64,000 nucleotides of DNA, from positions 1 to 64,000 of the forward strand of contig JAKSIB010000016.1 of assembly GCA_024399065.1 (NCBI GenBank). The letters are read 5' to 3'. Of this stretch, positions 1 to 64,000 are shown piece after piece; the stretch's first letter is position 1, and each line of letters starts with the position of its first letter. Source of the stretch: Fibrobacter sp. GTDB lineage: Bacteria; Fibrobacterota; Fibrobacteria; Fibrobacterales; Fibrobacteraceae. The notes beneath the pieces were generated by a model that was not told the origin of the DNA, did not search any database, and was given only the letters and a program-made list of their open reading frames with translations. The position numbers and the translations under genes are program-made.

Positions 1-505
1 CTGCGCGCAGTGCTGCGTAGATGTACTTGAATCCCTTGGATGCCATTTCTTCGAGGCGAGCCTGGGTCATGCTGGGTGCTGCCACCGGAATGTTTTCCAT
101 GCCGTACTTGGCGCAAGCAGCGGTGAGGCCTTCGTCGTTATCGAAGGGAAGGTCCGGAATAATGCAAGCGGAAACGCCTGCGTCCTTGCACATCTTCACG
201 AAGTTTTCGACGCCCGGAGTAAATGCCAAGCTACCATAAGTCATGATGTAAATGGGAGTATCCGGATGCATTTCGTGAATCTTCTTCACGATTTCAAGAC
301 CCTGCTTGGTGGAGTAGCCCTTTTCCAAAGCTACGGTAGAAGCGGTCTGAATGGCAGGACCGTCGGCGCTGGGGTCGCTAAAGGCCAACTGGATTTCCAG
401 GATGGATGCGCCGCCCTTTACGAGTGCGTCTGCGATGGCAATAGAAGTTTCACCGTCGGGGAAGCCGGCGATCAAATGAGACATGAGAGTGATAGGTGCG
501 TTCAT
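1..505 (-). CDS. trpA: Tryptophan synthase alpha chain, cut by window edge
   Basis: Cleaves indole-3-glycerol phosphate to indole and glyceraldehyde-3-phosphate and channels indole to TrpB. The first ~168 codons are present; the C-terminus lies beyond base 1. The active-site block is at residues 36-50 (LEIQLAFSDPSADGP): Glu37 and Asp48 align with catalytic E49 and D60 of E. coli TrpA, so the N-terminus is about 12 residues shorter than in E. coli. Two positions that are usually Gly and Pro in this block (LELGIPFSDP) are Gln and Ala. ATG at 505 has AGGA nine bases upstream. trpB lies just upstream, separated by a structured repeat, so the two are probably co-transcribed from the attenuated promoter near 2260. 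Confidence 0.95.
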   Translation of the reverse strand, partial: MNAPITLMSHLIAGFPDGETSIAIADALVKGGASILEIQLAFSDPSADGPAIQTASTVALEKGYSTKQGLEIVKKIHEMHPDTPIYIMTYGSLAFTPGVENFVKMCKDAGVSACIIPDLPFDNDEGLTAACAKYGMENIPVAAPSMTQARLEEMASKGFKYIYAALRA

Positions 506-530
506 TGTTCAAATTCCTGAATAAAATGCT

Positions 531-660
531 AGACGAGAGACGAAAGACGAGAGACGAGAGATGTTAAATTTGCGCCTTTGGCGTTTTTTATGTAGCGGCT
601 ATGCCGCCATTATTTTCTTTCGTCTCTAGTCTGTAGGAGCGTAGCTCCGTTCTCTCGTCT
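531..660 (-). repeat. Structured intercistronic repeat, copy 1 (trpB-trpA gap)
   Basis: About 130 bp filling the trpB-trpA gap. Read with the genes, it begins TAGACGAGAGAACGG, has the palindrome GGAGCTACGCTCC, then GACTAGAGACGAAAGA, two short hairpins (GGCGGCATAGCCGC and CGCCAAAGGCG) and ends in four 7-bp units that are the reverse complement of AGACGAG/ACGAAAG. The outer AGACGAG units are inverted, so the whole element can fold into one long branched hairpin. A second copy with the same plan lies at 10315-10445 in the trpE-trpGD gap. Confidence 0.8.
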
Positions 661-663
661 AAG

Positions 664-1944
664 TTACTTGTTCATAATCTCTGCGTCGTGGATGTCTTCG
701 TTATTGTTCAGACGCTTCAGTTCTGCGGCCAGGAATTCCTTCCACTTTTCGGGGCGGAACACGGGACTGGTAATGAAGATGTCCTTGTCGCCGCGGCCAC
801 TCATGTTGATGATGATAGCCTTGTCCTTGGGGAATTCCTTGGCGATCTTTATGGCGGCGGCACCGGCGTGGGAACTTTCAAGAGCGAAGAGAATGCCTTC
901 GTTCTTGGCGAAGAAGTTTACGGCTTCCAAAGCTTCCTTGTCCAGGATGCTGGTGAATTCAACGCGGCCGGCTTCGCCCAGGGCTGCCAGCTGAGGGCCG
1001 ATACCCATATAGTCGAGACCTGCGGAAATGGAGCGTGTGGGCTGGGACTGACCATCGTCATCTACCAGGAACTTGCTCTTGTAACCTTGAACGATACCAA
1101 CCTTGGCAGCATTGCCCACCATGCGGGCTGCGTTTTCGCCAAGCTTCGGGCCTACGCCACCAGCTTCTGCACCGATGAGGCGAATCTTTTCATTTTCAAT
1201 AAACGGAGTGAACACGCCAATGGAGTTGGAACCGCCACCAACGCAAGCCACGATGGCTGCGATGTCCAGGTTGCGTTCTGCAGCCTGACGCTTCACTTCT
1301 TCACCGATGATGCTCTGGAAAGTACGGACGATATCGGGGAACGGTGCGGGACCGAGAGCGGAACCCAAAACGTAGTGGGTAGTAGCAAAGTTGGTTGCCC
1401 AGTCGCGCATGGCTTCGTTCACGGCATCCTTCAGAGTGCGGCTACCGCTGGTAACGGGCACCACCTTGGCACCGTAAAGTTCCATGGTGGCTACGTTTGG
1501 CTGTTGGCGACGAACGTCAACTTCGCCCATATAGACGATGCATTCCAGGCCCAGCTTTGCGCAAGCGGCTGCAGTGGCGAGACCGTGCTGACCTGCGCCA
1601 GTTTCTGCGATAATGCGGGTCTTGCCCATCTTCTTTGCCAAGAGGCACTGGCCGATGGCGTTGTTGATCTTGTGGGCGCCGGTGTTGGCGAGACCTTCCA
1701 GCTTGATGTAGATCTGAGCGCCGCCCAGGAGTTCTGTTGCGGTGGGGGCGTAGTACAGCGGAGTTTCGCGGCCAATGTAGTCGCGCTGGATGATACGCAG
1801 TTCTTCCAGGAATTCCGGGTCCTTGATGTACTTGTTGAAAGCTTCTTCAAGATCGTCCAAAGGACGGCGGATGATTTCGGCTACATACTTGCCGCCGAAC
1901 TCGTTGAAAAAGCCGTTATCTGATTCTACCAGAGATTTTGCCAT
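664..1944 (-). CDS. trpB: Tryptophan synthase beta chain
   Basis: PLP enzyme that condenses indole with serine to make tryptophan, in complex with TrpA. It has 426 residues, somewhat longer than E. coli TrpB (397), with extra residues at the C-terminus after the glycine-rich SGRGDKD. The PLP lysine is K92 in GAHKINNAIG, the catalytic Glu is E114 in AETGAGQHG, and the phosphate-binding loop is GGGSNSIG near 236-243. ATG at 1944 is preceded by three bases and a degenerate array of CCTG heptads rather than a Shine-Dalgarno sequence. A trp attenuator and promoter lie 130-330 bases upstream; trpA follows. Confidence 0.98.
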   Translation of the reverse strand: MAKSLVESDNGFFNEFGGKYVAEIIRRPLDDLEEAFNKYIKDPEFLEELRIIQRDYIGRETPLYYAPTATELLGGAQIYIKLEGLANTGAHKINNAIGQCLLAKKMGKTRIIAETGAGQHGLATAAACAKLGLECIVYMGEVDVRRQQPNVATMELYGAKVVPVTSGSRTLKDAVNEAMRDWATNFATTHYVLGSALGPAPFPDIVRTFQSIIGEEVKRQAAERNLDIAAIVACVGGGSNSIGVFTPFIENEKIRLIGAEAGGVGPKLGENAARMVGNAAKVGIVQGYKSKFLVDDDGQSQPTRSISAGLDYMGIGPQLAALGEAGRVEFTSILDKEALEAVNFFAKNEGILFALESSHAGAAAIKIAKEFPKDKAIIINMSGRGDKDIFITSPVFRPEKWKEFLAAELKRLNNNEDIHDAEIMNK

Positions 1945-1947
1945 ATT

Positions 1948-1990
1948 CAGGTCTTCAGGTTTCAGGTCGTTCGCTTCGAGGTCGGCAAAC
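1948..1990 (-). repeat. Degenerate heptad array before trpB start
   Basis: Read towards trpB, the sequence ends ACGACCTGAAACCTG then AAGACCTG, AAT and ATG: near-heptad NNNCCTG units (one is 8 bp) with a 3-base spacer to the start codon. It matches, in degraded form, the perfect arrays before trpCF, rnhB and proB. Confidence 0.6.
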
Positions 1991-2073
1991 GGCCCTTGAG
2001 GTTAAGGTTGCGCGGCATAGCCGCTGTTTTAAACGTCTAAAAAATAGCTTTTTTAGGCGCAGGCCCTAGATTA

Positions 2074-2182
2074 CCTGGAGGATTCTAAATGTCTTTGGGG
2101 AAAAATAAAAGCCTCCAGGGAGTCTGGAAGCCTTTTGCCTTGATCAACTAAACTTGCAAAAACCAGACTCTATGTTAGAGTC
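2074..2182 (-). promoter_or_regulatory. trp attenuator (copy 1) upstream of trpB
   Basis: Four classic attenuator segments are visible on the minus strand. The 1:2 hairpin GACTCTA-ACA-TAGAGTC (2166-2182) overlaps the leader stop codon. Segment 2 contains GAGTCTGG, complementary to CCAGACTC in the 5' arm of the terminator, giving a 2:3 antiterminator. The 3:4 terminator is at 2101-2136. A fifth segment CCTCCAGG (2074-2081) is complementary to CCTGGAGG in the terminator 3' arm. Stalling at the Trp-Trp codons of the leader would free segment 2 and allow readthrough into trpB-trpA. Confidence 0.88.
2101..2136 (-). terminator. Attenuator terminator, copy 1
   Basis: Read leftwards: AAAAGGCTTCCAG, loop ACTCC, then CTGGAGGCTTTT, followed by ATTTTT. 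A 12-bp stem with G-U pairs and a U-rich tail; alternative to the antiterminator. Confidence 0.85.
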
Positions 2183-2234
2183 CGCGCCACCATCGGCCGT
2201 CAAAGTTTTCGCAAAGCACGTTAATCATCTTCAT
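2175..2234 (-). CDS. trpL: trp leader peptide, copy 1
   Basis: A 19-codon ORF, MKMINVLCENFDGRWWRGL, with two adjacent Trp codons four codons before the stop, exactly where a stalled ribosome would cover the 1:2 hairpin. It differs from the trpE-side copy by four bases and one residue (Glu9 for Lys9), so the reading frame is conserved. No Shine-Dalgarno sequence is visible and the predicted -10 box ends only 7 bases before the ATG, so translation may be leaderless. Confidence 0.85.
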   Translation of the reverse strand: MKMINVLCENFDGRWWRGL

Positions 2235-2241
2235 GTGCCAA

Positions 2242-2270
2242 AATTTATGAATATCCCTAAAAATTGGCAA
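2242..2270 (-). promoter_or_regulatory. Predicted sigma-70 promoter of trpL-trpB
   Basis: TTGCCA (-35), 17-base spacer, TAAATT (-10), read leftwards. The same boxes with the same spacing occur before the trpE leader, and the -10-to-ATG distance (7 bases) is identical. Confidence 0.6.
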
Positions 2271-2700
2271 GGGGAAGGGGGAGGATTGTCGGGAAAAATT
2301 ACCGAAAGTGAGCGATTGTTTTTACCTGGTTCAAAAGAGCCCCTATAAGAAAAATTGACTAAAAAGTCAAACTTTTGTGATGCTTTGGGGAGATAAGTAT
2401 GACCAATCACGCCTATATGGGGGCAAAGAGGGAGGTGCGGGGCTCAGGTTATGTATGTTTATGTGTTACGGGTAGTATTTTTCGTTTAGTATTTCAGAAA
2501 AAGTATGACCAGTTAAACGAAAATAGGTAGTGTTTTGATTAGTTTGTTTGTAAATAATCATACTTTTGTTGTTTGTTTTTATGAGAAGTATGACTTTTTG
2601 CTTGCGAATATGTTGATGAACACCGTTTCTCGCGCATGAAAGGCATTTTCCCCCAGGTTCAAAAAGAACCCCTATAAGATTAAAACAGCAAAATCTGAAT
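2271..2700. other. AT-rich non-coding stretch with short repeats
   Basis: No credible gene. It contains two copies of a motif built on GGTTCAAAAAGAACC followed by CCTATAAGA (2325-2350 and 2653-2679), a perfect inverted repeat TTGACT-AAAA-AGTCAA (2355-2370), and three scattered GTATGAC words (near 2397, 2499, 2589). Composition is clearly more AT-rich than the trp genes, suggesting acquired or decayed DNA. Confidence 0.5.
2653..2679. repeat. GGTTC/GAACC hairpin repeat
   Basis: CCAGGTTCAAAAAGAACC then CCTATAAGA. Related copies lie at 2325-2350 (same 3' half) and 3291-3320 (same 5' half, with TTTTCCCC). Together these bracket the acetyltransferase and the gene remnant. They could be terminators or recombination sites. 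Confidence 0.5.
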
Positions 2701-3105
2701 TTATGTCCATAATGATGTAATAAACATTGGTGATGCATCATTACTTTTTACAAATCCACATTGCTCATAAAAATGTAATTCGTTATCATATGCAATAACT
2801 GCTACTCTCAGATAATCTTTATAATGTTCTTTCATCATAGCTACCAATGTTCTTCCTATCGTGTTTCCATGATATTGTGGATTTACTAACAAATAATGAA
2901 CATATGCATTCATAATTCCATCATCCATAGCACAAATCATTCCTACAAGTTTTTCCCCTTCCCATGCAGAATACACAGTCTGGAAATTTTTCATTGCTAC
3001 TACTAACTTATCTGGATAATGACCTGATGACCATTCAACAGAAAGAAATAAGTCCTTCAATTGTTCAGCTTCAAATTCGTGAATTTCTTTATATTCTATA
3101 CTCAT
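2701..3105 (-). CDS. GNAT-family N-acetyltransferase
   Basis: A 134-residue acetyl-CoA-dependent transferase of the GNAT fold; the substrate cannot be told. The acetyl-CoA-binding region is LLVNPQYHGNTIGRTLVAMM (residues ~72-91), a slightly divergent Q/RxxGxG/A motif, followed by a C-terminal NELHFYEQCGFV typical of the family. ATG at 3105 has AAGGGAA upstream. AT-rich codon use unlike the flanking trp genes suggests horizontal acquisition. It sits alone, between copies of a GGTTC/GAACC repeat, in the gap between trpCF and trpB. Confidence 0.85.
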   Translation of the reverse strand: MSIEYKEIHEFEAEQLKDLFLSVEWSSGHYPDKLVVAMKNFQTVYSAWEGEKLVGMICAMDDGIMNAYVHYLLVNPQYHGNTIGRTLVAMMKEHYKDYLRVAVIAYDNELHFYEQCGFVKSNDASPMFITSLWT

Positions 3106-3147
3106 TTTACAATTTCCCTTCTAACACTAAAAATCGGAATTTATCTG

Positions 3148-3318
3148 TTAATCTACAATATATTTAGGAGCCACGAATAATGTTTCTTCGTTGCCATATA
3201 TTTCATTGTGATAAATCTCTGACCATTTATCCTTATCAATCTCTTCAATTGATACAGAAACAACATCCTGGCTTAATTCAAATTCTTCAGTTTTCCCCGG
3301 GTTCAAAAAAGAACATTC
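3148..3318 (-). pseudogene. 3' remnant of an unknown gene
   Basis: An open frame of about 56 codons ending in TAA at 3148-3150 encodes a protein-like acidic sequence (parts: SVSIEEIDKDKWSEIYHNEI, ETLFVAPKYIVD). It has no ATG or GTG and is cut upstream by a stop at 3319, right at the GGTTC/GAACC repeat (3291-3320). I read it as the C-terminal end of a truncated gene. I do not recognise the family. Confidence 0.45.
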
Positions 3319-3352
3319 CTAAAACAGAATGTCCTTTAAGTAAACCAAAATT

Positions 3353-3394
3353 CTACTGAAAACTTTTGCTTGATTTGGAAAAAGTTTTCAGTAG
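3353..3394 (-). terminator. Hairpin downstream of trpCF
   Basis: A perfect 15-bp stem CTACTGAAAACTTTT / AAAAGTTTTCAGTAG with an ~12-base loop, just after the trpCF stop, followed on the minus strand by AATTTTGGTTT. Likely the trpCF terminator, though the U tract is interrupted. Confidence 0.6.
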
Positions 3395-3409
3395 GAATGA
3401 TTCTGTTTT

Positions 3410-5044
3410 TTACAAGCTATTGATTGCTGCAAACAGCTGCATCATCTTTTCTGTGTTCTTGACGCCGGGAGCATCTTCTACGCCGCTGGACACGTCCACA
3501 AGTTCGGGGGAGAACTTTGCGCAAATGTCGCCGATGTTCTCGGGAGTGATGCCGCCGGCGAGCCAGAAGGGTGTTTCGCCTGCTTTTTCGCGGAGCAGTT
3601 CTTCGGGAATACGTTTTCCGGATCCACCGGGGATGCCTTCTACCTTGGCGTCCAGAAGGACGCGGGGTTCACCGTGCTTGCGAATGGCGGCGAAGTTTTC
3701 GAAGTCTTCTGCGGAACCGATGCGAAGGGCGTTGTAGCAGGGGAGGGACGGAGACTGGGCGGCGCTTGCTACTTCTGCGGGAATTGCGTCAAATGCGGGT
3801 GCTGCAAATCCGTGGAACTGCACTGCGTCCAGAACGCCTTCGGCCGCAAGCTTAATGGCGGTCTTGCCTTCTTCTGTGGTGGTCTCGGTAATGACGCCAA
3901 CAAACAGGGGGCAAAGCTTACCTTCCGCTTCGTATTCGCTACGGAGCAGCTGGGTGAAGTCGCGGACGAACTTTTCGTTAGTCAGACGTTTTGTGTTGCT
4001 GAAAACGAAGCCCAGCATGTCGGCGCCCATTTCGGCGGCGGCAAAACCGTCTTCTTCGCGAGTGATGCCGCAAATCTTGACCATGGGAATCTTGTGTGCG
4101 GCGCGTTCTGCGTCGGCGCTTTCCATACTTGCGTCTGCCATAGCAGCGGCGTAGGCGGCGCGTTTGGCGTCACGGCGTTCTGCAAAGGTCTTCCAGAAGT
4201 CACCGCGGCGGTTATCTTCGGCGGTGCCAAATGCGGCAACTAGCTTTGCTGCTAGGGGCGGGTTCTTTGCCACGGCTTCGCCAACGAGAATTCCCTTGAA
4301 GCCCAGACTGCGGGCGAATGCGGCGTCGGCAGGAGTGTGTACTCCACTTTCAAAAACAGCCTTTGCCGGCAGCTTGTTGCGGATAGCTGCAGGAACCATG
4401 GGGTCGATGTGGAAGGTTGCCAGGTCGCGGGAATTTACGCCTGCAACGATGGTGCGTTCGGCACTTTTTGCTGCGTCGCCGGCAGCTTCCTTGTCCAACG
4501 TTTCCAAAACAAGATTCAGCTTTCTCAGATCATCCGGTTCACGGACTTCCACAAAAGCCTGCATCTCAAAACTCTGGGCGCGCTTGGCCATCTTGATCAG
4601 CTGTTCGTCATCCAGGATGCGGGCGATCAAAAGAACCGCGTCGGCACCGCAGCGGTAGGCGATGTCGATTTCGTCTTCGAACAGCAAGAAGTCCTTACGG
4701 AGCACGGCGCACTTCTTGGTGCCATCTCCATTATCCACGGCCTTGGCCACCGCAATCAGGTCTGCCAAAGTTCCCTTGAAGTAGTTGGTTTCTGTAAGCA
4801 CAGAAATTGCCTGTGCGCCGGCGGCGGCGTAAGTGCATGCCAAATCCGCAGGAACCAAGTCCGGGGCGATGTCCCCCTTGGAGGGCGAAGCTCGCTTGAC
4901 TTCGAGAATGGGACCCGGGCGGCCGAGAAATTCGCAACGGCCAACGGTACGCTTTTCGGGAATGTCAAAGCCAAAGGTGAGACCAAGGCGTTCAATGTCT
5001 GCACGTCTCTTGTCTACAATCTTCTTTAAAATATCTTCGCTCAT
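3410..5044 (-). CDS. trpCF: Bifunctional indole-3-glycerol-phosphate synthase / phosphoribosylanthranilate isomerase
   Basis: Two consecutive TIM barrels in 544 residues catalyse the isomerisation and ring closure that turn phosphoribosylanthranilate into indole-3-glycerol phosphate. IGPS spans ~1-275 with ILEVKRASPSKG (47-57), VLRKDFL (114-120), GVNSRDL and ESGVHTP. A charged, alanine-rich linker covers ~276-319. PRAI spans ~320-544 with KICGIT (catalytic Cys325), LDAVQFHG, VLLDAKVEG, GGSGK and LAGGITPEN. E. coli has the same IGPS-PRAI fusion. ATG at 5044 follows the longest heptad array in the window with no Shine-Dalgarno. No trp attenuator is seen upstream, unlike trpE and trpB. Confidence 0.97.
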   Translation of the reverse strand: MSEDILKKIVDKRRADIERLGLTFGFDIPEKRTVGRCEFLGRPGPILEVKRASPSKGDIAPDLVPADLACTYAAAGAQAISVLTETNYFKGTLADLIAVAKAVDNGDGTKKCAVLRKDFLLFEDEIDIAYRCGADAVLLIARILDDEQLIKMAKRAQSFEMQAFVEVREPDDLRKLNLVLETLDKEAAGDAAKSAERTIVAGVNSRDLATFHIDPMVPAAIRNKLPAKAVFESGVHTPADAAFARSLGFKGILVGEAVAKNPPLAAKLVAAFGTAEDNRRGDFWKTFAERRDAKRAAYAAAMADASMESADAERAAHKIPMVKICGITREEDGFAAAEMGADMLGFVFSNTKRLTNEKFVRDFTQLLRSEYEAEGKLCPLFVGVITETTTEEGKTAIKLAAEGVLDAVQFHGFAAPAFDAIPAEVASAAQSPSLPCYNALRIGSAEDFENFAAIRKHGEPRVLLDAKVEGIPGGSGKRIPEELLREKAGETPFWLAGGITPENIGDICAKFSPELVDVSSGVEDAPGVKNTEKMMQLFAAINSL

Positions 5045-5047
5045 TTA

Positions 5048-5124
5048 TAGGTTCCAGGTTCGAGGCACGAGGCGCGAGGTTCCAGGTTCGAGGCTCCAGG
5101 TACGAGGTTTGATGTTCGAGGCCC
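5048..5124 (-). repeat. NNNCCTS heptad array before trpCF start
   Basis: Eleven consecutive 7-bp units, read towards trpCF as GAACCTS, GTGCCTC, GCGCCTC, AAACCTC and variants; the CCT core is kept in all but one (GAACATC). The array ends exactly three bases (TAA) before ATG. Because 7 is not a multiple of 3, the array reads through all frames and is not coding. Confidence 0.85.
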
Positions 5125-5235
5125 TGGATGCGGGGGCTTGAAATTTTACCTGCAAAATTTAGAAAAAAAGATAAATGAAAAATTGCGTTGGGAAATCGGC
5201 TTGCGTTGTTTTGTTGAAATAGTTATATTCTAGCA

Positions 5236-5640
5236 GTGCAGATACAAAAGGACATAATCAAGTCTAAGTTGCAGGACTATTTTGCGCATCAGGATTCCAT
5301 TGATGCGGTAATCCTTTATGGCTCCTTTGCGAAAGGTAATTTCAACGAGTATAGCGATATTGACCTTGTGGTCCATTCAAAGGAAAGCCTGGATTTTGAT
5401 TCGCTTGCGACAATGCAGGTGGAATTGAGTCTTCTTTGCGGTCGAGAAATCGATATTTCGGATTTATCCAAGGCCGAGGGTGTATTTTTGCATCAGGTGA
5501 TGACCACCGGTGAACGTATCAAGTTTGACCATGCGGTATTCCACAAGTACCTTATGAAGGCCCTCTATTTTTACGAGGATTTTTTACCGATTATCCGTGC
5601 TTGCCGTGCAGAAAAAATAAAGAGGTTTGTTAATGGATAA
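5236..5640 (+). CDS. mntA: MntA-type antitoxin nucleotidyltransferase
   Basis: A minimal nucleotidyltransferase of 134 residues that neutralises the adjacent HEPN toxin; in characterised HepT-MntA pairs it AMPylates a toxin tyrosine. The signature GSFAKGNFNEYSDIDL (29-44) gives the GSx10DxD metal and nucleotide site with D41 and D43. The only suitable start is GTG at 5236; no strong ribosome site precedes it. The stop overlaps the toxin start by 8 bases (ATGGATAA), the usual coupling of this module. It is transcribed against the trp genes. Confidence 0.88.
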   Translation: MQIQKDIIKSKLQDYFAHQDSIDAVILYGSFAKGNFNEYSDIDLVVHSKESLDFDSLATMQVELSLLCGREIDISDLSKAEGVFLHQVMTTGERIKFDHAVFHKYLMKALYFYEDFLPIIRACRAEKIKRFVNG

Positions 5641-6037
5641 GGATGTACTTCAAGCGAAATTAGAAATGCTTATGCGTTGTGTTGAACGCATAAAGTCGCA
5701 AAATATCCAGACTTTGGAAGACCTTGAAAACAGTTTGGATAAACAAGATATTATCCTTTTGAATTTGCAAAGAGCCGTTCAGGTGTGCGTGGATATTGGT
5801 AATCACATTGTAGTTGATTACGGAGCATCGCCAGTTACCATGGCGGATACTTTCAAAATTTTATTTGAGAAAAATGTGATTTCAAAATCCAATGCAGATA
5901 ATTTAGCGAAGGCTGTTGGTTTTAGAAATATCGCAGTACATCAATACGAAGTTATTGACAACAAAATAATTTACTCCATTGTCAAGAATAACCTAAGCGA
6001 TTTTGTTGAATTTGCTGCGAGCATTGCCCGCTTGTAA
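5633..6037 (+). CDS. hepT: HepT-type HEPN ribonuclease toxin
   Basis: A 134-residue all-alpha HEPN (DUF86/HepT) protein, the RNase toxin of the HepT-MntA system. RNIAVHQY at 98-105 is the RX4HXY signature: R98 and H103 would be catalytic and Y105 the tyrosine modified by MntA. The start is placed at ATG 5633, with AGAGG seven bases upstream, not at the in-frame TTG at 5627. It overlaps the end of mntA. All key residues are present, so the toxin looks intact. Confidence 0.88.
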   Translation: MDKDVLQAKLEMLMRCVERIKSQNIQTLEDLENSLDKQDIILLNLQRAVQVCVDIGNHIVVDYGASPVTMADTFKILFEKNVISKSNADNLAKAVGFRNIAVHQYEVIDNKIIYSIVKNNLSDFVEFAASIARL

Positions 6038-6129
6038 GGGCTGAGTTAGCACTTGTCTGTTGTGCTTATCTATAAAAAAGCGTATATTTCTATTTACAGA
6101 TAATCTCCATTTTGCCCTAGGAGTTTTAT

Positions 6130-7227
6130 ATGCGTAAAAAGATTTCACTGATGCTTCCGCTGCTTTGTGCACCACTGGCTTTTTGGGCCTGCGGTGACGG
6201 CGAATCCAGTTCCGGGGCTTCTGCAAATGGTTCCGTATCCGAGTCCGATTTGGTTGTTGCGACTTTCGATGATTTGCCTGTTTGCAGCGACAAGCGTGAG
6301 GGCGCTACCGCCTACGTGAAGGATGAAAAGACCGCCTACATCTGCGAAGACGGCAAATGGATTTCCGATGACGAAACGGACGGCGACGATTCCTCGTCGA
6401 GTGTCAAGCCGGGCAGTTCCTCCTCCTCTGTCAAGCCAGGCTCTTCCAGTAGCAAGAAGGACGACCCGATGTCCAGTAGCAGTATAGTTAGCTCTAGTAG
6501 CTCTGCTGTAAAAGTTGAATCGTCCAGTAGTAGTCGCGGTCTTTTTGATATGACGAAGGATGAATTCTTGAATCCGAAGGTTTCGTATGGCGAGATGACT
6601 GACACCCGCGACAATAAGACCTATAAGACCGTAAAGATCGATGATCAGGTATGGATGGCCGAGAACCTGAACTATGCCGATTCTACAAAAATGCCGAGCC
6701 TGAAGGGTAAGTCCTGGTGCTATGACAATAAGGCTGAAAACTGCGATGTAACCGGTCGCCTTTACATCTGGGCTGCAGCCATTGACTCAGTTGCCTTGGC
6801 AAACGATGCAGACAATCCTCAGATTTGCGGCTACGGCGTAGAATGTACGCTGCCGACAGTTGTTCAAGGCGTGTGCCCCGAAGGCTGGCACCTGCCGACA
6901 TACGAAGAATGGGAGACCTTGTTCACAGCGGTGGGTGGCTCTAGTAAGGCGGGTACGGCACTCAAGTCGCAGACCGGCTGGAAATCGCAGACGGGCGATG
7001 CTGCCGATAGGGATGCCTACGGCTTCTCCGCGCTCCCTGCAGGCTACAGACACTACCGTGACGGTTTCGGCAGAGCCGGCGACTACGCCTACTTCTGGTC
7101 TACTCGCGAGACCAATATCGGCGGCGCCTACTACATGGTTTTGTACTACGACTACGAGTATGCCGCCCTGAAAGGCACCTATAAGGACGACGGCTTCTCC
7201 GTTCGTTGTCTCCAAGACTCCAATTAA
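6130..7227 (+). CDS. FISUMP-domain surface lipoprotein
   Basis: A 365-residue exported lipoprotein. A signal peptide ends in a lipobox LAFWAC (Cys21). A small domain (~40-80) is followed by serine-rich linkers of SSSS/SVKPGSSSS type (~88-138), then a C-terminal domain (~150-365) of the Fibrobacter major-paralogue family (TIGR02145): DDQVWMAENLNY, CPEGWHLPTYEEW, FSALPAGYR, FWSTRE, FSVRCLQ. The fold resembles formylglycine-enzyme/C-type-lectin-like domains. Function is unknown; a surface or carbohydrate-related role is only inferred. TAGGAG precedes ATG. Its last codons and 3' flank are duplicated at 8563-8603. Confidence 0.9.
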   Translation: MRKKISLMLPLLCAPLAFWACGDGESSSGASANGSVSESDLVVATFDDLPVCSDKREGATAYVKDEKTAYICEDGKWISDDETDGDDSSSSVKPGSSSSSVKPGSSSSKKDDPMSSSSIVSSSSSAVKVESSSSSRGLFDMTKDEFLNPKVSYGEMTDTRDNKTYKTVKIDDQVWMAENLNYADSTKMPSLKGKSWCYDNKAENCDVTGRLYIWAAAIDSVALANDADNPQICGYGVECTLPTVVQGVCPEGWHLPTYEEWETLFTAVGGSSKAGTALKSQTGWKSQTGDAADRDAYGFSALPAGYRHYRDGFGRAGDYAYFWSTRETNIGGAYYMVLYYDYEYAALKGTYKDDGFSVRCLQDSN

Positions 7228-7246
7228 ACTTTTACCTAAAATAGGT
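7206..7246 (+). repeat. 41-bp direct repeat, left copy
   Basis: Starts TTGTCTCCAAGACTCCAA and ends ACCTAAAATAGGT; covers the last codons (CLQDSN) and 3' flank of the FISUMP gene. It recurs with one mismatch at 8563-8603, on the other side of the ATPase gene. Confidence 0.9.
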
Positions 7247-7348
7247 TGTCTAATTCATTTTATTCAATTTACTTACTGTATTGAATAAAAAATACGCTTT
7301 TTTATTCAATATGGTTGTTTTACTGGTTAAAAATGCTATTTTTAAGGC

Positions 7349-8551
7349 ATGAAAAGTGCCGTGCTCAATCAGCGAAAAGAACGGGACCGCCTTTTAGCGG
7401 AGCCTTACCTTACACGTCAAACGGTGTATGATTTTGAAGCCTTGCTCCAGAGCCCGAACATAAAGTTGTTAACGGGGCCTCGTCGCGTGGGAAAATCCAC
7501 CCAGGCTATTTTGATGCTGCGCGGGAAGAATTTTGCTTACCTGAATTTCGATGATAATGAATTGCTAAAAGGCTGGAACGAGGAACAGGCGGAAATGCTG
7601 CTGAACGAGGTGTACCCGAATTTTCAGTACCTTTTGCTTGACGAAGTCCAGAACGTAAGTGGCTGGGATGTTTTGGTCGGCAAGCTTTTTCGTCGTGGGT
7701 ACAACCTGGTTATAACAGGTAGTAACGCCAACATGCTTTCGGGAGAAATGGCAACCGTGCTTACGGGGCGATATCTTGAAATCAAGATGCTACCTTTTAG
7801 TTTGTTTGAAACATGCTCGTTTAATCGGGAATTGACCAAGGACGATTATCTTAAAAACGGGGGCTATCCGGAAACGGTGTCGCAACGGGCCATAACGCAA
7901 ACATACCTGCAGACACTGTTCGATTCCATTGTGTACAAGGATGTGGTTCGCAGGCACAAGATCCGAAATGTTACGGACCTGAATAATGTGGCTACATTCC
8001 TTCTTGCAAATTTTACGGGAACATTTAGCTACAACGATGTGGCGGATGACCTTGGCCTTTCCAGCGTTGCCACGACAAAAAAGTTCATGGACTATTTGCA
8101 TGAGCCATTCCTGTTCTATTATCTGGATAGATACAACAACAAATTGAAACTAATGAAAAAGGCTCCGCGCAAGGTCTATGTGGTTGACAATGGCTTTGTT
8201 TCGTCGAGGGCGTTTAGCCTTAGCGAAAATCTGGGAAAACTTCTGGAAAATCAAGTCTTTATTGAATTGCTTCGCCGTGGGTACGATACCGAAAAATCCT
8301 TGTTCTACTACCATTCTCGCAATGACAAGGAAACGGATTTTGTAGTTCGTGAAGGTAACAAGGTAAAGCAGCTAATTCAAGTTTGTTACGAGATGTCGAA
8401 CGAAAAAACAGAAAAGCGAGAGGTGGGTAGCCTTGTGGAATGCGCCGGCGAACTGAAGTGCGATAACCTTACCATTGTAACATGGAATGATGAACGGCTC
8501 ATTGAAAAGAACGGGTATGTTATTAAGGTCGTGCCCGTGGAAAAATTTTGA
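7349..8551 (+). CDS. AAA_14/DUF4143 ATPase
   Basis: A 400-residue predicted ATPase. The N-terminal AAA domain has Walker A GPRRVGKST (43-51), Walker B YLLLDEVQ (94-101) and a sensor-like ITGSNANML. A winged-helix/DUF4143 part follows (GGYPETV, DVVRRHKIRN, then the nuclease-like ETDFVVREG near 330). Proteins of this type are common in gut bacteria, often near mobile or stress loci; their role is not established. ATG at 7349 lacks a good ribosome site. The gene lies wholly between the two copies of a 41-bp direct repeat. Confidence 0.88.
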   Translation: MKSAVLNQRKERDRLLAEPYLTRQTVYDFEALLQSPNIKLLTGPRRVGKSTQAILMLRGKNFAYLNFDDNELLKGWNEEQAEMLLNEVYPNFQYLLLDEVQNVSGWDVLVGKLFRRGYNLVITGSNANMLSGEMATVLTGRYLEIKMLPFSLFETCSFNRELTKDDYLKNGGYPETVSQRAITQTYLQTLFDSIVYKDVVRRHKIRNVTDLNNVATFLLANFTGTFSYNDVADDLGLSSVATTKKFMDYLHEPFLFYYLDRYNNKLKLMKKAPRKVYVVDNGFVSSRAFSLSENLGKLLENQVFIELLRRGYDTEKSLFYYHSRNDKETDFVVREGNKVKQLIQVCYEMSNEKTEKREVGSLVECAGELKCDNLTIVTWNDERLIEKNGYVIKVVPVEKF

Positions 8552-8562
8552 ATGAGATTTTA

Positions 8563-8603
8563 TTGTCTCCAAGACTCCAACTAAACTTTTACCTAAAATA
8601 GGT
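8563..8603 (+). repeat. 41-bp direct repeat, right copy
   Basis: Same as 7206-7246 with one base change. It lies 11 bases after the ATPase stop and is followed by a strong terminator, possibly the original terminator of the FISUMP gene. Confidence 0.9.
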
Positions 8604-8618
8604 GATTTTGGGTAAATG

Positions 8619-8655
8619 AAAAACTCCCCGACCATTGTGGTGGGGAGTTTTTTTT
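8619..8655 (+). terminator. Bidirectional terminator
   Basis: AACTCCCC, 12-base loop, GGGGAGTT, then eight T; A-rich on the other side, so it can also serve transcripts coming from trpGD. Confidence 0.85.
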
Positions 8656-8656
8656 A

Positions 8657-8688
8657 ATGCCAGATTCTCGCTTACGCGAGAATGACGC
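8657..8688. repeat. REP-like palindrome
   Basis: ATTCTCGC-TTAC-GCGAGAAT followed by GACGCG. On the minus strand it reads GTCATTCTCGCGTAAGCGAG, the form of the widespread GTCATYCCCG...GGGAT extragenic palindromes; a related half-copy lies at 49777-49805. Confidence 0.55.
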
Positions 8689-8692
8689 GGGT

Positions 8693-10288
8693 CTAGCTAT
8701 TACTTGCAACCTTGACTTCTTCGATCTTCTTCAGCACGGAGCCGTCTTCGATTGCCTTCATGGCCATGTCGTAGCCTTCCTTGATGGTGGCGGCCTTCTT
8801 GCTGATGTAGAGGGCGGCACCAGCGTTCAGGGCGCAAGCGTACTTGATGCCCGGACGGCCCTTGCCGTTCAACATGTCCAGACCCAGCTTGAAGTTTTCT
8901 TCGCCGGTGCCACCTGCCAGATCGTCTTCGTCCACAGCGGGAACGCCGAAGTCCTTGGGGTCGATACGGTAGGTCTTGTAAACGCCGTCTTCCAGGATTT
9001 CTGCAATGGTGGTGGGAACGCAGGGAGAAATTTCATCGTAGCCGTCGTCGCTCAAGGCAACCATGACGCGCTTTGCACCCAGGGCATGTGCTGCCTTGGT
9101 GAAGGGTTCCAGCACAGCTTCGCTGTAAACGCCCAGGCAAAGGTACTTGGCTTCTGCAGGGTTGGTGAGAGGTCCGATGAGGTTCATGATGGTCTTGATG
9201 CCAAGGCACTGGCGGACAGGACCTGCGAAACGCATGGCGCTGTGATAGACGGGAGCCATAAGGAATACAAAGCCAGTCTTTTCCAGAACTTCGGCTGCCT
9301 TTTCCGGAGTCATGTCCAGCTTGAAGCCTGCGGCGGTGTAGAAGTTTGCTGCACCGGACTTGCTGGAAACGGCGCGGTTGCCGTGCTTTGCAATCTTACA
9401 ACCGCAGGTAGCTGCGATAAGGCCAGACATGGAACTCACATTGAAGCTGCCCTTGCCGTCGCCACCGGTACCCACGATGTCGGTGAGCTCGTCGCCAGCA
9501 ATGGGGAACTTGCGCTTCTTGCGGCTGAGTACTGCGGCGCAGCCTGCGATTTCATCGGCCACGGGGCCCTTGCAGGAAAGACCTGTAAGAATGGCGGCCA
9601 TCTGGCGTTCGTCCATGATGCCGTCGGTCAGGTCGTCCATGAAACGTTCTGCTGTCTCGCGGGAAAGATCCTTGCCAACCATGAGGGTGTTCAGGATGCC
9701 GCGAACGTCCAGAGGATCGCGACGGTAGTTGAGGAATGCCTTGAAGAATTCGGCTTCCTTGCCGCTGGCGATTGATTCCGGGTGGAACTGGACGCCTTCG
9801 ATGTCCATGGTCTTGTGACGGATGCCCATGATGTCGCCGTCGTCGGCGCGGGCGGTCACTTCGAATTCCGGCGGGAGGGTGGATTCGTCGATAACCAGGC
9901 TGTGGTAGCGGGTGAAGGGGTTCTTCTTGCCGATGGTGCGGAAGAGGCCGCGGCCGTCGGTGTTGATGTCTTCCACGATGCCATGCTTGATGAACTTTGC
10001 ACCCACGATCTTTGCACCGAAAGCGTAGCCAATAGCCTGGTGACCAAGGCAGATGCCAAGAATGGGGAGCTTGCCTGCGAAGTGCCTGATGGCTTCAACA
10101 GAGATGCCTGCATCTTCAGGGCGACCCGGGCCCGGGCTCACAATGAGGCGGCTTGGGTTCAGAGCTTCGATGTCGGCGATGGTGCATTCCTTGCTGCGGA
10201 GCACGCGGATTTCTTCGTTAGTGATCTTGGCCAAAGCCTGATACACGTTGTAAGTGAAAGAGTCGTAGTTGTCAATTAAAACGATCAT
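8693..10288 (-). CDS. trpGD: Anthranilate synthase glutaminase / anthranilate phosphoribosyltransferase fusion
   Basis: A 531-residue fusion. The N-terminal glutamine amidotransferase (1-~190) supplies ammonia to TrpE: NYDSFTYN, GPGRP, nucleophile Cys80 in GICLGHQ, and VQFHPES with H169 and E171. The C-terminal part (~196-531) transfers phosphoribose from PRPP to anthranilate: GTGGDGKGSFNVS (273-285), KHGNRAVSSKSG. The same fusion exists in E. coli. ATG at 10288 has GAGG about nine bases upstream. trpE lies upstream, separated by the structured repeat at 10315-10445. A REP-like palindrome and a terminator follow. Confidence 0.97.
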   Translation of the reverse strand: MIVLIDNYDSFTYNVYQALAKITNEEIRVLRSKECTIADIEALNPSRLIVSPGPGRPEDAGISVEAIRHFAGKLPILGICLGHQAIGYAFGAKIVGAKFIKHGIVEDINTDGRGLFRTIGKKNPFTRYHSLVIDESTLPPEFEVTARADDGDIMGIRHKTMDIEGVQFHPESIASGKEAEFFKAFLNYRRDPLDVRGILNTLMVGKDLSRETAERFMDDLTDGIMDERQMAAILTGLSCKGPVADEIAGCAAVLSRKKRKFPIAGDELTDIVGTGGDGKGSFNVSSMSGLIAATCGCKIAKHGNRAVSSKSGAANFYTAAGFKLDMTPEKAAEVLEKTGFVFLMAPVYHSAMRFAGPVRQCLGIKTIMNLIGPLTNPAEAKYLCLGVYSEAVLEPFTKAAHALGAKRVMVALSDDGYDEISPCVPTTIAEILEDGVYKTYRIDPKDFGVPAVDEDDLAGGTGEENFKLGLDMLNGKGRPGIKYACALNAGAALYISKKAATIKEGYDMAMKAIEDGSVLKKIEEVKVASNS

Positions 10289-10314
10289 GGTTTAAACCTC
10301 GGGTAAAAATGCTT

Positions 10315-10445
10315 AGACGAAAGACGAGAGGCGAGAGACGAGAGAGTTTAATATCGTGCCTTCGGCACCCATGATATGGCAGCTTTGCTGCCTAATTTTA
10401 TCTTTCGTCTTTAGTCTGTAGGCGCGTAGCGCCGTTCTCTCGTCT
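10315..10445 (-). repeat. Structured intercistronic repeat, copy 2 (trpE-trpGD gap)
   Basis: Same plan as 531-660. Read with the genes: TAGACGAGAGAACGG, palindrome GGCGCTACGCGCC, GACTAAAGACGAAAGA, hairpins GGCAGCAAAGCTGCC and GTGCCGAAGGCAC, then four heptads that are the reverse complement of AGACGAG/AGGCGAG/AGACGAA. The arms of each hairpin differ from copy 1 but stay complementary, so RNA structure rather than sequence is kept. The trpE stop codon TAG is the first triplet of the element. Confidence 0.82.
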
Positions 10446-11856
10446 ATTTCACTCCTTCCAGGACGGCACGAACGGCACCGAGCTTTTCGTTAGTTTCTTC
10501 AAATTCGCGTTCTGCGTTGGAGGCAGCCACAATGCCACCGCCAGCTTGCAGGCTGATCTTCTTGCCCTGCTTCAGGCAGCAACGGATAGAAATACAGAAG
10601 TCCAGGTCACCATCGGATTCGATGTAGCCCACAGCGCCTGCATAGAAGCGACGCTTGACTTTTTCCAAACCAGAAAGAATTTCGATGGCGCTGATCTTGG
10701 GAGCGCCGCTGACGGTACCTGCGGGGAAGCTGGAACGAAGTACTTCGATGGACTTCTTACCAACGCTTACCTTACCCTGAACGTCAGAAACCAGGTGGAT
10801 CACATGACTGTACTTTTCGCATTCCATGTACTTCACGGTATCCACGGTGCCGGCGGTGCAGACGCGGCCAAGGTCGTTGCGGGCCAGGTCCACAAGCATC
10901 AGGTGTTCTGCCTTCTCCTTGGGGTCGGCCTTCAGTTCCTTCATCAATTCTTCGTCTTCCAGGTCGTTCTTGCCACGGCGGCGAGTACCTGCGATGGGAT
11001 GGATGGTGGCAATGCCATCACGGACGCGGACCAGGCTTTCCGGGGATGCGCCGATGAACTGGTGAGTACCGTAGTCCAGGTAGAACATGTACGGAGACGG
11101 GTTCACGGAACGGAGGCGGCGGTAGATGTCCAATGCCTCGATGTCGCTTTCGAACTGGATGCGGCGAGAGGGCACGGCCTGGACGATGTCGCCGGCCACG
11201 ATGTGCTTCTGAAGTTCCACCACCTTGGCGGAGTATTCTTCCTTGGACTTGGAAAGATCGGTAACAGTAACGCCCTTGGCCACTTCCTGTTCCGGAGCCA
11301 GGTAGCTGAAGTCCATGTCGGCCAGACGCTTCTTCACGTTGTTGATGGCGGCCGGCAGGTCGATCTGGTGTTCTTCGTAGTTCAGGGCGAACAGGTGAAG
11401 CTTTTCGGTGTAGTGGTCGAACACGATGTAGATGTGGCCCACCATGAATTCAGCTTCGGGAATGTTCAGTTCATCCACCTGGGGTGCCAGGTGAATGGTA
11501 TCGCAGCGTGCGCAGAATTCGTACCCCAGGTAGCCCACGCCAGAGGAGGGAATAGGAATCTGGTTAGGGGGCACGGTGTTTTCTGCGGAAATCTTCAGCA
11601 AGGCGTCCAGGATGTCGCCTTCGCCTTCCTTCAGGAAAACGCTTTCCTTGCCATCGACGACGATGGACACGTCCTTTTCGTTTTGACGGAGACGGAAGCC
11701 TTCGTCCACCATCAAAGTGGAGTAGCGGCTCTTGCCGTGTGCGAAAGATGCGGATTCAAAGATTGCCTTTGCTCCCAGCTTCTTGCCCAGGGAGAAAGGG
11801 GTATAGCGTTCGCCAGGAAGGGCGACGTAGATGCTATCGGTGCGAGGTTCTGTCAT
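10444..11856 (-). CDS. trpE: Anthranilate synthase component I
   Basis: Converts chorismate and ammonia to anthranilate, the first step of the branch, with TrpG. In 470 residues the N-terminal regulatory domain carries FESASFAHGKSRYS (34-47), the region corresponding to the LLES Trp-feedback motif. The chorismate-binding domain (~215-465) has QAVPSRR, HPIAGTRRRG, MLVDLARNDLGRV, SGAPKISAIEIL and YAGAVGY. ATG at 11856 follows AGAGGA. A trp attenuator with a Trp-Trp leader peptide lies directly upstream; trpGD follows after the repeat that includes this gene's stop codon. Confidence 0.98.
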   Translation of the reverse strand: MTEPRTDSIYVALPGERYTPFSLGKKLGAKAIFESASFAHGKSRYSTLMVDEGFRLRQNEKDVSIVVDGKESVFLKEGEGDILDALLKISAENTVPPNQIPIPSSGVGYLGYEFCARCDTIHLAPQVDELNIPEAEFMVGHIYIVFDHYTEKLHLFALNYEEHQIDLPAAINNVKKRLADMDFSYLAPEQEVAKGVTVTDLSKSKEEYSAKVVELQKHIVAGDIVQAVPSRRIQFESDIEALDIYRRLRSVNPSPYMFYLDYGTHQFIGASPESLVRVRDGIATIHPIAGTRRRGKNDLEDEELMKELKADPKEKAEHLMLVDLARNDLGRVCTAGTVDTVKYMECEKYSHVIHLVSDVQGKVSVGKKSIEVLRSSFPAGTVSGAPKISAIEILSGLEKVKRRFYAGAVGYIESDGDLDFCISIRCCLKQGKKISLQAGGGIVAASNAEREFEETNEKLGAVRAVLEGVK

Positions 11857-11907
11857 TTTTCAATCCTCTGTTTTTAACGGACCAAATTTAGCTTTTTAGG
11901 CTTTCGT

Positions 11908-12016
11908 CCTGGAGGATTTCAAATGTAAAGGGAAAAAATAAAAGCCTCCAGGGAGTCTGGAAGCCTTTGCCTTGATTAAATAGTACGTGCAAAAAACCAG
12001 ACTCTATGTTAGAGTC
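11908..12016 (-). promoter_or_regulatory. trp attenuator (copy 2) upstream of trpE
   Basis: Minus-strand architecture identical to 2074-2182. 1:2 hairpin GACTCTA-ACA-TAGAGTC at 12000-12016; antiterminator segment GAGTCTGG (11997-12004) pairing with CCAGACTC (11953-11960); 3:4 terminator at 11933-11968; and the extra downstream CCTCCAGG (11908-11915) complementary to CCTGGAGG in the terminator (11945-11952). The pairing segments match copy 1 while the linkers differ, which supports function. Confidence 0.9.
11933..11968 (-). terminator. Attenuator terminator, copy 2
   Basis: AAAGGCTTCCAG, loop ACTCC, CTGGAGGCTTTT, then ATTTTTT on the minus strand. Confidence 0.87.
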
Positions 12017-12068
12017 CGCGCCACCATCGGCCGTCAAAGTTCTTGCAGAGTACGTTAATCATCTTCAT
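12009..12068 (-). CDS. trpL: trp leader peptide, copy 2
   Basis: MKMINVLCKNFDGRWWRGL, 19 codons, with Trp15-Trp16. It resembles E. coli TrpL (tandem Trp near the C-terminus) in design. Four base differences from copy 1, two of them silent. As in copy 1 there is no visible ribosome-binding site and the ATG is 7 bases after the -10 box. Confidence 0.88.
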   Translation of the reverse strand: MKMINVLCKNFDGRWWRGL

Positions 12069-12075
12069 GTTCAAT

Positions 12076-12104
12076 AATTTATGAATATCCCTACATGTTG
12101 GCAA
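12076..12104 (-). promoter_or_regulatory. Predicted sigma-70 promoter of trpL-trpE
   Basis: TTGCCA, 17 bases, TAAATT on the minus strand; conserved in sequence and spacing with the copy at 2242-2270. Confidence 0.6.
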
Positions 12105-12276
12105 GGGATTTGTCGGAATTAAGGAAAAAAACTTGTTTTTTTAACAAAGTATTTTGTAATTTGGGCAAACAGCTTAAATTGGGCTGTTTTTCTATATCCC
12201 TGGCCGGGCGCCCGTGGCGATTGAGCCGAACCGAGAGGGATTTTTGTTCCAACATACGTTTTTTAGTGGACCAGGT

Positions 12277-14013
12277 TTGAAAAAAGCCTGTTTTGTGGTG
12301 TTTTTGCTGCTTTTTTCCCAGGGGTGGCCTAAAAATAAGGGCGAATTTGCTCTGGATTTCGTGGATACGCCCATTGCGGAGGTGGTTCGGGCTGTTTCCG
12401 TGGCATACAATACGTCCATTCTTGTAGATGAAGGTATAGAAACCAGGGTGACATTTCATTTGGAGAACTCTGATTATTTTGATGGCTTGTCAGCATTGTG
12501 TCTGGCGAACCATTTGGAATTGCATCAGGAAAATGGGGTACTGCATATCCGCAAAAAGGTGAATCGGGGAGAACATGAATTTACGTTGTCTGATTCCTTG
12601 GTGAGTTTGTCTGTGAAGGACAAGGATGTTCGTGAATTTGTTCATGAGTACTCTATGAATTCGGGGTTGAATATTTTGGTTGCTCCGGAGGTGATTGGAA
12701 AGGTTTCCGGTGAACTTCGGAATATGAAGGCGAAAGATGCTTTTGTGAAGTTGATAACTACGGCCGGTTTTCGGGTGAAACAATCCAAGGATGTGTTGGT
12801 GGTTTTGCCTCAGGAAGTTGGGGTGTCTAAATCCGGTTCGTCGCGGTCTGGTTCATCACCGATCTCAGATAAAATAAAATTGGAACAGCTGGATGGTCGT
12901 TTTTCAGCGGAAATTCGTGATGCGCTTTTGGGTGATGCTTTGCAAAGTCTTGCCGAAGTGGCCGACTTGAATTTGGCGGTTTATGGTGACATCCGTGAAA
13001 ATGTGAACCTAAAATTTGAAGATGTGGATTTGAAAACTCTGGTGGATGCTCTGTTTAAGGGACACCGCTACAGCTATGCTCTGGACTCCAATAATTTGTT
13101 CGTGTCCGAAGGCGGAATGCGGAAGGCTCTGTCTTATACGAAACTTTATCCTTTAAAGCATCTTCTTGCAGAACAGGCGCTGGCTCATTTGACGAAGTTT
13201 TCCCCAAGTACGGAATTTACTGCAGCGGAGGTTAAGGAACAGAACGCCTTGTTGCTAGGAGGTTCCGATTACGAAATCAAGATGGCGGAAAACTTGTTGC
13301 AGCAAATTGATGTGCCCGCTATTCAAGTGACCTTGAGCTGCATTGTGGTGGAATTCAAACGGGGAAAGAATTTCGAAATCGGATTGCATGGGGGCTCCGG
13401 CAGAAAAACGGGGGAGTATAACATCGGTGCCCGAGGGTTCCTTGATTTTGTGGACAAGGATTTTTCTGTGTCGGGGGCTTTTGGAAAAATTGGTCTGTTG
13501 CCAGATCGTTTTGAATTGGAATTGTCCGCTATGGAGGAACGTAACGAGGCCGAGGTTTTGGCTCGCCCGCGGCTGACGACGTTGAATGGAAATAAGGCTG
13601 AACTGAATGTGACCAATACGGTTTATTATCTGGTGAGTCAGGTAACGGCCGATGGATTCCCCATTACAGATTACCGTTCTTTTAATGATGGAATTTCCTT
13701 GGAGTTGACGCCGTCGGTGACGCGGGAAGGCGTGATTACGCTGGAGGTGTCTCCGGAAATCAAGACCGCGGGCCGCAGCACTGGAGACGGCCCCCGTGAT
13801 ATCAGTACCCGCAATTTAAAGACGGTAGTTTCCCTGAAGGATGGCGAAACCCTTTGCTTGGGTGGGCTGATTCGTAAGAATAAATCGGAAGTGCGTTCGG
13901 CGGTTCCTTTTCTCGGGAGCATTCCTGTGATTGGACGATTGTTCAGTTATGTGTCCGAGGTGGAGGAAGAAAATGAGTTGGCCATTTTTATCACACCGAT
14001 GCTGGGGCGGTAA
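12277..14013 (+). CDS. Secretin (type II secretion / type IV pilus outer-membrane pore)
   Basis: An outer-membrane secretin of about 578 residues. Three N-domain/STN-like repeats (one starts at LDFVDTPIAEVVRAVS) are followed by a secretin_N segment (KLYPLKH...LLLGGSDYEIKMAENLL) and the C-terminal secretin core: VLARPRLTTLNGNKAELNV, GISLELTPSV, LKDGETLCLGGLIRK, VPFLGSIPVIGRLFS, LAIFITPML. The frame is open from GTG 12214, but TTG at 12277 gives a clean signal peptide (KKACFVVFLLLFS) so I prefer it. First gene of a five-gene operon; the next gene starts 3 bases after its stop. Confidence 0.88.
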   Translation: MKKACFVVFLLLFSQGWPKNKGEFALDFVDTPIAEVVRAVSVAYNTSILVDEGIETRVTFHLENSDYFDGLSALCLANHLELHQENGVLHIRKKVNRGEHEFTLSDSLVSLSVKDKDVREFVHEYSMNSGLNILVAPEVIGKVSGELRNMKAKDAFVKLITTAGFRVKQSKDVLVVLPQEVGVSKSGSSRSGSSPISDKIKLEQLDGRFSAEIRDALLGDALQSLAEVADLNLAVYGDIRENVNLKFEDVDLKTLVDALFKGHRYSYALDSNNLFVSEGGMRKALSYTKLYPLKHLLAEQALAHLTKFSPSTEFTAAEVKEQNALLLGGSDYEIKMAENLLQQIDVPAIQVTLSCIVVEFKRGKNFEIGLHGGSGRKTGEYNIGARGFLDFVDKDFSVSGAFGKIGLLPDRFELELSAMEERNEAEVLARPRLTTLNGNKAELNVTNTVYYLVSQVTADGFPITDYRSFNDGISLELTPSVTREGVITLEVSPEIKTAGRSTGDGPRDISTRNLKTVVSLKDGETLCLGGLIRKNKSEVRSAVPFLGSIPVIGRLFSYVSEVEEENELAIFITPMLGR

Positions 14014-14016
14014 GGT

Positions 14017-15186
14017 ATGTGTTTTTGGAGTGGTGTGAATTTGTTGGGTGCGAAACTATTGAATGGTGCGAAACCTGTGCCGGCACGCATGTGTACTTGG
14101 GAAATGGTAACAACCTTTGACGGGCATCCTTCGGAAGAACAACTGTTGAAACAATTTCATTTGGACTTTCCTCAGATTGATGTTTCGAAGATTTTAGTGA
14201 CTTTAATGACTTCGCAGAATTCTCCGGAAGGACGAAAACTGCGGTACTTGGTGATGATGCCTGAAGATGATGTGGGGGAGAACCGTCGCGGTTTTATGGA
14301 TAATTTCCCAGGTTGTTTTTCGAGACGATTGGTGCCACGACAAGCGTGGTTGTTCGGCTGGGCGGATCAGCAATTTCCAGACGTTAATGGAAATTGTTTG
14401 TTCTGGAAAATCGTAGATGGTGTGCTCTACATCTTGGTGTTCTTTGAAGGACGGCTTTGCCATTGGTCCGAGGAAATTGGATATGGCTTGGAAGAGGAGG
14501 ATGCCCAAAGGGGGATGGTAGAAAATCGTCTGGAACGTTTTAGAAAGTTCTTGAATACGGATGCTTTGTTTTCTAGGGTGGAAAAATTTGCAGAAGTTGG
14601 AATGGATGAGGATAGGCTTGATGTCCGCGGGGGTGTTTGCGAAAGACGACTTTTCAAGAAGGCGGTGAAGGATTCCTTTTGGAAAAATATTGATTTGCGA
14701 AAAACGGGGAAGGACTCTTTGTTGATTGAAGAGCGCCCGCATAAAATCGGGCTTTGCAGTGGATTATTGTTGGCTATTTCTGTCCTTATAATTGTGGGGT
14801 TTGCGCTGGACTGGATGCTGAAATATGTAACAGATTTTGGGACGGCTTATGTGAATGAAAAAATGGTGGATGCGATACCTGTGGAATTAGATGTGCCGGA
14901 GTTGGTTGAAATCTTGGAGGAACGAAATGTGAGTTTTCGAGAGGAGGTTCCTAAGCCTCGAAAAGAGATTTCTTATGAGGAAAGTCGGCCGACTTGTATT
15001 TTGCCGGAAGTTCATTTGAAGGGAATTGTGGGGGAGAAATTGTTTGTGGCAATTGTGGATATTGCCGAGCCTGCGAAAACTTTTTTTGTTGGGGATTCGC
15101 TAGGGAATTTTATGGTGCAGGAAATTGAACGGACTCAAGTGCAACTTGTCTGCGGGGATTCTTCCGCTGTGATTTCGATGAGGTAA
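14017..15186 (+). CDS. Pilus/secretion inner-membrane protein with GspC/PilP-like tail
   Basis: 389 residues, one membrane span (~246-267, GLLLAISVLIIVGFALDW). The cytoplasmic N-terminal ~240 residues recall PilM/GspL-type assembly proteins in size and place but I see no diagnostic motif. The periplasmic end, from PEVHLKGIVGEKLFVAIVDI, looks like the small beta domain of GspC/PilP that contacts the secretin, with FVGDSLG. One gene would thus do what two or three separate genes do in standard systems. It lies between the secretin and pseudopilin-like genes, nearly touching both. Assignment is inferred from context plus the tail. Confidence 0.6.
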   Translation: MCFWSGVNLLGAKLLNGAKPVPARMCTWEMVTTFDGHPSEEQLLKQFHLDFPQIDVSKILVTLMTSQNSPEGRKLRYLVMMPEDDVGENRRGFMDNFPGCFSRRLVPRQAWLFGWADQQFPDVNGNCLFWKIVDGVLYILVFFEGRLCHWSEEIGYGLEEEDAQRGMVENRLERFRKFLNTDALFSRVEKFAEVGMDEDRLDVRGGVCERRLFKKAVKDSFWKNIDLRKTGKDSLLIEERPHKIGLCSGLLLAISVLIIVGFALDWMLKYVTDFGTAYVNEKMVDAIPVELDVPELVEILEERNVSFREEVPKPRKEISYEESRPTCILPEVHLKGIVGEKLFVAIVDIAEPAKTFFVGDSLGNFMVQEIERTQVQLVCGDSSAVISMR

Positions 15187-15188
15187 AT

Positions 15189-16043
15189 ATGGTGCTTGGT
15201 GCGCTTGTTTTGAGGTGCCGCGGTGCGGTGCTGCCCCTTGTGCTAGGGATTGTTCTTGCGGTGACCTGCATGCTGACGGCGCTTTTGCGGATGCCGGGAG
15301 GCGTGGGCAGAATTGCCCTGCGGGAGGCGGAAAGATTGCAGGATATTTATGACGGGGAGTCGGCTATTCTTGCGGAACTGAGCGGTTTTCCGCAGGGTTA
15401 TTTTGAAGGAAACGATTGGGGATGGAAACTGCCTGAAGTTACGAAGGAAATGCGTGGGCCTTGGATGGAATATTCTGCGGGCAACGTGAGGGCCTTAACT
15501 GGCATTGCAATAGAAGGCTTGAGTCGTCTTGCTTATGGCCAGCGGAAATTGATTGCAGACGGCCTCCGTGAGAATCTGAAAAAGGAAATCTTGATGGCGC
15601 CCAACCTGCAGGCGAAATCGGGCAACCGCCGGCTTTTCGGCGGCGCAACTTCTATGAGCTTGATGGTACAAGACGGAGACCTGTATCTGGATTTGTCGGG
15701 CCACGCCGCCTGCGGGAACTTTTATTCAACCGGCAGTCTCACGCTTCGGGGCTCCGCACGTTACGACACCCTCCGGCTATATTCCGCGGGCCCGCTGCTT
15801 ATCGCGGGCAATATTTCCGCCAGCTACCTCGAAGCCTACACCGCCGCTGAGGTAGACTTCTCCCGCAGCGAGTTTCTTTCGCACATTCAGGATCCGCGAG
15901 GCGGAACCTTCTTGCGGGACTCCTCCGTTGCGGTCATCGTCGCGCAGTTCGGTCCCCAAGGTTCTCCCACCGTTTTTGCAAAGCCTTTGCTCCCCGCGTT
16001 CATAGACGGCAAACGCGTTCCCTTCCAATGGTCCCTGCAATGA
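15189..16043 (+). CDS. PilX/GspK-like membrane-anchored pilus protein
   Basis: 284 residues. After a short start it has RGAVLPLVLGIVLAVTCMLT, a PilX-type N-terminal helix of type IV pilus and type II secretion minor components (here without the GFTL cleavage motif). A helical stretch and a C-terminal region rich in glycine and beta-type sequence follow (YSAGPLLIAGNISASYLEAY). Codon use becomes distinctly GC-richer than in the previous gene. GAGG lies upstream of ATG 15189; the stop overlaps the next start as ATGA. Function is inferred from the N-terminal helix and operon. Confidence 0.6.
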   Translation: MVLGALVLRCRGAVLPLVLGIVLAVTCMLTALLRMPGGVGRIALREAERLQDIYDGESAILAELSGFPQGYFEGNDWGWKLPEVTKEMRGPWMEYSAGNVRALTGIAIEGLSRLAYGQRKLIADGLRENLKKEILMAPNLQAKSGNRRLFGGATSMSLMVQDGDLYLDLSGHAACGNFYSTGSLTLRGSARYDTLRLYSAGPLLIAGNISASYLEAYTAAEVDFSRSEFLSHIQDPRGGTFLRDSSVAVIVAQFGPQGSPTVFAKPLLPAFIDGKRVPFQWSLQ

Positions 16044-16447
16044 AGTCCCGCGGTTTTACTTTGATGGAGGTCCTTGTGGCTCTTGCTGTGCTTGGCGCAT
16101 CCACCGCAGTCTTCTTCCGGTATATAGATGGCTTCCAGCGCCAGCGGGACATAGAGCGAAATCAAGCCAAGGCTTTTATCTGTTCCGCCAATGCCATGGA
16201 ATACTTGGTACTGCACGTTCCCTCCTGCGCGACGGCTCAAAATTTCGCGGTCTCACAAAATGTTGCGATCTCACAAATCGTTGCGGCCTCTGCCCAAAGC
16301 GCGAACGTCGATTGCTCCTCCACGTTCTATTCCTTGTCTAAAGTCCCCGGTGTTGCGCCTCTGCTCGTTGCGACGGTCTACACCGAAGCTGTCCGTCCTG
16401 TAAAGCTCCGGAGGCTCATTCCGTGCGTCAATTCAAAGACCCGCTGA
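16040..16447 (+). CDS. Pseudopilin with class III signal peptide
   Basis: 135 residues starting MKSRGFTLMEVLVALAVLGA: the short basic leader, G/F cleavage site, Phe at +1 and Glu at +5 of prepilin-peptidase substrates. The body is short and has Cys residues (CSSTF, LIPCV). ATG at 16040 overlaps the upstream stop (ATGA) and is preferred to the in-frame ATG at 16028. A minor pilin or pseudopilin cleaved by a PilD/GspO peptidase encoded elsewhere. Confidence 0.85.
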   Translation: MKSRGFTLMEVLVALAVLGASTAVFFRYIDGFQRQRDIERNQAKAFICSANAMEYLVLHVPSCATAQNFAVSQNVAISQIVAASAQSANVDCSSTFYSLSKVPGVAPLLVATVYTEAVRPVKLRRLIPCVNSKTR

Positions 16448-16698
16448 AAAACAAAGCCTTGCGGCCCCACAACGCCCACAAAGGCTACACCCTCATCGAA
16501 CTTCTGGTAGCCCTGGCTGCGGCCTCCATCCTCAGCGCCTCGGCCTTGCAACTCTACAGCCGGTTCCACCATCTTACCCTTCATTTCATCAAGGACTACC
16601 AGCGGGAATCCTCGGAACTTATCCAGCAAATGCACCGCGCGATTCCCTACAGCAAATCACGTGGCGAAACCATTAAAAGAAAAAATCCCCGGCCTTAG
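16423..16698 (+). CDS. Short pseudopilin
   Basis: 91 residues; KGYTLIELLVALAAASILS (20-38) is a class III prepilin motif (Gly before the cleaved residue, Glu at +5) after an unusually long 21-residue leader. GTG at 16423 overlaps the previous gene by 25 bases and has CGGAGG eight bases upstream. The protein ends soon after the N-terminal helix, so it is either a minimal minor pseudopilin or one that lost its globular head. The stop lies inside a terminator that serves the opposite strand. Confidence 0.75.
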   Translation: MRQFKDPLKNKALRPHNAHKGYTLIELLVALAAASILSASALQLYSRFHHLTLHFIKDYQRESSELIQQMHRAIPYSKSRGETIKRKNPRP

Positions 16699-16707
16699 CC
16701 AGGGATT
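16678..16707 (-). terminator. Terminator of the glycosyltransferase gene
   Basis: On the minus strand AATCCCTGGC-TAAG-GCCGGGGATT followed by TTTTC. It overlaps the 3' end of the convergent pseudopilin gene. Confidence 0.75.
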
Positions 16708-16729
16708 AAACTTTCGCTTTTTTTAAGGA

Positions 16730-18295
16730 TTACTTACCCAGGTCCACGCCCTGAACGTTCTGATTTTCCTTACGAGCCTTGCTGACTTCAATCATATTGC
16801 TGATGTAGTGCATGAAGCTCAGAACGCCCACAGAGAGGAAGCCGATGGAATAGAGGGCGAGGAACGGTCCGATGATGAACTTCTGTGCGCCGATGTATTC
16901 CAACATACCGAAGATGCAGTAAATGCCAACGCCAAGTTCGATGACTGCCTGCCAGGGGAACTTCTGCTTGTAATGGCTGGTGGCCTTCTTCTTCTGGCCG
17001 GCACCGCTCTTCGGAGTACGGACGAATCCGCTCTTGCGGCCGGTGATTGCTGCGAACACTGCCTTGGAGTTGCTGACTGCGATACCTACGCCGAGAGCCA
17101 TGAGGATCGGCATGCTGAGAAGGCGGACCTTCCAGCCGGTGTAGCCGGAGCAGCGCTGAGCAACGAAGTAAAGGACAGAAGGAGCGATTGCTGCGAGGAA
17201 GATGAAGCTGAAGCCGACGGTGTATACCCAAGTCGGGAGGTGTGCCACCGGTTCAAAGAATGCCAACAGCGGCCATGCGCAGAGGGCAGTGAAAAGCATG
17301 CAGGGGTGAATAGAGTAGTGGGTGGTATGCAGGATTGCACCGATCTTCACGCGGAGAGGAACGTCAGCCTTCAGAACGCGGGGGAGGATCTTCTTTGCAG
17401 TCTGGATAGAACCCTTAGCCCAACGGAACTGCTGAGCCTTGAAAGCGTTGATATCGTTGGGAAGTTCTGCCGGAACGATCACGTCGAACACGAACTTCAT
17501 CTTCCAACCAGCAAGCTGAGAACGGTAAGAAAGGTCCATGTCTTCGGTCAGGGTGTCGCCTTCCCAGCCGCCACCGCCATAGATGGCCTGCTTACGCCAG
17601 ACACCTGCGGTACCGTTGAAGTTCATGAAGAGCTTGCCCCAGCTACGTGCGGACTGTTCCACCACGAAGTGGCCATCGATACCGATGGACTGAGCAAGGG
17701 TAAGACCGGATTCGGTGCGGTTCAAGTGGCCCCAACGACCCTGGACCAGGCCCACCTGTTCGTCCATCACCATGTACGGAATGGTCTTCAGGAGGAAGTC
17801 CTTTTCAGGTACGAAGTCGGCGTCGAAAATAGCGAGGAAGTCACCCTTGGCGATAGCCATTGCTTCCTTAAGTGCACCAGCCTTGAATTCCTGACGGTTG
17901 GTACGGTGAATGAGCTTGATGTCGTAACCCTTGGCGGCCAGTTCTTCGACCTTCTTCTTGGCGACTTCATAGCATTCGTCAGTAGAGTCGTCCAGAACCT
18001 GGATTTCGTGCTTGTCCTTGGGGTAGTCGATAGCGCAGACTGCTTCAAGGAGACGTTCCACGCAGTTTGCTTCGTTGAACACCGGCAACTGGGTGGTGAC
18101 CTGGGGGAGGTCTTCCATGGAGTGTTCGCGATAGTACTGAAGGATCTTCTTACGATCGGAGAGTCGGGTGGTGCGGCTGTTCTTGAGGAACAAGTAGATG
18201 CTGTAGTAGCAGCTGAAGCCGTAGATGACGAGACCAACGCCCGCGATTACGTAAATCACGAACATGATATCCAGTAAGATCGTACTGATTGCCAT
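16730..18295 (-). CDS. Processive family 2 glycosyltransferase (cellulose-synthase-like)
   Basis: 521 residues. One N-terminal membrane span, then a GT2 catalytic domain (~60-300) with QLPVFNEANCVERLL, IQVLDDSTDE (D), FDADFVP (DxD), TEDMDLSYR (base Asp) and QQFRWAKGS (QxxRW of processive enzymes), then four or more C-terminal spans. It resembles CslA/glucomannan-type synthases that make a beta-linked polysaccharide at the inner membrane. No PilZ domain is visible. It stands alone with its own terminator, next to but opposite the pilus-like operon. Confidence 0.88.
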   Translation of the reverse strand: MAISTILLDIMFVIYVIAGVGLVIYGFSCYYSIYLFLKNSRTTRLSDRKKILQYYREHSMEDLPQVTTQLPVFNEANCVERLLEAVCAIDYPKDKHEIQVLDDSTDECYEVAKKKVEELAAKGYDIKLIHRTNRQEFKAGALKEAMAIAKGDFLAIFDADFVPEKDFLLKTIPYMVMDEQVGLVQGRWGHLNRTESGLTLAQSIGIDGHFVVEQSARSWGKLFMNFNGTAGVWRKQAIYGGGGWEGDTLTEDMDLSYRSQLAGWKMKFVFDVIVPAELPNDINAFKAQQFRWAKGSIQTAKKILPRVLKADVPLRVKIGAILHTTHYSIHPCMLFTALCAWPLLAFFEPVAHLPTWVYTVGFSFIFLAAIAPSVLYFVAQRCSGYTGWKVRLLSMPILMALGVGIAVSNSKAVFAAITGRKSGFVRTPKSGAGQKKKATSHYKQKFPWQAVIELGVGIYCIFGMLEYIGAQKFIIGPFLALYSIGFLSVGVLSFMHYISNMIEVSKARKENQNVQGVDLGK

Positions 18296-18411
18296 AAAAA
18301 CCGTATAACCTGTTTAACACTTTTGCTTTTTACAAAGCTTGGCGCCAAATATAGAAACCATTGGCAAAGTTTGCTACATTATAACCGATTTTTTACTTAA
18401 AATCTGTAAAT

Positions 18412-18942
18412 ATGACTGACAGTTTACAAAACAGCCCCATTGCGCGTTGGATTCGAACAAATGAAAAATCTGAGGGTTTTGCGGAAAATCTGCAAAAATT
18501 GCTTGCTTTCGCTTGTTCTAACTGGATTCAGCGGGGTTCTGGCGTGGTTTTGAGCCCAGAATCGGCCCTGGCCAAGGTGGTTTCTGCCCATTTGAACCAG
18601 TTCCCGGTGGGGGAATGGCTGGATTCTCCTAAGGACTTCTCCTCCGAAATTGCCGATTTTTGTGAAAAAACAAAGAATTTGGACCTTCCAGAGGTTTTAA
18701 AGCAGGACTTCCCTTCGGAACTGGACTTGCGTGGGGTGGTCTGTCCCCGGAATGCCGCCCGCAGCCGCCTGGTGCTGTCCGGACTGCCCGAAGGTTTTCG
18801 CATCCATATATTATTAGACGAGGGTTCTCCCATCGAAAATGTGCCGGGAGCCTTGGTCGCCGATGGTCATATTGTTGAAAATCGTCACAAAAAAGGCAAT
18901 TTTTGGGTTTTAACGGTGGTCAAACGGGGAATAAGAGTGTAG
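18412..18942 (+). CDS. Protein with C-terminal TusA/SirA-like domain
   Basis: 176 residues. The last ~75 (from ELDLRGVVCPRNAARSRLVL) match the TusA/SirA/YedF fold: DLRGxxCPxN with the cysteine that carries sulfur in TusA. The usual CPxP is CPRN here. The N-terminal ~100 residues are a helical region I do not recognise; free-standing TusA proteins are about 80 residues, so this is an extended form. A sulfur-transfer or regulatory role is inferred only. ATG at 18412; the next gene follows 10 bases after the stop. Confidence 0.65.
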   Translation: MTDSLQNSPIARWIRTNEKSEGFAENLQKLLAFACSNWIQRGSGVVLSPESALAKVVSAHLNQFPVGEWLDSPKDFSSEIADFCEKTKNLDLPEVLKQDFPSELDLRGVVCPRNAARSRLVLSGLPEGFRIHILLDEGSPIENVPGALVADGHIVENRHKKGNFWVLTVVKRGIRV

Positions 18943-18952
18943 ATTATGATTA

Positions 18953-19537
18953 GTGGAAAATCGCATTCTTATAATAGGTGACGAACTTTTAGGAGAGCAG
19001 GGCGAGGCGGCTAACCGTTTCGCGGAGCTTCTTTTGTGCCGTGAGGCCAACCGTCCTATCCAATTCTTTATTAACGCACCTGCGATTCAGACTATTCCCC
19101 AGTTTGTAGCCCGCGCTTCCTCCGACATTATTGGAAAAAAGGCTGGTCGAATGATTTTCGGCCTGGGTCTTAAGGATTTGAAGCGTGGCGGATCCGACTA
19201 CAACAAGGTTTTTGAACAGTACAGCGCCTTGGCCGACGAAATTATTAGCAAGACCATGTCCCCGCTGCATTTTTTGACCATTCCCACAGATACGCTGCCC
19301 ATTGCGCCTGCCCAGGTGGGGGCCCTGAACGAAATGATCCTGGGTTTCCGTAACAAAAATCCGGAAAGGGTGAAAATCCTTGATTTTGCCGCCTATGTGG
19401 AAGTTTTTAAGGAAAAACAGCTGGAAAGGGGCAAGTTTGGCCGTAGTTTATATACAGAAGACGGCAAACCCACCTCCCTTTGCAATACTTTATTGGCTGT
19501 TTTCCTGTACGAAGAGATTATAAAAGAGTTGAAATAA
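18953..19537 (+). CDS. Hypothetical protein, SGNH-hydrolase-like start
   Basis: 194 residues from GTG 18953 (no in-frame ATG nearby). The opening ENRILIIGDELLGEQG resembles block I of SGNH/GDSL hydrolases (GDS) with Glu in place of the catalytic Ser, and I cannot find a convincing DxxH block at the end. It may be an inactive relative or an unrelated Rossmann-like protein. Probably co-transcribed with the TusA-domain gene upstream and the zinc-ribbon gene downstream. Confidence 0.6.
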   Translation: MENRILIIGDELLGEQGEAANRFAELLLCREANRPIQFFINAPAIQTIPQFVARASSDIIGKKAGRMIFGLGLKDLKRGGSDYNKVFEQYSALADEIISKTMSPLHFLTIPTDTLPIAPAQVGALNEMILGFRNKNPERVKILDFAAYVEVFKEKQLERGKFGRSLYTEDGKPTSLCNTLLAVFLYEEIIKELK

Positions 19538-19554
19538 AAGATAAGGAGTTAAAA

Positions 19555-19893
19555 ATGAGCTTAACAGACGATAGTTACGCAAGAAAGATCGCAGCCCAGA
19601 GCCGTGCCTGGGACTCTACCAGTGACAACCGTAAGAAGGAACGTACTCCGAGAGAACCTGCCGCCCCGAAGATGGGAGTCTGCGACAAATGCGGCAAGGA
19701 AGCTTTGCTCAAGACCTTCCGATTCAAGGAAACCACGGTTTCCAACGGTGCCGCAAGCTTTGGAACGGTCACCAAGCACCTTTGTGAAGATTGCGCTCCC
19801 AAGTCTCGAGCCCAGAAGGATGCCGAAGTCCCCCAGATGGACAAGAAGCAGCTGAAGAGTCTTATGCGAGCCGCAAAGAAAGGCCTCCTTTAA
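19555..19893 (+). CDS. Small zinc-ribbon protein
   Basis: 112 residues with CDKCGKE and, 30 residues on, CEDCAP: two CxxC knuckles that would bind zinc. The rest is charged (Lys/Arg/Asp), without signal peptide or membrane span, so likely cytoplasmic and perhaps nucleic-acid binding. AAGGAG lies six bases before ATG 19555; an in-frame upstream extension inside the previous gene is rejected. A strong terminator follows. Confidence 0.75.
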   Translation: MSLTDDSYARKIAAQSRAWDSTSDNRKKERTPREPAAPKMGVCDKCGKEALLKTFRFKETTVSNGAASFGTVTKHLCEDCAPKSRAQKDAEVPQMDKKQLKSLMRAAKKGLL

Positions 19894-19898
19894 GCAAA

Positions 19899-19932
19899 AT
19901 TTTCCCCCTTACCAAAAAAGGGGGATTTTTTT
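19899..19932 (+). terminator. Terminator
   Basis: TCCCCCTT-ACCAAA-AAGGGGGA followed by seven T. Confidence 0.88.
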
Positions 19933-19968
19933 AAATTTGGCGCGCTCTTTTAAGAACGGAGAAGCCAA

Positions 19969-21870
19969 ATGTCTAACATCAATGCTAAGGAATCCGTCAA
20001 GAAGTTCTTGAACGAATCCGTCGCAACCATCACCCCTGAATTGGTAAAGTCCATCAAGAGGGGTTACACCAAGCAAAACTTGATTAGCGACCTTATGTCC
20101 GGCGTCATCGTTGGCATTTTGGCTTTGCCCTTGGCAATCGCATTCGCTATCGCTTCTGGCGTCGGTCCGGAACAGGGCCTTTACACCGCCATCATTGCTG
20201 GTTTCACTATTAGCCTTTTGGGCGGTTCCCGCTTCCAGATCGGTGGCCCTACCGGTGCTTTCATTGTGATCGTCTACGGCATCGTTAGCCAGTATGGTTA
20301 CGATGGCTTGGCTTCTGCAACTCTCTTGGCCGGTATCATCCTGATCGTCTTCGGCCTCGCAAAGTTCGGTGCCATCATTAAGTTCATTCCTTATCCGGTG
20401 ACTGTGGGCTTTACCGCAGGTATCGCCGTGATCATCGCCCTGGGTCAGGTTCCCAACTTCTTCGGTCTCCGTTTCTTGGCTAAGGACCCTGCCGATGCTA
20501 TCGGTAAGATCAAGCTTTACGCTTCTTCTCTCGATACCATCAACATCTACTCCGTGATTATCGGCCTCATCGCTCTCGCCGTTTGCATTTTCTGGCCCAA
20601 GATTACTTCCAAGGTTCCTGGCTCCCTCATTGCTATTATCGTCGCTACCGTCATTGTCAAGGTTCTCGGCTGGGACGATCCCGTTAACGGTCACGGCGTG
20701 ATGACCATCGGTATGAAGAACCACATTCCGTCTGGTTTCCCCACCCCGCACCTCCCGAACATCAGCCTGGACATGATGCAGAAGGTTTTCCAGCCGGCAT
20801 TGACCATTGCTATTTTGGGCGCTATCGAATCCTTGCTCTCTGCAGTGGTGGCTGACGGTATGACCTCTACCAAGCACCGCTCCAATACCGAACTTTTCGG
20901 CCAGGGTGTTGCTAACCTCTTGAGCCCCATGTTCGGTGGTATTCCGGCTACCGGCGCTATCGCACGTACCGCTACCAACATCCGTAACGGCGCTGTTTCC
21001 CCGATTTCTGGTCTTGTTCATGCTGTTGTTCTTTTGCTCATCATGCTGGTTCTCGGTAGGTATGCTGAAATGATCCCGATGGCTGCTCTTGCCGCTGTGC
21101 TTTTCCAGGTTGCATTCAATATGTGCGGCTACCGCGCAGTGATCAAGATGTTCAAGCTCCCTAAGAGCGACGTCATGGTGATGCTTGTTGCTTTCTTCCT
21201 CACCGTGGTCATCGACCTGACTGTTGCTATTGAAGTTGGTGTTCTTCTCGCTGCAATCCTCTTCATCAAGCGTATGAGCGAAGTTGCCGAAGTGGACGCT
21301 GTTACCGATGCAATCCGTGCTGATGACGAAGAAGTGACCCACAACGAACTTGCCCGCCAGGTTCCCAAGGGCGTTATCGTTTACGAACTTGCTGGTTCCC
21401 TCTTCTTCGGTGCTGTAGACAAGTTCAAGGAAACCTTGAATCGCATCGCCGTTAAGCCCAAGATTCTTATCCTCCGCATGCGTAGCGTTTCCAGTATCGA
21501 CGCTGCCGGTATCCAGATGATTGAAGACTTGATGATCCGCTGTAAGAAGGACGGCACCCAGTTGCTCCTTTCCGGTGTGCATGCCCAGCCGGTGGTTGCT
21601 CTCACCCGCGCAGGTGTGCTGAAGCAGCTCGGCGAAGAAAACGCTCTGGGTAACATCGATGCAGCCCTGAACCGTGCCCGCGAAATCCTCGGCCTCCCGC
21701 TGGTTAGCGACACCTACGATCCGAACCCCACCGTTAGCTGGGAAAAGGGTCTGGACAAGCCCTGGATGCCTGAAGAATCCAACGCTGCAGTGGCTGAAGG
21801 CACTCCGGAAGTAATCGCCGAAAAGGTCGCCGACGAACCCGTCTGGAAGATTGAAGACGACAAGAAGTAA
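19969..21870 (+). CDS. SulP-family anion transporter with STAS domain
   Basis: 633 residues. An N-terminal cytoplasmic helix leads into the SulP transporter core (about 10-14 spans; GGSRFQIGGPTGAFIVIVYG and GGIPATGAIARTATNIRNG are the conserved TM3 and TM10 regions that form the anion site). A C-terminal STAS domain (~455-570) has RSVSSIDAAGIQMIEDLM. A further ~55-residue acidic tail ends the protein. Substrate could be sulfate, bicarbonate or a dicarboxylate; sequence alone does not decide. Monocistronic, between two terminators. Confidence 0.93.
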   Translation: MSNINAKESVKKFLNESVATITPELVKSIKRGYTKQNLISDLMSGVIVGILALPLAIAFAIASGVGPEQGLYTAIIAGFTISLLGGSRFQIGGPTGAFIVIVYGIVSQYGYDGLASATLLAGIILIVFGLAKFGAIIKFIPYPVTVGFTAGIAVIIALGQVPNFFGLRFLAKDPADAIGKIKLYASSLDTINIYSVIIGLIALAVCIFWPKITSKVPGSLIAIIVATVIVKVLGWDDPVNGHGVMTIGMKNHIPSGFPTPHLPNISLDMMQKVFQPALTIAILGAIESLLSAVVADGMTSTKHRSNTELFGQGVANLLSPMFGGIPATGAIARTATNIRNGAVSPISGLVHAVVLLLIMLVLGRYAEMIPMAALAAVLFQVAFNMCGYRAVIKMFKLPKSDVMVMLVAFFLTVVIDLTVAIEVGVLLAAILFIKRMSEVAEVDAVTDAIRADDEEVTHNELARQVPKGVIVYELAGSLFFGAVDKFKETLNRIAVKPKILILRMRSVSSIDAAGIQMIEDLMIRCKKDGTQLLLSGVHAQPVVALTRAGVLKQLGEENALGNIDAALNRAREILGLPLVSDTYDPNPTVSWEKGLDKPWMPEESNAAVAEGTPEVIAEKVADEPVWKIEDDKK

Positions 21871-21896
21871 AAAAGTCTTTTACATTTTACGAAAGA

Positions 21897-21932
21897 TGAC
21901 GCCAATCTCCTTATGGGTGGCGTCATTTTTTT
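21897..21932 (+). terminator. Terminator of SulP gene
   Basis: TGACGCCA, 13-base loop, TGGCGTCA, then T7. Confidence 0.9.
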
Positions 21933-22002
21933 GCAATTTTCTAGGATGGTTCTTGTTTTTTTGGGGGAGGGGACTTATATTTAAATTTAATTGGAGTTGT
22001 CT

Positions 22003-22824
22003 ATGAAAAAGATGTTGTTATGCATGTTTATTGTGGTAGATTGCGCTTTGGCTTATGTTCGTTGGGGTTTGCCTTATACAATTGACATTTCTACTTATGC
22101 GGTGAATGATTATTCTCACTATACCAATGGTACGTCTAACTTGTCGAGATCAATTCGGCATAAAAATCGTTTTGTAAGTCAGATGATGTCAAGTATAAAT
22201 AGCAGGTATCCGAATATAAGTGTAAATCATGTGATTGATAGAACGGATTCGACAGCTACAACATTTAATTTTGTCAACGATGCTAACCATAATTCTGAAA
22301 TTGTCTTTTTTTCTGGACATGGAAATGTTGGGCTTGTTGCACTTTATGATGGCATAACGAACTTAGGAACTTCAAAAAAATTTGAGTCGTTTAATCGTTG
22401 GGTGTTTCTTAACGCGTGTTTGGTTTTGGATACAACAGAGGCTTATGCAACAACTTGGTTTAATGGCGCTCATGCCGTTTTGAGTTTTAAGTCTTTATCC
22501 TACGAGTTCGTTAAACCGTATAATTGTTTCATTAATTGTGACCATCATCGTAGTGAGGATACTTTTAATTACTTTGCGGATTATTTTATTGAGGATGGTT
22601 CTGAAATTTGGGATGCGTACAATAGGGCGGTAAGAAAGGCTATTTATTCAAATGGAAATCTTGGAATCGAGCCTGGTATTATGTATGTGGAAGGAACTGC
22701 TGAAAATGGACAATTTGTTGATTTTTCAGAGGAACGATTCCAGAATGTTTATAATGGCCCGTTACCTCCTTCGGCGGGACGAGTAAAAAGAAAAACTCAA
22801 CCTCATGGAACTCCGGCATATTAG
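22003..22824 (+). CDS. Exported caspase-fold-like protein (His-Cys dyad)
   Basis: 273 residues with an N-terminal signal (MKKMLLCMFIVVDCALA). EIVFFSGHGN (His106) and WVFLNACL (Cys139) give the SGHG...NAC pair of clan CD peptidases (caspase, gingipain, CHAT relatives, DUF6345-like). The order and spacing suit a catalytic His-Cys dyad, but activity is inferred. The C-terminus is basic and proline-rich. TTGGAG precedes ATG 22003; an in-frame TTG twelve bases earlier is less likely. First gene of an AT-rich group of three exported proteins. Confidence 0.7.
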   Translation: MKKMLLCMFIVVDCALAYVRWGLPYTIDISTYAVNDYSHYTNGTSNLSRSIRHKNRFVSQMMSSINSRYPNISVNHVIDRTDSTATTFNFVNDANHNSEIVFFSGHGNVGLVALYDGITNLGTSKKFESFNRWVFLNACLVLDTTEAYATTWFNGAHAVLSFKSLSYEFVKPYNCFINCDHHRSEDTFNYFADYFIEDGSEIWDAYNRAVRKAIYSNGNLGIEPGIMYVEGTAENGQFVDFSEERFQNVYNGPLPPSAGRVKRKTQPHGTPAY

Positions 22825-22834
22825 AGAGGTAAAA

Positions 22835-23392
22835 ATGCGTAGTTTTATTAAATCGTTATTATTCCTGATTTTTATTTGCTTGTGCGCTTGTGATGGTCAA
22901 ATGGAGGTTCAGTGTGCGGGTTGTTTACCTCCGGATTTGGTAACAACAGCATTTGTTCCTGGCACTTCGGATTCCGTCCAGATTCAATCAATCAACGATA
23001 GTCTTGTTGAAGCTGGTGTTATTGGTGCAGAAAAAATGGATTCTCTGCGGATAGTTTACGCAGGTCATAGTATATCCGTTTATTGTGATGTGTCGAAACA
23101 TGTTATTGGGGATGTTCGCCATTTGGTTCGTGGTGATACTGTTTTCTTCTGGATTTCTTATGAGAATTTGAAAAAGGATTATTCAAAGGCATCCTTGTGT
23201 GCAGATATGTACGAGGGTTTTGACGATTATCCAAAATTTGATATCTATTTATCAAAGGATTTGAAAATAAAATATTTTGTTGTGCTGGGGAAACCATCTA
23301 TTATATGCGATGTAGAAACTTATGTTGGTGAAAAAACTGACGATGGTGGGTGGGAATTTTCTTCTGATAATAAAGAATCTTTTATATGGTAG
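22835..23392 (+). CDS. Small lipoprotein of unknown function
   Basis: 185 residues; signal peptide with lipobox LCAC (lipidated Cys19), then a Cys-containing segment (VQCAGC) and a mixed alpha/beta body with no family I recognise. ATG 22835 has GAGAGG upstream and starts 10 bases after the caspase-like gene's stop. AT-rich like its neighbours. The spacing implies a shared transcript and perhaps joint function at the cell surface. Confidence 0.75.
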   Translation: MRSFIKSLLFLIFICLCACDGQMEVQCAGCLPPDLVTTAFVPGTSDSVQIQSINDSLVEAGVIGAEKMDSLRIVYAGHSISVYCDVSKHVIGDVRHLVRGDTVFFWISYENLKKDYSKASLCADMYEGFDDYPKFDIYLSKDLKIKYFVVLGKPSIICDVETYVGEKTDDGGWEFSSDNKESFIW

Positions 23393-23405
23393 GAGCGGGG
23401 TTTAA

Positions 23406-24302
23406 ATGGTCTTTGGCAAAATGACTTTGTTTGTTTTTTTTGTTGCGTTTGTGAGTGTAAGTGCTCAGCCTGTGGTTGTTTTTTCTAAAAAGACAGAAAA
23501 TTTCCTGGGAAATCGAAAAAATATTTCTGTATATAGAACGGCTCAATTTGATGGAAATGTTGCGGATGGACAGGATGTTTTTAAAAAGGCTTCTTCCGTG
23601 GCGTCTATAAAGGGGCTTCAATCTGAAAAAGTCATTAAAGCCGTGGATAGCGAAATGAAGGCTATCGGTTACAGAACGAAAATTGGAAGGAGTGGCGAGT
23701 TGCATGCTCTGCCTAGTAGGGCGCACATCGTTGATGTCTCTTGCTTGAACGATAATTCATACTTGTGCGGTCTTGGAATCCTTGACGATATATTGCCGTA
23801 TTCTGTAAGAAAAGATTTTGATTTTCTTAATGTAAGCTACGAATATGTTGGTGATGAAAAAGAAAAACAAATTTCTGGTTATGTTTTTTCGTATAAGCGT
23901 GTTTATGACAATAAAATTGTTGTTGGATCGTCCAACTCTCTTGATGTCTATGTAAAAGCAGATGGTCTTTTGAAATCTATAGAGATTGAATTCGATTTAA
24001 TAGAAAATACAAATGATGTTTTTTTTGTTGAAGCAGATGTAGGTTTGAACAAGGCCGCTTTGGTTGACGTGGTAAATAAGAATTTCAGTATGGTTAAAGC
24101 TTTGAATGACGAGGATTCTCGTATAAATGTTAAAAGAGTGGACGTTTTTGGTGTGACTGAAGCCTATTGTCCTCTTCAAAGCGAAACTGATGTGCGAGTG
24201 TTTATTCCCTGTTTATCATATTCTGTAAAAATTGATCTTGAATCAGGTGATACTTTTACGACTGTTATCAACGCTCCGTATACTCCGTCAGTTATTCCGT
24301 AG
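23406..24302 (+). CDS. Exported protein of unknown function
   Basis: 298 residues, signal peptide MVFGKMTLFVFFVAFVSVSA with cleavage near AQP. The mature part has two Cys pairs (CLNDNSYLC, and Cys in YCPLQ and FIPC) that could form disulfides, and beta-rich sequence without a recognised domain. It starts 13 bases after the lipoprotein stop with GGAG in the gap. Third and last gene of the AT-rich exported cluster; no clear terminator follows before the purN promoter. Confidence 0.72.
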   Translation: MVFGKMTLFVFFVAFVSVSAQPVVVFSKKTENFLGNRKNISVYRTAQFDGNVADGQDVFKKASSVASIKGLQSEKVIKAVDSEMKAIGYRTKIGRSGELHALPSRAHIVDVSCLNDNSYLCGLGILDDILPYSVRKDFDFLNVSYEYVGDEKEKQISGYVFSYKRVYDNKIVVGSSNSLDVYVKADGLLKSIEIEFDLIENTNDVFFVEADVGLNKAALVDVVNKNFSMVKALNDEDSRINVKRVDVFGVTEAYCPLQSETDVRVFIPCLSYSVKIDLESGDTFTTVINAPYTPSVIP

Positions 24303-24318
24303 ACGCAAGGAATTTTTG

Positions 24319-24346
24319 TTGCGGCTCTTTGTGTGAATGGTATAAT
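24319..24346 (+). promoter_or_regulatory. Predicted promoter of purN
   Basis: TTGCGG, 16-base spacer, perfect TATAAT. The start of purN is about 20 bases downstream. Confidence 0.65.
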
Positions 24347-24366
24347 TTTTTTCTATTTTGACTACC

Positions 24367-24957
24367 ATGTTCAAGATCGGCGTTATGGCTTCTGGCGGCG
24401 GAAGCAACTTTAAAGCAATTATTGACCGCATCGGCGAGGGCGACCTTGAAGCCCAGTGCAAGTTCCTCATTACCAATAACGGTGGTTGTGGCGCAGTAGG
24501 CCATGCTACTACCTACGGTATCCCGGTTTACCATATTTCCGGTAAGACTCATCCCGACCAGGCTGAGTATGAGAAGGCTTTGTGTGCCGTGTTGGACGAA
24601 CGCCCAGTGGACCTGCTGATCTTGGCTGGCTACATGAAGAAGTTGCCGGATTGCCTGGTGGCTAAGATGCAGGATCGCATCTTGAATATTCACCCGTCCT
24701 TGTTGCCGAAGTTTGGCGGTAAGGGCTTCTGGGGACTCCACGTTCACGAAGCTGTGCTTGCTGCAGGTGAAACAGAGTCTGGCCCCACGGTTCACCTGGT
24801 TTCCAATGAAATCGACCGCGGCCGCATCCTTGCTCAGCGCAAGGTACCTGTGATGCCTGACGATACTCCTGAAACCCTGCAGGCCCGCGTGCTGGAACAG
24901 GAACACGATATCTTCTGGCGTACCATCAAGGAATACGGGGAAAACTTGCAAAAGTAA
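24367..24957 (+). CDS. purN: Phosphoribosylglycinamide formyltransferase
   Basis: Transfers a formyl group from 10-formyl-THF to GAR in purine synthesis. 196 residues, the usual PurN length. GVMASGGGSNFKAI binds the phosphoribosyl group; ILNIHPSLLPKF holds the catalytic Asn and His (N106 and H108 of E. coli); the catalytic Asp is in VSNEIDRGRILAQ. ATG 24367 is the natural N-terminus; no clear Shine-Dalgarno. rnhB follows after 36 bases. Confidence 0.95.
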   Translation: MFKIGVMASGGGSNFKAIIDRIGEGDLEAQCKFLITNNGGCGAVGHATTYGIPVYHISGKTHPDQAEYEKALCAVLDERPVDLLILAGYMKKLPDCLVAKMQDRILNIHPSLLPKFGGKGFWGLHVHEAVLAAGETESGPTVHLVSNEIDRGRILAQRKVPVMPDDTPETLQARVLEQEHDIFWRTIKEYGENLQK

Positions 24958-24962
24958 TTCCC

Positions 24963-24990
24963 GAGCCTGTAACCTGGTGCCTGAAACCTG
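24963..24990 (+). repeat. NNNCCTG heptad array before rnhB start
   Basis: Four perfect 7-bp units: GAGCCTG, TAACCTG, GTGCCTG, AAACCTG, then ATA and ATG of rnhB. Same register and 3-base spacer as before trpCF and proB. Confidence 0.82.
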
Positions 24991-24993
24991 ATA

Positions 24994-25761
24994 ATGAAAT
25001 TTAAGCCTCCTGCATTTGTGGATGGAATTGAAGCCCCCATCGATGGTGAGGTGGCTTTCCGCAGCAATTTCCCGGGAAAAATCATTGTCGGCATCGACGA
25101 AGTGGGTAGGGGCCCTTTGGCAGGCCCTGTGGTGGCCTGCGCCGCCGTTCTTAAGTCTCCGGATATTCTGCCGTCCTTGAACGATTCCAAGAAGCTGACC
25201 CGCCCCAAGCGCGAGGCCATGTACGACGCCGTAAAGGACGCCTGCATTTGCTATGCCATCGCCAGCGCAAGCGTTGCAGAAATTGACTCCATCAATATTC
25301 TTGAAGCGGATTTTTTGGCGATGCGCCGCGCCTTGACTGCTCTAGGGATGCCTGGCCTGGAAGTTTCCGAACCGGAAATGCCTGTGGAGGTGAAGGGCTC
25401 CTTTGCAGATTGCGTTGCGTCCTTTAATGCCGAGATTTCCTGCGCCGATCTGTTTACTCCCGCAGCTCCTGAAGTGCTGGTCGCTGTGGACGGAAACCTG
25501 AAGATTCACGGCGTTCCCGATGAAATCCAGATTCCCGTGGTGAAGGGTGACGGTCGCGTGGCTTCCATTTCTGCAGCCTCCATTTTGGCCAAGGTTTACC
25601 GTGACCGCTACATGGATGAACTGGAAAAGACATATCCGGGTTACGGCTTTGACAAGCACGCCGGTTATGGAACCAAGGCTCATTTGTCTGCAATCCGCAA
25701 GTTGGGGATGACCCCGGCCCACCGAACCAGTTTCCACCCCAAGGGATTGGAAACCCTGTAG
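24994..25761 (+). CDS. rnhB: Ribonuclease HII
   Basis: Removes ribonucleotides and RNA primers from DNA. 255 residues, longer than the ~200 of E. coli RNase HII. IVGIDEVGRGPLAGPVV has the Asp-Glu pair and the GRG motif; VAVDGN carries the third acidic residue; KGDGRVASISAASILAKVYRD the fourth region. The extra length is an N-terminal ~25 residues and a ~40-residue insert (from LEVSEPEMPVEVKGSF) between the catalytic halves. ATG at 24994 directly follows a heptad array and lacks a Shine-Dalgarno. Confidence 0.94.
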   Translation: MKFKPPAFVDGIEAPIDGEVAFRSNFPGKIIVGIDEVGRGPLAGPVVACAAVLKSPDILPSLNDSKKLTRPKREAMYDAVKDACICYAIASASVAEIDSINILEADFLAMRRALTALGMPGLEVSEPEMPVEVKGSFADCVASFNAEISCADLFTPAAPEVLVAVDGNLKIHGVPDEIQIPVVKGDGRVASISAASILAKVYRDRYMDELEKTYPGYGFDKHAGYGTKAHLSAIRKLGMTPAHRTSFHPKGLETL

Positions 25762-25811
25762 AACCCAAGTTAAATAGTTTTTACTGTGATTTTTAACAAA
25801 TTCCGGGGACT

Positions 25812-25838
25812 GTTGTAGTCAAATACAACGACGTTTTT
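25812..25838 (+). terminator. Weak terminator after rnhB
   Basis: GTTGTA-GTCAAA-TACAAC, then GACG and six T. Short stem, so moderate support. Confidence 0.45.
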
Positions 25839-25849
25839 TCGGTTTTTAC

Positions 25850-25877
25850 TTGACTTTCAAAATTCAGTATTTAGATT
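25850..25877 (+). promoter_or_regulatory. Predicted promoter of the FecR-domain gene
   Basis: TTGACT, 16-base spacer, TAGATT; ATG follows 25 bases after the -10 box. Confidence 0.5.
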
Positions 25878-25902
25878 TTGTGTAGAAATAGAGAATCAGC
25901 CT

Positions 25903-27477
25903 ATGTCACGAAAATTACTTGTTTTGCCGGTTTGCCTTTCCCTAGCTTTTATCGCTTGCAAGGACGCCGTTGAAGATCACATCAAGTCCAACAAGATTAC
26001 CGCAGAGGTGGATCACGATGCTGTAGCCGTGTTCAAGGCTAAGGTTCGTAGCTCCGTTGGTCAGAGTCAGTTCCTCAAGGCAAAGACAGAAACATGGAAA
26101 GATCTCCACGTTGGTTCTCTTATTCGTGATAACGACCAGGTCCGTACTGAAAAGGAATCCGAAGTGATTCTCAATACGGCGGACGGTACCGTTTTTATCA
26201 TTGCCGAAAATTCCAATGTTGAATTCAATGCCGATCTGCAGAGCACCATCAAGGGTGAGGTGAACATCTACATCCGCAATGGTAACATCCAGTTCGATGT
26301 CCAGAAGCAGAAGGACAACCAGTTCAATTTCAAGACCGGAACCGCAACTGCATCGATCCGCGGTACCGCAGGTTTCGTGGGTAGTCTCGATGGCCAGATG
26401 GTTGCCTCCCTGAAGGAAGGTAAGGTGGAAGTCAAGGACGCCAAGGGCCGTTCCACCAATATTGCCCAGAACCAGACTCTTCTCGTGACCAAGTCCGGCG
26501 ATGCCAAGACCATTCCTTTGGAATCTTCCGGTACAACCGCCTTGTTTGCGGCTCTCGAAGAAATGTCCAAGTCCGGCGCCCTGGACAACATGGAAGAACT
26601 TGAAAAGAACCTCCAGGCATTCGATGCCAAGTACGTTGACCAGAAGAAGGAATTCGAACAGAACCTTGAATTCCGTCCGGTGGTTATTCCCAAGGCTATT
26701 AACCGTCCGTCCGTAACCTTGAAGGCCCAGATGACTCCTGGCGTCTATGTGACCGTGATGGGCCAGACCGATACTGTTCCTGCAAGCGGCGTCTACGAAC
26801 GTACCTTCAGCTGGGATGAATCTGCAACCGGTACCAAGCGCTTCATGGCTACCTGTAGCAACGGCTCCGTGGAAGTCCCCTGCAACGTGTGGGAGACCGA
26901 ATACGAACCTACCGCTCCTGAAGCTCCGGCAGAAGAAGTTGTTGAAGATACTTTGGCTAAGGCAGACTCCCTGGCTGTAGATTCCTTGGCAAAGGCTGAT
27001 TCCGCTGTGGTGGATTCCGCTGCCGCCGCTCCCGCAGAAGTGGCTGCCGTAGAACCGGAAAAGAAGGCAAAGCCGGTTAAGAAGCCTGCTGCTGTCAAGA
27101 TTCCTGAACCTCTTCCTCCTGAATGGATCCTGAAGCTTATGGGAAACACCTTGGATCCTTTGGATTCCTTGGAAGAAATTTCCATGAAGAAGCTTCAGGC
27201 CTTGGGACATTCCCGCTTCAACATCCTCGTGTACAAGCCTAATTGCTCTAAGGACAATAGCTGCCTTGAAGAAGTGGAATCCGTAACCGTATATCGCAAC
27301 GACGAGGAGTTGGTTGTCTTCCAGGGTGAAAACCTCAGGACGATCAATCCGGTTGACGTTAATATTGAAAATGGCAAGGTCGACGTCTACAAAGTTGTCG
27401 TGAAAATGAACGACAAGAAATTCGCCGACGTTGTATCTATGAAAACCTTCCAAACCAAAATTGTCTCTTCCAGGTAG
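25903..27477 (+). CDS. FecR-domain lipoprotein
   Basis: 524 residues with lipobox LAFIAC (Cys19), so probably anchored in the envelope. A FecR-type beta domain (~45-215) shows LHVGSLIRDNDQVRTEKESE, LNTADGTVFIIAENS and TASIRGTAGFVG. Then comes a helical stretch, a conserved region with VTVMGQTDTV, a low-complexity Ala/Asp/Ser/Lys/Pro linker with the repeated units LAKADSLAVDS and LAKADSAVVDS (~340-395), and a C-terminal domain. It lies just before the Tol-Pal genes but has its own promoter and terminator; an envelope or polysaccharide role is inference. Confidence 0.82.
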   Translation: MSRKLLVLPVCLSLAFIACKDAVEDHIKSNKITAEVDHDAVAVFKAKVRSSVGQSQFLKAKTETWKDLHVGSLIRDNDQVRTEKESEVILNTADGTVFIIAENSNVEFNADLQSTIKGEVNIYIRNGNIQFDVQKQKDNQFNFKTGTATASIRGTAGFVGSLDGQMVASLKEGKVEVKDAKGRSTNIAQNQTLLVTKSGDAKTIPLESSGTTALFAALEEMSKSGALDNMEELEKNLQAFDAKYVDQKKEFEQNLEFRPVVIPKAINRPSVTLKAQMTPGVYVTVMGQTDTVPASGVYERTFSWDESATGTKRFMATCSNGSVEVPCNVWETEYEPTAPEAPAEEVVEDTLAKADSLAVDSLAKADSAVVDSAAAAPAEVAAVEPEKKAKPVKKPAAVKIPEPLPPEWILKLMGNTLDPLDSLEEISMKKLQALGHSRFNILVYKPNCSKDNSCLEEVESVTVYRNDEELVVFQGENLRTINPVDVNIENGKVDVYKVVVKMNDKKFADVVSMKTFQTKIVSSR

Positions 27478-27530
27478 AAACTGTTTAGATTTGTTTTCAC
27501 CTCTGTGTAAGATTTTGGTCACAAACCACT

Positions 27531-27558
27531 AAAAAGTCCCTAAACGGGGACTTTTTTT
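27531..27558 (+). terminator. Terminator
   Basis: AAAAGTCCC-TAAAC-GGGGACTTTTTTT. Confidence 0.9.
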
Positions 27559-27653
27559 GTAGATTGTGGTTATAAGCCCAAAACAAATGTTTTTTGTATT
27601 GCTATCTTGTTGATTAACAACGAGTTACGCACCTGATCGGTAGGGAGGTTGTC

Positions 27654-28346
27654 TTGAACAATTCGATTCCTTTAGTTCAAATGGTTATGCAGTCGGACAT
27701 TGCTACGATTGTGGTTCTCTGCATTCTGGCAGTGATGTCTCTGGGCTCCTGGGGCATTATCATTGTCAAGTACGTCGTACACCGCAAGAACAAGCATGCG
27801 AACGTGGTCTTTTTCCGCAAGTTCAGCAATGTGACCCAGTTCGTGGAACTTCAGTCCCTTTGCGAAACTGCCGATGACAGTGCCCTTCGCCGTTTGACAG
27901 AAGAAGTGCTGAAGGAAGCTTCCAAGTTCAGTAACTTCGTGAGTTACGACTCCATCCAGCACCGCGCCTCCTTGCTGGAAGATACCATCCAGCGTTCCAT
28001 CGAAGGCCTCCGCCTGACCGAAGACCGCTACCTGAGCTTCCTGGCTACCGCCTCCAACCTGGCTCCCTTCTTTGGTTTGCTTGGTACTGTGTGGGGCATC
28101 ATGGTGGCCTTCTTCCAGATTGGTCAGCACGGTTCTGCCGACTTGACCGTCGTGGCTCCGGGTATCGCTATGGCCTTGATTACCACCGTTGGCGGCCTTG
28201 TGGTTGCTATTCCCGCATCTGCCGGCTACAACTACTTTACTTCCAATAACGGTCAGAACGAAATTTCCTATTACAACTTTGGTTCCCAGGTGCTGAGCTT
28301 GTTCAAGCGCGGCGACTTGCTCGCTCTTGAAGAAGTGGCTGGCTAG
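27654..28346 (+). CDS. tolQ: TolQ/ExbB-type proton channel subunit
   Basis: Inner-membrane motor protein that, with TolR, uses the proton gradient to energise the Tol-Pal system during cell division. 230 residues, three spans (about 17-40, 130-155, 165-190). TM2/TM3 carry the conserved ATASNLAPFFGLLGTVWGIM and APGIAMALITTVGGLVVAIPA. The start is TTG 27654, with TAGGGAGG six bases upstream. First gene of the tol operon. Confidence 0.93.
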   Translation: MNNSIPLVQMVMQSDIATIVVLCILAVMSLGSWGIIIVKYVVHRKNKHANVVFFRKFSNVTQFVELQSLCETADDSALRRLTEEVLKEASKFSNFVSYDSIQHRASLLEDTIQRSIEGLRLTEDRYLSFLATASNLAPFFGLLGTVWGIMVAFFQIGQHGSADLTVVAPGIAMALITTVGGLVVAIPASAGYNYFTSNNGQNEISYYNFGSQVLSLFKRGDLLALEEVAG

Positions 28347-28355
28347 GAGGCTTAA

Positions 28356-28766
28356 GTGAAGCGTAGCCGCGGAAAAGAACTTAAGCAGGAAATGAACCTG
28401 ACGAACATGATCGATATCGTGTTCGCCATCTTGATTGTGTTCATTATCTGCGCCCCCTTGATGAGTCAGGGTGTCAAGGTGGATTTGCCCAAGGCCGAAG
28501 CCCCCACCATGGAACAGGAAAAACTGTTGAAGGTTTCCATCACCAAGAGCGAAGAAATCTACATCGCCGACATGATGGTGGAATTCAGCAGCTTTGACAA
28601 TGTTTTCAAGTCCTTGTGGGACGGCAATATGGCTGTTGTCATTAACTCCGACGAAGATGTACATTACGGTCTTGTAATGAAGGTGGTGACCCAGGTCCAG
28701 AAGCTTGGTGTTACAAAGCTTGGATTCCTTACTATGAATCCTAAGGAAGCTCCGGGTAGAAAGTGA
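28356..28766 (+). CDS. tolR: TolR/ExbD-type motor subunit
   Basis: 136 residues, one N-terminal span with the protonatable Asp in LTNMIDIVFAILIVFIICAP, then a periplasmic dimerisation domain. Partner of TolQ. GTG 28356 is preceded by AGGAGG. Its stop overlaps the next gene (GTGA). Confidence 0.92.
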   Translation: MKRSRGKELKQEMNLTNMIDIVFAILIVFIICAPLMSQGVKVDLPKAEAPTMEQEKLLKVSITKSEEIYIADMMVEFSSFDNVFKSLWDGNMAVVINSDEDVHYGLVMKVVTQVQKLGVTKLGFLTMNPKEAPGRK

Positions 28767-29545
28767 GCAATAACGAGAAAGGAAAGATTCAGTATTTCGC
28801 TGATGGCGACAATGGCATGATGGTGAAAATCATCGTGTGTGCTGTCGTATTCCATGTCGTTATCGCAGGCATTTGCATCGGGATGCATTACGTGAACTTC
28901 AAGTCTGAACCCGAACCTATTCCAGTGTTTGAAATGGTCCAGGTTCAGCAACAGCAGGTCGCCCCGCCGGCTCCACCAAAGCCGAAGCCTCCTGAACCGC
29001 CGAAGGAAGTTCCTCCCGAACCTAAGAAGGTGAAACCCAAGCCGGAACCGAAGCCTAAGATTAACGAAGAACTTCCGCCGGAAATCAAGCCGGAAGAAGA
29101 AAAGAAGCCTGAGCCCGAACCGGAACCAGAACAGGAACCGCAGCCGGAACCTGAGCCGGAGCCGACTCCCGAACCGGCCAAGGATGACTTTGATATCGAT
29201 GACATGGACTTGCCTGCAGCCGTTGAAGCTCCCAGCTTGAATCCTGTTGGCTCCGTGGACATGGACCCGTTGATGCAGGTCTACCTGGAACGTCTGAAGC
29301 AGATTATCATGGGCAACTTTAACCCGCCCACTAATTTGAATGTGAAGAAGAGTATCAAGACCACGGTGCAGTTTACCATCGACCGCTTTGGTGGAATTTC
29401 TGCAATTACGTTGAAGCGTTCTTCTGGCAACTCCACCTGGGATCACCTTTCTGTTCGAGCAGTGAAGATTTCCAAGGTGCCGGAACTGCCGTTCAACTTT
29501 AGAGCTCCCAGCTTGACTTTGCATTTTAATTTCACTCCGAACTGA
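28763..29545 (+). CDS. TolA/TonB-like periplasm-spanning protein
   Basis: 260 residues: one span (~22-42), a Pro/Glu/Lys linker (~65-165, repeating PEPEPEPE and PPEP) long enough to cross the periplasm, and a C-terminal TonB/TolA-type domain (~180-260, LERLKQIIMGNFNPPTNL, VQFTIDRFGG). Its place between tolR and tolB says it does the job of TolA, coupling the motor to TolB and Pal, although the proline-rich linker is more like TonB. GTG start overlapping tolR by 4 bases. Confidence 0.87.
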   Translation: MSNNEKGKIQYFADGDNGMMVKIIVCAVVFHVVIAGICIGMHYVNFKSEPEPIPVFEMVQVQQQQVAPPAPPKPKPPEPPKEVPPEPKKVKPKPEPKPKINEELPPEIKPEEEKKPEPEPEPEQEPQPEPEPEPTPEPAKDDFDIDDMDLPAAVEAPSLNPVGSVDMDPLMQVYLERLKQIIMGNFNPPTNLNVKKSIKTTVQFTIDRFGGISAITLKRSSGNSTWDHLSVRAVKISKVPELPFNFRAPSLTLHFNFTPN

Positions 29546-29578
29546 TCGGTGAATGGGTTGAGGAAATAGAAGAGATAT

Positions 29579-30877
29579 ATGAAGTACGTAGCTAAAGCAT
29601 TCAAGTTTTCCACATTGGCAGCGTCGATTGCCTTTTGGATTCTGTTCTTGTTGCCGACCATGAGCTCTGCTGCCATCGATACGATTGCAGTGGACGTGGG
29701 TATTTCTGTTTTCAAGACTATGCCTATTGGCATTGTGCCCTTTACCGAACCTAAGGGAAATATTGAATGGATCGAAGAAAAGCCTCACCAGATCCTGACT
29801 CGTGATGCTAATCTTTCCGGTCGTTTCGAAGTGGTGGCTTCCGATAAGTTCAACTTGGCCTTGTTCAGCCGCAATCATGTGAAGCACTACGTGACTGGTC
29901 AGGTTTCCAAGCAGGATGGCAAGCTCCGTGTGGATTGCTTCTTGTACATTGCCCAGACTAAGGACATTCTGCTTGGCGAATCCTATGTGGTTCCTCAGCA
30001 GGAATTGCGTAAAGTTATGCACAAGTTCTTTGACTTGGTGATCAAGCGCCTGTGGGGCGAACGTGGCGTGGCATCTACAAAGCTGGCCTACGTTTCCAAG
30101 ATGGATGGAATCAAGCAGGTTGTGGTTTCCGACTACGATGGTTATCACCGTTCCCAGATTACCCGCGATTCCAGCATCAGTATGATGCCTGTGTGGATGA
30201 AGGGCAATTCTGGCCTTGTGTACGTAAACTTCAAGACCAATCGTCCTCGCCTTTACTTGAAGAAGTTTGGTGGTGCGGAACAGCCGTTGTTCACCCATTT
30301 GGATCAGACTTACAGTCCGGCGGTAAACCCGGTGACTGGCGAATTGCTTTTCTCCTCTACGGTGGATGGCAAGACGGATTTGTATATCGGCAATATGACT
30401 ACGGGTAGGGCAAAGAAGTTTGCTTACCTGAAGTCCAACCAGACGAGTCCCGCCTGGAGCCCCTATGCTACTGAAGTGCTGTTTACCAGCGATCGTGGCG
30501 GTGGCCCCCAGATTTTCGTGATGGGCAAGGACGGTAGCGATATGCGTCGTGTGACTTTCATGGGTCGCTATAATGAACGTGCCAGCTGGTCTCCTGAAGG
30601 TGACCGCATTGCCTATACCTCTATGGATAACGGCAAGATGAATATTTATACCTGCGCTCTGGATGGTTCTGATATTGTTCAGTTGACCAACAACGCAGGC
30701 AATAACGAACATCCCACTTGGTCTCCGGATGGCAAGTTGATTGCCTTCTCTAGCAACCGTAGCGGAACATATCAGATTTACATTATGAGAAAGGACGGAT
30801 CCAACGTAACCCGCATTACGACTTCCGGCGAAAATACTTCGCCCACTTGGTCCTTCTTCTATGACGATTTAGACTAA
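29579..30877 (+). CDS. tolB: Tol-Pal beta-propeller protein TolB
   Basis: Periplasmic protein that binds Pal and the TolA-like protein. 432 residues: signal peptide, an N-terminal alpha/beta domain (IGIVPFTEP, LSGRFEVVAS) and a six-bladed propeller from ~190 with repeated blade motifs such as SPAWSPYATEVLFTSDRGG, RASWSPEGDRIAYTS, HPTWSPDGKLIAFSSNRSG and a closing SPTWS. GAAGAG precedes ATG 29579. Confidence 0.95.
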   Translation: MKYVAKAFKFSTLAASIAFWILFLLPTMSSAAIDTIAVDVGISVFKTMPIGIVPFTEPKGNIEWIEEKPHQILTRDANLSGRFEVVASDKFNLALFSRNHVKHYVTGQVSKQDGKLRVDCFLYIAQTKDILLGESYVVPQQELRKVMHKFFDLVIKRLWGERGVASTKLAYVSKMDGIKQVVVSDYDGYHRSQITRDSSISMMPVWMKGNSGLVYVNFKTNRPRLYLKKFGGAEQPLFTHLDQTYSPAVNPVTGELLFSSTVDGKTDLYIGNMTTGRAKKFAYLKSNQTSPAWSPYATEVLFTSDRGGGPQIFVMGKDGSDMRRVTFMGRYNERASWSPEGDRIAYTSMDNGKMNIYTCALDGSDIVQLTNNAGNNEHPTWSPDGKLIAFSSNRSGTYQIYIMRKDGSNVTRITTSGENTSPTWSFFYDDLD

Positions 30878-30896
30878 AATAAAAGGAAGGTGATAA

Positions 30897-31496
30897 ATGA
30901 AGAACCTCTTGAAGTTCGCTCTCGTAGCAAGTGTCGCTGGCATCATGTTGTCGGCATGCTCCTCCCCCAAGCCGAAGACTGCTCCTTCTGCAAAGAAGGC
31001 TCGTCCCGCTCCTGCCGCTGTCCAGCAGGAAGAAGCTGCTGCTCCCGCTGCAGAACAGCCGGTGGTGAATGCAGACTCCTTGGCTGCAGAACAGGCTCGT
31101 CAGGAAGCTGAACGCTTGGAAGCAGAACGTGCTCGCTTGGAAGCTCTCATTAACCAGATCATGAGCGAAGATGTCTACTTCGACTTCGACCGTTCTGAAC
31201 TGACCGAAAAGGCTAAGGAACTCTTGGCTCAGGTTGCTGAACTCCTGATGAAGGAAACTCGTTTCTCCATCACCATCGAAGGCCACACCGATGCTCGCGG
31301 TACCGAAGACTACAACTTCACCTTGGGTGCAAAGCGTGCTATGAAGGTTAAGGAATTCCTGGCTGCCTACGGTATCGAAGGCAAACGCATGGAATCCGTA
31401 AGCTACGGTAAGGAAGCTCCGAAGGCAGAAGGCGAATCTGAAGAAGCTTACTCTCAGAACCGTCGTGCAAACTTCCGCGTGAACGTTCGCGACTAA
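30897..31496 (+). CDS. pal: Peptidoglycan-associated lipoprotein Pal
   Basis: Outer-membrane lipoprotein (LSAC, Cys21) that binds peptidoglycan through an OmpA-like domain. An Ala/Pro/Glu-rich stretch and coiled coil (~35-85) lead to the domain (~90-199): VYFDFDRSELTEKAKELL, ITIEGHTDARGTEDYN, LGAKRAMKVKEFL, AYSQNRRANF. The Asp and Arg that hold diaminopimelate are present. GGAAGG precedes ATG 30897. Confidence 0.95.
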   Translation: MKNLLKFALVASVAGIMLSACSSPKPKTAPSAKKARPAPAAVQQEEAAAPAAEQPVVNADSLAAEQARQEAERLEAERARLEALINQIMSEDVYFDFDRSELTEKAKELLAQVAELLMKETRFSITIEGHTDARGTEDYNFTLGAKRAMKVKEFLAAYGIEGKRMESVSYGKEAPKAEGESEEAYSQNRRANFRVNVRD

Positions 31497-31571
31497 GAGC
31501 GTTGCCGAAGGGTAATGGGTCGCGTGAAAACGCGGCCTGACCGATGAATGTTTAATTTGTAAGAGGCGTAT

Positions 31572-32603
31572 ATGAAACGTTTGGCAGTACTTGGCCTTGC
31601 CGTTTTGACGTTGATGGGTTGTAGCAGCATGACTGTCTTGAGGACTAGTGAACTCAAGACTGTTGGCAGGCACGTGCAGAAGAAGGTGCAGGAAACCGTT
31701 GTGCAAAAGGTTGATACAGCAGTTATCAAGTTGACTGCCGCTAACGACTCCTTGCGTGCGGAACTCGATTCTACCAATGCCCGCTTGAAGGCTGCAGAAT
31801 TTGCCCAGAAGCGTATGCAAGCTGAAATCACCATGCTTGCACGTCGTGTTTCCGACGAATCTGAACGCAACGACTCTCGTCAGGAAGAAATCATCTACCG
31901 CTTGGATTTGCTCTTGGGCAAGTCCGACAAGATTCTTGCCAAGAAGGTCGTGATTAGCGGCGCTCCTGCTCCTATTTCCATGGACAGCCTGGAACGTGAA
32001 GCTGAAAAGTTGGTGGAAGCTGAAGCCATGTTCAATACCGCCCGTTCCGATTACCATCGTGGCGAATACAAGTTGGCATACTCTGGTTTCAAGCAGGTCT
32101 ATGAAACCATGAAGACTGGCGAACTTGCTGAAAATTCCCTGTACTGGATGGCCATCTGCCTGATCGATGCAAATCAAATCGATAAGGCCAAGAAGGTCTT
32201 TGCCCGTATGTCGGAAGCTTTCCCCGACGGTCAGAAGACTTGCCCGGCCTTGTTCAAACTTGCAAATCTTTATGCCGATGAATGCGATATCGATATGCAG
32301 AAGCAGTATTTGCAGAAGATCCTTTCCAACAAGAGTTGCGAGGCTTCTGGCGAATTTGAACAGTCTGCAGAAATCCTTCAGGAATTGCTGGAAAAGAATG
32401 AAAACGCCTCTGAAACTTGCGTGACCAAGGAACAGAAGGAAGCAACGATTATTCCGGCAGAAGCATCTGTGAAAGGCTTTGTAGCGGATACCCCTTCCGC
32501 CGCTACTCAGCCTGCCGCTGACCGATCTGCTGCAGTTCAGCCCGCCGCACCCGTGGTTGGTCCTGCTCCGACACTGACTCCGGTTCAGCCTGCTGCAAAG
32601 TAA
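31572..32603 (+). CDS. CpoB/YbgF-like TPR lipoprotein
   Basis: 343 residues; lipobox LMGC (Cys17) rather than the soluble periplasmic form of E. coli CpoB. A coiled coil (~45-115) is followed by TPR-like repeats (~155-275: FNTARSDYHRGEYKLAYSGF, NSLYWMAICLIDANQIDKAK) and an Ala/Pro-rich tail. Position after pal and the coiled-coil-plus-TPR order match CpoB, which links Tol to cell-wall synthesis in division. A 75-base gap to pal contains a small CGCG hairpin. A strong terminator closes the operon. Confidence 0.85.
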   Translation: MKRLAVLGLAVLTLMGCSSMTVLRTSELKTVGRHVQKKVQETVVQKVDTAVIKLTAANDSLRAELDSTNARLKAAEFAQKRMQAEITMLARRVSDESERNDSRQEEIIYRLDLLLGKSDKILAKKVVISGAPAPISMDSLEREAEKLVEAEAMFNTARSDYHRGEYKLAYSGFKQVYETMKTGELAENSLYWMAICLIDANQIDKAKKVFARMSEAFPDGQKTCPALFKLANLYADECDIDMQKQYLQKILSNKSCEASGEFEQSAEILQELLEKNENASETCVTKEQKEATIIPAEASVKGFVADTPSAATQPAADRSAAVQPAAPVVGPAPTLTPVQPAAK

Positions 32604-32660
32604 TTTTGCCTGCGCGGAAATTGGTCTGCGTAGTAAAATTGAAATTCTAGAAGAGAACAA

Positions 32661-32699
32661 AAAGAGCCGTTAGTTTTTTACTAACGGCTTCTTTTTTTT
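32661..32699 (+). terminator. Terminator of the tol-pal operon
   Basis: AGCCGTTAGT-TTTTT-ACTAACGGCT, then TCTTTTTTTT; A-rich upstream so possibly bidirectional with murA. Confidence 0.9.
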
Positions 32700-32750
32700 G
32701 TGTGACGTCGGCGGAGCGCGCAGACTCTGTTGAGAATTGCGCGGGCTTGG

Positions 32751-34028
32751 TTACGGTTCGTCGGCGTCGATGATGACGCGTTCGACGGATGCGCCCAAGG
32801 TTGCCATCTTGGCTTCGAAATCTTCGTAACCGCGGTCCAGATGATAGATGCGGCTGATCTTGGTTTCGCCTTCGGCAATGAGTGCGGCAAGGACCATGGC
32901 CATGCTGGCGCGAAGGTCGGTACCCATGACTTCGGCACCTTCAAGAGGAGCGCCGCCCTTGATGGTGGCGGTGTTGCCGGTGATGGTGATGTTTGCGCCC
33001 AGACGTTCCAGTTCAGCGACGTGCTTGAAACGGTCGTTGTAGACGGTATCCTGGATCATGCTGTTGCCCGGGATGGACAAGAGGGTTGCCATCAACGGAG
33101 CCTGCATATCGGTGGGATAGCCGGGGAAGGGGAGGGTCTGGATGGTGATAGGCTTCAGTTCCTGACCGCGGGCGTCTACTTCGGCCCAGTCAGCGCCAAC
33201 ATTCACCTTGCAGCCCATTTCGCGGAAGGCGTCCAGGGTGGAGGCGATGTGTTCAGGAATGATCTTGGTGACCTTCACGCGGCCACGGGTAATGGCGGCT
33301 CCGCAAAGGAAAGAACCTGCTTCGATACGGTCCGGGATGGTATAGCCATTGCCCGGGCGGAGGGCTTCGACGCCCTGCACCGTAAGGGTGCGTGTGCCGC
33401 GGCCCTGAATCTTGGCGCCCATACCGATGAGGTAGTCTACCAGGTTGTCAATTTCGGGTTCCAGTGCGGCGTTCTGGAGAACGCTGGTGCCCTTGGCGAG
33501 GGTTGCTGCCATCAAAACATTGACGGTGGCGCCTACGCTGGAAATGGGGAAGTGGAAGGTACCACCGGGGAGGCGTCCTTCGCAAGTTGCTTCAACGTAA
33601 CCGTGGGTCACTGTAATCTTGGCGCCCAAGGCTTCGAGACCCTTCAGGTGCAAGTCCACAGGACGGGGGCCCCAGGCACATCCGCCCGGAAGAGAAACGC
33701 GGCAACGTCCGAAACGAGCTACCAGAGGACCAAGCACGTAGAAGCTGGCGCGCATGGTTTTCACCAGTTCGTAAGGAGCTTCCAAATGATCTGCACCACG
33801 GGTGTCGATCTTTAAAACATGGGAATCACCACTGATACGGCAACCAATGACACGAAGCACGTCGGACATGGTCTTCATATCTTTCAGGTGGGGTACGTTG
33901 GTGATTTCGGAAACGCCATCAGCCAAAAGGGCTGCTGCCATCACGGCCAGCACGGCGTTCTTTGCACCGGAAATTTCCACATCGCCATCAAGAGGCTTTT
34001 TTACTTGAGGAACAATAAACTGATACAT
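32751..34028 (-). CDS. murA: UDP-N-acetylglucosamine 1-carboxyvinyltransferase
   Basis: First committed step of peptidoglycan synthesis: adds enolpyruvate from PEP to UDP-GlcNAc. 425 residues. GAKNAVL has the Lys-Asn pair (23-24); the active-site loop SLPGGCAWGPRPVDLHLKG has Cys117, the fosfomycin target, so this is the Cys rather than the Asp form. GYPTDMQAP and VYNDRFKHVAEL are the family's catalytic Asp and Arg regions. ATG at 34028; AGAGAG upstream. Single gene followed on the same strand by nothing before the terminator. Confidence 0.96.
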   Translation of the reverse strand: MYQFIVPQVKKPLDGDVEISGAKNAVLAVMAAALLADGVSEITNVPHLKDMKTMSDVLRVIGCRISGDSHVLKIDTRGADHLEAPYELVKTMRASFYVLGPLVARFGRCRVSLPGGCAWGPRPVDLHLKGLEALGAKITVTHGYVEATCEGRLPGGTFHFPISSVGATVNVLMAATLAKGTSVLQNAALEPEIDNLVDYLIGMGAKIQGRGTRTLTVQGVEALRPGNGYTIPDRIEAGSFLCGAAITRGRVKVTKIIPEHIASTLDAFREMGCKVNVGADWAEVDARGQELKPITIQTLPFPGYPTDMQAPLMATLLSIPGNSMIQDTVYNDRFKHVAELERLGANITITGNTATIKGGAPLEGAEVMGTDLRASMAMVLAALIAEGETKISRIYHLDRGYEDFEAKMATLGASVERVIIDADEP

Positions 34029-34053
34029 ACTACTCTCTGAGATTTTCTAAAAC

Positions 34054-34854
34054 TTACTTTTTCTTGCTAACGGTGGCAGGCCTTTGTTCGTAAACGACGC
34101 GTGTTTTGGCGATCCAGTCGTGCAAGGCTCTACGCTGGGGGTCCACCATGACAATCAGGTAGCCGAGACCATAGAACAGCAAGGTGAACTGGGTGAACAA
34201 ACTTGCCACATAGCGGAGGGCGCTTGCGATCCAACCAATCTTTTCCTGGCCCACAACTTCGACGTGGAGGTGGAACAATCGCTTGCCCGGAGTTGAAGAA
34301 TGGATTGCGGTGAAGACCACAAAATAGATTGCCTGGAAAAATCCCCAGACTCCGATGAACAAGTTCATGCCGGGGGCGTCCAAAAGTTTTGTTGCGGTTT
34401 CGTTATTGGAAGGGTCGCTGGCGTAGGTTGTAAATGCGTTTGCGATGGTGTCCACATCGATGAGCTGCAACTGACCCATGATCATCATGATAATGATGCC
34501 GAATGCAGACAAAATAATGTTGTCTACGCAGTAGGCTGCTCCGCGAACGATGAATCCTGCATATCGCTTCTGGGCCTTATGTTCTGCTAAAATTGCTTCC
34601 AGGGCGGCCTTGATTTGTTCTTCTTCGGACAATTTTTCGGCGTCAGATTCTGTGTTTCCAATGGCAGAATCGCCCATGTCCTTTGCTTCGGAAGTTTCTT
34701 CCCAGCGGACCCAGGCTTCCATGCCGGAGTGCCAAACCAAGGTTTCGTTTTTGATTTCGCCGGCTTTGACAAAGTCCTTGATTTCTTCGATAGAATAGGG
34801 ACCCTTGCGGCGTTCTCCATCAGTGATGGATTCATCTATATAATACCAAGTCAT
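34054..34854 (-). CDS. GYF_2/RDD-family membrane protein
   Basis: 266 residues. The N-terminal ~55 residues are a GYF_2 domain (TWYYIDES, GPYSIEEIKDFVKAGEI, ETLVWHSGMEAWVRW), a peptide-binding module. An acidic spacer is followed by an RDD domain with three to four spans (RYAGFIVRGAAYCVDNIIL, STPGKRLFHLHVEV, LHDWIAKTRVVYEQRP). Many bacteria pair these domains in inner-membrane proteins of unknown role. Start placed at ATG 34854 because GYF sequence begins there; 13 upstream in-frame codons are discarded. It lies just upstream of murA (25-base gap). Confidence 0.85.
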   Translation of the reverse strand: MTWYYIDESITDGERRKGPYSIEEIKDFVKAGEIKNETLVWHSGMEAWVRWEETSEAKDMGDSAIGNTESDAEKLSEEEQIKAALEAILAEHKAQKRYAGFIVRGAAYCVDNIILSAFGIIIMMIMGQLQLIDVDTIANAFTTYASDPSNNETATKLLDAPGMNLFIGVWGFFQAIYFVVFTAIHSSTPGKRLFHLHVEVVGQEKIGWIASALRYVASLFTQFTLLFYGLGYLIVMVDPQRRALHDWIAKTRVVYEQRPATVSKKK

Positions 34855-34918
34855 ACAGGGTACAATGTAGTAAATCCAAAGCCGTATGCACAAAAAAAAG
34901 CTACCTTTGGGAGGTATG

Positions 34919-37906
34919 ATGAATTTTAAGATTGGCCAGCGCTATGTAAGTCAATCGGAACCTGCTCTGGGACTTGGTATCGTCACAGAAGTTCAGGCCC
35001 GTATTGTCAAGATTTCTTTCCCCGCGGTGAATGATCTTCGTTTATATCGTTCCGATACGGCTCCGGTAGATCGATTTGTTCTTGCTCAAGGCGAAACTGC
35101 AAAAAGTGAAAAGGGCGTTTCCTTTACCATCGAAAACGTGAAGGAAGTGGACGGTATCATGGTCTATGAAGGCCGTGCTGGTCGTTCCATGAAGGAATCT
35201 GAACTGAACGCCAAGATTTCCATTGCCCGTCCGGCAGATTTGTTCCGTGCCCTCATGGAAAACCGCATTTCCAACAGCGGCCAATTCCAGCGTCGCGAAA
35301 GCGCCATGGACTTGTCCTGCAAGTGGATTTCTTCCCCGGTCCGCGGTATGATCGGTCCCCGCGTAAGCAAGATTCCGCACCAGTATTACCTGTGCCATCG
35401 CGCTTGCTCCAGTTCTACCTTGCCTCGCTTGATGCTCTCCGACGAAGTGGGCTTGGGTAAGACTATCGAAGCAGGCATGATTTGGCATGCCCTCAAGGCT
35501 CGTGGTCGTATCACTCGCACCTTGATTATTGTTCCGGAGACTTTGAAGCACCAGTGGCTCATCGAAATGAAGCGTCGCTTCAACCACCTGTTCACCTTGG
35601 TGGACGAAGGTTACCTGAAGGGTCTTTTCGTTGCCGATGACGACGATAAGCCGAATCCGTTCTCCTTGGCCAACGACATTATTTGTTCCATTGACTTCTT
35701 GATTAAGCAGCCGGCCTTGATTGAAGACTTGCTGAAGACCAATTGGGACATGACCATTATCGATGAAGCCCACCACCTGGTGTGCGAAGATGGCTTTACC
35801 AGCCACGAATACCTCTTGGCCAATGCTGTAATCCAGCGTTCCAAGGGCGTTCTTCTTTTGACTGGAACTCCGCTCCAGTTCCATCCGGAATCTCAGTTCA
35901 ACCGCTTGAAGATGTTGGACCCGGTGCGCTTTGCGGATTACAATAACTTTATCAAGGATCAGGACGCTTACCGCAAGTTGGTGAACGAGTTGAACAAGCT
36001 GCCGACAGACCCTGGCCAGCAGATGAGCTGGGATGACTTGAATGAAATCGTTCCCAAGAAGTCCATCATCCGCCCGTGGCTTGAACAGGAAAGTGCAAAG
36101 TCCATGTCTGCCGACGAATGGATCCGCCGCATTGTAGATGCCGTGGGTACTGGTTCCGTGGTGTTCCGTAATACCCGTAAGGGCGTGGGCGGTTTCCCTA
36201 AGCGCGTGCTGGACGAAGTTGCCCTGGACCCGAATCCCAACTACCGCGACATGGTGAACGCCGCTGCAGAACAGGACCTGGACATGTCCACGGACATTCA
36301 GGAAAACGGTTTGCTCTGCACTAGCTATTCCGATGCATGGCCTTTGGACGAACGTTACGTATGGCTCAAGAAGTTCCTGAAGGAACACCAGAACGACAAG
36401 GTCCTCTTGATTTGCGAATCCATCGAAGTGGTTCTTGCATTGGAAGCCTTGCTTACCGAATACATGGGCCCGGGCGCATTCTCCATGTTCCACGAGAACA
36501 TGACTATCATGGCTCGCGACAAGGCTGCCGCAAACTTCAGTAAGGAAAACGGTGCAAACCTCTTGATCGCTTCTGAAATCGGTTCCGAAGGCCGTAACTT
36601 CCAGTTTGCCCATCATTTGATTTTGTTCGACCTGCCGCTGGATGCTTCCTTGGTGGAACAGCGTATTGGTCGTTTGGACCGTATCGGTCAGAACGAAAAC
36701 ATCATCATCCACGTGCCTTATGTAAAGGGCTCCGGTCAGGAAGTGATGTTCCGCTGGTATCATAACGGCTTGAACGCTTTCGGTACTCCCATGATGAGCG
36801 GTGGCGAACTGTTCCTCAAGTATACCGATGAACTTATTGCCGCCTTGGCAGAACCTGGCCCGCTGCTGCAGCACTTCATCGATGATGTGATTCCGCAGGT
36901 CAAAAAGGACTGCGAAGCCATGCGCAAGAATATTGAAAAGGGCCGTGACCGCTTGCTGGAATTCAATTCCCGCAATCCCGAGAAGGCTAAGGAAATCACC
37001 GACGAAATTGAACGCGTCGATGCTATTCCTGACTTGCAGACCTTGGTGTTCTCTTCCTTGATGGAACGTGGTCTTGAAATTGAAAAGAGCAAGATCCCGG
37101 GTTGCTTCATTGTGACCATGGGTACCCAGGTGGAAGCTGGTTCTGTGCCGGGCATGCCCGAATCTGTGGGCGGTATTCCGGGTAGCAGTAGCGCTGGTGG
37201 CCGTGTGGTTCAGGAAGTGGGCAACTTTGAAGAAGGTTCCGGTGGTGGCGATGATGACGCTCGCTATAGCGATGCTTCCAGCCTTACCATTACCTTCGAC
37301 CGTAAGGTGGCCATGGTTCATGACGAAGTGGATTTCGTCAGCTTGGAACATCCACTGTCCCAGGGTGTGCTGGACTTTGAAACCACCTTGGATAACGGCG
37401 CTGTGTCCTGCAACATTTGGCAGAACTCCGGTATGCGTGGCTTGATCATGCAGTACAATTTTGCTGTAGACTTCGCCATTTCCGAAGAATGGGGCGTGTC
37501 TGACTTGGCAGGTCCTCGTTACCTGACTGTGTTGGTGAACCCCACTGGCGAAGACTTGAGCGATAAGGTTCCTGAACTTGCAAATGCTTCCTTCAAGGAT
37601 GTGGCTGTTCCTCAGGGCAATCCTGCAGTGAACATGACCTTGAAGTACTTCAGCAAGGATGGCTTGGCCATTGCTCGCCGCAATGCCATGACTCAGGCCA
37701 AGGAATGGGCTGAACAAGCTGCAGAAGCTGTGGAAGCTCGCGCAGAACAGGAATATCAACGTATGAACCACTTGCTGATGATGCGTGGCAAGGCTGGCAA
37801 TAACACCCAGCTGCAGCAGCTCCGCAAGAACGTTCAGGAATGGAAGAAGATTATTTCCAACCCGCAGCTCCGTCTGGACGCAATCCGCCTTCTGGTCTGC
37901 CGTTAA
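34919..37906 (+). CDS. rapA: RapA-like SNF2 ATPase (RNA polymerase recycling)
   Basis: 995 residues, close to E. coli RapA (968). The N-terminus NFKIGQRYVSQSEPALGLG aligns with RapA's tudor-like start; the ATPase core shows LSDEVGLGKTIEAGMIWH (motif I), IIVPETLKHQW, TIIDEAHHL (motif II), LLLTGTPLQ (III) and VEQRIGRLDRIGQ (VI). RapA frees stalled RNA polymerase. A Gly/Ser/Asp-rich insert (GGIPGSSSAGG region) interrupts the C-terminal part. Two ATGs follow GGGAGG; 34919 is best spaced and matches RapA. Confidence 0.9.
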   Translation: MNFKIGQRYVSQSEPALGLGIVTEVQARIVKISFPAVNDLRLYRSDTAPVDRFVLAQGETAKSEKGVSFTIENVKEVDGIMVYEGRAGRSMKESELNAKISIARPADLFRALMENRISNSGQFQRRESAMDLSCKWISSPVRGMIGPRVSKIPHQYYLCHRACSSSTLPRLMLSDEVGLGKTIEAGMIWHALKARGRITRTLIIVPETLKHQWLIEMKRRFNHLFTLVDEGYLKGLFVADDDDKPNPFSLANDIICSIDFLIKQPALIEDLLKTNWDMTIIDEAHHLVCEDGFTSHEYLLANAVIQRSKGVLLLTGTPLQFHPESQFNRLKMLDPVRFADYNNFIKDQDAYRKLVNELNKLPTDPGQQMSWDDLNEIVPKKSIIRPWLEQESAKSMSADEWIRRIVDAVGTGSVVFRNTRKGVGGFPKRVLDEVALDPNPNYRDMVNAAAEQDLDMSTDIQENGLLCTSYSDAWPLDERYVWLKKFLKEHQNDKVLLICESIEVVLALEALLTEYMGPGAFSMFHENMTIMARDKAAANFSKENGANLLIASEIGSEGRNFQFAHHLILFDLPLDASLVEQRIGRLDRIGQNENIIIHVPYVKGSGQEVMFRWYHNGLNAFGTPMMSGGELFLKYTDELIAALAEPGPLLQHFIDDVIPQVKKDCEAMRKNIEKGRDRLLEFNSRNPEKAKEITDEIERVDAIPDLQTLVFSSLMERGLEIEKSKIPGCFIVTMGTQVEAGSVPGMPESVGGIPGSSSAGGRVVQEVGNFEEGSGGGDDDARYSDASSLTITFDRKVAMVHDEVDFVSLEHPLSQGVLDFETTLDNGAVSCNIWQNSGMRGLIMQYNFAVDFAISEEWGVSDLAGPRYLTVLVNPTGEDLSDKVPELANASFKDVAVPQGNPAVNMTLKYFSKDGLAIARRNAMTQAKEWAEQAAEAVEARAEQEYQRMNHLLMMRGKAGNNTQLQQLRKNVQEWKKIISNPQLRLDAIRLLVCR

Positions 37907-37910
37907 TATT

Positions 37911-37952
37911 GAACCTCGAACCTCGAACCTCGGGCCTCGCGCCTCGAACCTG
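37911..37952 (+). repeat. NNNCCTS heptad array before proB start
   Basis: Six perfect 7-bp units: GAACCTC three times, GGGCCTC, GCGCCTC, GAACCTG; then ATT and ATG. It begins within five bases of the rapA stop and fills the gap. Confidence 0.88.
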
Positions 37953-37955
37953 ATT

Positions 37956-39095
37956 ATGAGTGAATTAAGAAAGAACATTTTGAACGAAGCCCACCGCATT
38001 GTGGTGAAGATTGGTTCCCGTATTCTCGTGGACTCCGAAAAGGGCGGCGTACGTACCCGTTACATCCAGAAGTTGGCAGACTCCGTTGCCCGCCTCATGG
38101 AAGCCGGCAAGGAAGTGGTGATTGTGACTTCCGGCGCTGTGGGTACCGGCATGAGTCAGCTGGGTTACAAGGAAAAGCCGACGGTCATTGCAGAAAAGCA
38201 GGCTTGCGCTGCTGTGGGCCAGATCGACTTGATGTACGCTTACCGCGAAATGTTCCGCTGGTGCCAACTTTCTGTGGGTCAGATTCTTTTGTCTGCAGAT
38301 GACTTCCGTGACCGCGGCCGTTACAAGAATTTGCAGAACACCATCAAGGCTATGCTTGCCCGCAAGATTGTTCCCATCATCAATGAAAACGACTCTCTTG
38401 CTGTGGCTGAAATCAAGGTGGGCGATAACGACAAACTGAGTAGTGACGTCGCGCTCTTCTTGGATGCCGACCTGCTCTTGATCTTTACTGACGAAGATGG
38501 TCTCTTCGATGACAATCCGAAGAAGAACCCCAATGCTCGTTTGCTCCGCTTTGTTCCGGAAATTACTCCCGCAGTTCTTGCTCTTGCAGGTAAGCCTGGC
38601 GAAGCCGGCTCCGCTGTAAGTACTGGCGGTATGCGCAGTAAGCTTGAAGCGATTCGTAATGTGACTAAGAGCGGTTGCAATGCTTTCCTTGCTTGCGGTA
38701 TGCGCGTGCTTCCTCACGAAGTGGTGCTGGAACAGGCTGAAGGTACGTTGTTCGTAGGCTCTGCCAAGAAGCTGAACAGCCGTCAGCGTTGGCTCAGCTT
38801 TATTACCACTCCCCGCGGAAGCGTTGTGGTGGATGAAGGTGGCGTAAAGGCATTGCGTGAAAAGCATTCCAGCTTGTTGCCTGTTGGCGTTGTTGCTGTG
38901 AAGAAGCACTTTGACAAGGGCGACTTGATCGAAGTCCTTAGCCCCAAGGGTGAAGCCGTCGCCCGCGGTGTTGCAAAGTTTGATAGCGAAACTTTGAAGC
39001 TGGTGCTTCATAAGAAAACTTCTGAAATCCACGCCTTGCTGGGCAAGGACGTGGCTGATGAACTTATTCATAAAAACGACCTGGTCGTGTTCTAG
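37956..39095 (+). CDS. proB: Glutamate 5-kinase
   Basis: First step of proline synthesis: ATP-dependent phosphorylation of glutamate. 379 residues: an amino-acid-kinase domain (~1-270) with VVKIGSRILV, VTSGAVGTGM, KQACAAVGQ, INENDSLAV and FTDEDGLFDDNPKKNPNA, and a C-terminal PUA domain (~285-379). The frame is open far upstream through rapA, but ATG 37956 gives the family N-terminus. It sits three bases after the heptad array, with no Shine-Dalgarno. scpB follows. Confidence 0.95.
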   Translation: MSELRKNILNEAHRIVVKIGSRILVDSEKGGVRTRYIQKLADSVARLMEAGKEVVIVTSGAVGTGMSQLGYKEKPTVIAEKQACAAVGQIDLMYAYREMFRWCQLSVGQILLSADDFRDRGRYKNLQNTIKAMLARKIVPIINENDSLAVAEIKVGDNDKLSSDVALFLDADLLLIFTDEDGLFDDNPKKNPNARLLRFVPEITPAVLALAGKPGEAGSAVSTGGMRSKLEAIRNVTKSGCNAFLACGMRVLPHEVVLEQAEGTLFVGSAKKLNSRQRWLSFITTPRGSVVVDEGGVKALREKHSSLLPVGVVAVKKHFDKGDLIEVLSPKGEAVARGVAKFDSETLKLVLHKKTSEIHALLGKDVADELIHKNDLVVF

Positions 39096-39110
39096 TAAGA
39101 GGCTTGCAAT

Positions 39111-39818
39111 ATGGCAGAAGATCAGAACTTAGATGAATTGGCCGAAGAATCTGCGGAACTTCCTAAAGTTGAAAGTCAGGAAGATCTCGCCCGTATTATC
39201 CAGGCCCTGGTTTTTGCATCGCCCGATGTGGTGACCCTGAAGAAGCTCCGTGAAATTCTTGGAGACTTCTTGGATGCTCGTTTGGTGTCCGACGCTTTGA
39301 TCGCTGCCAACGACTCCTTGAACAAGATCAATTCTCCGTTTGAAATTGTGGAACAGGCCGGTGGCTATCGCTTCCGTACCCGCGCCAAGTATTATCCTTG
39401 GGTCCGCAAGTTGTTCCCGGATGTTAATGCTCGTCGCTTGAGCCAGGCTGCTCTGGAAACCTTGGCTGTGATTGCTTATCAGCAGCCCATTACCAAGGCC
39501 GCCATCGAACAGGTCCGTGGCGTTTCTTCTGCAGATGGTCCCATCCGTAACTTGCTGGATAAGAAGTTTATCGCATTGGGTGCCCGCGCAGAAACTGTAG
39601 GCAACCCCTACACTTACGTGACTACACAGGAATTCATGAAGTACTTCGGAATTAACCGCATTCCCGAAGACTTGCCCCGCCTTCGCGAATTCAGTGAACT
39701 TCTGGAAGCCGGTGCTCTGGTACCTCAGTACGCCAAGCCGGAATCCATCGCCACTGAAGAGCCCAAGGAACCGGAAGAAAATCCGGATCAGGTTGAACTT
39801 TCCATGGGAGACTTGTAA
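39111..39818 (+). CDS. scpB: Chromosome segregation and condensation protein ScpB
   Basis: Winged-helix subunit of the SMC-ScpAB condensin complex. 235 residues: LARIIQALVFASPDVVTLKKL, FRTRAKYYPWV, RLSQAALETLAVIAYQQPIT and VRGVSSADGPIRNLLDK are diagnostic. N- and C-terminal acidic extensions flank the paired winged helices. TAAGAGG lies 8 bases before ATG. Its stop shares a base with the mutS start (TAATG), implying translational coupling. Confidence 0.95.
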   Translation: MAEDQNLDELAEESAELPKVESQEDLARIIQALVFASPDVVTLKKLREILGDFLDARLVSDALIAANDSLNKINSPFEIVEQAGGYRFRTRAKYYPWVRKLFPDVNARRLSQAALETLAVIAYQQPITKAAIEQVRGVSSADGPIRNLLDKKFIALGARAETVGNPYTYVTTQEFMKYFGINRIPEDLPRLREFSELLEAGALVPQYAKPESIATEEPKEPEENPDQVELSMGDL

Positions 39819-42478
39819 TGGCCTGCACTCCGTTGATGCAGCAGTATTACGATATCAAGGCTCAAAACCCTGGTTGTATTCTGTTCTTTAGAATGGGTGA
39901 CTTCTTTGAACTTTTCGAAGAAGACGCTGTTATCGCCTCTAAGATTTTGGGCATTACTCTCACAAGCCGTAACAACGGTGCTTCCGGCGCTACACCTCTT
40001 TGCGGTTTCCCGCACCACGCTGCGGAACGTTACGTTCCCAAGATGGTTGCAGCAGGTTACCGAGTGGCTATTTGCGAACAGGTGGAAGACCCGAAGCTTG
40101 CCAAGGGAATCGTCAAGCGCGATATTGTTGAAATTATCAGTGCCGGCACCGCCATGAACGAAGCCAACCTGGACGCCAAGGAAGCAAACTACCTTTGCGC
40201 CTATGTTCCGGGAACTGCGGAAAAAGCTGGCGCGGGTTCCGAAAATGCCGACGGCAAGTCTGCCGAGATGGCCGTGTTTGCCATTGCCGATGTGACCACC
40301 GGTTATTTGGCTACTTGCAAGAGCTCCGTTCAGGCTTTTGAATGTGAATTCTGTCGCCGCATGCCTAAGGAAATTGTCGTGCCCGAAGGTTGCAAGATTC
40401 CTGCCGGCGTCATGGACTTGGTGAAGTCCGAAAACATTTTGATTACAGAACTGCCTGCATTCCAGTTTGGCGTTGAAGCCGCCAAGGATACGCTGTTCTC
40501 TCATTTCAAGGTGGAAGCCTTGGACGGTCTCGGCTTGGATGGCCGCGATGAAGAAACTTCCGTGACTGGTGCTCTTCTGCAGTACTTGATGTACCAGAAA
40601 AAATCTGAACTTTCCCACTTTACGAACCTCGAGATTCTGAATCTTGATGACTACATGACGCTGGATCCCAGCACCCTTCGTAACCTGGAATTGGTTCGCC
40701 CGCTGAACGCAGATGACATTAGCAGCACCCTTTGCTATGTTCTCGACTTTACCGTCACTGCCATGGGTGGCAGAACTTTGAAGGATTGGGTGAGCCATCC
40801 GTTGATTTCCGTGGACCGCATCAAGGAACGCGAAGAAGCGGTGAATGAATTGGTGAACAATCCTGTGGCTCTTGACGAATTGAAGGAATCTCTCACTTCC
40901 ATTCTGGATATGGAACGCTTGATGGGCCGTGTGGGCTCCGGACGTGCCAATGCCCGTGACCTTGCTGGTATGGGACGCTCCTTGTCTCAGGCTTCCAAGG
41001 TGGCCGATGTTCTTGAAGGTTTGCGTTCTCCCATTTTCGAACCCATGCGCGAAGCTTTGATTCTCGCCAAGGGTAGGGGAGAGGAACTTCTTAGTCAGTT
41101 CAATGATGATTTGCCCATGACTGTCCGCGAAGGTGGCATGATTCGCGAAGGTGCCAATGCTGAATTGGACCAGCTGAATGCCAACATCAAGGATAAACGT
41201 CAGTGGATTGCTTCCTTGGAAACCCGCGAAAAGGAACGCCTTGGCATCCCCAGTATCAAGGTGGGTTACAACAAGGTGTTTGGTTACTACATCGAAGTGA
41301 CCCGCGCCGCCATGGCCAAGGCAACGAATCCGATTCCCGACGAATACATTCGTAAGCAGACTACGGTGAATGCAGAACGTTACATCACTCCGGAAATGAA
41401 GGAATGCGAATCCGTCATTAGCAATGCCGAAGTGAACATTCACGCTCTGGAATACAAGATCTTTAGCGAACTTCGCGAACGCGTCAATTCCTGGCGTGCA
41501 GAACTTCAGGAAATTGCAAACGCCATCGCACGCGTGGATACGCTGTACAGCTTTGCCCGCGCCGCACGTAAGTACAATTACGTTTGCCCCGAAGTCTTCG
41601 AAGGTTCCGGCATCGAAATCAAGGGTGGTTTCCATCCGGTGATTGTTGCTGTGAATCCGGACCTGGACTTCATTAGCAATGACGTGAAGCTTTCGCCCGA
41701 GGCGACCCGATTGATGCTTATTACCGGCCCGAATATGGCTGGTAAATCTACTTACCTGCGTCAGACCGGCCTCATCGTATTGATGGCACAAATAGGCTGC
41801 TTCGTGCCTGCAGAAAGCGCCCGCATTGGCGTTGTGGACCGCATCTTCACCCGCGTGGGTGCAAGTGACCGCTTAAGTCGCGGCCTCTCTACCTTCATGG
41901 TGGAAATGATTGAAACCGCAAACATTCTGCGTAACGCTACCTCCCATAGCCTTGTTCTTCTGGACGAAATCGGCCGCGGTACCAGTACCTTTGACGGCCT
42001 CTCCATTGCCTGGGCTATCGTAGAAACTCTTCATGACGAGCCCGCCCGCGCAGCCCTAACGCTGTTTGCAACCCACTACCACGAATTGACCGGCCTTGTG
42101 GACGACTTGGAACATGCCGGCAACTATCAGGTAGCCGTTCAGGAAAAGGGCGACAAGCTCATCTTCTTGCATAAGATTCTGGAAGGTGCTTGCGACTCCA
42201 GCTATGGTATCCATGTGGCTGAAATGGCTGGCTTACCCAACAACGTTCTCCGCCGCGCCCGCAAGATCTTGCTCCGCTTGGAAAAGCACAAGATCGACCC
42301 CAGCGACGAAGCCGCCAACAAGAAACTGAAGGAAAAGCCTCAGGTGGATCTCTTTGCTCCTCCCGATGAAAGCTCCACCCTCCTCAAGGAAGAAGTGCGC
42401 CGCCTCCGTCCGGAAGAAATGACTCCCATGCAGGCTCTTCAAACCTTGATGGACCTGAAGGAACATTACGGAAAGTAA
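39818..42478 (+). CDS. mutS: DNA mismatch repair protein MutS
   Basis: Recognises mismatches and recruits MutL. 886 residues. The mismatch-binding Phe-x-Glu is in RMGDFFELFEED (N-terminus); connector, lever and clamp domains follow; the ATPase shows TGPNMAGKSTYLRQ (Walker A), the ABC-type signature region SRGLSTFMVEM and VLLDEIGRGTS (Walker B), with FATHYHELT after it. A short Ala/Gly/Lys insert occurs in domain I (AEKAGAGSENADGKSAEM). Start overlaps the scpB stop by one base. Confidence 0.97.
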   Translation: MACTPLMQQYYDIKAQNPGCILFFRMGDFFELFEEDAVIASKILGITLTSRNNGASGATPLCGFPHHAAERYVPKMVAAGYRVAICEQVEDPKLAKGIVKRDIVEIISAGTAMNEANLDAKEANYLCAYVPGTAEKAGAGSENADGKSAEMAVFAIADVTTGYLATCKSSVQAFECEFCRRMPKEIVVPEGCKIPAGVMDLVKSENILITELPAFQFGVEAAKDTLFSHFKVEALDGLGLDGRDEETSVTGALLQYLMYQKKSELSHFTNLEILNLDDYMTLDPSTLRNLELVRPLNADDISSTLCYVLDFTVTAMGGRTLKDWVSHPLISVDRIKEREEAVNELVNNPVALDELKESLTSILDMERLMGRVGSGRANARDLAGMGRSLSQASKVADVLEGLRSPIFEPMREALILAKGRGEELLSQFNDDLPMTVREGGMIREGANAELDQLNANIKDKRQWIASLETREKERLGIPSIKVGYNKVFGYYIEVTRAAMAKATNPIPDEYIRKQTTVNAERYITPEMKECESVISNAEVNIHALEYKIFSELRERVNSWRAELQEIANAIARVDTLYSFARAARKYNYVCPEVFEGSGIEIKGGFHPVIVAVNPDLDFISNDVKLSPEATRLMLITGPNMAGKSTYLRQTGLIVLMAQIGCFVPAESARIGVVDRIFTRVGASDRLSRGLSTFMVEMIETANILRNATSHSLVLLDEIGRGTSTFDGLSIAWAIVETLHDEPARAALTLFATHYHELTGLVDDLEHAGNYQVAVQEKGDKLIFLHKILEGACDSSYGIHVAEMAGLPNNVLRRARKILLRLEKHKIDPSDEAANKKLKEKPQVDLFAPPDESSTLLKEEVRRLRPEEMTPMQALQTLMDLKEHYGK

Positions 42479-42487
42479 GTTTTCATC

Positions 42488-42991
42488 ATGATTGATTTTG
42501 CGGCGCTTCAGGAATTCGTTTACGGAGATCGCATTTACGATTCCGATATCCACGGGCTGGCCCATTGGCGTCAGGTGGAGTTTAACGGACTGATGCTTGC
42601 GAAAAAGACCAAGGCGGACATCACCGTGGTGAGATTGTTCGCCTTGTTCCACGATTCCAAGCGGGAAAGCGACGGCTATGATGAAACTCATGGAAGTCGT
42701 GGGGCGGAATTCGCCAAGAAGTGCCACGAGGAAAAACTTTTCGAGATTACGGATGAACAGTTTGAAAAACTGTTCCATGCCTGTACCAACCACACAACGG
42801 AACGTCGTAGCGGTGATCCTACCATTGATACCTGCTACGATGCGGATCGCCTTGACTTGGGACGTGTGGACTTCAAATTGAATCCCGAAAAAATGGCCAC
42901 AACTTTTGGTGAATTTATTGCCAAGAAATCCCTGGCAAAAAAAATACAGCCAAGTCAGATGAGAACTTGGCTGCAAGAAAACGATTTTTAG
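42488..42991 (+). CDS. HD-domain hydrolase-like protein
   Basis: 167 residues. GLAHWRQV, LFALFHDSKRES and YDADRLDLGRVDF carry the H...HD...D metal ligands of HD phosphohydrolases, with a further HG in YDETHGSRG. Small single-domain HD proteins act on nucleotides or phosphate esters; the substrate is unknown. It starts ten bases after mutS and is followed by a terminator, so it ends this operon. Confidence 0.8.
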   Translation: MIDFAALQEFVYGDRIYDSDIHGLAHWRQVEFNGLMLAKKTKADITVVRLFALFHDSKRESDGYDETHGSRGAEFAKKCHEEKLFEITDEQFEKLFHACTNHTTERRSGDPTIDTCYDADRLDLGRVDFKLNPEKMATTFGEFIAKKSLAKKIQPSQMRTWLQENDF

Positions 42992-43002
42992 ATTCATTTA
43001 TC

Positions 43003-43024
43003 GCGCGGATCTCCGCGCTTTTTT
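43003..43024 (+). terminator. Terminator after HD-domain gene
   Basis: GCGCGGA-TC-TCCGCGC then TTTTTT; its tail touches the stop of the convergent Rid gene. Confidence 0.88.
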
Positions 43025-43526
43025 ATTCAATCCAGTTCATGCGACCTTCGAATTTGGTGTCGCTTTTGATGACCTGGAATGTGCAGCTGATTTCTACACC
43101 GGCATTCTTAGGCAATGCTGAAACGCCTACGGCGGTGCGGGCGTGCTTGCCGTTGTCTCCGAGAATCTGGACCGCAAGTTCGCTAGCGCCATTCAATACG
43201 GCGGGCTGTTCCTTGAAATCGGGGGAGGACTGCACAAAGCCCTGCATCTGTACCAGCTTCAGGGTTTCGCCTTCCTGAAGAACGCTCATGGCGGCGGCGA
43301 TGTTGTTCAACAGGCAGATGGCGGCGCCTTCCTTAGCCTTTTCTGGGGAAAGCTGGCTGGGAACAATTCCGGTGTAGGCGGAAAAATCGCCGTTCACAGA
43401 AGGCAACTGGCCAGAGACGAAAATCATATCGCCTGCGCGGTTGGCAGGAATGTAGGCTGCAAGAGGTGCGGCTACAGCAGGGAGGGTGAGACCCAATTCT
43501 TCGATTTTTTTCTTGATGTTGACCAT
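43023..43526 (-). CDS. RidA/YjgF-family protein
   Basis: 167 residues of the Rid (YjgF/YER057c/UK114) family, trimeric enamine/imine deaminases or related. GDMIFVSGQLPS, LLNNIAAAMSVL, LVQMQGFVQSSPDF and HARTAVGVSALPKNAGVEI are typical. In place of the active-site Arg of RidA (CTVF-R...), the equivalent region reads ARTAVGVSALP with Arg present. It is ~40 residues longer than E. coli RidA at the N-terminus. Start placed at ATG 43526 with AAGGAAGG upstream, not at the longer frame. Confidence 0.87.
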   Translation of the reverse strand: MVNIKKKIEELGLTLPAVAAPLAAYIPANRAGDMIFVSGQLPSVNGDFSAYTGIVPSQLSPEKAKEGAAICLLNNIAAAMSVLQEGETLKLVQMQGFVQSSPDFKEQPAVLNGASELAVQILGDNGKHARTAVGVSALPKNAGVEISCTFQVIKSDTKFEGRMNWIE

Positions 43527-43558
43527 ATAAACCTTCCTTTTTTTACTCTGACTAATAT

Positions 43559-43587
43559 AAAAAACTCCCCTCGTCGGGGGAGCTTTA
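43559..43587 (-). terminator. Terminator of the acyl-ACP synthetase fusion gene
   Basis: On the minus strand CTCCCC-CGACG-AGGGGAG then TTTTTT. Confidence 0.85.
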
Positions 43588-43612
43588 TTTTTGCGTTGTG
43601 ATTTAACGCAGT

Positions 43613-46600
43613 TTATTTCTTGCTGTTTTCCACCAGTTCGATGGCCATCTTCTTCATGTTGGGGAAGTCCCACTTGCCGGAGCCCAGCTTAGGAACACTG
43701 GGCACCTTAAAGACGGAACCAGGAATCATGAGAGGCGGGATGCCGGACTTACGGATATTGCGGGAAAGTTCTTCTTCGTCAAAGTTTCCGTTGACCAGAA
43801 GCACGATTCTTTCGCCCTTGACGGAGTCCGGAACTGCTGTGACTGCGAATTCCATACCTTCAAGCAATTTGGTTTCTGCAAGTCGCAATTCCACGGCGGT
43901 CAAGGAAATCATTTCGCCGCCAAGCTTTGCGAAACGGCTGTAACGTCCGAGAATCTGTACAAATCCGTCGGGGGTGTGGGTGCCCTTATCGCCAGTCTTG
44001 TACCAGCGGCGGCCATCCTTTTCGAACACGACGCTTGCTGTCTTTTCGGGATCCTTCAGGTAGCCCTTCATCACCTGAGGACCGCTGACAACGATCATGC
44101 CTTCTGCAGAAGGATCCAGGAATTCGTTAGTTTCAGGATCAATGATTGCAGTGATGGAACCCGGGATTGCCATGCCGATACTGGATGTATCGTTGCACTT
44201 GCCCATGGTCAGGAAGTCGTCCAGCAACACGTTAGGTGCGTTGAGGGTTGCGAGAGGAGAAAGTTCTGTACAGCCGTAGGCTTCGTAGATGTCCTTACCG
44301 AACTTCAACTTGAAGGCTTCGCGCATTTCGGGACGGAGCTTTTCTGCACCGGCTACGATGTAACGCAAAGTGTCCAGACACATGGGGTGAACCCAGCGGT
44401 TGATTGCAATGGCGCGGAGGAAGGTGGGGGTGCCCATGAGAATGGTTGTCTTGTACTGGGCGCACACACGAGCCAAGGTCTTGATGTCGGTGGGATCCGG
44501 ACAAAGAACCATGGGGACGCCGTCCAGCAAAGGAGCCATGAAGGTCATGGTAAATCCGAAGGAATGGAACAGCGGAAGCAGACAGGTCATCACGTCAGCA
44601 CGATTGATCTTCAAAATGTAATCCATCTGCTGTGCGTTTGCTACGATGTTCTTGTGGGAGAGCTGAACGCCCTTAGGTGTACCTTCGGAACCCGAACTGA
44701 AAAGAATCAATGCGTCGTCGTTGAGCTTTGCAGAAGTGAACCACAGGAACTTAAGCAGTTTTGCGGGAAGGAACTTGATCATGGCAACGTCAAGAAGACG
44801 ACCAATGGTTCCCAATTTTTTTTCTTCTTCGTCCAGGTAGATCATTTTGCAGCGCTTTGCAATTTCTTCAAATGCTGCGTTCTTACTGGAAAGCTTTGCC
44901 AAGAAGGCCTTTGTTGTAACAACGGTAGAAACATCTGCTTTCTGAATGCAACCAAGTACCGTGTCTACGGGGGCGGTATAGTTCAGATTGACAGAAGTCT
45001 TTCCTGTGCCGAGAATAGACAGGATGCCAAGCGCTGCGTCTCGGCTGGTGGGAAGCATGAAACCTACGTGACGTTCGTTTTTGGCAATGGAACGAATCTT
45101 GTTTCCAAAACGATGGCAGAGGTAAAGCATTCCGTGGCCAGAAACATGTCTGCCTGCCGGGTCGATCAAAATGGGGCGGTTGCGGCGCTTGAGCATTGCC
45201 CTGAACCACAGCGGAACGATGGGCTTGGAATGATCCATAGCCATGTTCCACACGTCTGCGCCTAAGGCCTGCAAATCACTGCGGATTTCTTCTTCAGATG
45301 CAGTTACCGGACGAGCCTTGGCAAAACCTACGCTGACCATGCGGTTGTAGTATTGCGGACGGTTGACACATTCAGAGGCGTGGCTGTAACGGCTGCCCCA
45401 AAGTCCCTGAATATAGAAGGGGATGATCTGAGCGTCGGTACCTTCAACTGCATCGTGATAATTCAAGGAGAACTTCGAAATGAAGGGGGACTTTGAAACT
45501 TCGCCTTCGGGGAAGATGACCACGGCTTCGCCGTTGAGCAAGGCCTGACGGATTTCTTCCATGGCGGGCTTTGGATCGCGACGGTTGATGGGAATCAGGA
45601 ACTTGCCGTGGGCCAGCCACTTTTGATACCAGTCGGCCCAAGTATTTCGGTTACTTGCAATACGGAGGGGACGGGGGCTACACATCTGGAGTACGGCCCA
45701 GTCAATAAAGCTGAAGTGGGGACCAATCAAAAGAACCGGGCCAGATTCCGGAATGTTCTGAACTCCAAGAACCTTTACGCGGTAACGGAATACAAAGGCG
45801 AAAGCAAAACGGAGGCCTGCGCGTAAAAGCGTCATGGGGGTGTTGCGAAGGGTCAAGATGAAAGTCAATGCAAACATTACTGCGAGAATGATGAAGCAAT
45901 GACGAATTTCGAAGTCTGCAAAGAGCAACAACAGTGTTTGTCCGCCCATCAAGATGGAAAGTACGGACATCTGGATCATGTTGGAAACCGCAAAAATTCG
46001 ACCTGCCGTATTGGGCTTGGTCAAGTTTTGGATGGTTGTTCTCAAAATGACGAACGCGGCACCGGTGCAGACGCCGAGAATGCTATAGAGAATTGCCTGG
46101 AGCCAATCGATCTGAACGAAAGGAATGAAGAACATCACGATAGCGGAGGCGATGGCAGCAAAAGGAATCAAGCCTGTTTCGACAAAGCCTCTGGAGGACT
46201 GGCTTGCAATGATGGCACCAACGATAATGCCTGCTGCGGTCAAGGTAACGGAGAATACGAAACCTGCAGAAGTAAGGCTGAAGGTGTTGGGAATGTGCTG
46301 GGTACTCATCTGCTGAGCCAGGAGCATCAAAATCTGGATAACACCCCAGAAAGCGGAAAGACCGAGAATGGCGAGACGTGCGCTGGGAATCTTCCAGGTT
46401 GCTGCAAATACTCGACGTGCGGAACGGTACTTCACGGTATCGTCGTGGTGACCGACCTTGATAAAGAAGCAGAGAACTGCTGCGGCAACAGCTGCACCAA
46501 GGTAGATAAAGAGGATGTAGTTGAAAACGATAATTCCCAGGTAAGCAGCCAAGGCCACACCCAGAACGTAACAGATCATGAAGCAGGTGTTTGCCTTTAC

Positions 46601-47005
46601 CAGATCGTCACCCTTGAAGATTTCCTTCATGGCACTGGTTCGTGCAGGAACATGGAGGGCGTAGAACACGCCGTACAGACCAACAAGACCGAAGGCCACC
46701 CAGTTGCAGTCCGTAACGTAGCAAACGGAGATTGCGATCAATGCAGCGACGATGCCCATGTTGGACCAGGCCATGGCCTTGCTTTCGGATCTTTTTCCGA
46801 CGAAGTAACTGGCCACGGGCATCATGAAGATGCTAGGAACGAAGATGGCGAATTGCAGCAAGGCGCTACGCCAGATATAACTGGTTCCTTCAAAGTTCGC
46901 TCCGAGCCAAGTCTGGAAATGGACGAAAATGCCCATCTGGACAAAGGCACCTAGGAACGAGACGATGAAAAAGGGAATAGCGCCAGAACTTTTAAACAGC
47001 TTCAT
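43613..47005 (-). CDS. LplT-like transporter / acyltransferase / acyl-ACP synthetase fusion
   Basis: 1130 residues joining three functions of lysophospholipid repair. An MFS lysophospholipid transporter-like domain with ~12 spans (1-~400); a PlsC-type acyltransferase (~410-610) with HX4D in GPHFSFIDW and FPEGEVS; and an AMP-binding acyl-ACP synthetase (~640-1130) with LFSSGSEGTPKGVQLSHKN and YKTGDKGTHTPDGFVQILGR. E. coli splits this into LplT and Aas. Start placed at ATG 47005 (CGGAG four bases upstream) rather than at 47053. Acts at the inner membrane, presumably flipping lysophospholipid in and re-acylating it. Confidence 0.88.
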   Translation of the reverse strand: MKLFKSSGAIPFFIVSFLGAFVQMGIFVHFQTWLGANFEGTSYIWRSALLQFAIFVPSIFMMPVASYFVGKRSESKAMAWSNMGIVAALIAISVCYVTDCNWVAFGLVGLYGVFYALHVPARTSAMKEIFKGDDLVKANTCFMICYVLGVALAAYLGIIVFNYILFIYLGAAVAAAVLCFFIKVGHHDDTVKYRSARRVFAATWKIPSARLAILGLSAFWGVIQILMLLAQQMSTQHIPNTFSLTSAGFVFSVTLTAAGIIVGAIIASQSSRGFVETGLIPFAAIASAIVMFFIPFVQIDWLQAILYSILGVCTGAAFVILRTTIQNLTKPNTAGRIFAVSNMIQMSVLSILMGGQTLLLLFADFEIRHCFIILAVMFALTFILTLRNTPMTLLRAGLRFAFAFVFRYRVKVLGVQNIPESGPVLLIGPHFSFIDWAVLQMCSPRPLRIASNRNTWADWYQKWLAHGKFLIPINRRDPKPAMEEIRQALLNGEAVVIFPEGEVSKSPFISKFSLNYHDAVEGTDAQIIPFYIQGLWGSRYSHASECVNRPQYYNRMVSVGFAKARPVTASEEEIRSDLQALGADVWNMAMDHSKPIVPLWFRAMLKRRNRPILIDPAGRHVSGHGMLYLCHRFGNKIRSIAKNERHVGFMLPTSRDAALGILSILGTGKTSVNLNYTAPVDTVLGCIQKADVSTVVTTKAFLAKLSSKNAAFEEIAKRCKMIYLDEEEKKLGTIGRLLDVAMIKFLPAKLLKFLWFTSAKLNDDALILFSSGSEGTPKGVQLSHKNIVANAQQMDYILKINRADVMTCLLPLFHSFGFTMTFMAPLLDGVPMVLCPDPTDIKTLARVCAQYKTTILMGTPTFLRAIAINRWVHPMCLDTLRYIVAGAEKLRPEMREAFKLKFGKDIYEAYGCTELSPLATLNAPNVLLDDFLTMGKCNDTSSIGMAIPGSITAIIDPETNEFLDPSAEGMIVVSGPQVMKGYLKDPEKTASVVFEKDGRRWYKTGDKGTHTPDGFVQILGRYSRFAKLGGEMISLTAVELRLAETKLLEGMEFAVTAVPDSVKGERIVLLVNGNFDEEELSRNIRKSGIPPLMIPGSVFKVPSVPKLGSGKWDFPNMKKMAIELVENSKK

Positions 47006-47015
47006 AAAACTCCGG

Positions 47016-47117
47016 TTACTTCTTCTTGAAAACTTTGCTGAAGCAGAAAGCACACAGACCGATAATGACGGCCCAGGAGAGAATCATAAAAACGATACCG
47101 CTAGTAGACAGTTCCAT
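47016..47117 (-). CDS. MetS-like small subunit of the NSS symporter
   Basis: 33 residues, one membrane span (SGIVFMILSWAVIIGLCAFC) then a Lys-rich end FKKK. It starts 3 bases after the stop of the NSS transporter gene, with AAGGAGG nine bases upstream. In Corynebacterium the methionine/alanine symporter MetP needs a similar tiny partner, MetS, encoded directly after it; order, size and topology match here. Functional need is inferred. Confidence 0.8.
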   Translation of the reverse strand: MELSTSGIVFMILSWAVIIGLCAFCFSKVFKKK

Positions 47118-47119
47118 AA

Positions 47120-48778
47120 TTAAGCCTCCTTAACAACATCGTCGGAGTCGCCGACAGGCATGTTCTGCGGGTGGGTTGTATCGCGGGTTGCTGCGCCGCC
47201 TTTACGCCAAACGTAGGCGATGACCACGTTCAGGAGAATTGCGAGAACCAGCAGGAAAATTCGGATACCCCAGGTGAATGCAATCTGGGTCATTTCAAAA
47301 CCGAGGAAGGTGACCATGGCGTCTGCGGGAACGCCCTGCAGACTTACCACCTTCCAGCCGTCGTGGATGAGCCAGGCTACAAGCACAATGGTCAAGTAGG
47401 CGGGGCACACGTAGCGGATGATGAATCTGAAGAACTTGGGCAACTTCAATGCGGCACCTTCGTTCATAAGGGCGAAGGCCTCGGACTCGGGATTGCCGTT
47501 CTCGTCTTTGACGGTGGCGGACTTGCGCTTGCCCAGCACGAAGGAGAAGATGAATGCCTGGATAGTACCGATGAACACCAGGAGGAAGCTTCCGCCCCAG
47601 AAGTCCAGTTCGTCTACGGCGCCGGCGGCAAGACCGAAGATGCCCACGAGGCCGCCGATGAAGGTGACGATACTGACGGTGGTGATGGAACCCTTACGGC
47701 TAAGTTTCACATCGTCTTCGCAGAAACTGATCAGCGGCTGGATGATGGAGATGGCACTGGTAACGCCGGCGATAAACAGCATGCCGAACCAAAGGGTCTG
47801 GAAGAACCCGCCGAAGGGCAGCTGGCCGAATACGAAAGGCATGGTCTGGAAGCCAAGACCGAAGGTTCCCAGCTTGGCGCATTCTTCGATGTTTGCTCCA
47901 GCAATAAGGATTGCCATGGGAATCACGATGGTGCCGCCCAAGATCACTTCAGCAAAACCATTGGTGGAGGCTGCGGTGAGGGAGGAAAGAACCAGGTCTT
48001 CCTTAGGCTTCAGGTAGCTGGCGTAGCAGAAAACAATACCCATACCCAGACTCATGGTGAAGAACACCTGGCCGGAAGCTGCAAGCCAAACGGTGGGGTT
48101 GGTGATTTCAGAAAGGTTGGGGTTCCAAACGAAGGCGAGGCCCTTGCCGATACCGTCCAAGGTAAGCACACGAACCACAAGCACAAGACCCATGATCAAA
48201 AGGATGGGCATGGTGATCTTGTTTACTCGTTCAATGCCCTTACGGACGCCGAAACTGAGCAAGCCCATGTTGCAGGCAAACGTAATAAGGAAGAAAATAA
48301 TTGCAGCGGGGAAGGGACCCAGCTGGGTGTTCAGCATAATATAGTTGCCGAAGAATTCCTTCATGGGTTCGTAGCCGCCCTTGACCACTTCCATCAACTT
48401 GCCGGTGGCAGAGTAATAGGTAAAGGCGAGAATCCAGGACTGGATGAACATGTAGTAGAAACTAATGAACAACGGGGGCAAAATATTCAGGGAGCCCAGG
48501 TGCTTTGCCCAGGGCTTTTCACCGAGGATATAGTGGAATCCGCCCGGAGCTGTTCCGTGATGCCTTGCGCCTGCGGCGCGGCCCAAAGTCCATTCCATCC
48601 AGGAAAGAGGAATGCCCAAAAGCAAAAAGGCGATGAGGTAGGGGATAATGAATGCGCCGCCACCATTTGTTGCTGCCTGCACGGGGAAACGTAGGAAGTT
48701 GCCAAGACCGACAGCGGATCCAGCCACTGCCAAGATGACTCCAAGTTTGGAGCCCCAGTTATCACGAGAATTCTTCAT
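47120..48778 (-). CDS. NSS-family sodium-dependent amino acid symporter
   Basis: 552 residues, about 12 spans of the neurotransmitter:sodium symporter (LeuT) fold. NWGSKLGVILAVAGSAVGLG and NFLRFPVQAATNGGGAFIIPY form the TM1 sodium/substrate site; FFTMSLGMGIVFCYASYL is TM6; FIAGVTSAISIIQPLI is TM8. The 12-span size and the MetS-like partner suggest the MetP subgroup (methionine/alanine). Start ATG 48778. Expressed from the ~200-base gap shared with the divergent SDR gene, in which I see no clear regulatory element. Confidence 0.92.
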   Translation of the reverse strand: MKNSRDNWGSKLGVILAVAGSAVGLGNFLRFPVQAATNGGGAFIIPYLIAFLLLGIPLSWMEWTLGRAAGARHHGTAPGGFHYILGEKPWAKHLGSLNILPPLFISFYYMFIQSWILAFTYYSATGKLMEVVKGGYEPMKEFFGNYIMLNTQLGPFPAAIIFFLITFACNMGLLSFGVRKGIERVNKITMPILLIMGLVLVVRVLTLDGIGKGLAFVWNPNLSEITNPTVWLAASGQVFFTMSLGMGIVFCYASYLKPKEDLVLSSLTAASTNGFAEVILGGTIVIPMAILIAGANIEECAKLGTFGLGFQTMPFVFGQLPFGGFFQTLWFGMLFIAGVTSAISIIQPLISFCEDDVKLSRKGSITTVSIVTFIGGLVGIFGLAAGAVDELDFWGGSFLLVFIGTIQAFIFSFVLGKRKSATVKDENGNPESEAFALMNEGAALKLPKFFRFIIRYVCPAYLTIVLVAWLIHDGWKVVSLQGVPADAMVTFLGFEMTQIAFTWGIRIFLLVLAILLNVVIAYVWRKGGAATRDTTHPQNMPVGDSDDVVKEA

Positions 48779-48982
48779 ACAATTATCCTAAAATTAGACG
48801 GGAAAAATTTAGAAATTATGTGGTGAACCCCTAGAATTGTGAGGTCCATCACGGCTATATCATGCCTTATTTTGAGGTGCTTACTCGTGTATACAGAATT
48901 TATAAGAAAAATTGGCCTTTTTAGGCTGTAAAAGGCTATCTTGATAATGTAAACGCAGCTAATGTTGCAAAGGATTGGAAAA

Positions 48983-49717
48983 ATGATCGACGTTAAGGGC
49001 AAGTGGACCTTGATTACTGGCGGCTGCCGTGGTGTAGGCCGTCTCACCGCCATCGAAATGGCAAAGCTTGGAGCAAACATTATTCTTCAGGGACGCTGCA
49101 AGGCTAATGCAGACAAAGTAATTGAAGAACTCAAGCCTTATGGTGTCGAAGTCCGTGCCGTTGGCTGCAACCTCGAAAGCGCCGACGAAGTGGCTGCCGC
49201 TCTTGCTGAAATCGATTCCTGGGGCATCCAGGTAGACCTGGTTTTCAATAACGCCGGTCTCATGAGCCATTATTTCCAGGATTACCTTTCCAACACCATG
49301 GAAGACTTCCACCACGCTATGGCTGTGAACTTCTATGCTCCTATCCAGATTGCCTACCATTTCTTGCCGGGCATGATCAAGCGTGGCTTTGGCCGCATGC
49401 AGCTCACCACCAGCGGTATCGCTAATGAACCGGAATTGATGGGCTATGCTTGCGCAAAGGCTGCTCTCACCAAGTTTGTGAAGGACTTTGCTGTAAAGCT
49501 GAACGGCACCGACGTGATGATGAACGTCATGGACCCGGGTTGGCTCCGCACCGATCTCGGTGGCCCCAACGCTCCTAACGCACCTGAAACTGTTGTTCCG
49601 GGCTCTATGATGGGCGTCCTTTTGGACGACAAGAAGAGTGGCCGTTGGTTCAACGCTCAGGATTACACTGGAATGACTTTGACTGACGCTTTGGCTAAGG
49701 CTGCAAACGTTCAGTAA
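48983..49717 (+). CDS. Short-chain dehydrogenase/reductase
   Basis: 244 residues, classical SDR. TGGCRGVGR (12-20) binds NAD(P); NNAGLMS (89-95); catalytic Ser144 and YACAK (Tyr155, Lys159). The substrate is unknown; the DPGWLRTDLGGPNAP end is common in acyl-carrier and sugar reductases alike. ATG 48983 with AAAGGA nine bases upstream is preferred to the in-frame ATG at 48962. A terminator follows. Confidence 0.9.
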   Translation: MIDVKGKWTLITGGCRGVGRLTAIEMAKLGANIILQGRCKANADKVIEELKPYGVEVRAVGCNLESADEVAAALAEIDSWGIQVDLVFNNAGLMSHYFQDYLSNTMEDFHHAMAVNFYAPIQIAYHFLPGMIKRGFGRMQLTTSGIANEPELMGYACAKAALTKFVKDFAVKLNGTDVMMNVMDPGWLRTDLGGPNAPNAPETVVPGSMMGVLLDDKKSGRWFNAQDYTGMTLTDALAKAANVQ

Positions 49718-49743
49718 ACGGAATCCTCCTAACCCCCAAAAAG

Positions 49744-49777
49744 CTGGCAGTGACTTCGGTTGCTGCCAGTTTTTTTG
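49744..49777 (+). terminator. Terminator
   Basis: CTGGCAG, 12-base loop, CTGCCAG, T8. Confidence 0.9.
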
Positions 49778-49805
49778 TCATCCCGGCCCCTGGGCCAGGA
49801 TCTCC
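49777..49805. repeat. REP-like palindrome
   Basis: GTCATCCCGGCCCCTGGGCC then AGGATCTCC: the form of GTCATCCC...GGGATCTCC extragenic palindromes common in many genomes; compare 8657-8688. Confidence 0.5.
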
Positions 49806-49824
49806 TTTTATATATTTCATTTAT

Positions 49825-50382
49825 ATGAATAACGAAAAATCCCGCTCTCAGCTTCGCGACGAAGTCTACACCCAGATGATGGTGGCTCAGGCTCGTCTTT
49901 CCAAAGATCAGAATACCCAGATGGGTGCTATCCTCGTGTCTGCCGATGGCCGCGTCATCAGTACCGGCTACAATGGCGCTCCGGCTGGCTTCGATGATGA
50001 AACCGTGCCCTACACCCGTGAAAAGCAGAAACTGGCTTACGATCTTCTGGATGCTGATTCCGGCGAACTCATTAGCCATCATGAATTCGAAGCCAACAAG
50101 TACCCCTTCATGGTCCATGCTGAAATCAATGCTCTGCATTATGCACGCGGCAAGGTGCCTGCTGGTTCCAAGCTTTACGTGATTGGTTTCCCTTGCGAAC
50201 GTTGCGCTTTGGATGTTAGCCTTTCCGGTGTTTCCGAAGTCTTCGTGACCAAGGATGATTATGATCCTAAGTCCACCTTGAACAATAGCCGCGACACCGC
50301 CTACTACATGTTCGCTCAGGCTGGCATTGTGGTTACCCTTTGCGGCAAGCGTGTCCGCCCGGTGGTTTCCAAACCGCAGTAA
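49825..50382 (+). CDS. dCMP-deaminase-family protein
   Basis: 185 residues of the zinc cytidine/deoxycytidylate deaminase fold. MVHAEINAL holds the zinc His and proton-shuttle Glu; GFPCERCAL the two zinc Cys. The early ISTGYNGAPAGFDDE is the substrate loop of dCMP deaminases (ComEB type), which feed dUMP for thymidylate synthesis. ATG at 49825 follows a weak ribosome site; the longer in-frame extension is discarded. Confidence 0.88.
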   Translation: MNNEKSRSQLRDEVYTQMMVAQARLSKDQNTQMGAILVSADGRVISTGYNGAPAGFDDETVPYTREKQKLAYDLLDADSGELISHHEFEANKYPFMVHAEINALHYARGKVPAGSKLYVIGFPCERCALDVSLSGVSEVFVTKDDYDPKSTLNNSRDTAYYMFAQAGIVVTLCGKRVRPVVSKPQ

Positions 50383-50403
50383 TGTAAGGTGTGTGCCGAC
50401 TTT

Positions 50404-52005
50404 TTAGTCGGCAAATCCTACAAGGTACTTTCCGAAGTTTCGTACTTGGAACCCGGAATCCTGTAGACTGTTCATTCGATCTGCGCTGTTTTCCAGAAGG
50501 TAAACAGCGTTTTTGTTTATGCGGTTAACGCTGTTTGTGAAAACATACTTGTCAAAGGAACTGACGTAAAGGAATGCGCTGGGGAAGTTGATATACTTGA
50601 CTGTGCTCAAGTATGCGTACAAGTCCACCTTTCCGTAGAACAATATTCTTGGATAGCTAGTATTGGGATCCACCACCATATTTTGGCCCGGTGCCAACTT
50701 TGATGTGGCGAACGTCATGGCGTCTTCAAGGCCTTCGCAGAAATGCTGACCGATGGAATCCTTGTAGGTGGTAAAGTATTCCTTTTCGAAGGTGCAGAAG
50801 TAAAGCAGGTAGGCAAACAGCGGAATCCAAAGAGTCTTGGGGTGAATGTAGCTGAATGTCATCAGAATTCCGCGGGCAGCGAGAATCAATAGCGGCAGGA
50901 ACAAGAGGTTTACGCGGTTGATGTTCACGTTAATCAAGGCGCCGATGATAAAGCCTGCGAGAGTCCAAAGCAGAACGAAAAAGTCAAGACCGAGACTGCG
51001 TTTGCGAATGTCCTGGATGGTGTTCCAAACAGTAGGAATCAATCCGATAAAGCAGAACGCCAAGGTGACGGGGTAGAAGATTCCGTAGTTGCGAATTGCG
51101 TTCCAAGGAAGACCATCGCTTTGATTGGTGAGAATGTTCCAGAGGTTTTCCAAGTTCTGGGGAATCTGGCTGAAGGAAATTTCACTATCGCGGAAGTAAA
51201 CCAGCTTAGGAATGCTGTAGAAAGGCAGACGGATTTCTGAAATGATATCCTTGTTCACCATCAGGAAAATCATCAAGGGAATTGCAAGGGCGGAAAGAAT
51301 TCCCAAGGAAATCCAGAGGTAGCGATCCATCTTCAAGGCGCGGGTCCAGATGGCATAAAGAACGCAGCCAAGAATGATGATGGGCACAACCGCCCAGATG
51401 GTGGCGTAGGCGTAAAGGGAAAGTCCGAAGAATGCAGCGGAAGCCATCAGGAACTTTTGGTTCTGTAGGCCTTTTACGAAAAAGAATATACCGAACAGCA
51501 CAAAGCCGGGAGCGAGGTTTGATTCCAGTGCCCAGCGGGAAAGCATGATGTGCCAAGGAGAAATGGCAGCCATCAAAAGGGCTGCAAGGGCGAGCTTTTC
51601 GTTGGAAAAACGAAGAACCAGTTTATAAACTGCAACCAGGGAGAATATGCCCACCAACAGCATGGGTAAGCGTATTGCCCAGACCTTCAAACCAAATAAT
51701 GCAACGAAGGGAATCATCAGGTAGGATTCCAGGGCGTTCATGCCGGAACCCCAGGCGGTCAAGTACACGGGCATAGGGTAGCCGTAGGAATCCTTTCCGT
51801 GATGCAAAAGCGTAAATGCGTTGTAGCCTGCGAATGCTTCGTCCTGGTTGATATCGCCGGGCACGTCACCGAACATGTAGGCCCTTGCAAAAATACCGAT
51901 GGCAAGGAACGTCCAGAATAACGCGGTGCGCCTCGGGTACTCCTTCCAAACCTGCTTCCATCCGGAAAGCAAAGCCATAGCTCGTTCTTTCAAAACCTTT
52001 TTCAT
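50404..52005 (-). CDS. GT-C glycosyltransferase (ArnT/PMT-like)
   Basis: 533 residues, ~11-13 spans. After the first span, GDVPGDINQDEAFAGYNAF carries the periplasmic acidic motif of polyprenyl-phosphate-sugar-dependent GT-C enzymes (family 39/83), followed by LPMLLVGIFSLVAVYKL and a long loop-rich C-terminus. It would move a sugar from a lipid carrier to a cell-surface acceptor. Start ATG 52005 lies one base from the stop of the upstream gene, a second GT-C enzyme, so they form an operon. Confidence 0.82.
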   Translation of the reverse strand: MKKVLKERAMALLSGWKQVWKEYPRRTALFWTFLAIGIFARAYMFGDVPGDINQDEAFAGYNAFTLLHHGKDSYGYPMPVYLTAWGSGMNALESYLMIPFVALFGLKVWAIRLPMLLVGIFSLVAVYKLVLRFSNEKLALAALLMAAISPWHIMLSRWALESNLAPGFVLFGIFFFVKGLQNQKFLMASAAFFGLSLYAYATIWAVVPIIILGCVLYAIWTRALKMDRYLWISLGILSALAIPLMIFLMVNKDIISEIRLPFYSIPKLVYFRDSEISFSQIPQNLENLWNILTNQSDGLPWNAIRNYGIFYPVTLAFCFIGLIPTVWNTIQDIRKRSLGLDFFVLLWTLAGFIIGALINVNINRVNLLFLPLLILAARGILMTFSYIHPKTLWIPLFAYLLYFCTFEKEYFTTYKDSIGQHFCEGLEDAMTFATSKLAPGQNMVVDPNTSYPRILFYGKVDLYAYLSTVKYINFPSAFLYVSSFDKYVFTNSVNRINKNAVYLLENSADRMNSLQDSGFQVRNFGKYLVGFAD

Positions 52006-52006
52006 C

Positions 52007-53743
52007 TTACTTCTTCAAGGTGAGAACTAAGTTGAGCCAGTCCGCATGGTCGTAGGCGTTGTCGCCGTTGGAGTCAATTTCGAGACAAATGGTGCGGAGC
52101 CCGCTGACGCCGACCTTGCCCTGTACGGGAGTCTGGTTACCTTGAACAACGCCGCTGTTCCAAAGAACCTTTCCTTCAGAAGAAACGCGGAACTTCACAG
52201 AACCACCGCCGGAAACTTCGTCATCCACGGCAGCGAAGAAATCCAGACTTTCCGCGTTTTCAGGAAGGACGAAATAGAGCATGGACTTGGCGTGGGAACC
52301 GATACCGTTTTCGTATTGACGGCCCTTCACTGTAAGAGTTTTGCCTTCTACGGTGCGATTGATTCTGGGGGAGCCGTATTCCTGTGTGTAGTGATCGATT
52401 CGCAAGTCGGTCAGGTACATCTGGTTTTCCTGAAGCTCAATATCCACCGGCATGGCGTCCTTGATTTCGCAGGCCAATTCCACCACAAGGAATGCGCTCA
52501 AAATAACGTAGGGAACAAAACGCGGCAACTTCAGTTTTTCAAAAGAGTCTGCGATGAAAGGGAAGAACTTCGGTGCGAAATTATGGATGATGCCTGCAAC
52601 GAAAACCATGACAGCAAGGCCAGAAACCCAGGACCAGAGATCGGCGCCCTTGAAGCTGTTGATGATATTGATGTTCATGGCGCAGAGGGTGGTGATAGCC
52701 ACAGCCCAGAACCATGCTTTCTTTGAGTCAAGAACAAGCCAGACCAAGGCGAAGGGGATGGCGTAAAGTAGGTAGCGTTCGTGCATTCCCGGCAGAAGCA
52801 GGAAGAATGCGAAAGCTTCCCAGGTGGCCAGTTCAAAAGTCCTGCGCAGGCTCTTGGCAAAGAGGGCGCACTTCAAGATGTATACGGAAATAATGACGAA
52901 AAGAATCTTGCCCAGCCAGCTGGGGGAGAGCAGGAACCAGGCGCCTCCGGTGGGCAGGTCAAACAAGGTTGTTGCGTCGCTGCTGAGGTTGCCCGCAAGG
53001 AACATCCACAGGTTTGCTGCGTTGTAGGTGGAGAAGGGATACTGGCTTGTGGTGTTGACGTAGGCGTTGGAAAGCATGCCGCCCAGGTTGCCGCCCACAA
53101 TGAAGGGCAGGAACACAAGGCCGATGGCGATCACCATGCAGGGGAGGCCCTTCCAGGAAGTCTTGTAGTTGCGCAGGAATATTCCGCCAAAAACAGGCAG
53201 AAGAAGGATCATCTGGAACTTGGCAAGGAGTGCCAAGGCGAAGAACATGGAGGCGTACTTGATTTTATGCTTGAAGTTGATGCAATAGAGAGCCGCTACG
53301 CCGAAAACGCAGGGGAAAAGGTCCACCTGTCCCCACATGGGTCCGTCAAGCAGAAATGCTGGGTTGAAGGCTACGAGAGCAAGAATCAGGTGGGTTTTCA
53401 AGGAATCCAGCTTTGATTTTGCAACAAGTCTGCTGGTAAAATCGACAAGGCCAAGATGAGCAAAATAGATGGGCCACAGGCACAGGAATTTCAGCATGAA
53501 GGTCTTGTCAACGGGAATATTTGCCAAGACATAGATTTTGGAGACCACCCAGAGCCAGAAAACATAGAGGGGAGGGTAGTTTCCGTTGAATTTTTCGAAG
53601 CCACCGTTGGCCAATTTCTGGATCCAATCGGCCCAATAGCCCTGGTCGCCGCCAAAAGCGGAGGCGTTGGTGCATAAAATATTGGCCAAAAGACAAAGAC
53701 TTCCCCAAATCAAGAAAAGCATTGTGGCTTGATTTTTCTTCAT
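52007..53743 (-). CDS. Gpi18-like membrane glycosyltransferase with NPCBM-like C-terminus
   Basis: 578 residues. The N-terminal ~420 residues are multi-spanning and resemble the Gpi18/mannosyltransferase group (COG5542): GGDQGYWADWIQKLANGG and NYPPLYVFWLWVV early on, LPGMHERYLLYAIPFALVW later. After the last span comes an exported ~140-residue beta domain with YLTDLRIDHYTQEYGSPRIN, YENGIGSHAKSMLYF and CLEIDSNGDNAYDHADWLN, which matches NPCBM carbohydrate-binding modules. Start placed at ATG 53743 with GGGG four bases upstream. Pairs with the downstream GT-C gene. Confidence 0.82.
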   Translation of the reverse strand: MKKNQATMLFLIWGSLCLLANILCTNASAFGGDQGYWADWIQKLANGGFEKFNGNYPPLYVFWLWVVSKIYVLANIPVDKTFMLKFLCLWPIYFAHLGLVDFTSRLVAKSKLDSLKTHLILALVAFNPAFLLDGPMWGQVDLFPCVFGVAALYCINFKHKIKYASMFFALALLAKFQMILLLPVFGGIFLRNYKTSWKGLPCMVIAIGLVFLPFIVGGNLGGMLSNAYVNTTSQYPFSTYNAANLWMFLAGNLSSDATTLFDLPTGGAWFLLSPSWLGKILFVIISVYILKCALFAKSLRRTFELATWEAFAFFLLLPGMHERYLLYAIPFALVWLVLDSKKAWFWAVAITTLCAMNINIINSFKGADLWSWVSGLAVMVFVAGIIHNFAPKFFPFIADSFEKLKLPRFVPYVILSAFLVVELACEIKDAMPVDIELQENQMYLTDLRIDHYTQEYGSPRINRTVEGKTLTVKGRQYENGIGSHAKSMLYFVLPENAESLDFFAAVDDEVSGGGSVKFRVSSEGKVLWNSGVVQGNQTPVQGKVGVSGLRTICLEIDSNGDNAYDHADWLNLVLTLKK

Positions 53744-53837
53744 AAAACCCCGTTTTCTTACAAAAATCAATATAGAAATTAAAAAGAGGGCTGTTTTTTA
53801 TGGGTATAAACGAAAAAAGGCAAAATAAATGAGAAAA

Positions 53838-53868
53838 TTTTGTCATATGATGTGTGATTTTTGTCATA
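53838..53868. repeat. Two TTTTGTCATA direct repeats
   Basis: TTTTGTCATA at 53838-53847 and again at 53859-53868, offset 21 bp (two helical turns), in the gap between divergent genes. Operator-like, but no regulator is identified. Confidence 0.4.
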
Positions 53869-53920
53869 CATTGTTTATATTTTTCTTACTTTTGATGTAA
53901 ATAAAAATTTGGAGTATGGT

Positions 53921-53992
53921 ATGGACCTTAAGAAGTTTGGAATTTTCCTTTCGATCTATGTCGTGGTGGGCATGATTGTGATTGCTCTATAA
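53921..53992 (+). CDS. 23-residue single-span membrane peptide
   Basis: MDLKKFGIFLSIYVVVGMIV then IAL: a basic N-terminus and one hydrophobic helix. TTGGAG lies 5-10 bases upstream of ATG. It is alone between the GT-C genes and the collagen-like lipoprotein. No family recognised; could be a small membrane modulator or a chance ORF, but the start context and composition are good. Confidence 0.5.
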   Translation: MDLKKFGIFLSIYVVVGMIVIAL

Positions 53993-54111
53993 CTCGAAAA
54001 AAGTGCTTTTTTTACACGGTTTTGCACGTTTTGTTTTCGTTTGTAAACGTTCGTGATACGTTGTATGTAGAAAAGTAGACGCTGAAAATCTATATTTCCC
54101 CTGGTTGGTGT

Positions 54112-54130
54112 TTTATTGTTTAACAATAAA
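54112..54130 (+). promoter_or_regulatory. Palindrome upstream of the collagen-like gene
   Basis: TTTATTGTTTAACAATAAA, a perfect 19-base palindrome about 20 bases before the start codon: possible operator or RNA hairpin. Confidence 0.4.
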
Positions 54131-54148
54131 CCATAGATGGGATTAAAT

Positions 54149-57091
54149 ATGGGTAAAATTGCGCGTTTTGCGTCTTATGTGGTCGGATTGACCATTTTGG
54201 GAGCTTGTACTCAGACTGCTAGCGAAGCTCCGACTCAAGATAACGACAATAATGTTTCGTTTGGTTGCTCCACGGAGTCCCTTGCTGATGGCACGGGTAT
54301 TAAGATCATCTGTGGTGGTGATTCCATAGGTGTTGTGTATAATGGTAAGGATGGCGCTGACGGTAAGGACGGCGTTAATGGTAAAGATGGTCTGCAGGGC
54401 TTGACCGGTGAAAAGGGTGAAGCTGGTGTGGCTGGTTCCGACGGAACTTCCTGTACGATTGTTCCTTTGACTGGCATCGATGGACATAAGGTTATTTGCG
54501 GTGGCGATTCCCTTGGCGTTCTTTTGAATGGAATCAATGGAAAGGACGGCCGCGATGGCATCGATGGTCAGGACGGCGTCGGTTGTGCCGCTGTGGCAAT
54601 TACCGATGAATCCTCCGGCAAGACCGGCTATAGCGTTAGCTGTGGTGGCGAAGCTCCTGTTTACATCTGGAATGGTTCCGATGGTAAAAATGGTGCCGAT
54701 GGTAAGGACGGCGTAGACGGTAAGGATGGTGTTGACGGAGCTCAAGGACCTCAGGGTGAAAAGGGTGATACCGGTGCCCAGGGTGAAAAGGGCGACAAGG
54801 GCGATACTGGTGCTGCAGGCCAGAATGGTTTGGATGGTTCTTCTTGTACGGTTGTTCCGAGTACAGACGTCAATGGCTTTGATGTTTATTGTGGTAATCA
54901 GCTTGTGGGCCATTTGCTCAACGGTGAAAATGGCAAGGATGGCGTTGATGGTGCTAACGGCAAAGATGGTGTCGATGGCAAGGATGGCGTGAACGGAACC
55001 GATGGTAAGGACGGCTTAGATGGTATTGGTTGTACCTCTACTCTGATTCTCGATTCGGAAACAGGAAGAAGGGGTGTTCGCCTCCAATGCGGTGACGATG
55101 ACCCCATTGATTTGTGGGACGGCCTTGATGGTGCCGATGGTAAGGACGGCCAGAATGGTTCTGATGGCAAGGACGGCGTAGGCTGCTCTAACGCCGCAGT
55201 AACTGATCCTGTGTCTGGAAGAACTGGTGTTCGTATCCAGTGCGGTACTTCTGAACCCGATACCATTTGGAGCGGCTTGAACGGCACAAATGGTGTCGAT
55301 GGCAAGGACGGCGTCAATGGTACTGATGGTGCAAATGGTGCTGACGGTAAAGACGGCGTTGATGGCAAGGACGGAACGTCCTGCTCCGTAGTTGTGAATG
55401 CCGCGATTAATGGCTTTGACGTGATTTGCGGAACTGAAAAGGTTGGTGAATTGCGTAACGGTCAGAACGGCACCGATGGTAAGGATGGTGTGAACGGTTC
55501 TGACGGTAAAGACGGTGTCGACGGCAAGGACGGTGAAAATGGCAAGGATGGCGTCGATGGCCAGAATGGTACGAACGGTACCTCTTGCTATGTAACTGCA
55601 AATGCGACAATCAACGGCTACGATGTTTACTGCGGAACCGAAAAGGTCGGTGAATTGCGTAATGGTCGTGACGGTGCTGATGGCGCTCAGGGTCCTCAGG
55701 GCGAAAAGGGTGACAAGGGCGATAAAGGTGAGCAAGGCGTTCAGGGTCCTCAGGGTGAGAAGGGCGATGCTGGAATCAGCTGCCTTGCTGCTCGATTCGA
55801 AAACGATGCTTCCGGTAAGTCCGGTGTAACAATCACCTGTGGTACCAACGAACCCGTCGTCATCTATGATGGAGCAAAGGGCGACCAAGGTATTCAGGGT
55901 GAACAGGGCGTTCAAGGTGAAACTGGTCCGCAGGGCGAAAAGGGTGAACAGGGACTTCATGGTGTTGCGGGAACCAGCTGTACCGCCGCACCTTATTCCG
56001 CTGACGGAAGGACTGGCGTCGCCATTACCTGTGGCGAAGGAAGTACTCCTGTAATCGTTTGGGACGGCCTTGATGGTGAAAAGGGTGATAAGGGAGATCA
56101 AGGTGAACAAGGTCCCCAGGGTGAAACCGGTCCGCAAGGTCCCCAGGGTGAACCTGGTAAGGACGGTCAGGATTTTACGCCCTCCAGCTCTAGTGAATCC
56201 TCTAGTTCAAGCGTAGCAGTGCAAGATCCTGCTGTCGAATCCAGCTCTAGCTCCAGCGTTGTAGAACTTTCTGATGCATGTAAGGCAAAGCGAGCCATGG
56301 AAACGGACTTCGTTCCCCTGGAAGAAATCTTTGGCTGCTTGCTCCCCAATGAAAAAGTTGCGTTTGTAGTTCGCCATGCTGAACGAGAGAGGAATGATAC
56401 TGAATGGAATAAGTATCTGAATGCCAATGGTCGTTCCCAGGCCCTGTATTTAGGGGGAAAACTATCCTCTTTGAATTTGGATGATTTCTATTACATGAGT
56501 ACGGACGCCTATCGCACTAGACAAACCGATATGAACGTTTCCATAGGTAAGGGTGAAACAATAATGCTTGATTCGGCGAAGATTTTTTCAACTGGTGACA
56601 AAGTTGAAGTTGATTATGATAATTTTGCAATCAGGACTGATTTTAAGGGAGGCTGGTTCAAGAAACCGGATGGAGGATCGTGTTTAGGCAAGGATGACTG
56701 GTCTCAGTATGTCGTGGCTGCTTACGATACAAATGCATGCCCAAATGATTTCTATAATGCTGATCAAAGGGTTCGCGATTTTGTAGAAAAGTATTTTAAG
56801 TATAGTACTATGCATAATGTAACGTTCGTTACATCTCATGATCAGTTTGTCGCTCCATTCTTGGTTGTTGTTACCAATCGAAAGATTGATCTGCACTTTG
56901 AAAAATCTCCGTGGAATGCCGAAGGCTACAAGCGTTGGCCTAACTACCTTGCGGGTGTAGCCATTATCGTAAACGACAAGGATGAAGTTGATTATGTTCC
57001 TGTAAAGGGATTAAAGGAAGGCTTCCTTTATTATCATTGTCGCGGCAAAAATGGCCAGGAAGATGGTTACAGATGTAGTGAATGGAACTAA
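54149..57091 (+). CDS. Collagen-like lipoprotein with C-terminal histidine-phosphatase domain
   Basis: About 980 residues. Signal peptide with lipobox LGAC. Residues ~64-674 are mostly Gly-X-Y triplets (GKDGVDGKDG, GPQGEKGD, GEQGVQG), broken at regular intervals by ~30-residue cysteine-bearing modules of the type SCTVVPSTDVNGFDVYCG or GRTGVRIQCG. Serine-rich linkers follow (SSSSESSSSS, ~675-710), then a ~240-residue domain with FVVRHAERE (RHxE near 741) and, later, FVTSHDQF (His near 896), as in the histidine phosphatase superfamily. ATG 54149 is preferred to 54137. Surface-exposed triple-helical stalk carrying an enzyme is an inference. Confidence 0.85.
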   Translation: MGKIARFASYVVGLTILGACTQTASEAPTQDNDNNVSFGCSTESLADGTGIKIICGGDSIGVVYNGKDGADGKDGVNGKDGLQGLTGEKGEAGVAGSDGTSCTIVPLTGIDGHKVICGGDSLGVLLNGINGKDGRDGIDGQDGVGCAAVAITDESSGKTGYSVSCGGEAPVYIWNGSDGKNGADGKDGVDGKDGVDGAQGPQGEKGDTGAQGEKGDKGDTGAAGQNGLDGSSCTVVPSTDVNGFDVYCGNQLVGHLLNGENGKDGVDGANGKDGVDGKDGVNGTDGKDGLDGIGCTSTLILDSETGRRGVRLQCGDDDPIDLWDGLDGADGKDGQNGSDGKDGVGCSNAAVTDPVSGRTGVRIQCGTSEPDTIWSGLNGTNGVDGKDGVNGTDGANGADGKDGVDGKDGTSCSVVVNAAINGFDVICGTEKVGELRNGQNGTDGKDGVNGSDGKDGVDGKDGENGKDGVDGQNGTNGTSCYVTANATINGYDVYCGTEKVGELRNGRDGADGAQGPQGEKGDKGDKGEQGVQGPQGEKGDAGISCLAARFENDASGKSGVTITCGTNEPVVIYDGAKGDQGIQGEQGVQGETGPQGEKGEQGLHGVAGTSCTAAPYSADGRTGVAITCGEGSTPVIVWDGLDGEKGDKGDQGEQGPQGETGPQGPQGEPGKDGQDFTPSSSSESSSSSVAVQDPAVESSSSSSVVELSDACKAKRAMETDFVPLEEIFGCLLPNEKVAFVVRHAERERNDTEWNKYLNANGRSQALYLGGKLSSLNLDDFYYMSTDAYRTRQTDMNVSIGKGETIMLDSAKIFSTGDKVEVDYDNFAIRTDFKGGWFKKPDGGSCLGKDDWSQYVVAAYDTNACPNDFYNADQRVRDFVEKYFKYSTMHNVTFVTSHDQFVAPFLVVVTNRKIDLHFEKSPWNAEGYKRWPNYLAGVAIIVNDKDEVDYVPVKGLKEGFLYYHCRGKNGQEDGYRCSEWN

Positions 57092-57111
57092 TTGCTGGTT
57101 GTCTTTGTGAA

Positions 57112-57143
57112 AAGACCTGGGACAAAGTCCTGGGTCTTTTTTT
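57112..57143 (+). terminator. Terminator of the collagen-like gene
   Basis: GACCTGGGAC-AAA-GTCCTGGGTC (two G-U pairs), then T7. Confidence 0.85.
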
Positions 57144-57171
57144 ATGCGCTCTTTTTTATATATTAGAAATC

Positions 57172-57519
57172 ATGTGGCGTTCAATGCACAATCTCTATTC
57201 GAAAGTTGTGGCAGCGGGGATTCTCGTTGCTGCATCGTTGTGTTGTGCCCAAATGCTTCCTGCCCCCAATGTAACCCCACAGGATTTAGCTCCGAAGCAA
57301 AATGTTTTCCCGCAGGACAAGTTCCTTATTCTGAAGATGAACAATGATTACCTGCTAAGAGATAATCAGGCGTCTTCTGCGGTTCTCAAGGCGTATGACA
57401 GAGCTCAAAGCTCTCTTGCCGAAGAAGAAGGTGCCAAAACGCTGCTGAAACTTATATCCGGGGCTGCGTATATAATCGGTACTCCTGTGGAAAAGGCTGC
57501 CAACTGGCATAAGAAATAA
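57172..57519 (+). CDS. Small exported protein of unknown function
   Basis: 115 residues; signal peptide (VVAAGILVAASLCCAQ) with likely cleavage after CCA. The mature ~80 residues have a proline-rich start (MLPAPNVTPQDLAPK) and a helical body; no family recognised. ATG 57172 or 57184 could be the start; the longer frame from 57082 runs through the previous terminator and is rejected. Followed by a terminator. Confidence 0.65.
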   Translation: MWRSMHNLYSKVVAAGILVAASLCCAQMLPAPNVTPQDLAPKQNVFPQDKFLILKMNNDYLLRDNQASSAVLKAYDRAQSSLAEEEGAKTLLKLISGAAYIIGTPVEKAANWHKK

Positions 57520-57543
57520 CTTGCTTTTTTGAGCACTATTTAG

Positions 57544-57574
57544 CCCGTTGTCACAAACTGACAGCGGGTTTTAT
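57544..57574 (+). terminator. Terminator
   Basis: CCCGTTGTC-ACAAACT-GACAGCGGG then TTTTAT. Confidence 0.8.
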
Positions 57575-57588
57575 CTATATTACTGCAC

Positions 57589-58986
57589 ATGGTAGCAGTG
57601 TCTAAGTCTAAAGCAAAAAAAGAAATTGAATTTCTCTGTACGGAATGTGGCAATACAACTCCCAAGTGGGCGGGCCGTTGCCCGTTCTGCGGGGCCTGGA
57701 GTTCCCTGAAGGAACATGTGGTTGAACACGAAGACGCGGCTGCGGGTCGTGGGGGCAGGGGCTTGGGTGGCCCGGTGCATCAGGTTGTGGCCCTTAAGGA
57801 TGTGGCGGTAGAAGATACCAAACGCCTTAGTACGGCGAATTCTGAATTTGACCGCGTTCTCGGGGGAGGCTTTGCGCCTGGTTCCCTGGTGCTCATCGGC
57901 GGTGATCCCGGTATCGGCAAGTCCACCTTGGTGCTTTCCACCTTGGCCACCATGAACGCTGCCGGCGTAAAGGCTCTTTATGTTAGCGGCGAAGAAAGTG
58001 CGGTCCAGGTCAAGCTTCGTAGTGAACGTCTGGATGTGGCCGGCTCCGACATGCTTTTGCTTTGCGAGACTAGCCTGGACAAGATTCTGGAACAGGCCAA
58101 GGAAATCAAGCCTCAGGTTTTGGTTATTGATTCCATTCAGACGGTGTATAAGGAAAGCTTGGCGGGCACCCCGGGCAGTGCCAGTCAGCTGCGTGAATGT
58201 ACCTTGGACCTGATGGTCTTTGCCAAGAATTCCGGATGCATTACCATCGTTATCGGTCACGTTACCAAGGATGGCCAGATTGCTGGTCCCCGAATCTTGG
58301 AACACATGGTGGATACGGTGGCCTACTTCGAAGGCGACCGCAACCACCAATACCGCCTGCTCCGAACCATCAAGAACCGCTTTGGCGCCACCGACGAAAT
58401 CGGCGTATTCGAAATGACAGGTCACGGCCTTTCGCCCGTGGCGAACCCCAGCCGCGTCTTCCTGCAGGAAGGCATGCCGGCAACTCCGGGCAGTGTCGTG
58501 TGCTGCACCATGGAAGGCTCCCGCGCCCTTTTGTTTGAAACCCAGGCTCTGGTCAGCCAGACGAATTATGCGGTTCCCCAACGTGTGGCCGCCGGCATCG
58601 ATGCCAAACGCCTCACCATCATTTTAGCCCTGCTGGAAAAGTTCGGCGGCATAACCATCGGCACCACCGACGTGTTTGCCACCATTGCCGGCGGCTTGAA
58701 GGTGAACGATCCTTCCTCGGATCTTGCCCTCGCCTTAGCGGTCGTCAGCAATCATCTAGGCATACCTCTTGGGCGGCAGACCATCGCAATTGGCGAACTG
58801 GGTTTATCGGGGGAGGTTCGTGGGGTGAACCTGCTGGACCAACGTCTCAAGGAGGCCCGCCGCCTGGGCATGACTGAGGCAATCGTCCCTGCCAGCGGAA
58901 GCCTGCCGGAGAATACCAGCGGAATGAACATCAAACGGGTCCACAGCCTGAGCGAAGCTGTCAGCTGGCTTATGGACAAGAAGTAG
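57589..58986 (+). CDS. radA: DNA repair protein RadA
   Basis: Bacterial RadA (Sms), a RecA-like branch-migration helicase. 465 residues: a zinc finger CTEC...CPFC (17-34), the ATPase with GGDPGIGKST (~104-113) and LVIDSIQTV, the RadA-specific KNRFG motif, and a C-terminal Lon-protease-like domain (GTTDVFATIAGGL, SSDLALALAVVSNHL, GLSGEVRGV). ATG 57589 is close to the upstream terminator; the mRNA leader must be short. Confidence 0.96.
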   Translation: MVAVSKSKAKKEIEFLCTECGNTTPKWAGRCPFCGAWSSLKEHVVEHEDAAAGRGGRGLGGPVHQVVALKDVAVEDTKRLSTANSEFDRVLGGGFAPGSLVLIGGDPGIGKSTLVLSTLATMNAAGVKALYVSGEESAVQVKLRSERLDVAGSDMLLLCETSLDKILEQAKEIKPQVLVIDSIQTVYKESLAGTPGSASQLRECTLDLMVFAKNSGCITIVIGHVTKDGQIAGPRILEHMVDTVAYFEGDRNHQYRLLRTIKNRFGATDEIGVFEMTGHGLSPVANPSRVFLQEGMPATPGSVVCCTMEGSRALLFETQALVSQTNYAVPQRVAAGIDAKRLTIILALLEKFGGITIGTTDVFATIAGGLKVNDPSSDLALALAVVSNHLGIPLGRQTIAIGELGLSGEVRGVNLLDQRLKEARRLGMTEAIVPASGSLPENTSGMNIKRVHSLSEAVSWLMDKK

Positions 58987-59075
58987 CTTGCGGTCGCCTC
59001 GCGGTTTTGTCTCGTCGAGTTCCTGAGGAGTAGCGTTGAACCCCGCGGCATCAGTCATCTATCAATTTCTAGACA

Positions 59076-59107
59076 CAAAAAAAGACGTTCTTTCGAACGT
59101 CTTTTTT
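59076..59107. terminator. Bidirectional terminator
   Basis: AAAAAAAGACGTTC-TTTC-GAACGTCTTTTTT between the convergent radA and pentapeptide genes. Confidence 0.9.
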
Positions 59108-59132
59108 GAAACTTATTGAAGTAGCGTGAAGA

Positions 59133-60572
59133 TTATTCTTCTTCGTCATCTTCTTCGACGTGCTTCTTCTTCTTTTTCTTCTTCTTCTTCGGCTGATCTT
59201 CATCATCGCCGTCATTAGAACGTTTCTTCTTCTTGCCTTCGACCTTGATGTCTGCAGCCTTTTCACCGCGCTTGGTGAAGCCGTACTGACGCGGATCGAA
59301 ACCGGACGGGAAGCGAGTCTTGTTATCGTAGATCACCTTCTTAGCGGTGAACTTTTCGATCTTAGCGCCTTCGAGGTTTGCACCGGAGAAGTCAACGTCG
59401 TCCATCTTGGTATCGGCGTCGATCTTGATGCCCTGCATGTTGGCGTTAGTGAAGTTAACCATGACGAGCTTAGCACCAGCGAAGCTTACGCCGCCAAGCT
59501 GTGCCAAGATGAAGTCAGAACGTTCGATGGTGGAGTTGGCGAAGTTAGCCTTGGTCAAGTCGGCCTTATCGAAGATGTTCTTAAAGATGTAAGCGCCGTC
59601 GAAGACGGACTTCAGGAGTTCTGCACCGACGAAGTTGTTCTTTTCGACGGAGGCGTCAAAGAAAGAGGTCTTGCTCATCTTTGCCTTTTCGAACTTGCCC
59701 TTAGCAACGGTACCCTTATCGAATACGACACCAGTCAAATCCTGGCCGTTGAAGTTCATGTTCTTGACGGTTGCCTGAGCGAACTTAGCCTTCTGGAGCT
59801 GAGTCTTGGAAAGGTCGACGTCGTCGAATTCGGTCAAGGAAAGGTCAGCGTCCTGGAAGTTGACGTTCTTGAAGTCTGCGCCCTTCATGTTAACCTGGGA
59901 AAGACCGGCCTTGGAGAAGTTGACGTCAACGAGGTCAACACCCTTGAAGTTTGCGGCAATCAAGTTACATGCGGTAAAGTCGGTCTTCACAATCTTAGCC
60001 TTGCGAAGGTCGGTATTTGCCATCAAGGAACGAGAGAAGTTTGCGTTGGTGAGGTTGGCCTTGTAGAAATTTGCACCGGTAAGGTCAACGTCCATGACGG
60101 AAGCCTGAGTAAGGTCAGACTTTTCGAAGCTTGTGTTTTCATCAACCTTCATAGCGTCCAGACGGGCGTTCATGAGGTTGGTCTGCGGGAACTGAGAACC
60201 AAGGAGGGTTGCACGGTAGAGGTTTGCACCTTCCATGTCTGCGCCTTCGAAGCTGGAGTTACGGATGTCAGCACCGCTAATGGTAACTTTCTTAAGAGAT
60301 GCGCCTTCGAAGTTTGCATCGCTAATCACAGCGTTCTGGAAGGAAACTTCGTCAAGGGTAGCCTTGTTGAAATTCGGCTTTTCACCAGTTGCACGACGGA
60401 AGTCGGTGGTGTTCTTGACAGCCTTAGCCTTGGTAAAGTTATAGCCGTCGATCTTCTTATTACTAAAAGAAACGTTCAGGTCCTTACCCTGCCAGTTATC
60501 CTGTGCAAAGACGTTCATTGCCAAGGCACTGATGAGGCAGAGACCGAACTTGGATACTCTCGTCATATTCAT
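59133..60572 (-). CDS. Exported pentapeptide-repeat protein with charged tail
   Basis: 479 residues. Signal peptide MNMTRVSKFGLCLISALAMN with cleavage near VFAQ. Residues ~50-405 are pentapeptide repeats (A[D/N][L/F]xx, for example SDANFEGASLKKV, TGANFYKANLTNANFS) that should form a right-handed quadrilateral beta-helix. The C-terminus is a spacer and then alternating charged blocks: about nine Lys, then HVEEDDEEE. Export plus the charged tail are unusual for this family, whose members are mostly cytoplasmic or membrane-linked. Start ATG 60572 has AAAAGGGA upstream. Function unknown. Confidence 0.85.
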   Translation of the reverse strand: MNMTRVSKFGLCLISALAMNVFAQDNWQGKDLNVSFSNKKIDGYNFTKAKAVKNTTDFRRATGEKPNFNKATLDEVSFQNAVISDANFEGASLKKVTISGADIRNSSFEGADMEGANLYRATLLGSQFPQTNLMNARLDAMKVDENTSFEKSDLTQASVMDVDLTGANFYKANLTNANFSRSLMANTDLRKAKIVKTDFTACNLIAANFKGVDLVDVNFSKAGLSQVNMKGADFKNVNFQDADLSLTEFDDVDLSKTQLQKAKFAQATVKNMNFNGQDLTGVVFDKGTVAKGKFEKAKMSKTSFFDASVEKNNFVGAELLKSVFDGAYIFKNIFDKADLTKANFANSTIERSDFILAQLGGVSFAGAKLVMVNFTNANMQGIKIDADTKMDDVDFSGANLEGAKIEKFTAKKVIYDNKTRFPSGFDPRQYGFTKRGEKAADIKVEGKKKKRSNDGDDEDQPKKKKKKKKKHVEEDDEEE

Positions 60573-60692
60573 ATTAACACATTCCCTTTTAAGGATGATA
60601 AATCGTATAGCCCTAAAATAACTAAAAAAATGTGAAAAACTACACATCAAATAAAAAAAACTCAATAAATAAAAGCTAATTTTAGGACCGAA

Positions 60693-61889
60693 ATGAGTTT
60701 TTTTGCATCAAACCAGTATGATGTAGTGGTTTGTGGGGCCGGTCCTGCCGGTCTCATGGCTGCTTGTACCCTCGGAAGAAAGACTTCCGGTGCTAGACGG
60801 ATTTTGCTTCTGGATAAAAAGGAACCCTGGAAGGAACCTATTTTCTGTGCCGAAGCGGTATCCACTGGCAGGTTGAGTGCTTTGTGGCCCATTGACCGTT
60901 CCTGGGTCCGCCAGGACCTTTCTGGCATCTATTTTACTTCCCGCAAGCGTTACCGTGCTGAATTCTACAGCAAGAACTGCGGCCTCCTGTTGGACCGAGC
61001 CAAGTTCCATAAGGCTATTGCCGACGGTTGCTGCAATGCTGGTGTGGAATGCCATTTTGATACTGTTATCAAGAAACTTGACCGCGAAAATGATTCCTGG
61101 ACTATTACGGTTTCTGTAAATGGTACCGAAGAGACTTTGCATGCACCGGTGGTGGTGGATGCTACAGGTCCGGGTGCTCGCCTTACAAAGAACATTGCTT
61201 GCCTTGAAGGCATCGAATCTGGTGATACCGATCTGGAACCCGCCATTTTCGCGGTTGCCGAAGGCATTGAGCACAGCCCGGAACATATTGAATTATTCTT
61301 TGGTAGCGATTTCCCGTCTGGCTATGGCTGGATTTTCCCCCGCGATGGCAAGGAAGTGAATATCGGCTTTGTTCTCGGCAAGGATGTAAAGCAGGATGTT
61401 TCCAACCGCCAGAAGTTGCTGAACTTCCTGGCAGAAGAATATCCTCAGGCCAAGGTCAAGGCTATTTATGGCGGTATGATCGCTTGTGGTCAGTCCGACA
61501 AGCCCATGGCCATGCACGGTTTGTTCAAGGCCGGCGATGCCGCAAGTTGCGTCAATCCCATCAGCCGTTCCGGCATTACGGAATCCTTGCTGTGTGGCAA
61601 GATTGTTGCTGAAACTGTTGTGGAATGGCTGGACGACTCCGGCGCGAACCGCACTGCTATCGAGGCCAAGGCCCATAGCCGCTGGATGGAAGAAATGGGC
61701 AATTCCCATATGCAGATTGCCCGTGGTAAGGTTGCCTTCAACCAGATCACCGATGATCAGTTGAACAAGGCTGCCCTGCGCCTGTCCAAGCTTCCCCGCG
61801 AAAAGCAGACTATTTTCCGCATTTTCCTGAACGTTCTGTGGGCTAGCCCCTCCCTGGTCTGGAAGCTGCGCTCCTTCTTGCATTGGTAG
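60693..61889 (+). CDS. Geranylgeranyl-reductase-family flavoprotein
   Basis: 398 residues. FAD-binding VVVCGAGPAGLMAA, YGWIFPRDGKEVNIGF (the YxWxFP motif of the family) and KAGDAASCVNPISRSGI. Members reduce polyprenyl or other isoprenoid chains or hydroxylate aromatic substrates. The conserved Cys in IFCAEAVS, near residue 55, is at the place of the catalytic Cys of archaeal enzymes. Substrate unknown. AGGA precedes ATG 60693. sufE follows within 20 bases. Confidence 0.85.
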   Translation: MSFFASNQYDVVVCGAGPAGLMAACTLGRKTSGARRILLLDKKEPWKEPIFCAEAVSTGRLSALWPIDRSWVRQDLSGIYFTSRKRYRAEFYSKNCGLLLDRAKFHKAIADGCCNAGVECHFDTVIKKLDRENDSWTITVSVNGTEETLHAPVVVDATGPGARLTKNIACLEGIESGDTDLEPAIFAVAEGIEHSPEHIELFFGSDFPSGYGWIFPRDGKEVNIGFVLGKDVKQDVSNRQKLLNFLAEEYPQAKVKAIYGGMIACGQSDKPMAMHGLFKAGDAASCVNPISRSGITESLLCGKIVAETVVEWLDDSGANRTAIEAKAHSRWMEEMGNSHMQIARGKVAFNQITDDQLNKAALRLSKLPREKQTIFRIFLNVLWASPSLVWKLRSFLHW

Positions 61890-61907
61890 TATTAAGGTTT
61901 ATTGATC

Positions 61908-62354
61908 ATGTCTAACGCCATTGAAAAACGTCTTGAGGAAATTCGCGACAAGTTCGCTTCCTTTACAGATCCTGATGACAAGTGGAAGTTCCTCCTGGAC
62001 CTAGCCAAGGCCCACAAGGGAATGGATGCAAGTCTCAAGGCGGAAAAGTTTATTATTGTGGGCTGCGCCTCTACCATGTACCTCGTTCCCAGTTTTGATG
62101 GTGAAAAGATTCACTTCGAAATGGATGTGGAAGGGGGTACTACCAATCCGCTGATTAGCCGTGGCTTGGGTTGCCTCGCTCTCCAGGTTTATAATGACAT
62201 GGCTCCTGCAGATATCTTGTCTGTGGATCCGGCCTTCTTCCAGCAGATTGGCTTGAACGTGGGACTTTCTCCCACTCGTTCCAATGGCTTTGCAAGCTTG
62301 GTCAAGCAGATTTATTTATACGCAAGAGTGTTTGCCGCACTCGCAAAAAAGTAA
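61908..62354 (+). CDS. sufE: SufE-like sulfur acceptor
   Basis: 148 residues; accepts sulfur from a cysteine desulfurase and passes it to Fe-S assembly. The active Cys53 lies in FIIVGCASTMYLV (family VxGCxSxV). GLLxLL-type region LGCLALQVYND and LSPTRSNGFASLV fit SufE. ATG 61908 is chosen over an upstream in-frame TTG. No other suf genes are in the window. Confidence 0.92.
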   Translation: MSNAIEKRLEEIRDKFASFTDPDDKWKFLLDLAKAHKGMDASLKAEKFIIVGCASTMYLVPSFDGEKIHFEMDVEGGTTNPLISRGLGCLALQVYNDMAPADILSVDPAFFQQIGLNVGLSPTRSNGFASLVKQIYLYARVFAALAKK

Positions 62355-62379
62355 CTGAAAAAGAATAGGACAAAGAAAA

Positions 62380-63045
62380 ATGGGTTTCAGTTTTTTGAAT
62401 GGAAAGAGCCCCTTTGATGAGGCTGAAGAACGCCTGGAAGCAGGTGAAACCATTAATGGCAAGCCGAAGATGCCGAAGGCTCCGGTGATGGGCTGGCAGG
62501 ACGGCGTGTTCCTCCTGGTCATTATTGGCTTGGTTATTGGTGGCTATCAGTATTATCAGTATGCCAAGAAGAAGTCTGCCGATGCATTTGCCGCTTGCGA
62601 CGCCTTGTATGTCGCAACCGCATCCGATGTTGCAAAGTATGCAGAAGTTGAAGTCTGCTACGAAGCTACCTGGGATCTGGGCTTCGTTAGCGATTCCCTG
62701 GAAGTTCTTCGTCAGGAACGCTTGGGCAAGATTGAAGACTTGCGCAATGCCCAGAAGGATCTGTACGACGATGTGAACGCCGACTTGACCAAGGGCGATT
62801 CCGCAACCGCCATGAAGAAGGTTTCCGCTTACACTGGTCCGGTTCTGCTTTTCGGTGGTGCCAAGGAAGACTGGGAAGGCTTGGTGAAGGCTGCCGCAGA
62901 TTTCGAAGCTGCAGAAGCTGCCCGTATTGCTGCAGAAAAGGCTGCCAAGGAAGAAGCCGAACGCCTCGCCGCTGAAGAAGCAGCCAAGGCTGAAGCAGAA
63001 AAGGCGGCCAAGAGCAAGAAGAAGGGTCGCAAGGCTAAGAAGTAA
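62380..63045 (+). CDS. Membrane protein with Ala/Glu/Lys coiled-coil tail
   Basis: 221 residues. A ~40-residue soluble N-terminus, one span (FLLVIIGLVIGGYQYYQY, ~44-61), a domain of ~110 residues with two Cys (ACDALY, EVCYEATWD), and a tail of EAARIAAEKAAKEEAERLAA-type heptads ending in KSKKKGRKAKK. The tail resembles TolA's helical region or Fibrobacter alanine-rich tails but gives no function. Follows sufE by 25 bases; a terminator closes the group. Confidence 0.72.
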   Translation: MGFSFLNGKSPFDEAEERLEAGETINGKPKMPKAPVMGWQDGVFLLVIIGLVIGGYQYYQYAKKKSADAFAACDALYVATASDVAKYAEVEVCYEATWDLGFVSDSLEVLRQERLGKIEDLRNAQKDLYDDVNADLTKGDSATAMKKVSAYTGPVLLFGGAKEDWEGLVKAAADFEAAEAARIAAEKAAKEEAERLAAEEAAKAEAEKAAKSKKKGRKAKK

Positions 63046-63096
63046 TTTCCGCTTCTTGTTTGCCGGTGTGGCGCTGTAGCCATGTCTGAAAAAATG

Positions 63097-63126
63097 AAAG
63101 CTAGGTCTAGGACCTGGCTTTTTTTT
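63097..63126 (+). terminator. Terminator
   Basis: AAAGCTAGGTC-TAG-GACCTGGCTTT (one G-U pair) then T6. Confidence 0.88.
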
Positions 63127-63161
63127 GTAATTTCGGAGGGGGCCGTCGGCCCGATAGAATC

Positions 63162-63569
63162 TTACTTCTTTATAAGGGTGATTTCGCGCTCGGTTTCGTT
63201 AAGGATGTCGATGCGAATTTCGTGGGTGATGCCCGGGTCATTGTCTTCCAAACGTTCGGGCCATTCCAATAGGCTGATTCCCTGTTCGAGGTAATCCGGA
63301 TCCAGACCGACTTCGTAAAGGTCGGCGCCACCTTCCAAACGGTACAAGTCGAAATGGAAAATGGGCGGATTGTTGGGGTATTCGTGAAGAATGGTGTAGG
63401 TGGGAGAGCACACGGAACCTTCGAAACCCAGCCCCTTGCAAACACCGCGGCTAATCACGGTCTTGCCTGCGCCCAGGTTGCCGTAAAGGGCGACCTTGTC
63501 GCCGGGCTTCAGCGACTTGCCGAATTCCACCGCCCAATTGTACGTATCTTCTTCTGATGTGAATCGCAT
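63162..63569 (-). CDS. tsaE: tRNA threonylcarbamoyladenosine biosynthesis ATPase TsaE
   Basis: Partner of TsaB and TsaD in making t6A37 of ANN-decoding tRNAs. 135 residues: YGNLGAGKT Walker A (29-37), SPTYTILHEYP and HFDLYRLEGGADLYEVGLDP are diagnostic, LLEWPERL follows. ATG 63569 starts four bases after the nspC stop; AAGGA lies ~13 bases upstream inside nspC, so translation is probably coupled. Confidence 0.94.
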   Translation of the reverse strand: MRFTSEEDTYNWAVEFGKSLKPGDKVALYGNLGAGKTVISRGVCKGLGFEGSVCSPTYTILHEYPNNPPIFHFDLYRLEGGADLYEVGLDPDYLEQGISLLEWPERLEDNDPGITHEIRIDILNETEREITLIKK

Positions 63570-63573
63570 AAGA

Positions 63574-64000
63574 TTACAGCTTGTCCTTAAACTGCTGATA
63601 AGTAAACTTGTGGAGCAGATGGAACTTGCCTTGTTCATCGAACTTGCCGATGCTGGGGTGGCGAACTCCATTGAAGAATGTGGTCTTCACCATGGTGTAG
63701 TGGATCATGTCTTCAAAGATAACCTTGTCTCCAACCTGGAGCGGCTTGTCAAAGGAGAAGTCTCCCAATTGGTCGCCAGCCAGGCAGGAATTTCCTGTTA
63801 GCTTGTATGTAAAAGGCTTGCCGCCCGGGAAGCCTGCGCCAGTAACGGCGGGACGGTAAGGCATTTCAAGGCAGTCCGGCATATGGGCGCTAATGGATAC
63901 GTTAAGTACGGCAATGTCCATTTCGTTGTGGACGATGTCGCCAACGGAGGCTACCAGTTCACCGGTCTGCCAACCGACGGCTTCACCCGGTTCCATGATT
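63574..64000 (-). CDS. nspC: Carboxynorspermidine decarboxylase, 3' part
   Basis: The C-terminal ~141 residues of a PLP decarboxylase of the alanine-racemase-like fold; the 5' part is beyond base 64000. MPDCLEMPYRPAVTGAG, SCLAGDQLGDFSFDKPL and FEDMIHYTMVKTTFFNGV are typical of NspC; the Cys in NSCLAGD corresponds to the active-site Cys of the group. It makes spermidine or norspermidine from the carboxylated precursor, the polyamine route common in gut bacteria. Co-transcribed with tsaE. Confidence 0.88.
   Translation of the reverse strand, partial: IMEPGEAVGWQTGELVASVGDIVHNEMDIAVLNVSISAHMPDCLEMPYRPAVTGAGFPGGKPFTYKLTGNSCLAGDQLGDFSFDKPLQVGDKVIFEDMIHYTMVKTTFFNGVRHPSIGKFDEQGKFHLLHKFTYQQFKDKL

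Follow-up and report, generated by a model that had tools for sequence, protein, structure and literature searches.

Probable tryptophan leader-peptide attenuators in Fibrobacter: a regulatory cassette probably copied between trp transcription units, with a possible translational layer at trpE

The closest described counterparts of the system reported here are the trp attenuators of enteric bacteria (E. coli trpL; Rfam RF00513), which share with it tandem Trp codons just 5′ of the leader stop, the logic of segments 1–4 and the position before trpE. In other bacteria, trp genes are controlled by TRAP, TrpR or T-boxes. In Bacillus subtilis, the TRAP system acts at two levels: it attenuates transcription and, in the read-through mRNA, a hairpin masks the trpE Shine-Dalgarno.

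A survey published in 2010 (Naville and Gautheret 2010, PMC2965389) recorded leader-peptide systems as known only in Proteobacteria and Actinobacteria, to which it added its own finding in Firmicutes. The His leaders that it described in bacilli are a precedent both for leader-peptide attenuation in an unexpected phylum and for attenuators that move between genes, but they concern another amino acid and another phylum, and Fibrobacter is not mentioned there. Leaderless trpL transcripts, starting at the ATG of a Trp leader before trpE, have been reported in Sinorhizobium meliloti (PMC7298713) and Streptomyces lividans (PMC8079986: MFAHSTRNWWWTAHPAAH); Streptomyces also has a second Trp leader, before trpS (PMC8079986). 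The literature that we searched yielded nothing on trp regulation in Fibrobacter. The principle described below is textbook attenuation and as such already known. As far as we searched, what is new is the phylum, the serial copying of a cassette, which has reached as many as three trp units and a TrpB2 gene, the combination of this copying with a probable leaderless start, and an additional pairing element, segment 5. Classical trp attenuation thereby very probably extends to Fibrobacterota, to a rumen and gut bacterium far from E. coli.

The window, that is, the whole 64-kb stretch of Fibrobacter DNA that was analysed, carries the following trp genes:

2–505, minus strand: trpA (TIGR00262, over the NCBIfam cut-off), running past the window edge
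664–1944, minus strand: trpB (TIGR00263, over the NCBIfam cut-off)
3410–5044, minus strand: trpCF fusion (best match NF006945, TrpC/TrpF, below the cut-off)
8693–10288, minus strand: trpGD fusion (NF011201, over the cut-off)
10444–11856, minus strand: trpE (best match TIGR00564 with 478 bits, below the cut-off of 517.7)

The identity of trpE is also indicated by its place 5′ of trpGD and by homologues, 62–99% identical, that stand before trpGD in relatives. Within the window, the trp genes retain the order and orientation E-GD-(inserted genes)-CF-(GNAT)-[leader]-B-A. On the opposite strand, the stretch that separates trpGD from trpCF contains an inserted MntA/HepT type VII toxin-antitoxin pair (5236–6037), which adjoins a Fib_succ_major protein (6130–7227) and an AAA_14/DUF4143 ATPase (7349–8551).

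A preliminary description of this DNA had placed a leader module before trpB and another before trpE. Reading of the sequence confirmed both, at 2074–2270 and 11908–12104 on the minus strand, with the following parts:

2265–2270, minus strand: -35 element TTGCCA of the trpB leader (CCCTTGCCA), whose position 5′ of the leader ATG is kept in nearly all of 71 loci
2242–2247, minus strand: -10 element TAAATT of the trpB leader, in an FCB-like TAnnTTTG context, with a 17-nt spacer
2175–2234, minus strand: leader ORF of the trpB copy (MKMINVLCENFDGRWWRGL, then stop), Trp codons at 2192–2187
2177–2183, minus strand: segment 1 (GGACTCT) of the trpB copy, from sequence and fold, overlapping the last leader codons and the stop
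2163–2171, minus strand: segment 2 (AGAGTCTGG) of the trpB copy, from sequence and folding, partner of segment 1 (pause hairpin) or 3 (antiterminator)
2120–2127, minus strand: segment 3 core (CCAGACTC) of the trpB copy, pairing with segment 2
2107–2135, minus strand: terminator hairpin 3:4 (AAAGGCTTCCAG / CTGGAGGCTTTT) of the trpB copy, U-tract at 2110–2101
2074–2083, minus strand: segment 5 (ATCCTCCAGG) of the trpB copy, complementary to segment 4
12099–12104, minus strand: -35 element TTGCCA of the trpE leader, from sequence
12076–12081, minus strand: -10 element TAAATT of the trpE leader, from sequence
12009–12068, minus strand: leader ORF of the trpE copy (MKMINVLCKNFDGRWWRGL, then stop), Trp codons at 12026–12021
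12011–12017, minus strand: segment 1 of the trpE copy, from sequence and fold
11997–12005, minus strand: segment 2 of the trpE copy, from sequence and folding
11953–11960, minus strand: segment 3 core of the trpE copy, from sequence and folding
11940–11968, minus strand: terminator hairpin 3:4 of the trpE copy, U-tract to 11933
11908–11917, minus strand: segment 5 (ATCCTCCAGG) of the trpE copy, pairing with segment 4 (CCTGGAGG, 11952–11945) or the trpE Shine-Dalgarno
11862–11869, minus strand: trpE Shine-Dalgarno AGAGGATT, with GAGGATT complementary to AATCCTC of segment 5

Each module consists, in this order, of a promoter (CCTTGCCA, a 17-nt spacer and TAAATT in both copies), a 19-codon ORF ending in ..DGRWWRGL and a stop, the stretch GACTCTAACATAGAGTCTGG, which comprises segments 1 and 2 and spans the leader stop codon, a linker, AAAGGCTTCCAGACTCCCTGGAGGCTTTTATTTTT and then AATCCTCCAGG. 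Aligned across 197 nt, the two copies are 88% identical. The letters are the same in both over the Trp codons with segments 1 and 2 (GCCGATGGTGGCGCGGACTCTAACATAGAGTCTGG) and over segments 3 and 4 including the U-tract (AAAGGCTTCCAGACTCCCTGGAGGCTTTTATTTTT), and the differences are confined to the linkers and the upstream sequence. DNA comparison with the module revealed no further copies elsewhere in the genome, and no leader peptide was found in the 600 nt upstream of ilvB of the same genome.

This anatomy, together with what relatives conserve, makes it very likely that both modules are ribosome-mediated (leader-peptide) transcription attenuators sensing charged tRNA-Trp, a reading that we hold with high confidence because relatives keep the leader frame, the Trp codons and the stop, while the pairing segments co-vary. 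RNA polymerase would start at or beside the leader ATG. With ample Trp-tRNA, the ribosome would pass Trp15-Trp16, reach the stop and mask segment 2, which leaves segments 3 and 4 to fold into the terminator, and RNA polymerase would stop short of trpB or trpE. With scarce Trp-tRNA, it would stall at the Trp codons and mask segment 1, allowing segments 2 and 3 to pair and transcription to go on. An untranslated leader would fold into 1:2 and 3:4, and transcription would stop. Since both modules would receive the same Trp-tRNA signal, both trp units would respond together. Anatomy, conservation, covariation and the phylogeny of the copies are properties of the sequences themselves; ribosome stalling and termination we infer.

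Folding agrees with this scheme. The terminator of the trpB copy has −16.8 kcal/mol (z −4.7) and that of the trpE copy −16.6 kcal/mol (z −3.8), values equalled by no shuffle. Segment 1 begins 3 nt past the last Trp codon and thus lies under a ribosome stalled on the Trp codons. Folding and a simulation of ribosome positions indicate that the antiterminator and the U-tailed terminator are mutually exclusive. When the simulated ribosome is parked on the Trp codons, upstream sequence captures half or more of the terminator 5′ arm in 90 of 96 modules before segment 4 has been transcribed; the terminator forms in 76/96 modules with the ribosome at the stop codon and in 84/96 without translation, several of the failures being terminators overlooked by the script.

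Could the hairpins simply be terminators of upstream genes, with the Trp-rich ORFs an accident? Some species do have decayed relatives of the trpB module (L228, L225) that are at most upstream-gene terminators. However, modules in different genera invariably precede trp genes, and they retain the promoter, the Trp codons, the reading frame and stop of the leader and the alternative 2:3 pairing; accident is also a poor explanation of the window itself. It contains six short ORFs with Trp-Trp near the stop, but a terminator at least as stable as −12 kcal/mol lies within 130 nt for the two leaders only; 60 dinucleotide shuffles of the window gave two such cases in total, a chance expectation of 0.03 per window. 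We therefore regard plain terminators as highly improbable.

A different Trp sensor acting on the terminator, be it TRAP, TrpR, a T-box or a Trp-binding riboswitch, has in its favour that such control of trp genes is known in other bacteria. Against it, the genome has no gene for TRAP (PF02081; the B. subtilis control was positive) or TrpR (TIGR01321; control likewise positive), no T-box or other Rfam family was detected at gathering score, and no bacterial riboswitch or T-box appeared even among weak matches with E up to 10. Moreover, the positions of the Trp codons and the stop are conserved relative to segment 1. We consider another sensor very unlikely.

The Fibrobacter leader peptide resembles E. 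coli TrpL (MK..., ...WWR..). Unlike the enteric trpL, the Fibrobacter leaders have no match to Rfam RF00513 (Trp_leader), either at gathering score or among matches to E 10, are probably leaderless without a Shine-Dalgarno, occur in several copies per genome and possess segment 5, and the window genome has no TrpR gene.

The preliminary description had proposed ribosome-stalling attenuation of two separate trp transcription units in Fibrobacterota, with conservation of the leader peptide and pairing in related genomes as its check. The relatives support the proposal on both counts. A module match was found in 53 of 61 genomes of the genus Fibrobacter, including all 29 of good quality, and the suggested covariance-model search returned matches in 81 of 111 family genomes, usually exactly 5′ of trpE and trpB. 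The model was made from one module type only, because the first MAFFT alignments put the terminators of the two types out of register. Trp codons and stop are kept without exception, while other codons vary, often synonymously, and the stop switches between TAA and TGA. Among relatives, leaders stand before trpE, trpB, trpCF and trpB2. In Fibrobacter, trpE leaders end in ..NRRWWRGL or ..DGRWWRGL and, in most species, trpB leaders end in ..NRWWWGS... The ..NRRWWRGL leaders have one constant A-C mismatch in pairings 1:2 and 2:3.

Beyond Fibrobacter, trp genes are preceded by Trp leaders in several further genera of its family and in a second family of the same order. Before trpE, the leaders of other genera end in ..NNNAWWWQTQ (L151), ..NNWWWRTSKSEYAC (L128), ..NNTWWWQVP, ..FGWWWMTP or ..RFWWWQAL, and that of the second family in ..RFWWRWNSK (L149); a leader of a further genus ends in ..NNNRWWRRT (L196). 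Each ending stands directly before the stop. Stem sequences differ from genus to genus, yet the alternative pairing is present in each. WWW leaders with terminators were also seen in two genera whose TrpE is distant (about 36–41% identity; L165, L166). When a named genome collection was searched with a DNA pattern covering the Trp codons and segments 1–2, 47 stretches matched, all from Fibrobacter or Fibrobacterales MAGs and many from rumen or horse faeces. The leader is not phylum-wide: a simple test detected none before trpE in genus g7 of the family or in the other classes sampled. The weak covariance hits L235–L238 were rejected; they are without a Trp leader and look like chance terminators. 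In many other Fibrobacter, the U-tract of the trpE terminator is interrupted (TTTCTCTTTT), and termination there may be weak.

Two observations concern the trp genes of these relatives. The Fibrobacter genome G107 (99% complete) has no trpE, no trpCF and no leader match, and is probably a tryptophan auxotroph. TrpE identity to that of the window is 94% in G142 (genus g3) and 84–86% in G126/G123 (family f2), compared with 36–39% in genus g7 of the window's own family; the trp genes may have been transferred horizontally, or G142 may be contaminated.

The promoter geometry suggests where the leader transcript starts. The -10 element ends 7 nt 5′ of the leader ATG; in all 71 loci, mostly from different species, the base at -1 to the ATG is C or T and +1 is A. 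We predict a transcript start at, or 1–2 nt before, the A of the ATG. The leader transcript is probably leaderless, because the -10 element ends so close, a pyrimidine stands at -1 and the stretch 5′ of the ATG is too short for a Shine-Dalgarno. The start is thus placed from promoter position, whereas those of the Sinorhizobium and Streptomyces trpL come from mapped transcripts; these leaders stand before trpE and, unlike the Fibrobacter ones, are not repeated over trp units.

How the Fibrobacter leaders came to be repeated can be followed in the relatives. In genera g2, g5 and g6, trpE-GD-CF-B form a contiguous operon that is preceded by one leader and followed by trpA (L151–L153, L155, L201–L203, L205), and an intact trpEGDCFBA operon with a single leader is found in the outgroup (L152, L153, L155). 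In genus g4, trpE and trpB are apart and have a leader each. Most Fibrobacter species have two leaders, although G033 and G046 have a single one in the arrangement trpCF-[leader]-B-A-E-GD (L169, L170). The older state would then be one leader before an intact trpEGDCFBA operon, with a second leader arising later before trpB. It had been suggested that the module was copied when the operon was broken. G026 does not support this: in addition to its leader before trpE (L053), it has a second one (L231) that stands between trpCF and trpB although the cluster, trpE-GD-CF-[leader]-B-A, is contiguous, and the origin of the trpB leader therefore need not coincide with a break. The window, too, retains this order and orientation, apart from the inserted genes. 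The TrpB tree leaves the position of G026 without resolution.

The near identity of the window copies has a more recent history. In the module tree, the trpB leaders of the window clade fall within the trpE type; they group (98/97) with those that precede trpE in the window genome and G054, and this group is set apart from the trpE leaders of sister genomes. Forcing the window-clade trpB leaders to group with other trpB leaders was rejected (AU p=0.007; the tested group was partly picked after the sequences were seen). G036, the nearest relative in TrpB, retains a WWW-type trpB leader. The tree and G036 together imply that the whole cassette was copied at least twice in the window clade. As judged from these sequences, the window-clade trpB leader is a trpE-type replacement of the original, and the trpE leader of the window genome (and of G054) was then overwritten by the trpB version. 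It is quite likely, more generally, that the cassette, from promoter to segment 5, has been recurrently copied between trp units.

Alternatively, selection since an old duplication might have kept the pairing segments alike, as the restriction of differences to linkers and upstream sequence would suggest. This is improbable, given that trpE and trpB leaders differ strongly in most species, that the window-clade trpB leaders form one clade with the trpE leader of the window genome (98/97), apart from the trpE leaders of sister genomes, that grouping them with other trpB leaders is rejected (p 0.007), and that the WWW type survives in G036. The preliminary observation of identical pairing segments is accordingly correct for the window copies but does not hold as an echo of an old duplication, trpE and trpB types being different in most species. 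Repeated copying of the cassette offers a worked example of separated operon pieces that stay co-regulated by copying a complete regulatory cassette; different stages of this process survive among living relatives.

The copying extends to further genes. Initially trpCF was described as having no leader. The upstream sequence bears this out in the window, but three relatives (G048, G130, G052) have a leader there and hence all three trp units covered. These trpCF leaders (L225 2225–2296, L226 6212–6283, L227 719–790) end in ..ANRWWWGS(L/I/V)(G/K) and a stop, and their terminator stem is altered yet pairing (GGCATTCGG/CCGGATGCC). In genus g3, G080 and G155 have neither trpE nor trpCF, and the leader stands before a stand-alone TrpB2 (TIGR01415), which suggests Trp-controlled indole salvage or another TrpB2 role. 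The TrpB2-gene leaders of this sister genus lie at about 2896–2943, minus strand (L213 and L214), and are accompanied by a terminator. Decayed copies of the trpB module without Trp codons lie ~190 nt 5′ of the trpB leader in L228, L229, L230, L225 and L226; these hits were rejected as tandem attenuators, since they have no Trp leader and are terminators at most.

Segment 5 is present 3′ of the U-tract in 56 of 57 distinct Fibrobacter trpE leaders, as ATCCTCC(A/G) or GTCCTCCA, and in none of 26 WWW-type trpB leaders. The stretches from the U-tract to segment 5 and from segment 5 to trpE vary in length and letters. Segment 5 is complementary to both segment 4 and the trpE Shine-Dalgarno; with the latter it can form 6 to 9 Watson-Crick pairs in all 56 leaders, compared with 4 or 5 pairs in non-cognate combinations. 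In two genomes an A-U pair has changed to G-C by compensation, GTCCT facing GGACT instead of GGATT. In modelling, pairing of segment 5 with the Shine-Dalgarno is near 1 with the terminator in place, and segment 4 competes for segment 5 once segments 2 and 3 are taken. The switch is complete in the window trpE leader and partial in many others, and the computed shift in Shine-Dalgarno accessibility is modest on average (0.24 against 0.17). Two genomes (L057, L058) have the same trpE Shine-Dalgarno though no segment 5 precedes it; because it is unchanged there, the trpE Shine-Dalgarno has not been shaped by segment 5. Before trpB, segment 5 has no Shine-Dalgarno partner and is decaying in several genomes; it is probably a remnant that came with the copied trpE module.

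Modelling and complementarity tentatively suggest that segment 5 gives trpE leaders a translational layer. In RNA that leaks past a formed terminator hairpin, segment 5 would hide the trpE Shine-Dalgarno; when 2:3 forms, segment 4 would be freed to pair with segment 5, exposing it. In the trpE leader, a single stalled ribosome may then operate a two-tier switch, within a cassette repeatedly copied between trp units, though we lean slightly against this. The states of the switch, if so, might be 5:4 with the Shine-Dalgarno free under Trp starvation and, when Trp is replete, 5:Shine-Dalgarno with the read-through mRNA silenced; this assignment is no firmer. On an equally plausible reading, segment 5 stabilises the read-through mRNA or is a processing site, with no control of trpE translation. 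That reading would account for the fact that, in most trpE leaders, segment 5 is complementary to segment 4 of the terminator, and for a AAGCCTTTGC-like motif, complementary to the terminator 5′ arm, after segment 5 in 49 of 52 leaders of the main clade; it sits less well with the 6–9 Watson-Crick pairs to the trpE Shine-Dalgarno, the compensatory change in two genomes and the absence or decay of segment 5 before trpB. Should the two-tier switch be true, it would be a ribosome-sensed counterpart of TRAP in Bacillus: in B. subtilis the sensor is a protein, whereas in Fibrobacter, which has no TRAP gene, the stalled ribosome would set both layers. The segment 5 pairing, if real, would link a transcription and a translation decision driven by one ribosome.

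Finally, seven-base tandem repeats lie just 5′ of the starts of trpA, trpCF and trpGD (window 531–561, 5049–5121 and 10315–10345), and a similar element is common to the trpB-trpA and trpE-trpGD gaps (AGACGAGAGA.. and ..TCTCTCGTCT). A change in the copy number of the seven-base repeats could affect translation.
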